This document shows positions 1 through 64,000 of a stretch of 64,000 nt of DNA, piece by piece. Both the position numbers and the translations under genes were made by a program. Source of the stretch: Adineta ricciae (Eukaryota > Rotifera > Eurotatoria > Adinetida > Adinetidae); contig CAJNOJ010000230.1 in assembly GCA_905250025.1 (NCBI GenBank), positions 101,121 through 165,120 of the forward strand, read 5' to 3'. The notes beneath the pieces are model-generated. The model did no database searches. It saw only the letters and a list, made by a program, of their open reading frames with translations, and was not told the DNA's origin. The first letter of the stretch is position 1; the number at the start of each line of letters is the position of its first letter.

Positions 1-259
1 TGAAAAAACGAAAGAAAGAAAGTGTATGTTAGAACAGAAATGTACAGTTAGATCAAAGAGAGAGATAGAGACAAATCTTGATAGTTGATTGGTAAATGAA
101 TATGAATATAATGTATCAGTATCGTATTTTACAAAAGAAAAGGAGATTCCTCTTGGGAAGGTCTAAGCTCGTTTAGCTAAAAAGAACAGACGTTTTGAGT
201 TTCTTTTATGACGGAAGATTAGTAGAGAAAAAGAGAAAAAAAAAAGAAAATAATTAATT
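1..259. other. 3' flank of epsin, no gene seen
   Basis: AT-rich sequence downstream of the minus-strand epsin stop codon. It is purine-rich on the plus strand, with GAAAGAAAG and AGAGAGAG runs. It probably holds the epsin 3' UTR and poly(A) region. I see no coding signal here; the short open frames are low-complexity. Confidence 0.5.
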
Positions 260-2424
260 TCACATAAATGGATTGCTTGAATTGATTGATGATGTGGTGG
301 TATTATTGAATGATGAAGGAATAAGTGGTGGTGGTAATGTTGAGCCTGTTGTGAAACCCACGTTATTCGACGAACTGAGTTGTTCAAGTGTTGGCGGTTT
401 CATCGTATTCGCAAATGGATTGGGTGCTCGAGGAGCAGTTGAGCCAAATGGATTAGTACCTAGAAAGATGTACATAGAATAGCTCGGAACAAGAATAGAA
501 TAGCATTCGTTTTTACTTTTTGGATCTGTAACGAGTTTATCGAGATTAACTAAATTACTAAAATTTTCGCCAAGGAAACTTTCTGGTGTTTTGCGCGACG
601 CGGAAATATTTGGCGGAAATGGACTTGGATTAGTTGAATTGGAATTGCTATTGCTGCCAGCAATAGTTGGATATAGCATGCTGCCACCTGCAGGTAAGCC
701 AACATTCGGTGGAGAAATCGAACCTGATAGATTATTATTGTTATCATTTAGCGTGCTGCTGGTAGCAGTAGTCGGTGGAAATGTTGTTGATGGCATATTC
801 CATGGATTCGATGATGCTTGTTGTTGCCCATTGGTATTCGTGGCAATATCTAAACAAGAAGATACTCATCACATAGATCCTATAATCATCGACCAGTAGC
901 GAACGTCTGAGAATATGTTATCGAGAAATTCTTACTTGCGCTCGCTCCAAAAAATTCACTTAATTCATTATCAATTGTTTTTGAAGTAGTGGACGGTGGA
1001 GACGTGGTGGTAGTTGTTGCTGCTGCTGATGGCTTGTGAAGGCCATTGGCACCAACACCCCATGGATCAGCAATATTAACGGAAAGACCTGTACTATTAT
1101 TGTTACTTTTATGATTATTATCGCCCCACGGATTAGCATGAGTGTCGGAAGTTGACGTTCCTGATTGCCATGGATCGCTCATTGCTGCCGCTGCTGCTGT
1201 TGTTGTTGTGTTTGCAGAAGTACGACCACTTGGTTCTGATGACCATGGATCATCTAGATGAGGAAGAGAAATTGTAAAATCTGGAAGTGAAAGATTTTTT
1301 GTATGCACTTGTAGATGTGGTAAAACCGAGATGAGTCGATGGTCGATTATTAGGTGGATTCCAACCCATACTTGTCGTTGTTGCTGACGCATAGGGATCT
1401 TGATGATGATTCGCATCGAAAAGATTTGAATTAGTATTGAAATCAAAGCCCTACAATGCAAGAGCATCGATATAGTTTGTTGTTGTCGTAAACAAAAGTC
1501 GATTTACTTGTGTATGAAGAGCATCAGGTGAACCTTCATTGACAGATCGTTCTAAGGCAATTTTAAGTTTCAAGTCATCGTTACGACGGCGTCTTTCTTG
1601 GTCTTCAGCCTAGACAGTCAAACATTTATAAATCAACTACTCTCTTCATCTTTTCACATACTTCACGTTGAGATTCTGCTAAAGCGATTTGCATTTGCAG
1701 TTGTTCTTCCTCTTGATTTGCTGGTTGTACGAAATCTTTTCCGGCTGCAGCATGTAGGTTATCATTAAATGATGACGAACGATGTGCAATCGAATTAGTT
1801 GTATACGGATATGACGTCATACCAAAGCTATCTCCGCCTTCGGCACTGTTGCGCCGCATCGATGTTGAATTGGCTGGACGGGCATATGTGACAGCACCAC
1901 TTGAATCCATTCCCATTGCTTGTCTTGAAAAACGTTCACGCGCTTCTTGCGCTTTGCGACGTTCGTTACGTAAACGTTCATCATCTTTGAGTAAGGCAAC
2001 CAACTGTTTGGCTTTTTCACGAACATTATACCCTTGATCTTTTTGTTCTTCGACATATTGAAAATCTTTCAAAGTTTGGATGGCAAAGATATTCTCTTTA
2101 CATTGTTGACTAACACGTTCGTTGCCATATTTTATCAGATGATCAAGTAAGACTAAGGATTTGTAGACATGTCGCCAGTTTTTGCCGTGATCGTTTAAAC
2201 GCTTCCAGATAACTAAAACAATGGAAGTGAGATGTTTTTTTCCGCAGATTTCATTGTTTACTTGGCATAATTTCAGCGTAGGCAACAACGTTATCGGTTA
2301 AGTCAGCTATTTCATGCATCAATGCTGGCGATGGTCCCCAAGCATCGTTCGATGTCGCCGACCGAACTTTACGCTGAGCTTCGGTATAATTATAAATAAC
2401 ATTTCGTACACCGCGAGCAAGCAT
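260..2424 (-). CDS. EPN: Epsin (ENTH-domain clathrin adaptor)
   Basis: Endocytic adaptor that binds PtdIns(4,5)P2, clathrin, AP-2 and EH-domain proteins at the plasma membrane. The start codon at 2424 opens an exon reading MLARGVRNVIYNY and then SNDAWGPSPALM, the ENTH N-terminus. A short intron lies between EIMP and IWKRLNDHGKNW. ENTH landmarks SQQCKENIFAIQTLKDFQYV and DQGYNVREKAKQLVALL follow. Two UIM-like stretches (LQMQIALAESQRE and LKLKIALERS) come next. The middle carries several DPW motifs for AP-2, and the tail carries RKTPESFLG and several NPF motifs, ending in NPFM. A 57-nt intron at 516..460 splits the tail, and about five introns are needed in all. The join just before the first DPW block (near 1260-1330) is uncertain. 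The start of TMED lies upstream on the same strand, with its stop only 143 nt from this start. Confidence 0.93.
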
Positions 2425-2567
2425 CGGACAGGAACGGCTTCTTCTTTTCTATATAGTTCAAAGTTAATATCTAAAAATCATATACGGATAGTCATTATGA
2501 TAAAATGAAACAGAAAAGAAAAACTGAGATTATTTAATAAATTAACTCAAACTGAAATATCATTGCT

Positions 2568-3451
2568 TCAAACAAGTTTCTTCGCTTCAAAAAAACCTTT
2601 AAGATGACGCATTTGCCAGAATCCAGCGATGACTAGGACGAATAATTGAGCAACCGACCACCACAATACGCGTTGATTCGTTGATTCACTTGTATTACGA
2701 AAACGTTCTTCTCGATAACGTTGATAGCTTTGTTCTTTTGTTCTAAACCAAAATAGCAACTTATTAGTTCGAAGAATATCACGAAAACAAAAAACAATCA
2801 AGTCACGTTATTGTTTTGCATATTTACAAATAATTATCTTCGACATAGAGGCTCAGGTATCGATCGCTCGATGATTCATACATGCAGGAGAATGTTATGC
2901 ATATCTACGTACATTTGTTCAACTTGATCTAGTAATTGTCGAACTCGCAGTTGAAGTTCAGTTAACTTTTCATGTGCGCTGACACTTTGATAATCAACAG
3001 CATGTTCGCCGACATCAATATCCAAATGAACACGCTAAAATCGAAAGAAAACAATTCGAACAATGTCTTAACATTCCTGAGGATTATCTACCAATTTTTG
3101 CCCTCCAAACCAAGCAGTTGAGTTTGAGAACAAACAGATCACATGTTCACCTGGAGTATGTGAAGTAAAGGTAAACCGTCCTTCGCTTGTATACAATTTC
3201 GAAAGAACAATCTTATCATCTGGATCTTTCACTTCCACATGCATACCAATACCAGGTGTGGATGGCAGATAGGCATTCGACTTCTCATCGAATAATTCCA
3301 CTTTGTATTTACCGATAACTAATGTGTCATCGGGAATTTCTTCGATAAAGCATTTGCGTTCGGTTTCACCGATGTGAAAATAGAGTGAAGAAGATAAAGA
3401 GATCAACTGCAGACAACAAAAGATGAAAATGAAAATCGATGGGATATTCAT
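2568..3451 (-). CDS. TMED9: p24-family cargo receptor, TMED4/TMED9 type
   Basis: Type I membrane protein that cycles between ER and Golgi and selects cargo for COPI and COPII vesicles. The first exon (3451-3068) gives a signal peptide and a GOLD domain with the conserved [19 protein letters not shown]; the family's disulfide cysteines are present. Further exons near 3030-2930 encode a heptad coiled coil ([17 protein letters not shown]). The last exon (about 2801-2568) has a single membrane span, [19 protein letters not shown], then a cytosolic tail. The tail ends FFEAKKLV, the same ending as vertebrate TMED9 and TMED4, with the diphenylalanine and dilysine sorting signals. Subfamily assignment rests on this tail. 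Confidence 0.93.
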
Positions 3452-3982
3452 GATTTCGATCTAAACATAGATATGTCTGTGCAAATGTCAAAAACAAAAC
3501 AAGGAAAATAACGAAATGGTTTTCTTCGAATTTATTTAGTAGGTGGTAAAAGAGAAAATATTTGTTACGTGTTTCTTCTTCTTCTTCTTCTTCTTTTTCT
3601 ATACTAGGAAGACGACAACCAATCAGCAGGGTCGATACAAAACATCTGCATTAATGATCAACATATCGAAGAAAAGCACACTTCTTTCAGGGAGGACATC
3701 TCGATGTTACTATGGACTAATCCAACGTTTATTTGTTGGATTTTTGGATTTTTTGAAATTATTATCTAGTTTTTCGAGTTCGTCTATGTCATAGAGGAAA
3801 TTTTTCAAATTCATTCAGCCAATATCGATGATGATTCAATTTACACGATTATCAATTCTATGAAAGTGTATTCAAGACGGGACTGAGATTTGGCTGAATA
3901 GAAACCTTTCGCTCTCTCTCTCTCGCACGTGAAAAAAGTCGTTCTAAGTTGTTTACTTTCGTTTTCAGATTCATCCTAGCAA
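3452..3982. other. Intergenic region between TMED and RPS3A, divergent promoters
   Basis: Holds a CTT/T-rich run near 3571-3600 and, just before RPS3A, a pyrimidine tract (CTTTCGCTCTCTCTCTCTCG, about 3906-3925) that could be a TOP-like transcription start. An E-box CACGTG lies at 3926-3931. A splice acceptor (TTTCGTTTTCAG) ending at 3969 suggests a 5' UTR intron in RPS3A. No other gene seen. Confidence 0.45.
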
Positions 3983-5105
3983 ATGGCCATCGGCAAGAAC
4001 AAAAACGTCACAAAAGGTGGCAAAAAGGGAGGAAAAAAGAAAGTGTAAGTTGCTCGACTTCGAACATCTTCCGAAAATTGTGCGAGACTTTCTCGTCTAG
4101 TGCTGATCCATTCTCGAAAAAAGATTGGTATGATATTAAAGCACCAGCTAACTTCGAAGTACGTAACCTCGGTCGTACACTCGTCTCACGAACAACCGGC
4201 ACCAGTATGTGTCTATTTCTCTCGGTTGGTTCTTTGAAATAACTGTTTGCGTTTCAATAGAAATCGCTTCCGATGCTTTGAAAGGTCGTGTATTTGAATC
4301 GTCACTCGGTGATTTAGTCAAACACGATGATGAAGATAGCCATCGCAAATTTCGATTTGTTTGTGAAGACGTCCAGGGTCGTCACTGCCTAACTAACTTC
4401 CATGGTATGGATATGACCACAGATCGTCTTCGTATGCTCATCAAGAAATGGCAGGTAAATCGAGATGAATCATTGGGATAGATCGAGTTTTTCAATCAAA
4501 TTTTACGTGTAGACATTAGTTGAAGCTCAAGCTGATGTTCGTACATCTGATGGTTATCTTTTACGTATTTTCTGCATTGGTTTCACCCAAAAAATGCGCG
4601 GTCAAATCAAAAAAACATCCTATGCCCAACATACACAAGTTTGTCCATGTTTTTCTCTAAAATGAATCCATAAACTTCAGTTTCGACTAGATCAAAGCCA
4701 TCCGCAAGAAAATGGTTGAAATTATGACACGTGACATTGCTGGTAGTGAATTGAAAGAGGTTGTTAACAAACTGTAAGCACTCTTATCGATGAACTTCGA
4801 TAGAAAATACATTCGACTGTTTGTTTTTAGTATTCCGAATAGTATCGGATCCGAAATCGAAAAAACTTGTCGTGGAATCTATCCACTACAAAATGTTAAC
4901 ATCCGCAAAGTGAAAGTGTTGAAGAGACCGAAATTTGATGGTAAGCGACCTTTCGGTCGGGGAAATTTTTATTCACTGTTGATTTTTAGTTGCACGTCTT
5001 ATGGAAATGCATGGTGAAAGTTATAGCAGTGTAACTGTCGATGAAAAAGGTCAACGCATCGAACGCGGCGATGGTTATGAACCACCAGTACAAAGTTCTG
5101 TTTAG
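3983..5105 (+). CDS. RPS3A: 40S ribosomal protein S3a (eS1)
   Basis: Structural protein of the small ribosomal subunit. Exons join as [21 protein letters not shown], then [100 protein letters not shown] and [12 protein letters not shown], ending [12 protein letters not shown]. This follows vertebrate RPS3A colinearly over nearly its whole length of about 260 residues. About six introns, all short (50-70 nt). The upstream pyrimidine-rich start region suits a TOP-regulated translation gene. AATAAA signals follow at about 5214 and just before it. Confidence 0.97.
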
Positions 5106-6041
5106 ATAATCAACAACAATTTTCTACATAAACAGAGTTCACATTCGATCACACTCTGTCTGAATAAGAAAAAAATATACATACATATAACGATTCTTGT
5201 TTTGAACCGTTAAGAATAAAAATCGTAAAACAAAACAAATCTGAATTCGCTTTCTATTGCATGTGACTGAAATCCGTATATGATGATTCAATTAACAAAA
5301 ACATGGAAGATGAAGACACACCTTTTTTTCCTTCATACTGATGCGAAGGTTAGTTTCGAGCTTCAATGTTGTTTCGTGTCAATGTATATGGTGACAGCAC
5401 TTTCATATCGTGTCAGACCCATGCTTTTCGGCTATTTTAGATATTCTTTTGGAAAAGAAACGTTAAACCGACAGCTCTAAACTAAACACTCGACTAGACG
5501 AATTATTCTGACAATATCTCTCGTCTAGAATGATAGCAAATAGATATATTCTTTGTTATTCTCGCCTTCGATATCCCTCGATGAAATAATGATTTTCCTT
5601 TACTATTCGTCTGATTATTTCTGCTTAAAATCAATGATAATGTTCGTACATTGACCTTATTGGCTTTTCTCAGTAAGTCATGCTCCGACGGTCGGATATT
5701 GGTTTGTGTTACATTCAATAGTGTTATATACATTTGTAAAGGCGGACTATACATGATATGTCTATTCGGATGTTGACGGCCATGCTTTTTTTCTTTTCTT
5801 TCTTCTGTTCTCTTTATAAATCATGACTTGTCGTCAATATGTAAGCAAAAGAAAATAAGAATATGTTTCATATCGTCATTCATCATCATATTCGTTCTAT
5901 AAGAAAGCAGCAATAAGCAAAGACTACGTTGCATTTCATCATCATCATTATTATTAGATTCCTTCACCTGGCGCCATATAAAAACACGATTTTTTCCATT
6001 TCAGATTGAAACTACTAGTTAAAAAAACCTAAAAAACAATC
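5106..6041. other. Intergenic region upstream of GFPT
   Basis: Contains the RPS3A 3' UTR at its start. No supported coding gene: the 83-codon minus-strand frame at 5503-5754 matches nothing I recognise and lacks splice context. The final 80 nt hold the likely GFPT core promoter. Confidence 0.5.
5976..5983 (+). promoter_or_regulatory. TATA box of GFPT
   Basis: ATATAAAA after GCGCC lies 66 nt before the GFPT start codon at 6042, leaving room for a short 5' UTR. An acceptor-like TTTCAG at about 5999-6004 could instead mark a 5' UTR intron, so the start site is not certain. Confidence 0.45.
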
Positions 6042-9216
<3,175 letters not shown>

Positions 9217-9924
9217 GCGGTTCATGATTGAATCTCAATGGTAACATTATGCCGTTCAATTTCTCGGAGAATATCCGTCTTTCTTTTATGTATGATCTTA
9301 TCTGAAAAAAAAACACCGTATACATTTATTCTTATTTATCAATATCGTTGTTGTTATTTCTTGACTTTTAACCTCATTTGCATCGCTATTCTTTTTTTTC
9401 TCTTATTATCAATGGTTTATTTGCATTTACAATAAGTTAAAATAAAAAAAACGAAAAAGTTTTCTTTTCGAAATGAAACATTCGCTCACGTTTGTTCTCA
9501 CATGTCTTGATACATCATCTACAAGAACTAAGCAAAGCATCTTCTACTGGAAAGGCAGTGAGCGAAAGATCTTGTTTGACCTTTTTTAAGCTTGAAAGTT
9601 ATGGAGTTGATTTCCAATAGCTATTTTTACTTGCATTTTTTACGCAACGATGGCTGAAATAGGTTCAATGGAGTTCTTTGAGAGAACACAAAGCTAAAAT
9701 AGAAGTCAATGAAGACAAAAGGCATCAACGAACGTTCTGAAAAATGGAATCAACACAAAGGTAATTCCCTCAAGTAGCGACGAACTTCTGATGCACATTT
9801 CCGTTTAGCTGACATTCATTAAAACGGAAGAACACATTATCAGTATTCTATCAAACGTAATTAGCTCTCTTTTTCCTATTATGAAAACATTTTTTCTCTT
9901 TGCAAGACAGATGATCGGATAAAC
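9217..9924. other. GFPT 3' UTR and intergenic region
   Basis: T-rich 3' UTR of GFPT with AATAAA at about 9440, then unremarkable AT-rich sequence up to the F-box gene. No gene, tRNA or repeat recognised. Confidence 0.5.
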
Positions 9925-10845
9925 ATGACGAGTCTGTTCGAACATCTACCAAATGAACTGATCTACGATGTATTTCAATACTTGGATACCCGAGATTTGT
10001 ATTATGGATTTTGGAGATTGAACAGTCGATTGAATGCGATTCTTCGATCTCTGAGAAACCTGTCACTGACTATGGACAAAAATGATCCGGCGTTGATTTC
10101 TGTATTTTCTCCGCGGGTTGTTCAACTCAAACTGAACACTTGGCATGAAATTGATTTAACGCGCTTCTCAAAATTGAGAGTCTTGATTTTACAGAGGACA
10201 ACGCGTTTTCAAGTGGCACAAATTCGACCCCATGTAATTCCTTATCTGAGATATTTATCTCTATCGTTAGCATTCGATTTCTGGTCATCAGCTCAACTCG
10301 CTGAAGATGTCTTCTCCAACGGGTTTCCTTTATTACGATATGCTGACTTAGGTCGTGTAGATGTCCCGTATACACGTTCATGGTCGTTATCTCCACATCT
10401 TCTATCTGTGTGCGTCTGCTCGGGTGATCCAATTATAATACCATTGATTCTCGTTTCATGTCCATATTTGCGCAGTTTACAAGTACAAGTTTTCGGTGAC
10501 AATCATCATATTGATCTCCCTACATTAAGATTAAATCACCCGTTGAAACGCTTTACTTTCGTAGATTCGTATGGAGTTTTATCACTAAGTGACATGAGTC
10601 TTCTCCTCAGCTATGTTCTCAGTGTTGAATATATTCATTTAACATTATTTGAAATATCTTTTACACGTCTGGCTAGCATTCTCAATCATCATCTGCATCG
10701 TTTGAAAACATTCGATTGTTATATCCACGATTCAGCTGTAAACGCAGATCTCGATGAGATAAGAGCAATGAATCCGTGTTTCGAACGAATACAATACTAC
10801 GAAAAAAGTCACGGTGTTCGTTACTTTACAAATAAACAGCTGTGA
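9925..10845 (+). CDS. Single-exon F-box protein, LRR-like
   Basis: Probable substrate receptor of an SCF ubiquitin ligase. The N-terminus FEHLPNELIYDVFQYLDTRDLYYGFWRLNSR is an F-box (residues about 4-45). The remaining 260 residues contain Leu-rich stretches such as FSKLRVLIL, IPYLRYLSLSL and CPYLRSLQVQVF, which look like degenerate leucine-rich repeats. It is intronless, unlike the conserved genes around it. That suits a rapidly expanding family; intronless F-box/LRR genes of this length are abundant in bdelloid rotifers. The target is unknown. Confidence 0.85.
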   Translation: MTSLFEHLPNELIYDVFQYLDTRDLYYGFWRLNSRLNAILRSLRNLSLTMDKNDPALISVFSPRVVQLKLNTWHEIDLTRFSKLRVLILQRTTRFQVAQIRPHVIPYLRYLSLSLAFDFWSSAQLAEDVFSNGFPLLRYADLGRVDVPYTRSWSLSPHLLSVCVCSGDPIIIPLILVSCPYLRSLQVQVFGDNHHIDLPTLRLNHPLKRFTFVDSYGVLSLSDMSLLLSYVLSVEYIHLTLFEISFTRLASILNHHLHRLKTFDCYIHDSAVNADLDEIRAMNPCFERIQYYEKSHGVRYFTNKQL

Positions 10846-11066
10846 TTGTTGCAAACGTGTTATTTTTTTTCCATTAATAAACGAAATTATCCACTAAAAT
10901 TTGACCAGTCAGTCAATCAGTCGATTGAAGTATTCTATACTTATTTACTGACATGAATAATATTTGCGTCATAGTTTGTTTTCTTCTGTGCATGAGTCAC
11001 ACGTGCACGAAGCTAGAAAATATAAAAGCGAATGAAATAATTCCGAGATTACATACGACACTCATA

Positions 11067-12131
11067 ATGAATTACTTTGATAAATTACCTGATGAATTGT
11101 TGGAAAAGATATTTTCGTCGTTTCAAGCTCGACTTCCCCTCGAACGATTCAATCACGCTTTTCGGGAGGATAACGCGTATTATTTTAATTATTCATTACA
11201 ACAGCCGTTACTGAAACAAACGCATAAAGATATATCTAATCTATCATTAGTCTGCCGTCGGTTTCATCAAATCATTCATGCTAGAGGTTTCTGGGAACGC
11301 AAATGCCGCGACGAACATGTCTTACTACCTGATCAACATTTTCCTGAACAATTTGCTGCATATGAACAACTTTACGTTAACAATCCATTCCATCCGGCGT
11401 ATAACCTACTTAAATCAGATCGATGGACTAAATCGAACGGTGGTCAGTCACGGATTGAAAATGATCCGTGTGGTAGTCATCGACTTTACGATGAATTCGG
11501 TCGTCTAGCACCTTGTCGAGTAACATCGTATATCTTTACAACATTTCGTCAGCGACGAGTAAATCTTTCTGATGCAGAACTTCTCTTAAATAATGCAAGT
11601 GTTCTGAGAAATATCTCGATTTTCACAATAGAAATATTTGTTTAGTCTGTGGATTTACGACCTGTCATTGAATTCTCTGTTTGTGTGGCTGCTCGATGGG
11701 ATTGTGGAGCTCGCTGTATATTGTCTCTTTCGTTCTCAGATGGACATGCGTGGCGCCATGGAAGACGCTTCCCTCAATGGAATGATAAAAAATGGCATCG
11801 AATAACTTATCGATATGGAGAATACACCCAATATCCTTCATGGGTTGATGTTAGCATAGCTGGCAGTGATACACAATTTTGGGCAGGATTTTATGGAGTT
11901 AAATTTGCACAACCACGTCTTCGATTATTACTCCGTACAAACGAAAATCAGACTAATGAAGAAAGTGTAGTTACAATTGAACCGAAAGAAGAAGACGAAC
12001 TTGAACAGGCTGTTGCAAGAGAAACTGAGGAAGACAATATTTCTGTTGAGACGGTTGATTCTTCCTCTGAAGCAGAAGAAGAAGAAGAAGAAGAACCTGT
12101 CGGCGATAACTCTTTCGATGACGAAGACTAG
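11067..12131 (+). CDS. F-box protein with FBA (FBXO2/6/44-type) domain
   Basis: Likely SCF ubiquitin-ligase receptor. MNYFDKLPDELLEKIFSSF and ISNLSLVCRRFHQIIH form the F-box. The FBA domain follows: NPFHPAYNLLKSD, then after a short intron VDLRPVIEFSVCVAARWDCGARC, WHRITYRYGEYTQYPSWVDVSIAG and TQFWAGFYGVKFAQPRLRLLL. In FBXO2 and FBXO6 this fold recognises high-mannose glycans on misfolded glycoproteins. The tail is very acidic, with Ser/Glu runs. The in-frame TAG at 11643-11645 is explained by a 45-nt intron, 11601-11645, joining NNAS to SVDLR. The donor GTTCTG is weak. I chose the ATG at 11067 because the F-box starts there; an upstream ATG at 10953 would add a hydrophobic leader not expected in this family. 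Confidence 0.85.
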
Positions 12132-12830
12132 TTTTGTTGTCGTAACTTTAGTAGAGATACATTTTCCAATTTTATTGTAATACAAGTAGCCGAAAACTAA
12201 TGGGTAGGAGTCGACTTATTGTATTGCAATACATTTAAAAGAGAATTCATTATTATCAAAGTCTTCATACATATAGATTGATTCATTTGATGAAACACGA
12301 ACAGATTTCAACTTATTAAAGGCTATGAATAGAATAATTAATTTGACGGGAAATTGTTGAACACGCACGTGTGCAATTATGATATACTAACACCCAGAGT
12401 GATTTGTTTTAAAGTAAATTGAATGCAAGTGTCACTTACCAAGTAACACTTGAACATTCATTTCATTTTCAAAACGTTTTTGTCATGACTGATTTCTTTT
12501 GCCGACCTATTTCTTCTTCCTTGCTGCGTTGCTTTGCAAAGGAATTGAAAAATCTGATTGGCTGACTAAAGTGCATAAGTATGTTACAGTCTGTAATGAT
12601 GCACCATAAACAACGGAAATTTTTTCTTAAACTATTTGAAAAAAATCTACAATTAACTTTAGAAAATTAATTTTTATCGCTTGAAAAATCCTTTACAGAG
12701 GCATCTATCTATTGATTACCATCATGGCTATTGACTGGTGGCTATCTCTGTCTCTCTAACTGATATTTGTTCATTCATTATTTGTCGTTTTGCATCTTAA
12801 CTTTCGATTGATAGGATTAATGCCGATGCG
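12132..12830. other. Intergenic region upstream of HCF
   Basis: AT-rich. An acceptor-like ...GATTGATAG at about 12805-12814 and a minimal upstream ORF (ATG CCG ATG CGA TGA, 12821-12834) overlapping the HCF start suggest a 5' UTR intron and possible leaky scanning. No gene seen. Confidence 0.4.
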
Positions 12831-15800
12831 ATGACAGCGAAAGTTCATTGGAAACGGCTTGATGGAACTATCGGCCAAAATCCCAAGCCTCGTCATGGAC
12901 ATCGAGCAGTAGCTGTCAAAGATTTGATTATTATATTTGGTGGAGGGAATGAAGGCATTGTCGAAGATCTCAATGTGTTCAATTGTGGTAAGAACAAATT
13001 ACAATCGAAATCTTCTTCGAAAATTTTCATTTAATATGTTTTAGCTACAAACCATTGGTTTCAACCATTAGTGAAAGGTGATATTCCAACAGGCTGTGCT
13101 GCATTCGGTTTTGCTACTGATGGTATACGAATTCTTGTGTTCGGCGGCATGGTGGAATATGGCAAATATTCAGCAGACCTCTGGGAATTGAATCCGTTAA
13201 AATGGGAATGGAGAAAGTTGAAACCTAGACCACCTCGAACAGCTCCATTACCATGTGCTCGTCTTGGTAAGACTTATACTTGAGATGTATCGTCTCTATT
13301 GTATTGAAAATATTCTAGGACATACATTAACATATGCAGAAGGAAAGTTTTATCTCTTCGGTGGTCTGGCTAATGACAGCAAAGATCCAAAACAGAATGT
13401 TCCCCGGTATGATACTGTCTAGAACATATTCAGTATTATCGATTGACTACATTTAGATATTTAAATGATCTGTATGTACTTGAATTCAAGGGAAATAGTT
13501 GTAGCTGGGAACAGCCGATGATTACGAATACATTACCAGCTGAACGCGAATCGCATTCATGTGTGTTCTATCGTGGTGAAATTGAAAATCGTCCGAAGTT
13601 GCTGGTCTATGGTGGAATGAATGGTCATCGTTTAGGAGATCTTTGGAGTTTTCATCTCGGTATGAGAATAAAACCAATCAATAGATTTTGTAGTTGTAAA
13701 AATCATTTTCCTTTCATTTCGTGCAGATTTTCTACAGTGGACACAAATAACACCGAGTGGTTTATCTCCACAACCACGTAGTCTGCATTCAGCAGTTGTG
13801 ATCGGCAATCGGTATGTATCGATCATTCGATTCTCATTTTTGAAATCAAGTTTTTGTCAATTGTAGGATGTATATATTCGGCGGCTGGGTTCCATTAGTT
13901 CCCGTGGACAAGAATGATCATTATTCGAACGAAAAAGAATGGAAGTGTACGAATACATTAGCAGCATTCAATCTAGGTAAGATGATGATGATTGTCTGCT
14001 GAGAGGAAACTATTATTCTATTGTAGAAACAAATTCTTGGGAACTTCTTGGACAAGAATGTCTCGAAGATAATGTACCACGAGCACGTGCTGGCCATTGT
14101 GCAGTGACCGTTAATACGAGAATGTATATTTGGAGCGGACGAGATGGATATCGAAAAGCATGGAACAATCAAGTGAGTAAAAAACGAACGTTTTCAATAG
14201 AAAGAGAATCTGTTGTTCCAGGTTTGTTGTAAAGATCTGTGGTGTTTGGAAACAGCTATTCCAGGCGAACCAGAAAAAGTGCAATTACTCAAAGCAGGAA
14301 TCGGCAATCTAGAAATATCGTGGGCTCCTGTACCTACCGGTATGTAAAACCGTTGATTTTGAGAATTCAATTTGAAATGAGTAATGCTCATTCTAGCTGA
14401 TTCCTATATTTTACAAATACAAAGAATCGATACACCAGTTGAACAACCTGTACCAGTACCACCGACGCTTCCGACTACGTCTCAACCATCGACACATCAT
14501 CCACCTTTACCATTGCAATCGATATCCGCTTCACTCTTCGCTTCAAAGAGTCCACAATCCGGTAGAAAAAAATTGATTTCCTCAATTTTAATCTTACTAT
14601 TTGTTTTTAGTACTCGCATCGTTAATTCCGACATTTTCAAACGGTAAGTTAACATTCTCTCTCTTGCTATATTGATTTCTCATTTTCATCTTGATTTTAG
14701 AGCAACAAACACCCAGTGCATCAGTCTCCGCAATATCTGATACAGGTAAGTTAAAATTGAAGATCGTACATGTACTTATCTTCTTTTTGATCGATTGTCA
14801 GATGCTGTTGTCGATCCCTGTCTTCCCTCGACATCAAAGTCGGACCTTTTATCATTAGCTCATCTGTCGTCGTCGCAAACACCGTTATCAGCATCGATTA
14901 GTACACTCAATGCTCAGACATTGCCAAATCTATCTTTATCACCTCCGAACAGTACTAATAATTCTTCATTATTGTTCCAAAAAACGACACCAACATCTAT
15001 TCCCTCGTCTATGCAATACAATCAAACAGCGACTATATTAAATCCTACACAAAGTACGATTGATCTCATTCAAATCGAACTTCTAACAAAACAATACGAA
15101 CTATTTGTTTCTTCTTTGCAGCCGTTCGACCAGCGACAACATCGAGTATTCAATTTGTTAATACTTCGTCTACCGGTGCTAATAATACTGTTCGTCCAAT
15201 CATATTCCACCCAAAAACGACGACAAACTCACCTCAACCACAACTTCTCACCGTTATGCCTGCAGGTGTTCGTGTCCAGCAACTAACACCTGTCGTACGA
15301 GGTTCGTCTACTCAACCGACAACAATCGTCCGTCTCATGTCACCAGCAGGTACAACCGTTCGACCAGGCACAGGTCAACAACAAATCATACAACTGAATA
15401 CTACTAAACAACAACAACCACCACTAGTGATCAAGGCAATCACTGCACAAACATCGAACCGACCACAATCTCAGCAATCAGTATTGTTGTCATCTAATAC
15501 CCAACAAAAGCCTGCAGCACAACAGCAAGTATTAGTTTTGAATCAGAACGCGTTTTCGAATATGGGTGGACAGCAGCCTAAATTTACTATACAAATGACA
15601 AACGTCGATCAGGCAAATACACCGGCAGCTCATACAACAGCGAGCACTGATAATGGTCAACAAGAATCTAATTTACCTCAATTAGATGGAAGTATAGATG
15701 ATTTGGTAAGTATTAATATCTTTTGATGGAAATTTCACTAATAACTTTTCATGTTTCATCTTTAGCCTCCACAAAACGGTACATCTGGTAAAATAACATC

Positions 15801-16900
15801 GGTCTTGTTTGAATAATTTTTACATACATATGTGTGTTCCTTTAGAGTTACAAACTTCTTCTAGTCCAGCATCACAACAGTCAGCAACGAATGTGTCATC
15901 ACGACCATTGACAAGTAAGTAGATAAATAATATATTGAATATCTCAGACTATCAAATTTTATTATCTTTTTCTATTGAAAAGATGATCACGAAACGCTCA
16001 ATGGTAATTCGAAACATGATATCCAACAACCGACAGTATCAAATGATTCGAAACCCATTGATAGCGATGGCTGGCACCTGGTAGGAACATTCAAAACCAC
16101 AACAGCTGATATCAAACATTATTATGTTGTACCATCAAAAATTCATCTTGACAACTATGTACGTACAAGTCCTTCGGCTATTTGATCAGATATATTTGTG
16201 TTTTCTTAGGATCTTGATTCACTTCAAGTGCAAAATTTGGTGAAAAGAGTTGATCTCGAGCCGGGTGTTATCTATAAACTTCGTATAGCTGCTGTAAACT
16301 CTTGCGGTCGTGGCCCATGGAGCGAAGCATCAGCATTCAAGACTTGCCTACCAGGTTCACCACCTGCTCCATCGAATATCAAGATTACAAAGGTAGGATT
16401 TCTCAATCAGTCGATCAATCAATCAACTCGTTATCTTTCCACTTTAGACAGCAGACGGCGGTGCTCATTTAACTTGGGATCCTCCATCGAATGCATCATC
16501 GATGATCACTGGCTATGCAGTTTACTTAGCAGTTAAGAATACTTCCACCGACAATGCATCCACACGCCCTCAATCACAGCAAGCATCACAAATGGCATTT
16601 GTTCGTGTCTATGGTGGTGTTGCAGCTGAATGTTCAGTTAACGCTGTTCAACTTCAACAAGCACATCTCGATACGACGACGAGTAGTAAACCAGCAATAA
16701 TCTTTCGTATTGCTGCACGTAACGAACGCGGATACGGGCCAGCAACTCAAGTTCGATGGCTGCAAGATCAACAACAGATTGCTGCGAACCATTCGGCTGC
16801 AAACAATTCGTTGAAGCGAACTAGCTCGAATACAAATTCTTCCGGTACAGGAATAAAAAAACCACGATCCTTGCCAACAAATGGTGCAACTGATGGTTAA
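12831..16900 (+). CDS. HCFC1: Host cell factor (HCFC1/HCFC2-type kelch/FN3 chromatin cofactor)
   Basis: Nuclear scaffold that links transcription factors to SET1/MLL methyltransferases and other chromatin complexes. The N-terminal half is a six-blade kelch propeller: [122 protein letters not shown] and [38 protein letters not shown]. Next comes the Sas1N-like [12 protein letters not shown]. The middle is low-complexity and rich in Ser, Thr and Gln. Two C-terminal FN3 repeats ([41 protein letters not shown]) form the self-association module. A basic patch near the end (GIKKPRS) could be an NLS. About 14 short introns; roughly 1,000 residues. The threonine-rich HCF proteolytic repeats of vertebrate HCF-1 are not seen. 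Confidence 0.93.
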
Positions 16901-17425
16901 TTTTCTTTTCCTAAACGTGCATGTGTGTTGACTTGTAAATATTTTATTTCCTTTGTGGAGAAAAGACAAGATCGTTATCTTATTATTCCAAGATGTTTCT
17001 CTGTATGCTATTCTTCGTGCTTGTTGATTAGTTGACCGAAGTATTTTCTCTCTTTCTCTCTTCTTGTTCTTGTGAAAAATGCAAAGATGGCAACAAACTG
17101 ATTGTTTTTCTTTTCTTCTATTCGTGTATTGTTGAACATCATTTTGTGTTGTATATATATACATATATATATAGTTTCATTCTTCATATACATCCAAACA
17201 CACACAGTTTGTTATTCTCTTCCTTTTTTGTGTTTATGTGAAAAATAAAAAACAAAGGCAGCCAAAAAGTCAGAAATGAATGTAATTCATCAAATATATA
17301 TACGTATGTATATGAGAATCGAATGATAAGAAGAAGAAGAAGAAAAAAGAAGACGAAGAAAACAAAAGCCCACGAATAATGTTAGTTTGCTGAGAAAGAA
17401 AATGTTTGTCTTGTTGAATGTCTTT
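16901..17425. other. Convergent 3' region between HCF and the lectin-like gene
   Basis: HCF 3' UTR with AATAAA at about 17243, TA-rich simple sequence (17152-17172, 17294-17312) and an (AAG)n run at 17329-17345. No gene seen. Confidence 0.5.
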
Positions 17426-19683
17426 CTATTTCAATCGATTGAGTAAATCTTCTGCTTGACGAATTTCATCCGCCAGTGTTGATGCATGAGGTGAGCTTTT
17501 GGCACAAGCAATTGCTTCACGTAAGCCTCGCCGTTCTTGTAACAACATCGCTTGAGTTAAGTCTATAATGAGACAATCGTTTTCTACATGAAACTCGTAG
17601 ACAAATCTGTCTTACCTTTTCGCACTGGCTCGACATCCGAAAAAGTCTTTCCTTCGTAAACAACGTATTGCCGTCCTTCTAAATGGTACTGATGCATGTC
17701 TTTAGGACGATCAGCATAGAATTCTTCAAGTATTCGTTCATCAACAGGCGATGTTGCTCGATCGATCTGTTCATATTTTTTCGGATGTCCAGTAACATCA
17801 CCGGGCTGAATTTCGTTATTACGCTGGGGACGACGAGTTACAACTTGTTGTGGTCCAGGTGTTGGCGCTAAAGTGTTTGGAGTAGTTCGAATACTAATGA
17901 TACGATCAGAGCCTGGATCACCTGGAATAAAATCGAAAATATTGATGTGTGCTTCAACACTATAACAACAACAAATCGACTCACCCATAAAGTAAAGAAG
18001 TCCGGTATAGAAGGCGATTGATATAGCAGTCATAATACCAGCTAGGAGTGATGCAATAATATCTAAAATTGAACAGAACTTTAGCGTTGAAGGAAAGAAG
18101 ACGAGATTAAAAAAGTCACCTTTATCCACTGATGAGTATGCCAATGAGATATAGTTCGAACAACTGGCAATACAAATGATTATGCCGATCGTCAGGCCAC
18201 ATTCGATGACGATTGTAATGATTGTCACAATAACACACGCGAGGGATCTTTGTACTGTGAACAGAGAGAAACAACTGAGAATTTAAGTTTTCGTCTTCAC
18301 ACTTACCTGATCGACGATTCCAAATCAGAATTAGAATGTGAAATAGAAAAAGTAAACTAGCGATACAGCCAAGTATCACCACTATAAGTGGAATTTGCAA
18401 AATATCTTGATCTACAAATAACAATCAACTGAATGCATATTCATCATTGAACTATCTTACATTGTACACCCCAAAGAATGGCAAAGGCGATAATCATCAT
18501 AAATGATAAAACACCAATGATCATTGTTAATATAACCGTACGTTTATTGATATCAAACCGAACACTTAAATACAGTATAAAACAGAATAAAATGAACCAA
18601 TTGAGCAACAATAATGTATAAGTCCACCAGTTTGCATAAGCACCTCCATAGGAATTCGTACATGTACCAGTCGAACTTAATCGAGCAGTCAGAACACTTC
18701 TGGATTCGGTTTTAACTACATTTGTCACTAAAAATTGATTTCATTCGAAACAAAAAAAAGTTCTTTTCAAGACAATATACCCGCAACACATGGCGCTGGT
18801 AATAGCGTGTTACACAGGAAATTAGTAATACATTGCGAAGCGCTATCATAGGCTGCACAATACGTTCCGATGGCCGTATCATAAGTACTATTTGGACACC
18901 ATGTAACAACTGATTTATCGACAACTGATCCATCTAGCCAATGCCATTGAGAATCGCGAACTAAATTTCGAAGAAGAAATCTGGATATTATCTGAACTTA
19001 TTCTCGGCACGTTATTTCAAATAAATTTTCTCCCTTTCTCACTCTGATTTGCTTGACATATTCCATGTGTAATAAAAATAATTATATCACATTAAGTGAT
19101 GAATGTATGGCAGGATCTTTCAATTCTTTCCTTTTAACTATACTTACAAGTATCACCGTGCGTAGGTGAACTTACATTCTTTCTTTTATTTTTTAAACTG
19201 AAAAAGACGGAATACTTTTTCTTCTACTTGAAAAGAAAGATATCTCACCGACGGAAATCATCGCCTATTCCCGATCTAATACCATCTCCTCTTTTCAATG
19301 TTTTTCAGTTCGAAAATAAAAAACTTATCATTTCACTTACATGATGCAAAATTGTTTGCGCCAAGCCAGAAATATCCCTTGCTACTGATATCTCCCGTTT
19401 TCAGTGCATCAAACTGTTTGGCTGAAAAAACTTGAATTAGTACTCCGTCGACTGTTTTAGCTAAACATTGATTATACGCATCCGTCCACGACAGCGCATT
19501 TCTTTTGTAAATATAACAAAGACTCGAGACATCACCGCTGGGAAACGCTTGTGGACATTCACTAGTTACTGAAAGACAAGAATGGTGAACTGAATAATGT
19601 CCGATAGTGATCATACCTCGTCGCGGATATTCAATGATAAGAAGAGGAAGCAGCAAAAGAAGTTTTAACTTGAACGATGTCAT
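17426..19683 (-). CDS. Secretory-pathway protein with C-type-lectin-like domain and five predicted membrane segments
   Basis: I do not recognise a named family. The start at 19683 gives a basic-hydrophobic signal peptide (LLLLLPLLII). The next exons give a CTLD: C-rich LCYIYKRNALSWTDAYNQC, KGYFWLGANN, then after an intron of about 380 nt SQWHWLDGSVVDKSVVTWCP, YCAAYDSASQC and LPAPCVA. These are the WxWxDG-like and C-terminal Cys landmarks of C-type lectins. Then come hydrophobic segments at about 18640-18570, 18545-18470, 18415-18330, 18240-18150 and 18060-17990. With a signal peptide and five spans the tail should be cytosolic; it is hydrophilic, Pro-rich, carries YEQI and YVVY tyrosine motifs, and ends AEDLLNRLK. 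The Ca2+/sugar-binding EPN or QPD motif is not obvious, so sugar binding is unproven. About eight introns. Confidence 0.75.
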
Positions 19684-22600
19684 GATTGAGAAATGAGAAA
19701 GAGTAGAAATGTTGTTCAGAGTTGCTTGTTTTTATCACTGGTAGTTGTCATTGTCTCGCACGATATACTCTGTTTGTTGGTATCTACAACAAGAAAACTC
19801 ATTTGCAGTCAGCAACCTCTAATTTTCTTTCTCTCTCTCTCTCTCTTTGTTCTTTGAGTTGCTAACAAAAATGACTCGATGCAGTCTACATCTGTTATTT
19901 TTCTTATCTTAATTTTTTTTTGTTCACGTCATTTCTCTCGTTTTTTTTTATTTCTTCGTCGCTATTCATATGCGTAATATCAAATAGCAGTGATACAATT
20001 GATTTTTACTCCTCCGAAAAAGAATATTAAGTAAATTCTATAGACGAGTATTAAATTCATATTGTTGAGGCGTTTCTCGCTTCTAAAATCAATACAATTG
20101 TCGTCATCAGTTTAGTCACGTCAGGTGGGATGGAATAACCAAAGCAATCCCAGAGAAAACGATAGATTGGCATCAAATTTCCATGTGAAAATGTATTCAA
20201 TTTCATTACTAAATATGAAGAGATGATTAGAAGACAGGCTACAATGGATTTGTCTATACAATCTTAGATTTGCTCATTGTGAAACTGAGGGTGGGCATTG
20301 ATGTTTTGCGAACAGTCGTTATTTCTTTGCTTAACTTCATTTTCTTGTCGAATAGAAGACGAGAGATGTGACCTCGATGGACTTTTTTCACAGTGAAGAG
20401 ATAAATTAAAACAAAAACACTTTTTACTTAATGACTTTTCTGGTTTGTTGTAATTACCGGAAATCAATGCAGAAATTGAAGTTTATCTGTCGAAGAGAGA
20501 AGATACCGAATCGAAATTATGGAAGAAAGATATGCCGATGTGAAGAGATGGATTGAAAGGAGACTAATGAACATGAAATTCGTAGGATAAACCCGGCGAA
20601 GACAAAAAAATATTTCTCCGTTTCTAATGCACGATGAATAGAAAGAAAATGACTATTTTCTCGAAGTAACAGTGCGATTACTATTCTGAGAATATAAGTA
20701 AACGTTTTCCTTTCATTTACTATTTATCAGTATTTACAAAATGTAAATAATTAATACTTGTATTTGTTATTACCTTTTACTAAACCGCCAGATCACTTTC
20801 GACGTGATAAAAATTTAGAATTGCCTTCATAGTTCGATTTAGCCATTTCGTTTCGGGATGGTTTTGAGTGACGATCAATCTTATTTGATAATACCATTCA
20901 AATAAAATGTTCGTAGGAAAAGTAGATCAGTTTAGGTACTTTCTTGCCTTTGATTTAACCTCTACTGAACGACATCAGTTAAAGATAATTGCATTCGAAA
21001 CTGAAACTCTGTTGGCACTTTTGTATGTGAACATAGTATAGTTAGGACAAGAAAGTATTTTGTAGAAGTTAAGGAAGCAAATCGATTTGTAATATTTCCG
21101 GGAAAATGTAAGCAATACTGTTCGTGTTGAAGAGATATTTTAACAAACTTTATCAAGAGATCAAAAAACTTTCACTAACAAGGATCATAGTTTTCGAACG
21201 TGAAGGCCACTCTTCTTTATCTAGAATTACATTATAGGATTGGAGCTTGTTTCTCTTTTGAAAAGTGTATCGAACAGTAATGTCTTACTATTTCAAACAG
21301 ACTGCGATATGTCGAATAAGTTTTTACAAAGAATTGAGAATTACCGGATTACTTAGTTTTGACCCAGGTTGGTGAAGGTCTCAGTCAATCATCATGCGCT
21401 AGTTTTGCAGGTTTAATCATAGTTGTCATTCCAGGACAAATAGAAACTATTCTGAAAATCCAATAGCATTCGAAATTACCTGGACTAAGCTTAATTGTCC
21501 AGTGTAGGTAGTGGGTTATGAAAACGATATTATGTAATAGAACGTCTATGAATTAGATTCAATGTACTCAACTATCATCTCAAAATAAGCAGATTGTTGT
21601 TTGTTTGAAAGATTCAAATTCAACTGTTTTCTATTGATAAATACGAACAAATGCAAGAAGTCTTCACATCGACGTATAGTCTATGACAAGAAACTTTTTA
21701 TCAACAGTTTAAGGCCTGATTGGAATAATTGCTTTCAAAGCAAATGAAAAAAATTGGACTCTTTCACATTGCAATCAGTAGCATAGAACAATTCATTAAA
21801 TTATTCGAAATAATTTTATTTAACATCAAGTTTTCTTTTCGTCGACTGTATATCATATCCAATCAATCGATCGTTTCACTTTGTCATACCTATTTGTAAG
21901 TCAGGACGGGACAAAAGAAGTACAAAGATTATTAAAAAAAAAAGGTTATTGTGTGTCATTGTTTATCACAGAAACATGAAATCTTACTTGTCGAATACAC
22001 GGAAATGTCAACAACGGCGGAGTACGTTAACATTCGTATTTACTTTCCGCAGAAAATCTTGAAAGTCAAGCGAAGGAGCTTTGCCCACGACTCAAAGACT
22101 GCAAATGGAATACCACCCGTTTGTTTTGATTATGTCAATGAATCATACGATGCTATCAATATTTCCTGTCAAATAGAGGGTCTATAAACAATGTACATTT
22201 CCAATAATTAAACGTCAATTTAGAAATATTGAAAAATATGTAGAGAGAACCTATCAGACCTAATTACACAGCGTCCAACATTCTTTTATTAAACACAGAA
22301 ACCGTTTAATATTAAGCTAAAATAAACATTTTCATAACACTTTCGAACGATAACGACCAATTAACAAAAAAACGAACATTCTAATGATCCTTGAAAATAC
22401 TTCAACAGAATTCGGAATAGATTTTCATACTGATACGCTCGTCGATGTGAAGTTATTCTTAACTAATAACTTTCTATTTTTAAACATGTAAGCCACTCAG
22501 CCGAGATTTCTTATTAGCACCCTAAGTACATGTTTATTGCGTAAGTTGATGGTAATAATTAAAATCCACCTGTTGAAGAAATGCTTATTTATTAAATATT

Positions 22601-23453
22601 TGTCAATTGCGAGCGTGTTACACACAACTGACAATTGCTCGAACATCAAATATCTGACGAGAGACACGAACTAACCACACAGTTCATTGGACCCGTTTGA
22701 AGATATGCAACCTGTGGAACAATAAATGATGAATTGCGTGGTAGAAGTCTAAACACTTTTCGTAATAGTTTTGTATTTTGTCATTGGTGAAGAATACGAA
22801 TGACGTTAGAAAACTTTCATTTTTGTTCAATTAATTATTTACGTATGACAATTGAAGTCTGTAGGTGATATTTCAGTGGTTCTATCTTTCACAAAAGAGG
22901 ATATTCTGTATGGTCTTCGATATAATGAAGACTCCGAACGAATACTCATTTCTTCGATGATAAAACTTTTAAAGTACATTGTATAAATCAACAGAATGTC
23001 TTTTTCTACGAATGAATCATCGACTAGTGGGCGTATTTTTTCTGACAATAGGCTCTTCCTGCGAAACAAGTCCACGAACTTCATTTTCTTACCCACGCAA
23101 TCTCGCATTAATAGATCTATGATTATGCGTGAGGCATCAGATTGAAAAGGTAGAAAATGTCGTCAACATTTGACTTTGCCAACAAAAGAAGATCAAGAAA
23201 AGATTAATCAACCGCCAGTGTTTATTGAAACTTTGCGCGGCTTTCATCAAACGTTGTAGGATATTTGAACAGCAGAAAAGAAGATTGATCGGTAAATGAA
23301 ATTACATCTAAATATTTCCATGCACGTAAGATATGCATTCATCTACGTAGGAGATATATATTATCTCGGCAGATTTATTAACAATTGTGCTTGATATATT
23401 TATCTTACAGAAGGACTTTTATTTCTATACGCGTCAGTGATCGGTCTATGCAT
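19684..23453. other. Gene-poor region of about 3.8 kb
   Basis: I see no supported gene, tRNA, transposon protein or tandem repeat. Small open frames (for example 20962-21156 minus, 21951-22187 plus, 22839-23108 minus) show no family resemblance, signal peptide or splice context. CT-rich simple sequence lies at 19831-19849. It is the longest stretch without a gene in the first half of the window. It may hold regulatory sequence for the prohormone gene downstream. Confidence 0.45.
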
Positions 23454-23473
23454 GGGCGTGTTTATTTTCCTAC

Positions 23474-23550
23474 TGACGTCGATTTTCTTTCTCTTCTCCA
23501 TTAAAAAAATATCCTAACCGTTTTGTATGTATATATATATGAGTATATAA
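23474..23550 (+). promoter_or_regulatory. Putative promoter of the prohormone gene: CRE-like site and TATA box
   Basis: TGACGTC at 23474-23480 matches the core of a cAMP response element (CREB/ATF site). TATATAA at 23544-23550 is a plausible TATA box about 220 nt before the start codon. An acceptor (TTTTTCGTTGCAG) ending at 23720 implies a 5' UTR intron between them and the coding sequence. CRE sites are common in neuropeptide promoters, but single motif matches are weak evidence. Confidence 0.35.
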
Positions 23551-23769
23551 CATCACTTGACTACTGTAAAGTACCACTCACATTCACCTGTATGAAAAAA
23601 CTTATCAAAACCGTTCCTCTCTCTCTCTTTCTCTCTCTCTCTTCTATATGAATATTCTATTAGTCAGACAAATTGATTTCTATTACTATTCACTTCTTGT
23701 TTTTTTCTTTTTCGTTGCAGTTATTTTATTTCATATACGAATTTCTTGTCAACTATCATCCCGTCAACA

Positions 23770-25346
23770 ATGTTCAAATCCTGCTTACCGTCGAATAAAT
23801 GTCTCGTGTTGTTATTTGTATTCGTCATTATAACATCGATTCGATTTTCACACGCATCATCTCTAGAACGTTTACATAATGATGAGATGGCCGATTCATC
23901 CAGTGATGTCGCACAAGAGCAACAACGTCGAGTTGATAATCTAAAACAGTTACGTCACTTTCTGTTAACATCGAACGCCGAACAACGAGCCGGACGACGT
24001 GATAAACAAAATTTTCTCAAACGAAAGCTGGTAGGAAAGCAAAAAATAGAGAGAGAGAGAGAAAACCCACGCATTTTCTTTTTCATAGATTCGTGAATAT
24101 CTTCGATCAGTAAACGATGCCGATTCTAGTCGTTTGGAAGAAGTTAAAAGTAAGTTGATTGACTTGTTTTGCTCGCTTTTGAACTAATCAACACGCCTTG
24201 CTGCTTCTCATTTACCATCTAACATTCGCATGCGCTTGCTACGTTGCACTTTCTTGTTTAGAGCGTTTCACATACTGTAGCGTTCAAGATATGTTGCATG
24301 GCTCGCTTTGTCGCCGCCGCGCCATTCATCACTGAGCAGATCGCCTTCATCTAGTTAATGCACGAACGATATGATATTTATTTCAAAATCAAACTGCTTT
24401 ATCAATCATCTTCTTTTTCATCATCGACCTTATATACATTACTTTCAATATTTGTATAAACGCACGGTTACAAATCATACAAGTATACTTTCTCTCTATA
24501 TTCTAACAAATAAACATCAATCCATAGGAGATGATAAAACACTGTTGCTTTTTTGTTTTTCTATTCTTCTGTTTTATTCCTAAACTAACATGTAATAACG
24601 CTAAACAAATCTGTTCTATCAAACATGTTGCGTTCGGTTTCGAAAGTTGAGTCACTTCAATTTTACTAACCTGTATCATTTATTTGCTTAATTAACCGTC
24701 GCTACAACAAAGCAAATAAAAATCACCTAATTTCAAGGAATAACAACACATTTCGAATCTTGAGAGTTGCAATCGATATGTACTTTTTTAGAACGTTTCA
24801 TAACCTTCTGTAACTCATACGAAGATATAATGAATCCGGGTCAAGCTACATGTGGTTAAATGTTTCACCTATCTATCATCAACATCACCAGCATGATTGC
24901 ATTTAGAATCAACTTATTCACCATCAATCTTTCCTCTCGTTTTGTTTTCTTTCAATTTTGATGCTATTTCATTTACATAAGCATCCCGCTTAAATAAAAA
25001 CCCACTGTATTTTTTTGGTACCAGTACTTATTCAATAATACGTGAGTGAGTGCCACTAAGAATCATTCATCGTTGCTTATTTTTTTCTTTCAATCAACAA
25101 TATTATTCACATTAGTCTCTATATGTCGTACATTTTTTTTGCTGCCTGATTTACTTACCTTTCGTTCTGCATCCTATCAAATGATTGTATGATTTTTTTT
25201 TGTGTGCATGAATATTTCGTTTGATTTTCGATGTACTATGAAAAAACGCAAACATCTAAATATTCCTTTCTTTTTTCCTTCTTATAGAACGTTTTTGTGC
25301 GAGTTTGGAAGAATTTCAAGCTTCTCATGCCGCGTGCTATGGTTAG
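23770..25346 (+). CDS. Secreted neuropeptide/hormone precursor with three alternative terminal exons
   Basis: Common exon 23770-24030 encodes a signal peptide (MFKSCLPSNKCLVLLFVFVI...SHA) and an acidic spacer. After that comes Arg-Arg, the stretch VDNLKQLRHFLLTSNAEQRA and Gly-Arg-Arg, a layout that would release a 20-residue amidated peptide. Next is DKQNFLKRKL with a further basic site. After a 58-nt intron, exon 24089-24149 gives IREYLRSVNDADSSRLEEVK and ends in phase 1 with a good donor (A|GTAAGT). It can join any of three acceptors in the same phase: 24262, 24792 or 25288. Each rebuilds Lys-Arg and then Phe, encodes a 15-20-residue peptide with exactly two cysteines, and ends in a stop. 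Precursors would be about 125-131 residues. I cannot place the peptides in a known family. Splicing order and use need RNA data. Confidence 0.75.
24262..24335 (+). other. Alternative terminal exon A of the prohormone gene
   Basis: The acceptor TTCTTGTTTAG ends at 24261. Joined in phase 1, it reads Lys-Arg then FTYCSVQDMLHGSLC, then Arg-Arg-Arg-AIHH and a TGA stop at 24333-24335. The two cysteines are ten residues apart, giving a predicted disulfide loop. Processing at RRR would free a 15-residue peptide ending in Cys. There is no glycine for amidation, unlike B and C. AATAAA lies downstream at 24508-24513. Confidence 0.7.
24792..24859 (+). other. Alternative terminal exon B of the prohormone gene
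   Basis: The acceptor GTACTTTTTTAG ends at 24791. It reads Lys-Arg then FITFCNSYEDIMNPGQATC, a final Gly, and TAA at 24857-24859. The cysteines are thirteen residues apart. The terminal Gly predicts a C-terminal Cys-amide. AATAAA lies at 24993-24998. Confidence 0.75.
25288..25346 (+). other. Alternative terminal exon C of the prohormone gene
   Basis: A strong pyrimidine tract and acceptor (TTTTTTCCTTCTTATAG) end at 25287. It reads Lys-Arg then FCASLEEFQASHAACY, a final Gly, and TAG at 25344-25346. The cysteines are twelve residues apart. The terminal Gly predicts a Tyr-amide. AATAAA lies at 25417-25422, only 24 nt from the convergent SLC6 stop codon. Confidence 0.75.
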
Positions 25347-25445
25347 AAAAACGTACCAACTGTATCACTGATCTTATTCTTGTTATGACAGACATTTCTT
25401 TTATTTTAATCCACGAAATAAACAAATAAGGCTACTTGAATGATT

Positions 25446-28109
25446 TTAAAATGTTGTAGTTGATACTTTGCACTTATCCACATCCGCAATCGTGGTCAAT
25501 GTTTGCATACTGAGAGTTTTCGCCTGAATACGTTTCGTGTAGCGTCGAGATAGTTCACGATGTTCGGTTTTTGCTGGTCCCCACTTTTCATGAGGAAAAC
25601 GAGCTTCTTTAATGATCTATAGACAAACAAAGCAACGTATTCAACTATGAATTATTGTAAACATACATTCCATGTACCACGACGACAGATTTCAACGAAG
25701 AACATGTATGGAAGCCAACCGAGACAGATGATGACGACCATCCAACCAAGCGCAAGTGCCCATGTGGGATATGTATAATCATCAAGTGTTACATCTTGAT
25801 AGAATAATGAAGAGAAGATGATGGTAAACTAGAGATGACAGATGTGTCAAGAAGAATTTCACGGATGACCAAATGTGAAGAAAAAAGAAGATAATTACTA
25901 GTAGAATTAATGGAGAGATGTACTTCCAACATATTTGCCAGAATTTACTCGGACGTCGTTCTTCACCTAACATGATAGCAATGTCATCACAGAAATTATC
26001 CATCCCTAATGTGATATAAGCAATGAAATAGATGTGAAAGTCGAGAGAGTTTAGCTTGACTGTACCATAAACCCACGCAATACAGAATAATTCGACAACA
26101 CCGATGATTAACCATGGGAAACCACCGAGGTACTGATCAACAATATTTAAAACATAGAGACCACCCTAGAAAAGCAAATAGGATATCTGAGAATCGAAGA
26201 TTTTTGAAAATTAACACACCCGAGTCACCATTGAAAGACCGACTAAGAAGAACACGACAGATAAACCAAACCGAAATAGGACTATTTTCTTCGGCGTATT
26301 TAAGTACATTTTGAATTCGTCAATTATACTCGCCATGACTGTTTCCATAATGGAAAACTATTAGAAAGAAATTGTAGAATCATTCAGTTTCGAGGAGAAC
26401 TGGTAAATTTACCTCAGAACCAAACCCAAGTGTGCACATCATCAGAAAGAATAACACACACCAGAGAGGTGCAAATGGCATCATCGATAAACCTTCAGGA
26501 AAGACAACAAATGCCAAACCAGGTCCTAAATTGTACTCTTTTCTATACCGCAATTAATAAACATGCCTTACAAACCTCCTTTCGCCACATCAGCCACACT
26601 TACGCCCATTTTCGTCGCCATATGACCTAAAGACAGCTAAGAATCTCAAATTCAATACTAATCTCTTACCTAATACAGTAAAAATTGCAAATCCACTAAA
26701 TATACTGGTAAACCATGTCACACAACAAATCGCTATTGTATCACTACAGAACGCAACAAGTTCTTCTCGTTAGTTTGACAGAGACCTTTATACCGATAGA
26801 TATTATTGTTAAAATCATTGAACGATGCCATAGCTATCAACCCACCGCTGCAGCAACTCAATGCATAAAATACTTGTGTACATGCATCTTTCCAAACCTA
26901 AAAAAATCGTCTTTCAAAATGACCTCTTCCTCTCTAGCACAAACGCATCGTACCGATGGATTCTTCAGAACACTGAAATTGACTGTTCCCATGTAAAATT
27001 TAATACCTTCGACAGCGCCACTCAATGTTGCACCACGAATGATCAAAACAGTTAGCATTACATATGGAAATAGAGCAGTAAAATATGCAACCTACAATGA
27101 GAGTACGTTCATTTTCTCGATGTTCAAATCATAGTTTTTACTTTGCCTAACGATTGTACACCTTTTGATAACGCCAAAAAGCAGATTAACCAAGCGATTG
27201 CCAGAGCAACAACTAATCCAACAACAAGACCATCTGCATGTTCTACTCCGCCACTGATTTGTAACACTCGACGACTAAAAATATTAGAAAGTCTTTCCTT
27301 TCGAATTAGATAGGCTTTGGAATTCTATACTAAAAATATTCTTCACTCGGCGAACTTGTCATATCTAAAACCATACAAATATTCATCATCCAATAAACCA
27401 AGCGAATCATCAAAAGATACTTTTCATTAAGCCAAGTTCAGTTCGAGTTAAATTCGCTAATGTTTTCTGATCAGTGCACAGCGCTGTGTTCCACCAATTA
27501 TGGCATGTCGACCATGGAACAATCAATTGGAATGATGCCACCAAATAATAGAAACAATATGCAATGAGCACCATGTAATACAAACCCCAAAAACAGTTTG
27601 TGGCCATCGACGCATAGCCAATACCTATTAGAAAACAGTATCGACAGAATTTCTCGAGAAATAAGATTTGTCACAAGCCTCGCAATAATGGATTGACTTT
27701 CCAAACAACTAATGGCCCAGCACTGGTAAATTGTCCTAAGGTTAATTCCAAATAGAACACAGGTGCACCAATGAAGAAAAGCATGAGCGTATATGGTATG
27801 AGAAAAGCGCCTAGAAACGCATTGGCATACAATCGAGAAAGAACGCCATCGGCAGCAAAAATTACCTCCTCCGTTCTTGAAACAGAGATATGGAAAACGC
27901 CAAACATTGCCTAAGCCAACAGCTAGAAAACATACCAAACAAGACAGTCAATTGTCATGAAATTTTCGTACAAACCAAATGCTACTAATGTTAAAAAGAA
28001 CTCAACAGGATTTGTCCATTGTTTACGCTATAGATTACAATAGAAATATGTTGATTATACAAAAACTAGCTTCACGAACTTCTGGTGGAGTCACATCACT
28101 AGCAATCAT
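25446..28109 (-). CDS. SLC6 family Na+/Cl- dependent transporter
   Basis: Twelve-span neurotransmitter/amino-acid symporter of the plasma membrane. Exons read [17 protein letters not shown], then [20 protein letters not shown] (TM1, signature), [24 protein letters not shown], and a short extracellular loop 2 with an N-glycosylation site (NLT). Later come [55 protein letters not shown], a TM8 region and [16 protein letters not shown]. The end is the typical [16 protein letters not shown] followed by a short tail with a C-terminal TTTF. The TM1 position that is Asp in monoamine transporters is Gly here (FAVGLGN), which points to an amino-acid-type substrate (GABA, glycine, taurine or creatine). 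About twelve introns. The start at 28109 ([10 protein letters not shown]) is a best guess because the first splice join is ambiguous. Confidence 0.92.
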
Positions 28110-28494
28110 TTGAAAGACCGTCAACAGATGTTGAAAGTGAAGAATAGATTCATTCAAATATCAACGAACATTTTATCTTCGAAGATAATCTATTTAAATG
28201 ACATTTCATTGCCATTTTTTATGTCGAAATGATAACAAAAAGAGCATCATCTCTTTCGTATCGATCCATATACGAATCAATTAGACATGTTTCCCAAAAA
28301 TACCTCGTATAAAATGTCATTTTCACAGTTCTACTGAATACTATCCATCCGTGGGAGAGAAATAGTTCATTTATTTGCCAGACTAAGTGATCCTTGATAA
28401 ATTTTCATTGTTTTTGTCTTCATTGTTTGATTCTAATATGATTATATCGCGTACAAACCGTCTTCGGTAAACCAGCATTTCTCTCGATCGACAA

Positions 28495-29466
28495 ATGACA
28501 AGTAACGTTTCTCTCGAAACACCTTTGATCGATAGTCATATTGGTTTGTACATTACAATAATTGTCTCGTCTCTATCCATGATTATCTCTACATTTGCTT
28601 GTATTCTGATAATATTCCTGACGATCATTACACCAAAATTGCATTCTCCAACGAACTTACTCGTGTCTAGTACATGTTTGAGCACATTGGTTTATTTAAT
28701 CATATCCATCGTAAATAGTTTCATCTTCTATACCGATTCGAACTCTACAGATTGGTCGTGTCGAATTCGAGCTTATGCTTACTATGTTTCCTTGAACCTT
28801 GTGATTTACTCCTATGTTATCCAAGCAATATCGCGTTTATTTTGGACTGTTTTATATAAATATCGGTATCTGCTAACAATGAAATGTCATATACGTCTTC
28901 TAATTTTGAAAACAATCATTTCAACTCTCTTGCCATTATCAACTCTGATCACCGATCATGTTATTTTTCGTCCATTGAAACTCTGCGTTGTGCCAATGAA
29001 GTATACCATTCACGTTTTCTATCTTCTATCAGTCGGTTTTCTTATCCCACTGTTGATCATTACGATCCTTTACGCAATTATCTATCGACATATAATTCGT
29101 TCCACCGCAAATTTTCGACGTGCGACACGAGATGCTGAAATAGCTCGAAATATTCTCATTCTTCTTGGCATTTTCCTTCTCGGTGGTATTCCAACTGTGA
29201 TCTATGTCATTGTTTCCAACAAAACGGTATCGTCACCGAGAAGTTTATTCTTACTCGCCGTTACGGCACCTTCTGTCGCAGTGGCGAGTGAGAGAATAAT
29301 GAGTATTCTTCTCAACAAAGAAATTCGCAAAGCATTAACAATACAATGGACAGCCCGATTTGCTAGTGATCGTCTATCTACTACTGGAGTTCAACCATTA
29401 ATATTCATCAATCAATCTGCAGGAAGAGTCGCTTACATTTCGAAACTACAAGAAATTCGATCATAA
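28495..29466 (+). CDS. Intronless rhodopsin-like orphan GPCR
   Basis: A 323-residue protein with seven hydrophobic segments. N-glycosylation site (NVS) near the N-terminus, TM1 ITIIVSSLSMIIS, then LHSPTNLLVSSTCLSTLVYL (TM2). WSCRIRAYAYYVSLNLVIYSYVIQAISRLFW includes the TM3 Cys and an SRLFW sequence in the DRY position. TM5 is FLIPLLIITILYAIIY, TM6 IARNILILLGIFLLGGIPTVIYVIV, and TM7 APSVAVASERIMSILLNKEIRKAL, where NPxxY is replaced. The lack of canonical DRY and NPxxY, and the lack of introns, fit the large lineage-specific single-exon GPCR families of bdelloids. The ligand is unknown. It is head-to-head with the SLC6 gene. Confidence 0.85.
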   Translation: MTSNVSLETPLIDSHIGLYITIIVSSLSMIISTFACILIIFLTIITPKLHSPTNLLVSSTCLSTLVYLIISIVNSFIFYTDSNSTDWSCRIRAYAYYVSLNLVIYSYVIQAISRLFWTVLYKYRYLLTMKCHIRLLILKTIISTLLPLSTLITDHVIFRPLKLCVVPMKYTIHVFYLLSVGFLIPLLIITILYAIIYRHIIRSTANFRRATRDAEIARNILILLGIFLLGGIPTVIYVIVSNKTVSSPRSLFLLAVTAPSVAVASERIMSILLNKEIRKALTIQWTARFASDRLSTTGVQPLIFINQSAGRVAYISKLQEIRS

Positions 29467-29734
29467 GTTAAACCAAGTAGGAATGAATGAGCGTGAATTA
29501 GATCATATGTTACACATAACCAGAATTTTATTCTTTTTGTTTGTGTGTGTTAGAGTATCGATAAATAAACAAACAAGAAAACAAAAGCGAAAATGATATA
29601 GTCGCATATACATTTTCTCGTGGTGCTTTGCTAGCAGAGGAAATAGCAAACTAAAAAGATCTGCGCACACAACAAAAACCTATCAAAGGAGAAAACGATC
29701 GTATTGTTGCTGATGAGTTTAGATTTATATGGTA

Positions 29735-30305
29735 TCAATATCGATTGATATCAAGTAAACGTACGCCGAAAAAGATGGGAAATTTTGGTACGACAGCGAG
29801 AAGCATCGTTGCCAAATTAATCAAAAAGTGTGTCTTATCATATTTGGTATAAAAACTTGCAATGAAGAATCTACAAAGAAATCAGTAAAGAAAACCTATT
29901 TTCGGTATTAGCATTCACTTACAAAACAACCGGTACGATTTGCAGAAATTTCCGTGTACCTGTCCATTGTACTCCATCATCAATCTGTTCCCAAAACGTG
30001 AATCGTCGTGCTCGACCTTGGTCGCTTGTTTCCCACGGTGCACCTTTAACAACATGAAATAAATAATAATTACACTAGAACGAAATAAACAAATTAGCGT
30101 AAAGAAATTTCGTCATCAAAATTTCGCCCACTAGATTATGAATGGTTGTTGTTAAAGTCCATGCAACAGATGTTGTTATATAAGGTATACTGAGTAGAAT
30201 AAAATGTAGAACAAAGACAAGTATGATATATGTTAACCAAACGCCACGACTGTTTAACCATGAACTATTTGGATTTCTCTCTCCTTGGGCGATACCGACG
30301 TTCAT
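29735..30305 (-). CDS. ORMDL3: ORMDL sphingolipid biosynthesis regulator
   Basis: Small ER membrane protein that inhibits serine palmitoyltransferase when ceramide is high. Exons read [95 protein letters not shown] and [19 protein letters not shown], ending RLLDINRY. This is colinear with vertebrate ORMDLs (about 153 residues). The conserved MNVG start lies at 30305; an in-frame ATG at 30317 would add four residues. The donor after IHNL is GTGGGC, weak but required by the alignment. Confidence 0.95.
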
Positions 30306-30703
30306 TGTTACTATCAATACAAACTGTACATATAAATCTAGAGACAGAGCGGAATTTGTGGCAAAACTCGGTGACGATTTAAAGGGTAAAATCTATGATT
30401 ATGACCTTGAGTGTTTGACTAATAAAATACATTTACAAAACCTTTCATTGAAGAACTTCGATTGATTGAAACAAGCGACGTATACAGAAGAGCAGAAAAA
30501 CAGAATATGATTCATCCAATCGGTTTTTATATTTACTATTGGTTATGACATCAGATATTTGACAACGTTAGAGGCCGCCCGTTCGTGTTAAATACATTTC
30601 GAATCGAAGGAAGACGAAGAAGAAAATTTTATTGAAAATCAAATGGCAATCCTTATATTCTTGGACAGGATATAGAAGGAAAAAAAAATAACAAGCTGCG
30701 TGT

Positions 30704-31389
30704 TTATAGATTCAATTTAATCGGTCTACGATTTCGGTTACGGTTACGATTACGAGTTGCTCGACGAATTAATGTCGTATTGCATAACTTATTCTTACAA
30801 TAACGTCCACATGTTACATCTGCATTCGGTAATTTACAATCTTCTGGAAAGTTTAGATAATTACAAATAGGTTGATAACAAACAGCTAAAAGAACGTACA
30901 AGTTTCAAGCAAAACTACCTCCGTCATATCAAACTTACTAGTCAACATCGATGTTGCTTCAACATTACAGCTAAAATGTACATGGATATAGATTCAGAGA
31001 GAAGACTATACAACATACTAGGGCGTGTCACAGAACATCCATACAGATCGTCCATCGAGTACGAGTATGTCTTTTTCTTGTGGTGTCATAAAACCATATT
31101 CCCATGAACAACCGCGAGAAAGTGTGAACTCATCATTAGCGTTCAGACGTGTATAACATTGTCCATTGCATGGTGTACTATCGATTTTAAGTGTAGCATT
31201 GGCAATCGTTGCACATAACGGATTTCTTGAGTTACATTGATAACAACGTCCAGCTGCTGCCAATGCTGAATAGATGAACATATACATTAGAAAAAAAAAG
31301 GTGAAGTGAGGTATGACGGAATACAAACTCATTTCAATCCATAATGATAGAAGAGCAATTAGAACGATCGTTGTTGCTAATCGATGCAT
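30704..31389 (-). CDS. Secreted Ly6/uPAR (three-finger) type protein with two cysteine-rich modules
   Basis: The start at 31389 (MHRLATTIVLIALLSLW) is a signal peptide. After an intron, GRCYQCNSRNPLC, CNGQCYTRL, RGCSWEYGF and WMFCDTP|YCNVEA form a Ly6/uPAR domain with its closing CN. A second shorter module follows: VCYQPICNYL, DCKLPNADVTCGRYCKNKLCN. The tail is very basic with a repeated Arg-Asn dipeptide (RNRNRNRNR). No hydrophobic GPI-signal end is visible, so it is probably secreted. The function is unknown: members of this fold range from receptor modulators to defence proteins. Three introns with good GTAAGT-type donors. Confidence 0.75.
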
Positions 31390-33427
31390 CTTCGACGAGA
31401 AGAAAATCAAATGAGTGAGACCTGTTCAACCCTGAGATTTAAATATTGCATTCTTCTTAACGCCTACGTTTTCAATATTTGTCGATAGAAGAATCCTGAT
31501 TTTGAAGATGAAAGTCTGATTAGAAGAAGAAATTTGATTCCGAACTTGAAAGCAGGCGATAATATTGTTTTAGAAAAAGAACAATGACCTTCTAATTGTC
31601 AGTGTCTTACGTATATTTTTTCAAAAAAAGTCGAAAACTATATCGAGAGTATTTGGTTTCACATTTATAAATATATTTCAAGGAAACTTTCTATTAGAAT
31701 CAAATTCGATATATGATAGAAAGAAAATAATTGATTTTTGCAAAACATGAACGTGATTTGGCTTGTAACCTTGTCTTCGCCTGCAAAGATTATCCATCGG
31801 AAATAAACGATCTATTCAACATTTTCATGTTTGCTTTGTCTTATCATCTGGTATCATGACCGGAAACGAGATTTGCCGACCATGTTTGATACCGTATGGT
31901 ACTCGTTTGTATATGACAGAATCGATGTTACCACCTACTATTATCAGTTAGATCACGATATCAACAACAAATGAAAAGGTCAATAGAATTCGTTAAGATG
32001 TGTGTATATACATGATGATCATATCAGGTGAATGTTAGACATACCGAGAGGAAAAAGAAATAGATGATAATAATAATAATAATGATGAAGACTGCAAGTG
32101 AGAACGTCGATCATTTGATTGTAGGAGAGAATCAGAGATAGACAAGTCGATGTCGGTATTAGAAGCAATGACAACATCGGATGCAATGACTATGTCGGTT
32201 AGTTATTCAATGGTGGATGAAATCGAAAGGTACGACTGCTTCTCTTTTCTTGTCCCGACCATAGTTGAATGACATCTAGAGTACCGAATGCATGATGTAG
32301 GAAGAAAAAACTGCTTGTTTTCACGAAGGAAATGTTTTAAGACGATGATTTGAAGAAGAAATTGAATGAATTGATGATGATGAAATTGACCAGAGGTATA
32401 GAAAATATAATTATGTTACTCAATAAGATTTTCGTAAGAATGGCGTCATGACGACATATGGGTAAAGAGTGGAATATTTCTTTCCTCGTCGATTAACTTT
32501 GATCGTTCCTTGCGTTGATGTTGCTGAAGTATTTATAAAATCTTTTTTTTTCTTTCGAGATTTTCCTTTTCTTTTTTTTTCTTCTCATTAATTATTTTCA
32601 TGTTTATTTTCATTTCGAGACATCGAAGTCGTGATTCGTACGAGCAAAGTTGATTCGACTGTTTTGTCAGATTTGTTTTTCGAATGTTGTTGTTGGACTA
32701 GTTGTTGATCGGATTGCCTAAGACATAAACGAGGAGAAACAGAACAAGGAAGGAGTTCTTCATGTTATCGATCTTCGTCAAATCTTTCGTTTTTTTTTCC
32801 TTCTTGCTCTATATATTTCTTTCTTATTCGTCCTCGCTCGCTCTACCACTACTTCTATCGATACCCCCTGGAGAAACAAAACAACAACAACAACGGCGGC
32901 AGCAAAGAGTAATAGTAAAAAATCGAGAGGATAGAAGTAACGAAAAGAAAAAAAGCAACGAATTGAAAACATGTTAAATTGATCAAAATAAAAAATCACT
33001 TCAATAGTTCGATGCTGTGTCAATTGTCTAGGTAGAAAGAAAAGAAGAAGAAGAAGAAGAAGAAGCCGAAAAAAAGAGGAAAGAATCATATTGACAATGA
33101 CGACTTGTCAAGCGCAACAAATGCAACAATAATAAGAGAAAAAAACTCGTTTCTCTTACACTCTCGACTCTTTCTCGTCCTTCTTCTTTCTTGCGTGTTT
33201 GTATGTGTATAACTATGTCTGTGTGTATGTGCGTGTGCGCCTCCCTACGTGTTGTTTTCTTCATTCTCTTCTCTTTCGTGGTGTTGCTGTTTTGTATATT
33301 CTTTAGTGATGGAAAAAAAATCTTTCGTGAATGTACTCATCTCCTAAGACAGAACAGTTACATTACTCTTCTTTCTTCTTCTGTCTTTATCTATTTTCAA
33401 TCGTCATTTTGTAGAACATAGCTTAGA
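31390..33427. other. Region upstream of Musashi (probable promoter and 5' UTR)
   Basis: No supported protein gene. The open frames at 32762-33264 come from T-rich, CAACAA and AAGAAG low-complexity sequence. The stretch ends in a pyrimidine-rich run about 50 nt before the Musashi ATG. The long spacing suits a developmentally regulated gene. Confidence 0.45.
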
Positions 33428-36400
33428 ATGAAAGATAGTGTGACACCGGCACCACCTTCGCTGCAATACCCCTATTATTCGCCAGCCTATTCACATCATC
33501 AATACGGTTCGCCAGCTTGGCATCATTCAATTTCATCTTCATCTCATCATTACGATATCCCGGTTTCATCCAGATCACCTTATCGTTATCCACCTGCGGC
33601 ACACTATTATCCGTCCCATGTAAATGGTAGATCTCCTCAATACCAATCGAATGGGTAAGCAGAACTACGGGGGGAGGGGGAAAGAACGTTAAAGCCAAAG
33701 ACTTTTTTCTTTGCTATATCTGTCGATAATTATGGCACTTTCAACTGTTGATGTTGCTGTTTCCTATGGCATATTCTCTCATTGAGAGCATATGGTTGCG
33801 TAGGCGTATTGTCGGAAACAGGATAGTTGTTGATGATTATAATTTTTCCATCTAGAGCACTTTGATTCTATGCCTATCATCCGTCTGCCATTTGCATCTC
33901 AATGTTTGCAAGTTAGATATAGATTAGATAGAAAACGTGTCTAGTTCGATATTGGATTGATTTAGAAGAAGAAAGAAAGAAAGGCAAAGAAATAAGACTA
34001 AATATTAATACGATGGCCTCGAGCGTCAAGGTTTTATTGTCAGAAGGTCATCAAAGAATTGAACATGAAGATAGACGAATGTGTGTCGGTTTCGTTCGCT
34101 GAATTGAGTATTACCGACGAATTGATCGTTTGCTCTTTGGCATGTGCATGATTTGTGTTTCTTTTTTATGATTTGACTTTTAGTTTTCGTATCAAATGAA
34201 GATGTGTATGGTAATCGGAAACCTTTCGATTTCTCATCGAGAGATTGTCGATTACATTTTCAAATTCTAATTGCATCATAAAAGAGAACTGTCGACACCA
34301 AGTTCTTTGTTTAAAGAAAACAAAACTTCGAGTGTGCTTTGACAAGTGAAGACTGTCGTGAAAAAAAAGAAGAATATCAACCTTATATCTAGTCGATAAA
34401 TAATGACGGCGGATTGCGCCTATTTTCTTTTTCTCTTCTGCTATATGTATACAGCGAACAACGAGAGTAATTATTCTCAGACTGTCAAAATGTCAGATAT
34501 ATTCCATAGGCATCGACATACCGCCAGAGAAGGCTAAGCATTGTTTACTGAAAGTATATCTTTATAACAAAGCTGTTTGTCATGTTGACTATTAGCACTA
34601 TTGAATAATTACACTGATAAAAAGAGGTTTCTGTTAATCTTCATTGAATTTACGTCACAAAAAAAAAGAAGTGTTGAAAGAAAGTTATCTTTCGTTTAGT
34701 CATATTCCATATCTTGAAGACGATGAAGATGCTCGATCTGAAGATGGTGAAGACTCCGATTCACCCAAGCCATTTGATAAGTAGGAGCTTTTGAACGACG
34801 ATGATTTCATTCGAAGAATCAATGAAATTTTTTAGAAAAATGTTCATTGGCGGTCTTTCATGGCAAACAACACCAGGTAATTAGGGAGTCTCAAGCAAAT
34901 ATTTGTACGCATGCTTGTTTGTTTTTTAGAAAATCTAAAAAACTATTTTACACAGTTCGGTGAAGTTGCAGAATGTATGATCATGAAGGATGCGATCACT
35001 AAACGATCACGGTAAAATTTGAAGTTCACTGTTTTACGCAAATACGTTCATGAGATTCTTCAATTTCAGAGGTTTTGGCTTTATTACATTCAAAGACGCG
35101 AATTCGGTCGACAAAGTTCTAGCAAAAGATGTGCATATGCTCGATGAAAAACAGGTATGGTGTCTACACAGGATCATGTTCGATTGACACAATCGAATGT
35201 GGACTGACTGTTCGAAGCGACTTTCGCGTATAAAACAATGAGCCGATGAGAAAAATACAAAGGAAACTGATACTAATTGTGAGAAGGATATAATGAGGTA
35301 AAAACGACGACGAGCCATCGGATGATTGATTTTGCTGCGTATGTTTAGTGTAAATGAGGAGAAGGATTGTTATTAGAAATGCAAATAATGTAAATAGAAT
35401 AAACATCATTGCAAAACGAGTATGTTCATAATGAAGAGATAATTCATCATACCAATCAGTGCTTGGATGTCTGATCATTGTTTGAAACTAAATAGATCGA
35501 AAAGCAAACAATGATTTTCCTTGCTGCCCGTAATTTATCAGGAAATGTAATTGTTTACTTACGAAACGATAGAGTTGTCAGAAAAAAGAGCCAACATCGA
35601 CTGTAAATGTTTTCAAAGACGGGCGGTTTGTTTGACTTCTAATTCTTACTTGTCAACCGCACACAGACTGAACGAAACATTGCGTGCAGTGAGTTCTCTG
35701 ATTACAAAGAATAGACAATGAAAGAAAACAAAGTTTTACGTTTTTATCCGATGACAACTTACTCTGTTATGCGTAGATTTGTACTATATCTTTCTTCGCT
35801 TGTCTATTCGACAGATGTTAAACTCTGATTAGTTCTCTCATTTATCACAAGATCATTCCATTATTAAAAACAAATACATAAGAACTTTTTTGTCAATAGA
35901 TCGTTTTGTGTTATTGATTAGATAAATTTTTCCTTCTATGCGTTGTCTTTGCTCAAGGCAACTAATAAATAAGATGTGCTTTTCTCATTCAACAAGTCTT
36001 AGAATGAATGAATGTCGATTTAGATCTGATATGATTGAAATTAAACAACCATCAGTTAATCAATCATCATCTCTCGTTTTGTTTTCGTGCGAGTCGTGAA
36101 AAAAGGAGAAGATTTCGTTTCGCTTGATCAAGTTCCGACAGAATCCAACTATATGATGTTCGTTTATTTTTAGATTGATCCAAAACCGGCATATCCTCGA
36201 CAGAAACATCCGAAAGTAAGTGAACATGTGCATCGGTAACTGAGATTTTCTTTGCATGTCAGACGAGAGAAAGAAAAATGGAAGCAAGACTGTTGTTATT
36301 CATCGGAATCGATCCGATAGACTGCTAAAAACGATAGCTATAGGAGATCATTTGCGAGAGCGTGCGTGTGCATCCGGTCGCCTTTCCTCTCTCCCCCCCT

Positions 36401-39400
36401 CTCTCTCTCTCGGATGTTCGTAAGATGACTGAAGGACATTCGACTTTGCTTAAGTCGGAAGATGGAGAAGAGGAAGGGAACAGCTCAGTCACAAAAAAAA
36501 ATGAGAGAAAGAAGAAAAACACAGTCGTCTTCATCATCGTTTTCCGTTGTAATATATCTAGAGAAGAAAAAGATTTTCGAATGTAATCAAGAGAGAAAAA
36601 AGGAAGAAAAAGCATTCACTTCGTTCTGCTCATGATTATTCTTTATTGATGACAACAAGATAGAATGAATTGATGGCTAACAAAGATACAGTTAGGATCT
36701 AACTGTCGACTCTCAAGTGACAAAATCCATTTGATTTTCTATTGCACTCTTCTTTCGAACACGATTCATTCGTACGTTTACAACGATTAAATCTTCTTTT
36801 CACACTTACACATATACACCCTCACACACACACACACACACACACAAACGGATGAGTGTTGGAAATAACAATACATTAGTTCTATTCGACAATCTTGCTG
36901 CTCAAGACCTTCTTAGTAAAGCAAAGGTATGATTATCTTTATCAGAAATGATATTCAATCGTTTGTTGATGTTCGTCTTCTCTCCGTACTGACATTAGTA
37001 ATCGTAGAAAGGCAAACTGTTGCTTGTATATATCAATATGAGAACGAGAAAATGAGACCGATTTAATTGAAGGATTGATTGCACCAACATACTAACATTC
37101 CTCGCCTTCTCCTTCTCCGTTTTCTTTTTTCCCCTTTTATTCTATTAACAATTCAGGCGCGTAGTTTTATTGTTTCACCGATTGTAAATATCAATAACAA
37201 CAGGTGATTGTTTAGTTATCATCAATGGAAAAATAATACTCGCGAACTTTCGTGTCCTCATTATGGAAAGAATTTTTATTCATATGTGATAACCTTTAAC
37301 CGTCTATGGTCAGCGGTTGGTCGATGTCGAAGATTTTTTTTTTCTTAGTACATGCAGGCACAAAGAAAGAAAAAGAGATGGAGGTGTAATTTACGTTATT
37401 GACAACGAACTCTTTCTCACCAGCGTTCTTTTGTTTCCCTGACCCTGCAAAAGCTTCTAACCATCCATCATTCTCTCGTTCAATCCAGTTAGACGAACGT
37501 CACTTCTCGTTCTCTCAGTCATTACGAACACCATCAACATCATCATTGTCCATCTAGTGGGTCTTTCTCTCACTCTCGTTCTCTTCTCTCTATTGTCGTT
37601 GCCGTCGTCTTCTCGGCTCGTTTGACTCTACAATTCTGAAATTTCATAGGACGATGCACTGTCGATAGCAAGTATATAGGCATGAGAGCAATGCATGTGT
37701 ATGTATGTGTGTGCGCATATATGAGAGAGAATTTCAAACTCTTTCTCTCCCTCTCTCTACACTCGAGAGAGAAAAAATAAGAAGAAGAAGAAGAAAAAGA
37801 AAAAGAAGATAGATTTCGTTCTTCTCCATCTATCCCACTCATTCTTTCGCACGAAATGTACACATCTACCAAAACGTATCGTGTACATACGATATATACC
37901 TAAATTCAGTCACAATAATTGATTACTATCCTATTATGGCGACGTATATACTTTTGGATCCTAATGATATCGTTCAACAACAACAAACGATGGCAACAGT
38001 TGCTTTCAATAATGCGACGACAGCAACTCAAAATACTCTTCTAAATAATCATGCTAATATTCCGAATAAAAATTTGTCATCAAACGATGTAAGTTTCAAT
38101 AAGAACATTACTTCCTATGTTTCTTCTTGTTCTTCTTCATTTTGATTTCCTGACCGATTGAAACGACTTTTATCTTTGCTGTGTATGTGTGTGTGTGTGT
38201 GTGTATGCATACACTCATCACATGTCTATTTGGCTAACCTTCATGCGATCGCACATCTAATGCGCAGAGTGTATTAAACCTTTTTCTCTTTTTCTTTATT
38301 TTGCTTTAATCCATCATCACCATCATCTTTGTTTATGCGAATTGAACTCTACCGACGGGTGGACAATCACCTTCCCTTTTTCTTTCTTCTTTCCTTACTT
38401 AGATTTACGTCATAAAGGTCATCACTAGCGGGTAAATTTGAATATAAAATGAGAATGGAAAAGAAAAAGACTCCGATCGTATAATCAAATCAGTGCGAGT
38501 ATAATGTGTGTGTGTGTGTGTGTGTGAGGAAAAAAGAGAAAAACTATTCGTCGCTAACGCCGATTGATCGATTGTATTGACAGAAATCTCCATTTAGCCG
38601 TTGCCGTCTATTCTTTCTAATTAAACCCAAAATGATAATATCCTCAAGGGTTCCTAGAAATATATTTTCTTGTTCGCCCATAGAAATTTCGTATCGCTGC
38701 AGTAACACTACCATTGAATAGTTCTTTTTATTCTCTAGCTTTTAGATCTTGTTCGTAGCTATTGTTGTCGATGACGACGACAAGGTTCATTAGATCGATA
38801 GTGCAACATTTTGATTGTCGGCAATTGCATGTCGAAATAGAGTAGTAGTCTCTTGAGATACCTTGTATAGATATATACTTAGGTTGAATAATACATTGAG
38901 AAAATGGAGACGAGGAACGAGAGAGATGATGATCAAGAGACACCTACATATGAGATCCGTAAATCCTCGAATAAATAGCGACTGTGCGTGTGTAGGAGCA
39001 ATCATTTATTCTTTATTCTTTCTCTCTCTCTCTTTTCAATATTACATATTTTCTTCTTTAGATGGTGACACGTACCAAAAAGATCTTTGTCGGAGGGTTA
39101 TCTGCAAATACAACTGTTGAAGATGTGAAGAAATATTTCGAACAATATGGCAAAGTCGAAGATGCGATGCTGATGATTGATAAACAAACAGCCCGCCATC
39201 GAGGTTTGTCAACAAAATCGTTTTTTTATAATCTCATCTAATGAAATCATTTCATTGATTTATTCTAATCAGGTTTCGGTTTTGTCACTTGGGAATCTGA
39301 AGATGTTGTTGACAAAGTATGTGCCATTCATTTTCATGAAATCAACAATAAAATGGTAAATATTTGATTTTATTAGCAGAAGATAGATTTTTGTTCGGAT

Positions 39401-40685
39401 GTCTTTCATATCTAGGTTGAATGCAAGAAAGCTCAACCAAAAGAAGTTATGTATGCTCAACAGATGGCGAAAGGCAAAGCAGCTCTACAACGTGGTGCCT
39501 ATGGTGACCTACTCAGTAAGCGAATCTTCATTTGCTAATGGCAGACAGAAGGAATGAATTATAATTTCACTCTTTTTTTTAAAATCTAGGTGCTTATGTA
39601 TATGGTCTAAATCGAACTATTCCAGCAACTTATGCAGCACCGATCTATCCGTTTTCGCATGGTATGTTCATTTGTTTTGAGACATTTACCGAGAGAAAAT
39701 CCACTGTTTTCAGCGGCATCATGATAAATCTATGTCTAACTCAGGATCCGTATGTGTTTTTCTTCTATTATTAGATTATGAGCGCATAGAAAATAGGATA
39801 GAAACATAATCCAGATTATCTCTATGTATCAATTTAGTTTCGTAGTTCGTGATATAGTTTATTCTCTTCAATGAAACGTGCTGAACAGAAAGCAAACCGA
39901 TTATTTATCTAGTTTTACTGATATGTGTGCTGGTTTTCTTTTGTGTGCGCACTATATTTTCGTAGACGGAATGTCCTCTACTGACGGTGAAAGTGTGCTC
40001 TAGCAATATGACATATTAAATTTAACTGTAGATTACTCCTAGTTGTTCTCATTTGATTTTATTAATCGAACAGTTGCTATTCAAAGAATCTAGATGACGA
40101 TCTTTCGCAAGAATTTGATTAGAAGTACAGAACAAAACTGAAAAAGCATGTTTCACTGCTTTTATTTTCTTGTTTCCCTTTTGATCCCTTCGAAGTATTA
40201 CTGATTTAGTTATATATCAACAGACGCTTTTCTTTTCTTTCGACTTCGATAAGAATCGCTCATTCATATTTCATTGTTCTGTAGGATTACCATCGGCACA
40301 GATCAGTTATATCCCAACGACCGTTGGTCTTCAAACGCCAACGTTGACACCGGCTGGTGAACAACGTTATTTCGAATATCCATTGACACCACAACCGATG
40401 CCAGCTGGTCAACTCGCTCGGGATTCTTTATTACAACGAAGTATGTCATTTCACTTCATTTCATGGGAATTTCTATATGCAACTAATGACTTTCAGGCGG
40501 TAATGGACTTGATTTCTTTCAAGCAGATCCACTTGCTGCTCAATACTTACAACCAACAAGTCCATCGCCTGGTTTACCTATTGCTGTAAGTTCCACATCT
40601 TCTCTTTTCCCACCTGAACTCAGTTTTTTCCACATAGACCTCACTATTGACATCGCCCTATCCCAACGGATTTCATGGTCATTAA
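33428..40685 (+). CDS. MSI1: Musashi RNA-binding protein (two RRMs)
   Basis: Translational regulator that binds UAG-core motifs in mRNA 3' UTRs. Exon 1 (33428-33654) encodes a Tyr/Ser/Pro/His-rich N-terminus. Exon 2 (34700-34780) is acidic ([16 protein letters not shown]). RRM1 starts at 34836: [16 protein letters not shown] (RNP2) and [12 protein letters not shown] (RNP1), ending DEKQ at 35154. The linker exon near 36174-36213 gives [17 protein letters not shown]2 starts at 39062: [56 protein letters not shown] and [19 protein letters not shown], very close to vertebrate Musashi. The rest is Ala/Pro/Tyr-rich and ends [10 protein letters not shown]. Introns here are up to 2.8 kb, far longer than elsewhere in the window. 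Confidence 0.95.
35164..35478 (-). CDS. Nested antisense gene: 104-residue protein with two membrane segments
   Basis: Not a family I recognise. It lies inside the Musashi intron after RRM1, on the opposite strand. The protein starts [21 protein letters not shown], has spans [22 protein letters not shown] (about 22-44) and [22 protein letters not shown] (about 62-83), and ends VSIEHDPV. Evidence that it is real: a 5' UTR intron with a perfect donor (GTAAGT at 35562) and an acceptor (CTATTTAG ending at 35488) sits 9 nt before the ATG. Its stop lies only 9 nt from the Musashi donor at 35155. AATAAA on this strand lies at 35085-35080, inside the Musashi RRM1 exon, so the two transcripts should overlap tail to exon. 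Confidence 0.6.
   Translation of the reverse strand: MIRHPSTDWYDELSLHYEHTRFAMMFILFTLFAFLITILLLIYTKHTQQNQSSDGSSSFLPHYILLTISISFLCIFLIGSLFYTRKSLRTVSPHSIVSIEHDPV
36823..36846 (+). repeat. (CA)12 microsatellite
   Basis: Twelve CA units directly before the internal Musashi first exon at 36852. It may sit in the 5' UTR of that alternative transcript. Confidence 0.8.
36852..36926 (+). other. Musashi alternative coding exon 1b
   Basis: ATG opens 25 codons ([25 protein letters not shown]) that end in phase 0 at a GTATGA donor. There is no usable acceptor just upstream, so it looks like a first exon. Phase 0 matches the RRM2 exon at 39062, so splicing would give a Musashi form lacking RRM1. Confidence 0.5.
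37936..38088 (+). other. Musashi alternative coding exon 1c
   Basis: ATG opens 51 codons ([17 protein letters not shown]..., Asn/Gln/Thr-rich, ending NLSSND) that end in phase 0 at a strong GTAAGT donor. It also joins in frame to the RRM2 exon at 39062. An upstream CAG at about 37909 would leave a two-base overhang that does not fit the phase-0 donors of the exons before it, which favours a first exon over an internal cassette. Confidence 0.55.
38187..38204 (+). repeat. (GT)n microsatellite in Musashi intron
   Basis: Nine GT units. A second longer TG run lies at 38505-38527 in the same intron. Confidence 0.75.
38505..38527 (+). repeat. (TG)n microsatellite in Musashi intron
   Basis: About eleven TG units between Musashi exon 1c and the RRM2 exon. 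Confidence 0.75.
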
Positions 40686-42315
40686 ATCGGTAAGAAAACA
40701 TCAGTTTCATTCTAACTCCATATTCAACTTCGCTCTTCTAGACATTCTTCAGTCGACTGTACATTGTGTTCTTGCATGTCTGCTATTCTCATCCCACCAT
40801 CCATATTTGTGTGTATTATCATCTGATTACAGTGCAAAGCCCTGTTTAAAAAAAGATCATCAAACAACATTTTTTTTCGACATTCCTTTGTCTTCCTCTA
40901 CTTACACCGTACAATACATACAAACATACATATACACATATGCTTGATTATCACACATTATTTTTTATCTATTTGTTTTCTACACAAACATCTTTTTGTC
41001 GGCATGCATATTCTTGTTGTTTGTTTCTTTCGGATTTTCTTCTTCTTTTTTTTTTCTTTGTATGAGTGTTCAGTTTGTTTCTTGTGTGTGTCCCTTCTTC
41101 TCTTTTTGACAATAAGAAAGCAAAACTAACAACAAAGAGAACGATCGAGCAATACTCGTATTTTGTTGGTTTTTTTCGTCTCTCTCTGCCTATGTGATAC
41201 TGTGTATGATTAGTAACATAGATTAGCAAAGGTAGAGTTATATGGTTAGAGAACAAATATAAATCAATAAGTTTTTTTTTCTAGGCAAAACAAGTACTGT
41301 TTTCTCTCTCGCTCTTTTTGCTGTCGCGTGTAAGTTTTTGTTGTTTCTTTTGCACTTATCATGATGGTTCTTTGATTATTTTGTTGTTGTTTTTCTCAAC
41401 CGGTTTATCTCACTATTCTTTATCCCTTGGCATGAAAATTGAATTATCTGCAAATACTGTGTGTGATTGCTTCTTCTTTTTGTCGCCGTTTTGTTCCTTT
41501 CTCTCTCTCTCCCTTCTTTCTTTTTGCCGTTGTCATTTTCTATCAATCACTTCTCTCCGCGCGCATTGAAGAATAAAACGAGATCTCTGCTCGATCAAGC
41601 AAAAGTTCTTTGTTTTTAATAATGATAAGGACTATTCAATTCAATTCTCGTCCATGATTGATCTACACATAGCTTCGGAAATACACTGATCAAGGAGAAG
41701 GTTACGCCGAGATATGAATATACGTCGTATCGAATTCTAGGAAAAATAAATCACTAAAGGAATTCAAGGCAATAGAAAGGAATGGATGAACAAGTTCAGT
41801 TGCATCATGGAAAGAGTATATATTCATGGATGAATGTAGGAACGAAAGTGGGTTGTTGTTCGAGGGAGAATTGGATCAATCGGTCGGAAAGTTTCTGGTA
41901 TTGATAAAGAAATGCTTTACTCGGCGTAAAATCATACCTGTGAAGAGGAAACGGAAGGACAGACAATAGAATCACTGAAATAAGTATCGCCCACCTTCGA
42001 TCTCGAACTTCATATCCCATTGAGTGTTTCCGCATTTCCAAAATACGTTCGTCAGAAGTGCGACAATTATCTCTTTCAATATTGAAACTTCTGACTAAAC
42101 AGGACATATTTTGCTTGAATAAGTGGAACCATTGCATACAATTCTATGCTTAATTGCCAATAACTATTATTTATAATTTAGTTCCTTATCTAAACTATCA
42201 TCTTTATTTTGATTCATTATAGAAATATATACCGTTCAGTTTTGAGAAAAAAAAACAACATGATTTGACCGAACTGCACAAATCTGTACTATTTAGAAAA
42301 ATATTTATCGTGCTC
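40686..42315. other. Musashi 3' UTR and intergenic region
   Basis: T-rich 3' UTR with long pyrimidine runs (40860-41560) and an AATAAA at about 41573. Apart from the doubtful minus-strand frame at 41805-42137, no gene is seen. Confidence 0.45.
41805..42137 (-). CDS. Hypothetical 110-residue protein, doubtful
   Basis: A single open frame with ATG at 42137 and one hydrophobic stretch (WAILISVILLSVLPFPL) near the middle, flanked by charged sequence. No family resemblance, no splice context and no evident promoter. It could be a single-span protein or chance. Confidence 0.22.
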   Translation of the reverse strand: MQWFHLFKQNMSCLVRSFNIERDNCRTSDERILEMRKHSMGYEVRDRRWAILISVILLSVLPFPLHRYDFTPSKAFLYQYQKLSDRLIQFSLEQQPTFVPTFIHEYILFP

Positions 42316-44078
42316 TTAAATCGCTTTGTCGGCCGAGTCGCGAGTTAAAACTGGTATATATTGTACAGATGCTTGTCGCTTCCTGAACATAGTTGTCACG
42401 AGAGTAATAAGGAATAGACCAACAACTATTGAACTTAAGAAAACTACCATTGCTTTGGCACTTCGACTACTACCTATAAAAGATCAACTAATTTACGGAC
42501 TCGGGCAAAGAGGTCTTACTAGAAGGTTTATTTTCGCATTCAACTTCCGCCTTGCCCGGAAAACGAGGTTGATAGATTGTGGTGAAAATGTCCAGTGGAC
42601 ATTCAACCTTTGGACAACCTTCCAATAAATATGGCTGTGGTTTATTTGAGTCTGTCACATTGAGATATTCCACTTTAACATAGTATGTTTGATCTAGAAT
42701 GTGAGTGAGAGATGGAATAGTGTGAATGATCGAATGCAGGTGAATTTACTTTGTTTGTAGAGATCAATGAAAAGAGCGGATGCATACTAGAAGATAAAGA
42801 GGGAGATAGAAGGTGTAACACATTTAGTTTATCTGGATATACTTGTGGTTGAAATGGATAATGGATGTGAAGAAAAGCTAATGCTGCACTGACTGTTGTA
42901 TCGTGCTACGAAATGCGGTTGATATTCAATTAGTCGTAGAAGTAAATAATGTACTTACAGCTGAATACATTCTTAGTTTGTAAAACGTATCATGATGCAC
43001 TGATCTATTCATATTTGACCAAATGTCTTGTATCACTGGACCTGTAAAAGATATAATGCTTGTCACTTCGGTGAATAATGATTCTGGGCTACCTGACCTC
43101 CTCTTATGCGTTTTACTGTATCATTTACAAACGAAAAGTAGAAGATAATGTTATTTATTTCTGCTAAAGTCTTTCTAACATCTTCGGTAGCCCATGCCGG
43201 TGCTTTGTTATGTATGTGCTAACGAGAAGAGAAAAACACAGAAAATATCATCTATCGATGTCAATATTTCAATCATTACTGCAACCAAAACACTGTCAGG
43301 GATATGTTGTGTGTTGTATAGAGTGATATTACTGGCATTTGTCCACATTTGGAGTTTTTCGAAAAATGGCTAAATAGACAATCGACATTCGCATCATTTT
43401 ATGAAAAACAACAATCATACTTGATAAAATTCATTCAATTGTTTGAACGTTTCGCTCTGATAAGCTTCGTTAGTGATGCGATTGACTATGGGACAATCAT
43501 TCTGTCCAAGAAGCTAAATGAACAAAACCAATCGGTCATGTCTTGTTTTTCTCTTGTGACATACAAAATCGTTTGCCGCACGTTCGGTGTGCATTGAAAT
43601 AGGTTGAACGGACATTCGATTATTCGATATATTTCTTTGATGATACAAACCGTGAAGGTTCGATTCAGCAGACATCAATGTCCGATCAAAGTCCGTTGAA
43701 CGAACAAAAATCTCGCGAGGATCGAACGTACTACTGAGAATCGATCCATATCGAGTGCGAAGATACTGACCAAGGCGATACTGTTGTTCAATACCAATGG
43801 ATGTCAATTGACCGTATCTAAAGAAAAGCGGAAAGTTAGATGCGAAAATAGAACGATGACGAAAACGTACCCATTGGGCCAATTTTCTTCTTTAATTAGA
43901 TTTGATGGATAGGACGCGAGAGGTGTGCGATCACCATGTCTGAATATCTGAAAAAAAAACTGTGAGAAAAAGATTTATGAACGGAAATTGACGTACTTAC
44001 AACATGACCTGCGATCAGTTTCATACGAGAGGCATTGGCGCAAGTACAAAGAACGAAGAAAATCAAATATATGTACAT
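42316..44078 (-). CDS. Histidine acid phosphatase, copy 1 (ACP2/ACP3 type)
   Basis: Lysosomal or secreted phosphomonoesterase. Signal peptide MYIYLIFFVLCTCANA, then the catalytic RHGDRTP (IFRHGDRTPLASYPSN; the His is phosphorylated). YGQLTSIGIEQQYRLGQYLRTRY, REIFVRSTDFDRTLMSAESNL and HDTTVSAALA (the HD motif supplying the proton donor) follow, then SALFIDLYK and VEYLNVTDSNKPQPYLLEGCPKVECPLDIF. The last exon (about 42471-42316) encodes one membrane span (MVVFLSSIVVGLFLITLVTTMF) and a short cytosolic tail ending DSADKAI. The short frame ending PESVN at 42488 is read-through into the final intron, not a truncation. All catalytic motifs are present. Head-to-tail with copy 2 upstream. Confidence 0.9.
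42584..42795 (-). repeat. Near-identical tract shared with acid phosphatase copy 2
   Basis: These 212 bases match 44961-45172 with one mismatch, spanning two exons and the short intron between them. Sequence on either side is clearly diverged. See the matching tract. Confidence 0.9.
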
Positions 44079-44687
44079 TGGTCTATCGCGAATAAAAATA
44101 TCGAAATCTACAATATTTCAAAGTACACCAGTGTTTAAATCCGTACTTTCGATCCACGACATGAATGACAGCAGGCAAACATTTACTAACTAGTTACTAC
44201 TTGTCGGACAAATTCAACAAGAGATCGCTGCGTTCAACAAAGACTATCTTAAGAGTTAAAATACATTAATTGGTTACTGGCTATTTATACACAATAGATT
44301 GGTCCAATGACATGTGTCTATCCTTTCTTTATTTCAGACAAATAGTTATTTATGTGCGAGAAAGAAATGAAAGAATTCAATGATCAGTTTTATCGAGGTT
44401 CGTCTGTCGATATCGTGGTCAGAATGAACCAGATCATCCAGGGTATGCATCAAATAGAGAAAATAATCAAAGAGAAAGACCATTGAGCGGACGAATTACA
44501 TCTGTATATCCAATCCATCAGAACATTTTGTTTATCAAACTATAGAGCCTGTTACCTGTTCTTTTTTATTTTGATAATAAAAATAAGCAGTTCACAACCG
44601 ATGCCAAAAAAAAATAAGTTCATTATACAAAAAAAATACAGATAAAATTGCACATATCTTCGTGTTCAGTTAATATCCTTCGAGATT
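44079..44687. other. Spacer between the tandem acid phosphatase genes
   Basis: AT-rich spacer holding the promoter of copy 1 and the 3' UTR of copy 2. No gene seen. Confidence 0.5.
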
Positions 44688-46452
44688 TTAAACTGTTGGT
44701 TCAGCGATGTCTGCAGACTCCAATGGCATGTATGAATTGTGAGATCGTCGATAGACATAGATGAAGAGAGCGATAACAATAACTGTAAGAGTAACAACTG
44801 CCACGCTCAAGCTGATTATCATTATCTTGTTATTTCCGTCATCACCTAGAATGAATATAGTAGTTAAAATAGAGAACATCGAATATTTACTTGGTGGTTT
44901 GTTCTTGCTTCCACATTCAACTTCCACTTTGCCTGGAAAACGAGGCTGGTAGATTGCGGTGAAAATGTCCAGTGGACATTCAACCTTTGGACAACCTTCC
45001 AATAAATATGGCTGTGGTTTATTTGAATCTGTCACATTGAGATATTCCACTTTAACATAGTATGTTTGATCTAGAATGTGAGTGAGAGATGGAATAGTGT
45101 GAATGATCGAATGCAGGTGAATTTACTTTGTTTGTAGAGATCAATGAAAAGAGCGGATGCATACTAGAAGATGAGAAAGAGAATAGAATGTGCAGATGTT
45201 AATTTAGTTGGAGTTACTTGAGGTTGATGTGGATAGTTTATGCGAAGAAAAGCTAATGCTGCACTAACTGTCGTATCGTGCTAAAAGTAGAATTTTTCCA
45301 ATTATAGTTTTGAGTTAAATGCGTAACTTACCGCTGAGTACATCTTTAGCTTGGGAATCGCAAAACCGTGTTTAGATTGGTTCATATTTGACCAGACATC
45401 TTGTACAAATGGGCCTATACAAAATGCGAATTGTTACCATGGTAGCAAAGAATAATACTTAAGTATTTTACCTCCTCGAATGCGTTTTGTATCGTCGTCC
45501 AAATAAAGAAAATGAAATGAAAGTTGGTTGATAGCAGTGAGATTATTTCGAACTTCTTCAGTAGCCCATGCAGGCTCTTTGTGATAGAGATGCTAGAACC
45601 AATAATGTAACAGATTATACATTCATTTTCACAGGTAGATCCTTACCTCAACAAATATTGTATCAGCTATATCCCATGCATTGTACATAGTGATATTACT
45701 AATATCTGTCCAAACTTGAAGTTTTTCGAAAAATGGCTAGATGACAAAACAGACAGAATATTTGTTTCAAATCAAAGATGTTACTTTACCTTATAGTACG
45801 CATTCATTCTTTTGAATTCATCAGTTTGATACACTCCTTGTTCGATTTCATCATATCTCGGACAAGTGTTCACACCGAGCAGCTAAACCAACAAAATCAA
45901 TAGAGTACGATTCAAACATTTTTTCATGACATACAAAATCTTCTGACATCGGTACAGTATGTATCGGAATAGGTTGAACAGGCACCTTGTCACTTGTTAC
46001 ATTCATTGCTGGATATAAACCGATCAGATTCGATTGTGCAGACATCAACGTTCGATCATAATCTGTCGAACGAACAACAATCTCACGTGGATCAAAGGTC
46101 GCATTTAGAATTGATTCATATCGAGTGCGAATGTATTGACCAAGACGGTGATGTTGTTCAATTCCCGTAGATGTCAATTGACCGTACCTGTAAATGGAAA
46201 GAGATATGTTTAATGATGAAAGAATGACAATGAAGTACCCATTGGGCCAGTCTTTTTCCTTCATAGGATCTGTTGGATATGTAGAAATAGGTGTGCGATC
46301 GCCATGTCTGAATAGCTGAAAAAGAATAGAAAGTTCGTACGTTTATTGATGACGATCGATGCACTTACGACATGACCTGCAATAAGTTCCATCTGTTGAG
46401 CATGGATTGTGCTTAAGAGAAGAATAAAAATACTAACTAAGTAGACGTTCAT
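44688..46452 (-). CDS. Histidine acid phosphatase, copy 2 (ACP2/ACP3 type)
   Basis: Tandem paralogue of copy 1 with the same exon plan. Signal peptide MNVYLVSIFILLLSTIHA, catalytic LFRHGDRTPISTYP, then WPNGYGQLTSTGIEQHHRLGQYIRTRY, REIVVRSTDYDRTLMSAQSNL, LLGVNTCPRYDEIEQG, HDTTVSAALAFL, SALFIDLYK and the VEYLNVTDSNKPQPYLLEGCPKVE block. The tail has a membrane span (MIISLSVAVVTLTVIVIALFIYVY). It ends RRSHNSYMPLESADIAEPTV, with a YMPL tyrosine signal of the YxxL type used for lysosomal delivery of ACP2. Copy 1 has YIPV at the comparable place. About nine introns. Confidence 0.92.
44961..45172 (-). repeat. Near-identical tract shared with acid phosphatase copy 1
   Basis: Partner of 42584-42795: 211 of 212 bases identical by eye, including an intron, with the same orientation. 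Confidence 0.9.
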
Positions 46453-46720
46453 CTCAATGGAAAATATCTGAAATATAATTTGTATCTTAGCAAAAAAACA
46501 AGTAATAATATTATATATATATTCCCTATATGTTCACACTTTAATATTCTTCGAAGAAATATTCCACTTGGATATCAAAATTTACAAAAAGATTCTTTGC
46601 TATCTGACTAACATTCAAGACACATTCGACAATTATATATTCACAAATGAGATTAATAAAAGATCATGGGGCTATGCTGCGATAGGTAATTTTTGAAAAA
46701 TAAAGACGCCAGATTCATTT

Positions 46721-49700
46721 TCACGGATTGCGTATATCATTAAATAGAGCGAGCGGAAAGTATTTAATGTGAGTATGCCATTGGGATGATATTTGAAAGA
46801 ATTTGACATCATCCCATTCTTGACCATCAATATTTACTAAAATAAAACGCGAATTGACAATCCCAAGCTGTACTTTGAAATATAGTGGCTGAGTTGGATA
46901 GTAACATACCCTTCAATACAATGTTTTGTGACTTTGAGGTGCAAACTAAACGATTGATACCGGTTATTTCTTGTCGTTCAATGATTTTATTGAGTTTTTT
47001 GCCAAATTTCATAACTGAAATCAAGATTGCACACGAATGAAGTCCTTCGTGCCAATTTTCACTTACTTTTCTGTCGTTTTTCTCGCGTTATATACGTCAT
47101 AGTCAATGACGGACAAATTTTTCCATCGACGGTTGTATCCGATTGTCTTGTGATTGTTAAAACATGTATATTTGCTTTTAAAGATGATTTTATCGTTCTG
47201 ACTCCATCTTTTTTGTCTTTTTGGTTATCAATAATCGTCCAATAATCAATAGAAAGGTCAAACGGCAAGACCGATGAATCATCCATAGTAGAAGTTTTGA
47301 TTAAATTGCTCATTAGTTTCGATGGCGGAGAAGTTGGAGATAAAAGCTGGTTGTTTTCATCATCCGATGAATCTTTCAATTCGCGCGTCGGATGATTTGT
47401 GATAATCGGCGTAGGCAGAGACGCGGATACCAGAACATTATCTTCCACTGATGAAAATGTACCCAATCGAACGTACTAAATCAAATCGTGTTCTGTTTCA
47501 CAAAAGAACATCGTGATGCGAAGATATACATACGCAAAAGAACGGTAGAAATGTGGGCGATGAGTCATCGTCGGATCTAACAGGAAAAGCACGAATATTT
47601 TCAAGTTAATTGAGAAGAGAAAATGGTGTAGAGAACCTACAGTTTTCCTTTTCGATTGAGCATTACCTCACCCACTGGTAATGACAATGTACGCTGAGAT
47701 GTTTTTAAATATCGAGTAATCTTCTGAGATAGATCTCGCACGTCTAAAAGACAAACCCACAAACTCGAATTGCCGTTGTTTCTTCTCCTAATCACCTGAA
47801 GGTTCATGATTCCCGAACAATACTTCATATTGTGGATCCAAACTACCGAGAAATTTCGCCAAATACGAAGGAACTAAACATCATACATATTGGCATGTTA
47901 AATAACTACTAGAACTTGCCTACATACCTAATGGAACGAAGTAAAATCGAAAACAAGCCATATATTCATGCGGTCGCGATGTTAAACACTCGACGTAAGC
48001 TTGAAGAAATGAATTTATGAACGCATCGTCACCCAGTAGTACAATTCGGATAACTGCTTGAGTTGAACTAAGAATCGAAACATGTGTTCTATTCAAGAAA
48101 TTTGTTTTTCTACAAACCATTTCTGTATTCGTTGAATTAGATTGTTGAATACTCCTTTCGATTCACTCAATGTATTCAAAGCTACAACCGATAGATTATA
48201 ATCTTTAAACTTAGCCGCTGTTATCTAGAAAAACCAGTATGAACTTAGTCTTACAAAATAGTTTAATGTACGTTCGTTTGATTTAGTCCCGTGTAAATGA
48301 AAATAATTGATTCGGGTAGACGATCATTGATGTAGAGCTCTTCCAATTGTTTAATAGCAACTACTGATGGTGGTAGTGCTTTCAGTTCGAGTACTGGCCA
48401 TGGTTCTTGATAAATCTCCTTTGGATCATTATCAACACATGGATCGGATGTATCCGAATCGCAGGGACTATCATTATTGTTTACCGATTGCTTCATCAGA
48501 TACGCATCATCTTCCGACTGTCATAGAGAAGGAAATTATTGTGGGAGATACATAGGAAGTTCGATTTTACTTACACATTTTAATAATTGTAAATGTTCGA
48601 CAGGTGTAAAACCTGGTTTAGGTACAGATTCGATACTCCATTGGTCAACGGGAATAGTACTTTCACTGATATCTGACGGTGGATCTTCTTCGGTATCTGA
48701 CTGACGATCAAATAGAATTCTCTCATATTGATGATCAAACTGAGTAGTTTCAGCTTCGTTCGAATTCAGGATTTTACTTGGATTGTTTCTCGCTTGAGCA
48801 CCTTTACGTTTGAACATTTGAATTAACTTGTTTCGAATCACATTCGGATTGAATTTCTGTTTATTTTTACTATTGAATTCCATGTCACTATCTTCTAGTT
48901 CCGAATTAATTTCCTCTTCGTCGTTATATTCATCATCATCATTGAACGATTTCTCTAAAAATCCAAACGAATCAAATGTTCTACTCGGAAAAAGTTATTC
49001 TACCAAACTGTTGTTGTTTGTCAGTTAATCGATTCGATGCTAAACCCAGGTCCACTGGTTCGACTGCTTCCGATTCGTTCGGGATGGTACTCGATAACGA
49101 TATAATCGAAACGTAACCAACTGGACGGCTTTGCCCTTCAGTCGTTGGCATATCCTCGGAAGTTGTTGAACGAACTTGTTGTTTACTTTTCTCATTGATA
49201 TTTCCATATAAATGCAAATCTATACTCTGAGACTGTTGAATAATCTAGATAAGCCAACATCAATGAGATTCTTTCAATCGCATATCAACTCTTTACTTGA
49301 TTGAGATTAATTTCACCTCTAGCTAATGTTTTATATCCAATCATAGGTCGATTCTTTCGACGCTGAATGTAGATTTGAATCTTATTAATATCCCGTTTGA
49401 AATAATGAGGATACTAGAAAAATACATGTCAGAAATTACGAATCCGTTAGCAAACTGAATACATACAGTGATTATATATTGTAGATTGACAGGTACATCT
49501 AAAGTCCCATCTTGTTGCAGAGGAATATCACAACAACGAAATGTACGTTTGTTACTCTACGGAAAAGATTGCTCAAGGTACGTAGTAGAATGATCCAACA
49601 TTTTACTTGTATCTTTACAGCAACAACAATCGCATTCAAATCGCTGCCGTCGACAAGTCGATTTAAAACCAAACGAACAATTGTGAATTTACAGAGTCTA

Positions 49701-49812
49701 AACAAACAACATCTAGGTATATATTATTCTTGACGTTTATAGCGTACCGTGGTATACATGTGGAGCTATTATCGACTTCTAGCTGAGCGTAGGCCATTAA
49801 AGTAGTGACCAT
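46721..49812 (-). CDS. PACS1: Phosphofurin acidic cluster sorting protein (PACS)
   Basis: Cytosolic adaptor that sorts membrane proteins with acidic clusters between TGN, endosomes, ER and mitochondria. The start at 49812 gives [22 protein letters not shown], then [14 protein letters not shown] and [11 protein letters not shown] of the cargo-binding (furin-binding) region. [37 protein letters not shown] follows. A long acidic, Ser-rich middle contains DDEDARS-like clusters. The C-terminal half has [81 protein letters not shown] and [29 protein letters not shown]. These follow vertebrate PACS colinearly. Many short introns. Its start lies 216 nt from the divergent HIBCH start. Confidence 0.93.
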
Positions 49813-50028
49813 TTTGAGAATGAGATGGACTGATACGTTCGAATGTGAATTCTGAAGAAAATATTTTCATTGATCGATCGTTTTCAACTTCGTCAGATGG
49901 TAAATAACTGTAAGTCTTTGTCGGAAATATCTGACTGGTTGCAAATCAACGAATAGATGTCGTTTCCTTTGATTACGTTTCGCGAATAGAATCTATGTTA
50001 GAAAATCAACCCTCACTTGCTTTCGTTC
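49813..50028. promoter_or_regulatory. Head-to-head promoter region of PACS and HIBCH
   Basis: 216 bases between two divergent start codons, so both promoters and 5' UTRs must share it. No clear TATA box was found on either strand. Confidence 0.5.
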
Positions 50029-51635
50029 ATGTTTCGAACACTAGTAACTCGATCGTGTTTACCTCGAATTTATCCACGAGGTTGTCTTCATTTAACGACA
50101 CTGAAACTGGCGGAAGCATCGAATAAAGATGTACAGGAAAAACCGTCGGCAAGTTTAACTGATGAAGTCAAATTTGATTATATTAATAAAACAGGTATAA
50201 TTCTGTTGAATAAACCGAAAGCATTAAATGCTTTGTCATTATCAATGGTTCAACAAATCTATCCGAAAATGAAAGTAAGAAAAAATAGAGGAGAATTTCC
50301 TTTTCAAAAACAAATGTTTGTACGCAGGAATGGGAATCGGATGGTAAAACAGAATTAGTGATCATTAAGAGTACGAGTCCGAAAGCGTTTTGTGCTGGTG
50401 GTGATATAAAAGGTAAAAAATGGATATTGTAAATAAAATGTTGCCTATTTATATCATCTAGCACTTCTGAGTAAAACATCCGATGGTGAACGACTTCGAA
50501 ATGAATTCTTCCGAGAAGAATATAAATTAAATAATCTAACTGGAAACTATCGATTACCGTACGTCGCGATTATCAACGGTATTACCATGGGTGGAGTAAG
50601 TCAGTCGAGATGTGGAAAGATCGTTGAGAATCTGTTGTTAGGGTTGCGGTTTATCGGTACATGGACCATTCCGGGTAGCAACAGAGACAACAACGATTGC
50701 AATGCCAGAAACAGCGATTGGTAAATGAATCATTTCGAAATAAAAACTAAATGATGATCCCTTTTGCAGGTCTGTTTCCCGATGTTGGCGGTTCACATTT
50801 TCTACCACGATTGCCTAACAATCTTGGAGTATTTCTTGGATTGACTGGTTACCGTCTACGTGGAATCGATGTGCTTCATGCTGGTATTGCTACACACTTT
50901 GTTCCGAGTGATCGAGTAAAGACTGTCGAAGTTAAGCAGCCAAGAAATCTTGTTGTATTTAGTTAGAAGAAGTGGAACGAAGACTTATCGAAATACCAAA
51001 AGCAAATTACAACTCCGTCAAAGAAGTTTTAGATAAGAGCAGTCAATCAGCGGTAAAGACGAATGATAGTTATAGTTGTTGATCTGTATGCTCTTTCCAT
51101 TAGATTCAATCACAGCCACCGTTCAGCCTTCAAGAGCAACTGCCATTAATCAATCGATTGTTTTCTATAAATACGAAAGATGTCGAAACTATATTCGAGC
51201 AATTGAAATCCGATGGCTCCGAATTTGCTTCGAAACAATTATCCACACTGGAGAAAATGGTTCGTTGCTCACGTGAATCGTCTTGTTTTTTTTTCGCAAA
51301 GACGATATTCATTGTAGAGTCCAACATCACTTAAACTAACCTTCGAGCAGTTGAAACGTGGTCAAAAACTTGATTTGAAAGATTGCCTGATAATGGAATA
51401 TCGCATGGTTCAGAACGTCATGAACGGTCACGACTTTTTTGAAGGCGTTCGATCTGGTAATTGTTCTTTCTTTCTTTCCTCCATAGAATTTTGATCGAAA
51501 TTTTCATTCATTTCAGTTCTTATCGATAAAGATAACAAACCACAATGGAAACCGAATACACTCAAAGGCGTATCGGACAAAGATATCGAAGCATATTTTG
51601 CAAAACTTTCATCTTCTGATGATTTACGATTATGA
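50029..51635 (+). CDS. HIBCH: 3-hydroxyisobutyryl-CoA hydrolase, mitochondrial
   Basis: Valine catabolism: hydrolyses 3-hydroxyisobutyryl-CoA in the mitochondrial matrix. The Arg-rich N-terminus [25 protein letters not shown] looks like a targeting peptide. Crotonase-fold landmarks: [29 protein letters not shown] (first oxyanion-hole strand), [27 protein letters not shown], then [42 protein letters not shown], and a C-terminal [32 protein letters not shown] and [12 protein letters not shown]. The PDVGGS..LPRL..LG..LGLTG stretch marks HIBCH rather than a plain enoyl-CoA hydratase. Eight or so short introns. An in-frame upstream start is possible but ATG 50029 gives the leader expected. Confidence 0.94.
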
Positions 51636-52013
51636 TAAGAAAAGAAAATCTTTGTTTTCATTTCAATAAAATGATTCCTTGATTGATGAAATAATTCTTA
51701 TCGAATATTCCGTCTGAATACATTAGATCGACCAAAGTCGCTTTGATTAGGATGAATCGGATCGTATTTATTGTAAATCTCATCGATCAAAATTACTTGT
51801 GAATAAATAGCGAACAAGATGTAGAAAAGGCGTTTTCGCCTGTTCAGAGACGAGCGCTAGTGTCGATGCAAAGAATTCCACGAGAAGTAGCGCGTCTGCT
51901 ACAATGAATTGGATTGTTGAAAGAGAACGAGAAGAAATGTTCTCTTTTTTATTCGTTCGACAAAATAATAACATAAAAATTCTCGTTGCACATTTTAGAT
52001 CGTATTATTCCCC

Positions 52014-55000
52014 ATGGTTCGTTGGAGTGATACGTTTTGGGGTGAAGGTAATCGAGGTTTTGAGGTCTTATCCACAAATGTGAAGAATGGAGCGATCGCC
52101 ATCGAAGAATTTCAGCGATTTCTCAATGAAAGGTATTTGTCGAAATGTCGTCGTTTTGTTTTTCAATGTTTATTTATTTGTCACTATTTAGTTCACAATA
52201 TGAATCAGCATATTGTAAAAATCTATCTCGTTTACAATCACAATTATTGAAAGTGCAACATGTTGGAACATTCACACCAATCTGGCAGTCAATACGGGAT
52301 CTGCTGGAAAAAATTGCCTTGGCACATTCATCGACTGTCACTTACTATCAAGATCTACTACGCGAAATACATAATTATCATGATTTGTACCAGAAGAAGG
52401 TGAAAACATCGATACAGAAGGATAGTGATATTACTCGTACGGCTGATCTCGTTTCGCAGTTGAATAATGCATTGAATACGCTCAATAAAGCGAAAGAACA
52501 GTATCATACGATTGGTTTAGACTACGAACGAGCGAAACGTTCAGGAAACAATCTAACGAATGGTACATCCACACCAACACCACAAGATACCACAACATCA
52601 GCGAGTAGTCTAGCTCAAACTGCGTTCAATACGTTAACGTCAACAACGAGGCAATTCGAACGTTTAGAAAAAAAGTACCGACAAGCACATGATGATTATA
52701 AAGCATCGGTGGAAAAGTACAATTCAATACGAACCGAATTCGAAAAACGTTTCTATGAAGGCAAATTCTATTGAAAACCGTTCGAATCTTCCTATCGAAA
52801 TGAAAATGTTCTTTTCGATTCTAGCTTGCACAAAATTTCAAGATTTCGAAGTGGAACACGTGGATAAAATGCTCAACTTTTCTCTGAATTATGCGGAAAT
52901 ACTTAAACGTAATAACGAGCAGACCCGTTTAGCACAAAATGACTTTCAAGAAAGAATCAAACAATTTACTGGTACCGATCTCATCGAAGGCTTCGTCGAA
53001 CAGAAAAAAACAGGCGTCGAGCGACCGGGTAAATATCCTCATGCTCTTATCTCTAAATAAAACTATTTATTGTTTTTACACTCCCTATCTTCATTCCTCT
53101 TTTACTCTCTCCTTGACATTTGTTTTTTCTCAAATAGCTCCCATTCAATTCGAAGAATTAGACAATATCAAATCATCGTTAAATCTTTCATCATCGGTGA
53201 CACCTGACTCAGCAGCAGGTCTATCCGACGAACTAATTACGTTCGATCAATCAGAGGCGAGCGCTCCAACGTTTCAAGTGCATTTTCCTGTTTCATCGCC
53301 GACAATGCTATCGAGTTGGCCATCGACAACAAACATTAAAAAAAGTGAAAGTAATCGAGGTAACGCTTTCGATGTGTGTGTGCCCTTTTTTGTTCCTGTG
53401 CTTATTCTATCCGATCCATTCAGCTCATCCTCATCATCATTATAACGTTTTACATGGTTTGTATACCCTCTCGAAGCACGCATCTACGAAGAATAAAAAA
53501 AGCAAAAGCGAGAAGAATATAGAATAATTGGATAGAGAGCTATTCCCTCTGCTTGCATACACGCAAGAACTTGTTTTTGCTATTGCATGTTTAAGATCTA
53601 CGTGTGTCTAGTGTTTTCTAACTAATCAATGTCCACCTTTGTTTTTCTGACTAATCCAGAGGAAACTAATTGAAAACCGTTCGTTTCAGCCTTGGCTTCA
53701 AATGCGAATATCAATCATCAGCATGTCGCAGTTAATAATCAATCAACAACTTCGCTTGGTAATACTACACCAATGAGTCTGAGTAATCCTAATAATCCAC
53801 TATCTCGTTTGCAAGAAAATAACAATGAATCATCATCTAATCCATTTAATGTGAAAATTCCACGGCCAGCTTTTAAAGGTATGCAGGCTAACAATGGAGC
53901 TTTGCGGATGATAAAATAAATCTCTAGTAGGATTCTGGCCGTCGAATCGTAAAGATAAGAAAGGTGATAAAAAGAAATCAAACAACTCAAAATCCACTAA
54001 AAATGATCCAGTACAACCCCCACCTGTGCTTGATGAAACTAGTTCAATCAATTCAGCAAACGAGAGTAATGGATTTCATAAAATGATGGGTAGTATGGAA
54101 GGATTAAATGATATTCCAAGCAGCATCACCAAAAACAAATGTGTAAGAAGAACATTATATTTGCTTCTGATATTATCGTCGTTTTTTTACATATAGCCAA
54201 CACCAGAACCGTATACACAATCGAGTCCATCAATTTCCAGTAGTGGAATCAATCGTCCGGGATGTCAGAGTACAATTCCATTTTCTTCCACGGCAATGCG
54301 CAAATCAACGAGTTCAAGCGATTCGAGTGACGATGACGATGATGATTTTCGTTTCTCGAAAATCCAATTCAAAATCAATCCATCTACACAAAAGTCTCCC
54401 ATAGCTGAAGAAAGTGATGATGCCAAAATCAGTGACGCTATGCTTCGTATGAATAAAAACATTGGACAACCGGCAACGGCTTCACGCGCTGGAGGACGAG
54501 TAAGTTGATTAGATAAATACTAAATATCATTATTGTTTATCATTTAAATATCATTATCCTCTAGGACGAGGTAAACATTAGATATTGTTTTGTCTAATTG
54601 TTGTGTGGCATGAAAACTAACGTTGCAAAGAACAAAAACTTCTTTTTTTTCCCTTCACATAGAATATTACACTTTTTCTTTCTACGTTTAGAAAATGCCG
54701 GATATGAGCAAGTCTTTGTCCATCGGACATATTGGTTCAAGAATTCCACCTCCACTTCCCTCACGTCCAACCTCGTAAGAAAGACAATCGTGATCTTTTC
54801 TCTTGCTAACCATGGATTTCTTTTCAGAACGCTTTCAACAAGTATCACAACAGATAATCTTCGGCCACTTCCATCATCTCCACCGTCTACATCATTAACC
54901 AATACGTTCGATGGTTTTGAACCGCGTTCACAATCGATGAGTATGTCGTCGAATCATCAAGAAAACATCCCACCAGTTCTCATTCATCCACGTTCGATGA

Positions 55001-57168
55001 CGACAACATCAACAACAGAAAGTATGATTAAGATAAAATTTCATGCGTCCTCTCTTTGTTCGTCATCAAATTTCACTTCCTTAATGGATCCATTCAGGCG
55101 CTCTAAATATAGACACATATCGCCTGCAGTTCAATTTGCCCCTCTCCCTTTTGTCAGCATAGAAAAGCAAACAGCGAAAAATGTCAATGAATATATTACG
55201 ATCGTTTGCATAGAAATTCAACGAAAAACTGTTTGTTGTTTAGGTAAAAAACTAACATCTATATCGTCAACCGACGATGATACTGAAGTGGCAAATACAT
55301 TTCCTGGTGATAGCTCAATCAACAAAGCAGCTCCATTCACTATTCCACGGCCCCCACGACTTCGTCAAACGCCTGTAAGTACCATCTTATGTACATTTGT
55401 GAGAGAAAGATTTCTCTATTTATCGATCTTTTAAATATGTACTTCATGAGAAAAAATCGCATTCGAGATACCAGATCATTCAAATTCGAATGTCACTCAT
55501 TGAAAATATTCGTTCTATTGGAAAACTTTCGATATCGTCAAAAGTGATCGATTTTGCGAACCTTTATCCACCGTTAACAAGAAGAACAAGTATCTAGTCA
55601 ATCATTTCATACAGCTTGAGACAGTTCATCGACATCGTCGTTTAGCGATGCACTTTCTATTCGTAAACTCCTTGAATTACATCGTCTAAACTATTTTCCT
55701 ACTATATTAGATTCGTTCGATAGTTCTTCATATGCATTTTGCCGACAAAAATATCATATTCGCTGCTTAGTATTTAAATTCCGGACATTTGATATCTCAT
55801 TTCCTCTCTAGTCACATCAACCAGTGATGGGTTCAACTGGTCCGTCAATTGCCAATGGCCGTATGACACCATTCATTGCTCCCAACACTCCACACTTCTC
55901 CAATAGTTTAATGACATCGATGGATCAACGCATGTCTCCACTAACGATTGGTGCTACAGATCAAATCCCTATTGCAGTTGCCTTTCAAGAAACAATTCAT
56001 GTTATGATGTCGAGTGATGATCAAACAAAGTAAATTTTCATCTACTTATATCATATCGAATTAGAACCCTTGTTCTTTTTTCAGATGGAAAATCCGTATT
56101 CTTGGTGACATGCTTGTCTCCTTCCCAGCAGCTATCTTAAATCTATTAGTTGACCAATCACCTCATTTGAACGCTTTGGAATTTCGTCTACAAAATTTAA
56201 ATAAAGTCGAAAATGTTATTGCTAACCCTCAATTAGTCTCACAGTAAATCAACACCGATCTAATTTCAACTTCTCTATTTATTCTTCTCTATACGTAGAA
56301 AATCATCAACGCCAGATTCAGAAGGTCCTATTTACACGTTCAACATGGCTGCTCTTAGCAATATTCTTCGTAATCTTCAAGAAAAAAATCGTTCGTTACC
56401 ATTCTTCAATTTTGGTATACTTAAATATGAAGTAATGACGAAAAGTCGATAATTTCCTATACACTCATCGAATTTGCTCGTTCTAGGTTAAACATTCGGG
56501 TACATCAAACATACCCATTCAAGTCACATCTCAATGGACACGAACGTTCGATACAATAACTGTTAATATCAATTATCGTTTTAATAGTTCGGCTCTGCCG
56601 GAATCGATTCGACTAGTAAATGACATGGTTACGTTCTACACGAATATTCCCGATGGTCAACAAGCAACACAATCATCCCCGACTTGTGAATGGTAACGAC
56701 ATGTGGATTACTGTTTTCAGTTTCTCTATACTCACCGATTGATACTCACTAGGTGTTCGAATGAGCATAAATTATCCTGGAAAGTTCCATACATATTCGA
56801 TGGATCTGGTACACTTTCAGCAACATTGATGACCAATCAATCAGCGTCCGATGGTAACGATAGTGATCAACAACCGAAACCACTGACCACGTCATCAGCT
56901 GTTCATGTGCAATTTCTTGCTGAAAACGCACTTTTTTCATCGATTGGTTTCGAATTCGCATGTCGTGGCTATCGTGTTTCACTATTGAAGAAGAAGATCG
57001 CGAGTGGTAAGAAGAAAACCATCACCATCATCCCTATTTCTATTCGCATTTCTTTTCGTCGTAGGTAAATACCAATCAGAACCAGATCAGAGTGAACCTT
57101 TGCAATTCTTCAAACGTCCATCAACGGATCAGAGTCGCATGTCTCTATCAACACCCCTTGTCGCTTAA
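52014..57168 (+). CDS. FCHO2: F-BAR muniscin FCHO1/2
   Basis: Early factor of clathrin-mediated endocytosis that bends membrane and recruits AP-2 and Eps15. Start MVRWSDTFWGE, F-BAR domain: GFEVLSTNVKNGAIAIEEFQRFLNE, long coiled coils (LLEKIALAHSSTVTYYQDLLREI, LNTLNKAKEQYHTI), then EACTKFQDFEVEHVDKML, ending IEGFVEQKKTGVERPG. A disordered linker follows with an NPF, a Ser/Asp cluster before FSKIQFKINP as in vertebrate FCHO, and PPPLPSRP. The C-terminal mu-homology domain begins IPIAVAFQETIHVMM and runs through WKIRILGDMLVSFPA and WKVPYIFDGSGTLSA to FEFACRGYRVSLLKKKIASGKY. The apparent frame break near 52760 is solved by a GC-AG intron, 52761-52824. One long intron lies at about 55374-55811. 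Confidence 0.93.
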
Positions 57169-57485
57169 CTATTTCGCTTAGTCTTAGCAGACACGATGTG
57201 CGATATTTAGTGTGAACAGTTGAATTTATTTACCTTTACCTTTTCTCATTTGGTTATCATACAGTCTCTACGCACATCATTCTATCTTTAGCTGCCATCA
57301 CATATCCCAACTCAACCTGTTTTGTAACCAATCAGAATCATCGGAGAGAAACTTTCTGAATCCCACACGATATGTACATTTATTGCAAATATATATCAAA
57401 TCATATATCGTTCAAAATTTTCTTTTTCATTCTATTTTATGTTTGTTCATCTATATGAAGAGAAGATAATAAAGAAGAGAATCAA
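57169..57485. other. Convergent 3' region between FCHO and AKAP14
   Basis: FCHO 3' UTR with AATAAA at about 57468, directly before the minus-strand AKAP14 stop. No gene seen. Confidence 0.5.
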
Positions 57486-58433
57486 TTAAAAGTCCATTGC
57501 ACTGGCTAATTTCTCTTTCATTAGAAGAATATTTTCTAACCATGTTTGACGAAAACGAAACTTGTCAGGATAATGAATCAAGCGCATGGTTTCGAATGTG
57601 AATGAAACTGGAATAATAGTGTTCTAGAAGACGAAAATTTCGTTTTGAAATGTTTTTCATAGGAAGATTCTTACTTTCGGCTTCACTTTTGAAATATCAA
57701 AAGTGAAATATATCGACGCAGTCTGTTTCGGAATGGGTTGCCGTCGAGTTGGAATAGAATACTGAACCTATGAACGAAGACTTCTATTGACTAATACTTG
57801 CAATGTTCAATTCCTACGCGATAGATATAAAGATCGTTGAATTCTTGCGATTTCTTCTCGATGAAATCAGTTACATATAACCAACATGGATCTTGACCAC
57901 TCAGCGATGTTTTCCATTGCTGAAAGACAAGTGTTCAGCTTAGATTGAGAATCCAAACGAGAGAACTTCACCTTATCAATGTATTCATTGATTTTCTCCA
58001 AGCCGACATTTGTATTCTTGAACTCTTCAATCGTTGGCCATTGTACATTCGACTGTTCTTGCGTGTTCTCCAATTCGACGAAACGACCTCGATCTTTCGG
58101 TTCTTCCTTGTCACTACTCATATGAACTAAAGATTGCGCGACCACTTCATCGACAATTCGATGTGCTTCATGTGCTAATAGATCGTAATCTTCAGATGGA
58201 ATTAGTGTCTAAACATACTCGAAAAATCAACTTGACAAAGTACACAACTATCAATTACATACCTCAGGCATGTTGTTATTATTACCAGTCACTGTGTACA
58301 TTGTAAAATGTCCAAACACTTGAATTTCATCGATTCTAGTCTGTTGCCATGGTAAATATTTAATGTATTTTATTGGTGAATAAGAAATCCAATTAAAAAT
58401 TTTTCTTTGAAATGTCCAATGAATACCAAGCAT
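57486..58433 (-). CDS. AKAP14: A-kinase anchor protein 14 (AKAP28 domain)
   Basis: Axonemal/ciliary anchor for protein kinase A. An amphipathic segment, HEAHRIVDEVVAQSLVHM, fits an RII-binding helix. Then VQWPTIEEFKNTNVGLEKINEYIDK, CWLYVTDFIEKKSQEF, YIYRVQYSIPTRRQPIPKQTASIYFTFDISKVKPK and FETMRLIHYPDKFRFRQTWLENILLMKEKLASAMDF. These match the order and residues of mammalian AKAP14 (KQIDEYFSK, WSISTADLPV, YFTMKVSKTKPP, LVHRPGMVRFRENW). The N-terminal exon (58433-58263) adds about 57 residues (FNWISYSPIKYIKYLPWQ...) not in human AKAP14. About five short introns. Head-to-head with TBC1D22, 272 nt apart. Confidence 0.82.
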
Positions 58434-58705
58434 TCATTCTCTTTCTTTTTCCTTCCTTTTTTCATGTCCTTCGTTCTATTCCCTCGCAAATTATTATTGT
58501 CTTTTTCTTAGTTTCTAAATTTTTCAAGAAAGTGATGTGTTAATTATTAACATTGCCATGTTTGGCAACAGACCAGAAAGTTTGGGGAAAACAGAACATT
58601 CCGTGTCATCCGGTAGGTGAGTTAATCTGCATTGGAATTCTTCGATTCATCGCTTATTTTCTCTGAAGATCACTTTTCTCCACTCAAAACCCATTGAAAC
58701 CAATC

Positions 58706-60576
58706 ATGTCGAAAAAGAAAGATCAAGAAAAATTCAATGCCTATGCAATCAATACTAACGATGCATGGGAAATCGACGATAGAGCAATGACACTTAGAAT
58801 ACTTGATAAGAACGACACGAATAACACAGATGATAACGATGATAGTGGTTTAACCAGTCCAAAACAGGTCGATTTCCGTCAATATCGAGTTCGATAGAGT
58901 TTCATTTACGAAATTTTTCAGAAAGCCGAAGACATCCTATTGACAAATGCTCAACAACAAAAATCTACAAATGGTAAGAAGGAGATTGTGGATGAAGACA
59001 TCATTGTTTTGTTCATGCTTGTAGCTCGCCGTTCAAATGTATCAACGAATTCAAGCTCAACAACTCATTCAGGCCTTGGACGACGACTAGGTGATCCATC
59101 AAATGCCAAAATATCCGTGCCATATCGTTTCACAAACAATAGCAACTCTTCGATTACAAAAAATGCTAAATCGAATATATTGGATGTCGATCAACAAAAG
59201 GAGAATAAATTCAAACAAATATTCGATCAATCAACCGTCGATCTAAGTAGGACTATTCTTTCTTCTAAAAAAAAACAACAACAAATGATCTACTCAATTT
59301 CGTTTGTTTCAGATGATTTACGAAAAGCCAGTTGGAACGGAATTCCTAAACCATATCGTCCACAAGCATGGAAACTACTCTGCGTAAGACTTGTTCAAAC
59401 AATTGTTCGATCGTCACCCTCTCGTTTTGTTTAGGGATATTTACCACCTAAAACTGAACGTCGAGAAGACACATTATCGCGCAAACGCGATGAGTATTGG
59501 TCCTATGTCGATCAGTATTATCATACCAGAACGGATAGCGAGCATCAAGATACATTTCGACAGGTGTGAACATGACATTTGGTAGTTTCGTGTGTACATG
59601 AACTTTCTGTTATTCAATTTAGATTCATATCGACATTCCACGCATGACTCCGCTCATGCCAATATTTCAACAGATCCTAGTGCAGCAACTGTTCGAACGT
59701 ATTTTATTTATTTGGGCTATTCGCCATCCTGCGAGCGGTTATGTACAAGGAATTAATGATCTTGTCACGCCGTTTTTTGTCGTATTTCTCTCCGAGTTTG
59801 TCGAGAATGGTATTTCGTATATATTTGTTTTGTTTCGTTTGAATGTGAAGGAAATCTTTTTAGATGCTGATATTGAAAACTTTCCTGTTGATTCATTATC
59901 AGAATCAGACCGACGTCTTATCGAAGCGGATAGCTATTGGGCGACATCCTATCTGCTCGAAGGTATCCAAGACAATTATACATTTGCTCAACCCGGTATT
60001 CAATATAAAATTCGGGCATTAGAAGAATTGATCAAACGCATCGATGGTTCGTCGAAAACAATCACTTTTCCTCACCATATAACATTTTCTTTCTCTTTGT
60101 TGTTAGAACCACTCTATCGTCATCTCAAGAATCAAAATATCGAATTTTTGCAATTCAGTTTTCGTTGGATGAATAATCTTCTCATGAGAGAGCTACCTAT
60201 CCGATGTACTATTCGTCTTTGGGATACATATCTAGTAAATCCTCGCCAGTATATCCTCAAGTAACTGTAGACTTATTTTCATCTAGGCTGAACAAGATGG
60301 CTTCTCTCAATTTCACTTGTACATATGTGCAGCGTTTTTAATTCGCTTTTCCAAGAGCCTTCTACGTGAGCGAGATTTTCAAGTAAGAGACTAATTCACG
60401 CTAGATAATCAAATTCAACCTTCCTTTTTTTTTTAACTCAATAGGGTTTACTACTTTTTCTTCAAAACTTACCGACACATTCATGGACAAGCAATGATAT
60501 AAGTATACTAACAGCGGAAGCATATCAATTGAAAGTGATGTTTGCCGATGCGCCAAGACATTTATCAAATTCATGA
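58706..60576 (+). CDS. TBC1D22: TBC1 domain family member 22 (Rab GTPase-activating protein)
   Basis: RabGAP-type protein; vertebrate TBC1D22A and B are Golgi-associated. The N-terminus is hydrophilic and Asn/Ser-rich. The TBC domain starts DLRKASWNGIPKPYRPQAWKLLC and GYLPPKTERRE. It has the arginine-finger motif IHIDIPRMTP and the glutamine-finger motif YVQGINDLVTPFF, with both catalytic residues present. Then ADSYWATSYLLEGIQDNYTFAQPGIQ, FLQFSFRWMNNLLMRELPIRCTIRLWDTYL, and the end GLLLFLQNLPTHSW. TBC1D22 is distinguished by the DNYTFAQPGIQ stretch. About ten short introns. ATG 58706 was chosen as the first in-frame ATG; the frame is open a little further upstream without one. Confidence 0.92.
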
Positions 60577-61124
60577 ACAGTCACTGTGAATCTCTTTCAT
60601 TGCATTCGTTTCCCTATGTTGACCGTTTATCTCGGCAAATCACTAAGCATATAACATTTTCCGTGATGAACTTTCGAACAGCAAACAATGATGATTTTAT
60701 TATCACTACCTACTTTTTTTTTCAAAATAGTTCATTGTTATGAAAAGATATAAATATTGATTTTATATACATGTTGGTAAGACTGTTTGTTTTATCCGAA
60801 GTCCATGCGAAGGTCTGACAGTGAGATGATCATTAGTCATTACTGATGATGTCTATAAAAAGATAGAGCAGCAGAAGAAATGATTGCTAATGACACATGA
60901 AGAGAAAAATGAGCTTTTTTCAGTTCCTGTTCTGAGGGGGAAAAAAAAGATCGGTCCATTGCCTTTTTTTGTCGTTCCTATGCTGCATGGAAGATAGAAG
61001 AGGAAAAACAGTCTAATCTAATCAGTCTTGTTTGAAGAAGACAAAGAATAGCAGTGAATATTCTCGATGGTTTCTTTTTTTCTTGTTTCAGATTTATCTT
61101 AAACTCTTCTTATATCAATCAGCC
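60577..61124. other. TBC1D22 3' UTR and promoter/5' UTR of the G-gamma gene
   Basis: No gene seen. An acceptor (TTTCTTGTTTCAG) ending at 61091 implies a 5' UTR intron in the gene that follows. Confidence 0.45.
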
Positions 61125-61328
61125 ATGTCTGCAGTTGAAAACAAGCAGAAACTAATTCAACAGTTACGTACCGAAGCTAATATTGATCGTATAAAACTTT
61201 CAACTGCATGCAAAGATTTGATTAAGTTCTGTCAAGATCATGAGAATGGTGACGTTCTAGTGATCGGATGGGAGAAATTCGATAGTGATAATCCTTACAA
61301 AGATAAAAACAAATGTGTTCCACTGTAA
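61125..61328 (+). CDS. GNG: Heterotrimeric G-protein gamma subunit
   Basis: A 67-residue protein that pairs with G-beta at the plasma membrane. An N-terminal helix (VENKQKLIQQLRTEANIDRIKLSTACKDLIKFCQDH) is followed by the conserved NPY (family NPF) and a C-terminal prenylation box CVPL; Leu at the end predicts geranylgeranylation. The coding part is a single exon here, with a likely 5' UTR intron. Length and ending match the family. AATAAA at about 61494. Confidence 0.93.
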   Translation: MSAVENKQKLIQQLRTEANIDRIKLSTACKDLIKFCQDHENGDVLVIGWEKFDSDNPYKDKNKCVPL

Positions 61329-62623
61329 AACGCTCTCTCATGGGGCAAAACCATCCAGCATTCATATTCTTGGTTTAATGTGCAATTTGTCGTGACCGTA
61401 CAATATTGTTGAATGTTCATTTTTCTTCAGTTCATGTCTTTGTACGCGATATTTTTGGAAAATTTATTGCTTTTGTCAAAGTTATGATAATCAATAAAAA
61501 GAATGATAAATATTTGATCTTTATATTTCCTTTTTTCTTTTGATTAAATCTCGTCAGAAGATCGACGAATGTTTTTGACATAGAGGTGTGGGTGAACGTA
61601 TGAAGAACGTGCGTGCAGATCGGCTGTCTTATCTTTTCTTTTTTATCTCGTTCATCAAAAATAACTCAGGATAATCAAATACATACAGAGCACATAATGT
61701 GCCTGCAATCCTGGATTCTATCAGAATATAGATTGTTTGATTTCTGGGCAAATATGTGATTTGTGTTTTCCTATCACCCTGTTTTACACCGGTAGTGCAT
61801 TCAATTCTAAAAGTCAACGATAGATAGAGTGACAGAATTCCGTTCTTACTAATGTCTCGACGTTTTCAATAAAATATTATTTGATTAAATCCAATCTGTC
61901 AGTATGATGCTGAAGTTGATCGAAAACTATTCGAGTTGTATAAAGTAAACCTACTATATCATTGGGTCAACATAGATCTGTACTTGAGCGTTCATCAAAG
62001 TGCCCTACGAATGGGAACAAACTTAGTTATAATCATCTTTAAATGATCCACGTGCGTGCAGAATCAAGAAAAAGTTCAACCAGTCTTTCCTGAAGTATTT
62101 CATCTGTTGCTTTTTTTTTAAATAGTTTTCTCGATTGAACCTCATGCCTGTGTAATACTCGCTTCGAATTGAATGAACTCGACGTAGAGATTGCATGTAG
62201 ATCGTATAACTTTTCGAAAAAGCAGGGCGATCTTACAAATCAGATACAAAGGACTCGTCACTGACATGCAATCGATGCTTTAGCTGCTGCTGCTGCTGCT
62301 CATATACCGCTAGACGCAAGAATCTCTCATTACAACTGATACGAATGTTTAATTAGAAATTGGAGCTGATAAAACTTATCAATAATTATCTGTCTGTACA
62401 CGTATATTAACCTTCAATAAAGTAATCTTCCATACTCTCGTCTAGAATTCAAGTTATTAAACATGAAAATGAAGGAAGAGATCTGACATTTGTCTAAATG
62501 TCATTAAAGCAAACAGCAAATGAATCGTCTGTGATTGACATTATTTGCTAATCTGAACGTTAATAAACGGCATTTTGCCAACATGGAAAAGTTTTGTAAT
62601 CAATGTAGTTTAGAGCGAATGAT
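61329..62623. other. Intergenic region
   Basis: G-gamma 3' UTR, then AT-rich sequence with a short (CTG)n run at 62284-62300. The 62-codon minus frame at 61629-61817 shows no recognisable family. No gene supported. Confidence 0.45.
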
Positions 62624-63160
62624 TTATTGCGATAAGATTTCGTACGAATAGGATCGTTGCTTCGTTTTGATTAGTGTCTGCTGATGAAAAGGTGATGAGG
62701 AGCAAAGTGAAGTGTCTGATTTCCATGTCGTTGGCATTAGAACATCATATCTTGACGGAAAACCAAATATATGTCTTTCAGTGTATAATTCAATTTCGGA
62801 AGTCAACGAATCGGTTGAAGTAAAAGTCGATATGGGTTGAAAGCGTGGTCGAATTACATAACGATCTACTTCGAGAGTATAAGTGTTCAAATTATCATTG
62901 ACGGGCATTAAATGTTCGCAAGATTGCTGCTTACGGTGTTCATTGTTGAACGAGATTTCGTAAATATTCGGACATGAATGAACGATCCCACCTGATGTAA
63001 GAAAGAACTCGTCCTTATCCACCTGATCTTCATCGTAAATATTTGTTCCAAATACATCCGGTGTCGTCGGTTGAATAACATATGAAAAACAGGCTGCTGA
63101 TTTGTCTGTAATATGATTAACCATCAGAGCATTGGCCATTGTTCCATCTGGTATTGTCAT
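62624..63160 (-). CDS. Uncharacterised protein, 178 residues, possibly the last exon of a larger gene
   Basis: An open frame from ATG 63160 (MTIPDGTMANALMVNHITDK) to a stop at 62624. Hydrophilic, no signal peptide or membrane span; ends SYSYEILSQ. Its length in AT-rich DNA and balanced composition suggest coding. No family recognised. The neighbouring upstream minus-strand traces at 63340-63620 may belong to the same gene, but no clean splice joins them. Confidence 0.45.
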   Translation of the reverse strand: MTIPDGTMANALMVNHITDKSAACFSYVIQPTTPDVFGTNIYDEDQVDKDEFFLTSGGIVHSCPNIYEISFNNEHRKQQSCEHLMPVNDNLNTYTLEVDRYVIRPRFQPISTFTSTDSLTSEIELYTERHIFGFPSRYDVLMPTTWKSDTSLCSSSPFHQQTLIKTKQRSYSYEILSQ

Positions 63161-63339
63161 TGCGAAAGAATATTGATGAAGTGTCAGAAATGATTGACAG
63201 TTTTCAAATCGACAATGATGATTCGCGTTCTTTTAAACGTATCCAACAATGCTAGTGAGACGTTTTCTTTCTCTCGCATCTTTTCTTTTCACTTGCTCTG
63301 CCATCATCATCATTAACCGTACGTCGTCTAATATCATCG

Positions 63340-63620
63340 TCAGTGAGAGATAATTCTGAATCGACAAATATAATTTATAGCATCATTCCATTGAGGATTT
63401 TCCTCGATGTGCTGTATAAACAAATCAATAGAAATGTCCGTGTCCCTCGTACTATTCACCTTGAGAAAACAAAACGAGACAAGTATCAATGAACGCATGT
63501 GTTCCCTCCTTTTGAAACAATGTTCGCTTGGCATCTGTTGTACCGATCATATCGAATAAAATATGAAGCGTTTGACCTCGAAAGACAAAATGAATGCCGA
63601 TGATTCGTGCTGTCAAAAAT
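63340..63620 (-). CDS. Unresolved coding traces, fragment
   Basis: Two overlapping minus-strand frames look protein-like: one reads IIGIHFVFRGQTLHILFDMIGTTDAKRTLFQKEGTHAF after an acceptor (TTTTTGACAG) at about 63613. The other reads VNSTRDTDISIDLFIQHIEENPQWNDAINYICRF to a stop at 63340. A 48-nt intron (GTGAATAG...TTTATACAG) could be removed, but I cannot make all pieces agree in phase. The gene may extend beyond 64000. Confidence 0.25.
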
Positions 63621-64000
63621 TAGTATTCAAATCTGGTCTGATCTCTTCTTTGTTGTGTAGTTAATGAGAACATACTTTAGACTAAATGAATATACTCGAG
63701 TGAACGATGATTCCGATTTCTTCGTGAAACAAACAGATCGAAATACATCTAATCTCTGAAATAGTTGAACAGTTCAGATTGAAAATCTCCTAGTTAGAAA
63801 TCAGATCGACGACGGATGCCTTTGTGACATGAAAATAACAAATGTTAATGAACTTTCTCGGTTTCGAATCATTGATCAAAACGATTATACAATTGAAAGA
63901 GAAAGGGAAATATGATATCACCAGTATGTTAATTTCCATATCAAAGAGACTGAATATACTTTTTGACTATGGTCAATAGTCGTATGCCTATTATAGCTCA
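63621..64000. other. Window end, no gene resolved
   Basis: AT-rich. It may contain upstream exons of the unresolved minus-strand gene, but nothing can be supported. Confidence 0.35.

Follow-up and report, generated by a model that had tools for sequence, protein, structure and literature searches.

The locus described here raises the question of whether one small gene could make different peptide hormones by choosing among alternative last exons. We addressed it within the window, that is, the whole stretch of DNA analysed (64,000 bases, 36.3% G+C), and we consider it probable that the locus is a secreted peptide-hormone precursor gene in which the donor at 24150 joins one of three terminal exons, each contributing one ring peptide; its products would probably be neuropeptides. 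A secreted precursor with competing terminal exons had been proposed in the preliminary description of this DNA and, with one strong donor and three phase-matched exons of two cysteines each, is still the best reading of the sequence. The features on which it is built are collected in Table 1.

Table 1. Features of the putative precursor gene, in positions of the window; the coding part of each terminal exon ends with the last base of its stop codon.
Feature	Position	Strand	Remarks
Coding exon 1	23770..24030	+	start codon, predicted signal peptide MFKSCLPSNKCLVLLFVFVIITSIRFSHA, onset of common propeptide; from translation
Intron 1	24031..24088	+	58 nt, phase 0; donor GTAGGAAAG, acceptor TTTTCTTTTTCATAG
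Coding exon 2	24089..24149	+	IREYLRSVNDADSSRLEEVK, then first base of split Lys codon
Phase-1 splice donor GTAAGT, common to the three terminal exons	24150..24155	+	
Alternative terminal exon A, coding part	24262..24335	+	KRF-TYCSVQDMLHGSLC-RRR-AIHH-stop
Candidate poly(A) signal AATAAA, exon A	24509..24514	+	173 nt beyond stop
Alternative terminal exon B, coding part	24792..24859	+	KRF-ITFCNSYEDIMNPGQATC-G-stop
Candidate poly(A) signal AATAAA, exon B	24993..24998	+	133 nt beyond stop
Alternative terminal exon C, coding part	25288..25346	+	KRF-CASLEEFQASHAACY-G-stop
Candidate poly(A) signal AATAAA, exon C	25417..25422	+	70 nt beyond stop

The shared part of the gene, described earlier as a signal peptide and common propeptide followed by a phase-1 donor at 24149/24150, agrees with our coordinates and translation. 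The precursor begins with a hydrophobic, signal-peptide-like stretch (hydropathy peak of 3.2 for the 13-residue span from residue 12, compared to a best value of -0.02 for spans starting beyond residue 30), and the signal peptide would be cut C-terminal to Ala; the propeptide that follows is charged and carries several basic pairs. Were intron 1 retained, read-through would hit a stop ending at 24096. The GTAAGT at 24150 is the only one between 23700 and 25440, and the plus strand of the window holds 19; donors of the form GTRRG are absent from 24262-24791 and from 25288-25430, and two of them, at 25042 and 25046, lie between the AATAAA of exon B and exon C. Two features of prohormone genes whose peptides sit in alternative terminal exons are present: (i) common signal and propeptide exons with a shared donor and (ii) same-phase acceptors downstream of that donor, here three, each leading to a separate peptide and stop. 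Upstream of the gene, a strong acceptor-like tract, TTTTTTTCTTTTTCGTTGCAG, occupies 23700-23720, 49 nt before the ATG at 23770, with no ATG from its end (23720) to that start codon, and is a candidate for the end of a 5'-UTR intron or for a trans-splicing acceptor. A bdelloid spliced-leader stretch is absent from the window, which is uninformative.

Between the donor and position 25440 there are 13 YAG sites, and only three of them (24262, 24792, and 25288) rebuild Lys-Arg, in each case before Phe, when joined in phase 1. Translation of these joins, which yield precursors of 131, 129, and 126 amino acids for A, B, and C with the C-terminal ends KRFTYCSVQDMLHGSLCRRRAIHH, KRFITFCNSYEDIMNPGQATCG, and KRFCASLEEFQASHAACYG, respectively, reproduced what had been reported for all three acceptors, namely KRF, exactly two Cys, and a stop. 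Two details of that account of the acceptors need amending: the peptides had been given as 15 to 20 residues long, with two Cys each, and while the cysteine count holds, the frames past Lys-Arg measure 22, 20, and 17 residues; and the rebuilt Lys-Arg is correct but forms part of a fuller site, Lys-Lys-Arg, whose first Lys lies entirely within exon 2. The intron interrupts the second Lys codon, and the Lys-Arg site therefore exists in full only once splicing has taken place; read-through at 24149 into the intron would give V-K-S-K-L-I-D instead. The pyrimidine fractions of the acceptors, ranked against the 1384 plus-strand YAG sites of the window, are 0.93 for C (top 0.4%), 0.80 for A (top 4.1%), and 0.67 for B (top 19%). 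C and A thereby have the best tracts among the 13 sites, and B, the weakest of the three, ties with 24355, 25025, and 25392.

Convertase and carboxypeptidase action is ordinary prohormone processing, and under it peptide A would end at its second Cys, B at a second-Cys amide, and C at a Tyr-amide one residue further. Exons B and C encode a C-terminal Gly, fit for amidation, which exon A lacks; in A, Arg-Arg-Arg stands directly after the second Cys and is followed by AIHH, and because of this triplet A would end like B and C. The predicted mature peptides are FTYCSVQDMLHGSLC for A, a free acid once the Arg-Arg-Arg is trimmed, FITFCNSYEDIMNPGQATC-amide for B, and FCASLEEFQASHAACY-amide for C, which amount to 15, 19, and 16 residues, with 10, 13, and 12 residues between the cysteines. 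All three follow a common plan, that is, an N-terminal Phe, one to four residues, the first Cys, the 10, 13, or 12 residues of the loop, the second Cys, and the end, and are probably closed into rings by a disulphide. The earlier statement that B and C are amidated is kept as a prediction from their Gly; that A is simply unamidated undersells it, as the Arg-Arg-Arg would yield a free-acid ring peptide that ends alike.

This anatomy suggests that all three terminal exons are used, with each of the three peptides presumably active, and we propose the following mechanism. The two shared coding exons would supply the signal peptide and propeptide, and the donor at 24150 would be spliced to 24262, 24792, or 25288, each the start of a separate terminal exon that has a stop codon of its own and probably a separate site of polyadenylation. 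Because every terminal exon carries its own stop, one transcript would give one peptide. The terminal exons would compete for the donor, with cleavage and polyadenylation behind an upstream exon favouring that exon and skipping of an exon passing the choice to the next; the splice would complete the Lys-Lys-Arg convertase site immediately before the peptide, and the terminal exon picked would determine the hormone made. The hexamer TGCATG, the binding word of the Fox splicing factors, which act on calcitonin/CGRP, occurs at 24295, within exon A, and at 25205, 83 nt upstream of exon C; the plus-strand rate of the window predicts about 0.5 copies for this region, and the two observed are too few to mean anything.

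The preliminary description had called the peptides alignable without gaps after the first Cys and had taken this as a sign of exon duplication. We find that likeness to be weak: over the six residues past the first Cys, ungapped BLOSUM62 scores are -1 for A-B, -3 for A-C, and +8 for B-C, so that only the last pair scores positively. Gapped alignment of the residues between the cysteines gave P values of 0.011, 0.17, and 0.066 for A-B, A-C, and B-C (5000 shuffles, uncorrected), and exon DNA after the initial nine bases showed no significant likeness (P = 0.067, 0.22, and 0.068). Local alignment of the stretches that contain the exons (24150-24559 for A, 24560-25009 for B, and 25010-25444 for C; 200 shuffles) did not clearly exceed the shuffles either (P = 0.11, 0.40, and 0.075), and the top A-B match consists of the acceptor and the start of the exon. 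Because the sequences are not clearly alike, the case for homology is carried by the same-phase plan of acceptor, KRF, two Cys, and stop. On these grounds tandem duplication of a single ancestral exon is the most likely origin of the three; if they are copies, the event would be old, as the stretches do not clearly beat their shuffles. What has persisted is what a working prohormone exon needs, and this suggests selection.

The alternative that fares best accepts a real precursor gene but holds that function is confined to one or two of the terminal exons, the others being duplication relics rarely or never spliced. The low similarity between the copies, the missing amidation Gly of A, and the acceptor tract of B, ordinary in that 19% of the 1384 YAG sites of the window are as good, all speak for this. 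Yet the acceptor, phase, KRF, open frame, two Cys, and stop have been kept in three out of three exons amid DNA without clear similarity, and the Arg-Arg-Arg of A falls exactly behind its second Cys. We regard decay of one or two exons as unlikely, though it is the rival to be taken most seriously.

Far less credible is a chance line-up of unrelated splice-like sites, whether downstream of a one-peptide gene or where there is no gene at all. Its appeal is that YAG, AATAAA, and short frames are each common singly. This is well illustrated by the candidate poly(A) signals, for which the preliminary description gave 24993 and 25417 correctly and misplaced the first by one base, at 24508. AATAAA is abundant in DNA of 36% G+C, with 67 copies on the plus strand of the window, and chance alone would place one within 175, 135, and 71 nt (the observed distances for A, B, and C after rounding up) with probabilities of 0.17, 0.13, and 0.07, so that the hexamers are individually weak evidence for terminal exons. 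An additional AATAAA at 24715, between exons A and B, is possibly a second poly(A) site of exon A, or chance. The combination of features is another matter. When the YAG sites of both strands were joined in the phase of donor 24150 and a stop in frame no more than about 150 nt away was required, 2486 sites passed (1204 on the plus strand and 1282 on the minus strand), and 77 of these start with KR or RR. Of these 77, 7 continue with Phe and 6 encode 12 to 40 amino acids with exactly two Cys. KRF together with exactly two Cys in 12 to 40 residues is found at 3 of the 2486 sites, solely exons A, B, and C, all behind donor 24150; among the remaining 74 KR/RR sites of the window, the two-Cys property is seen in three, compared to three out of three here. 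In 4000 order-1 Markov versions of the region, none had at least two KRF sites (three observed, simulated mean 0.009), and of the simulated KR starts about 7.7% (0.00825/0.1075, a ratio of means) had two Cys in 12 to 40 amino acids. Both patterns, KRF and KRF with two Cys, were defined only once the finding had been seen, but the margin is wide even so, and the arrangement of KRF/two-Cys exons is non-random.

The least tenable alternative makes this an NPY/NPF-type gene, with KRF left over from the RxRF end of NPF and the tails mere flanking peptides, and it is barely credible, for although LIREYLRSVND around exon 2 resembles the NPF helix LRxYLxxxN and the codon right before Arg-Phe is interrupted by an intron, all three exons lack a Gly after Arg-Phe, no NPY match was listed by Pfam at E<=10 (where the HMMER filters discard most matches beyond an E of about 0.1), and the intron here is phase 1 and one codon earlier than that of NPF genes, which is phase 2 and within the Arg codon; with the amidation Gly and any Pfam match missing, we rejected membership of that family, defined by a C-terminal RxRF- or RxRY-amide.

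That no described family has these sequences, as first suggested, is in line with our searches of Pfam, NCBIfam, PDB (B precursor), and eleven two-cysteine hormones, and the peptide family is probably an orphan. Pfam gave Helicase_IV_N at E values of 0.093, 0.097, and 0.11 for the A, B, and C precursors and DUF4760 at 0.13 for the B precursor, and the PDB search with the B precursor gave pantothenate kinase 1 (E = 0.27 and 0.31) and 'Fiber-n5-Zn1-HEHE-917' (E = 0.78); we take all of these as chance. There was no match in the prokaryote-oriented NCBIfam for the A precursor minus its signal peptide, exon B alone, or the end of the C precursor, and none in Rfam across 23500-25600. No relatives emerged from viral_contigs, where the common part as the query gave 30 pattern matches, or from genome_contigs, where the B precursor gave 45, and not one of these matches was confirmed; the searches carry little weight because both collections are virus or prokaryote DNA. 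Within the window, tblastn found the gene itself, with other matches at E values of 0.3 or worse and hence no second copy. For bdelloids, PMC5818035 cites genome duplication.

Alignment of the three peptides with the eleven known two-cysteine hormones (33 comparisons) gave a best P of 0.059, and none was convincing. Members of the calcitonin/CGRP/DH31 family are peptides of 30 to 37 residues (roughly 32 to 37 in calcitonin/CGRP) with a ring at the N-terminus, about five residues between its cysteines, and a Pro-amide or aromatic-amide end, and a place in calcitonin/CGRP/DH31 was rejected on the 10, 13, and 12 residues between the cysteines, the length of 15 to 19 residues, and the lack of a Pfam match. 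Somatostatin, allatostatin C, and urotensin II were set aside because their C-terminal ring with an aromatic core (e.g., FWK) is not seen here: peptide A equals somatostatin-14 in having 10 residues between the cysteines without matching its core, and the best fit to this group was C versus allatostatin C (P = 0.119). CCAP is PFCNAFTGC-amide, with five residues between the cysteines; B has TFCNSY...ATC-amide but 13 residues in between, and this alignment, also rejected, is the one with P = 0.059, the best of the 33. The EP/CCHamide peptide sits right behind the signal peptide, in which it differs from the peptides described here. In PMC6617912, this two-cysteine family is reported from both rotifer species examined and has residues between the second Cys and the amide, again unlike our peptides. 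CNMamide was rejected on its rings and ends, since ours have 10, 13, and 12 residues between the cysteines and no Asn-Met end, compared with the termite peptides given in PMC4237046. Among the open-access literature matches listed, titles and abstract openings named no such gene.

The putative precursor gene lies among animal-type pieces, comprising p24/GOLD, ENTH, SIS domain, TBC, SNF transporter, and rhodopsin-type receptor sequences (Pfam matches for 8 of 10 frames tested). A minus-strand open reading frame without a Pfam match (25446-25616) has its low end 29 nt from the AATAAA of exon C, a spacing so short that the 3' ends of two convergent genes may almost meet, and it is adjoined by SNF transporter frames at 25782-26165 and 27498-27947. 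Beyond the transporter, at a distance of about 3 kb, runs an uninterrupted rhodopsin-type receptor frame (28471-29466; 7tm_1, E = 4.2e-9; Srsx, E = 1.8e-8), whose location alone makes no link to the peptides. Farther away, the minus-strand frames 43514-43891 and 45851-46342, the latter matching His_Phos_2 (E = 1.5e-22), resemble each other by eye in the list of open reading frames and are possibly a tandem gene duplication.

Going beyond the secreted precursor with three competing terminal exons, we speculate, with rather less than even confidence, that the locus is a three-way switch founding an unreported rotifer peptide-hormone family, with ancient, selected exons and a convertase site completed by splicing. 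In that event, the divergence in sequence and ring size would probably mean different receptors, and since the convertase site is made only by splicing, unspliced or mis-spliced message would yield no hormone. If the proposed switch is real, the locus would, moreover, offer a compact system in which a duplicated terminal exon diverges under selection for little beyond frame, dibasic site, and cysteines. Deeper sampling of gnathiferans is missing, and a study of three bdelloid Rotaria species gave very few precursors, according to PMC8557429; PMC6425005 is a survey of that kind and mentions a few families from Rotaria. Short precursors with the mature peptide in a tiny last exon would be easily missed by gene predictors, so that genes of this sort may contribute to the low number.

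The closest comparisons are with genes whose mature peptide depends on the choice of exon. In vertebrate calcitonin/CGRP, a common propeptide is followed, through a splice choice, by one or another disulphide peptide, each preceded by a dibasic site; there are two outputs, compared to three here, and we found no similarity between the peptides. The preliminary description rightly named this gene as a precedent, but it is not the only one, as insect genes described in PMC4237046 share the arrangement. Alternative splicing of vertebrate CT/CGRP is also recounted in PMC12638048, where splicing of sea cucumber AjCT sets one or two calcitonin-type two-cysteine peptides per transcript; this resembles our case in the splice-set content of two-cysteine peptides and differs in not being a choice of one among three. 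In locust neuroparsin, two shared coding exons precede one of five alternative coding exons, an order of shared and peptide-bearing exons like the one proposed here, whereas the neuroparsins (PMC4237046) form a known family of many-cysteine proteins whose core is conserved, and our alternatives are barely alike. The same source describes, for the CNMa gene of the termite Zootermopsis, two alternative exons, each encoding one complete two-cysteine amidated peptide with four residues between the cysteines and then Asn-Met-amide, the first exon silencing the second through an in-frame stop when included; those two are close variants of a single peptide, in contrast to the three strongly divergent peptides with 10, 13, and 12 residues between the cysteines found here. 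Locust myosuppressin likewise switches its mature peptide by two alternative coding exons, but its peptides, as printed in PMC4237046, are without Cys, and the two transcripts of termite calcitonin, from the same source, resemble ours in switching the mature peptide by alternative coding exons and differ in encoding Pro-amide peptides, three copies of them in one transcript. In the snail, FMRFamide transcripts show mutually exclusive expression in single neurons, as stated in PMC4208409. Given the insect, vertebrate, and sea cucumber cases, the kind of switch is already known, and three outputs do not set a record; if our reading is correct, the alternative-terminal-exon hormone switch of vertebrates and several insects extends to a rotifer-like lineage, where a single gene would have three outputs.
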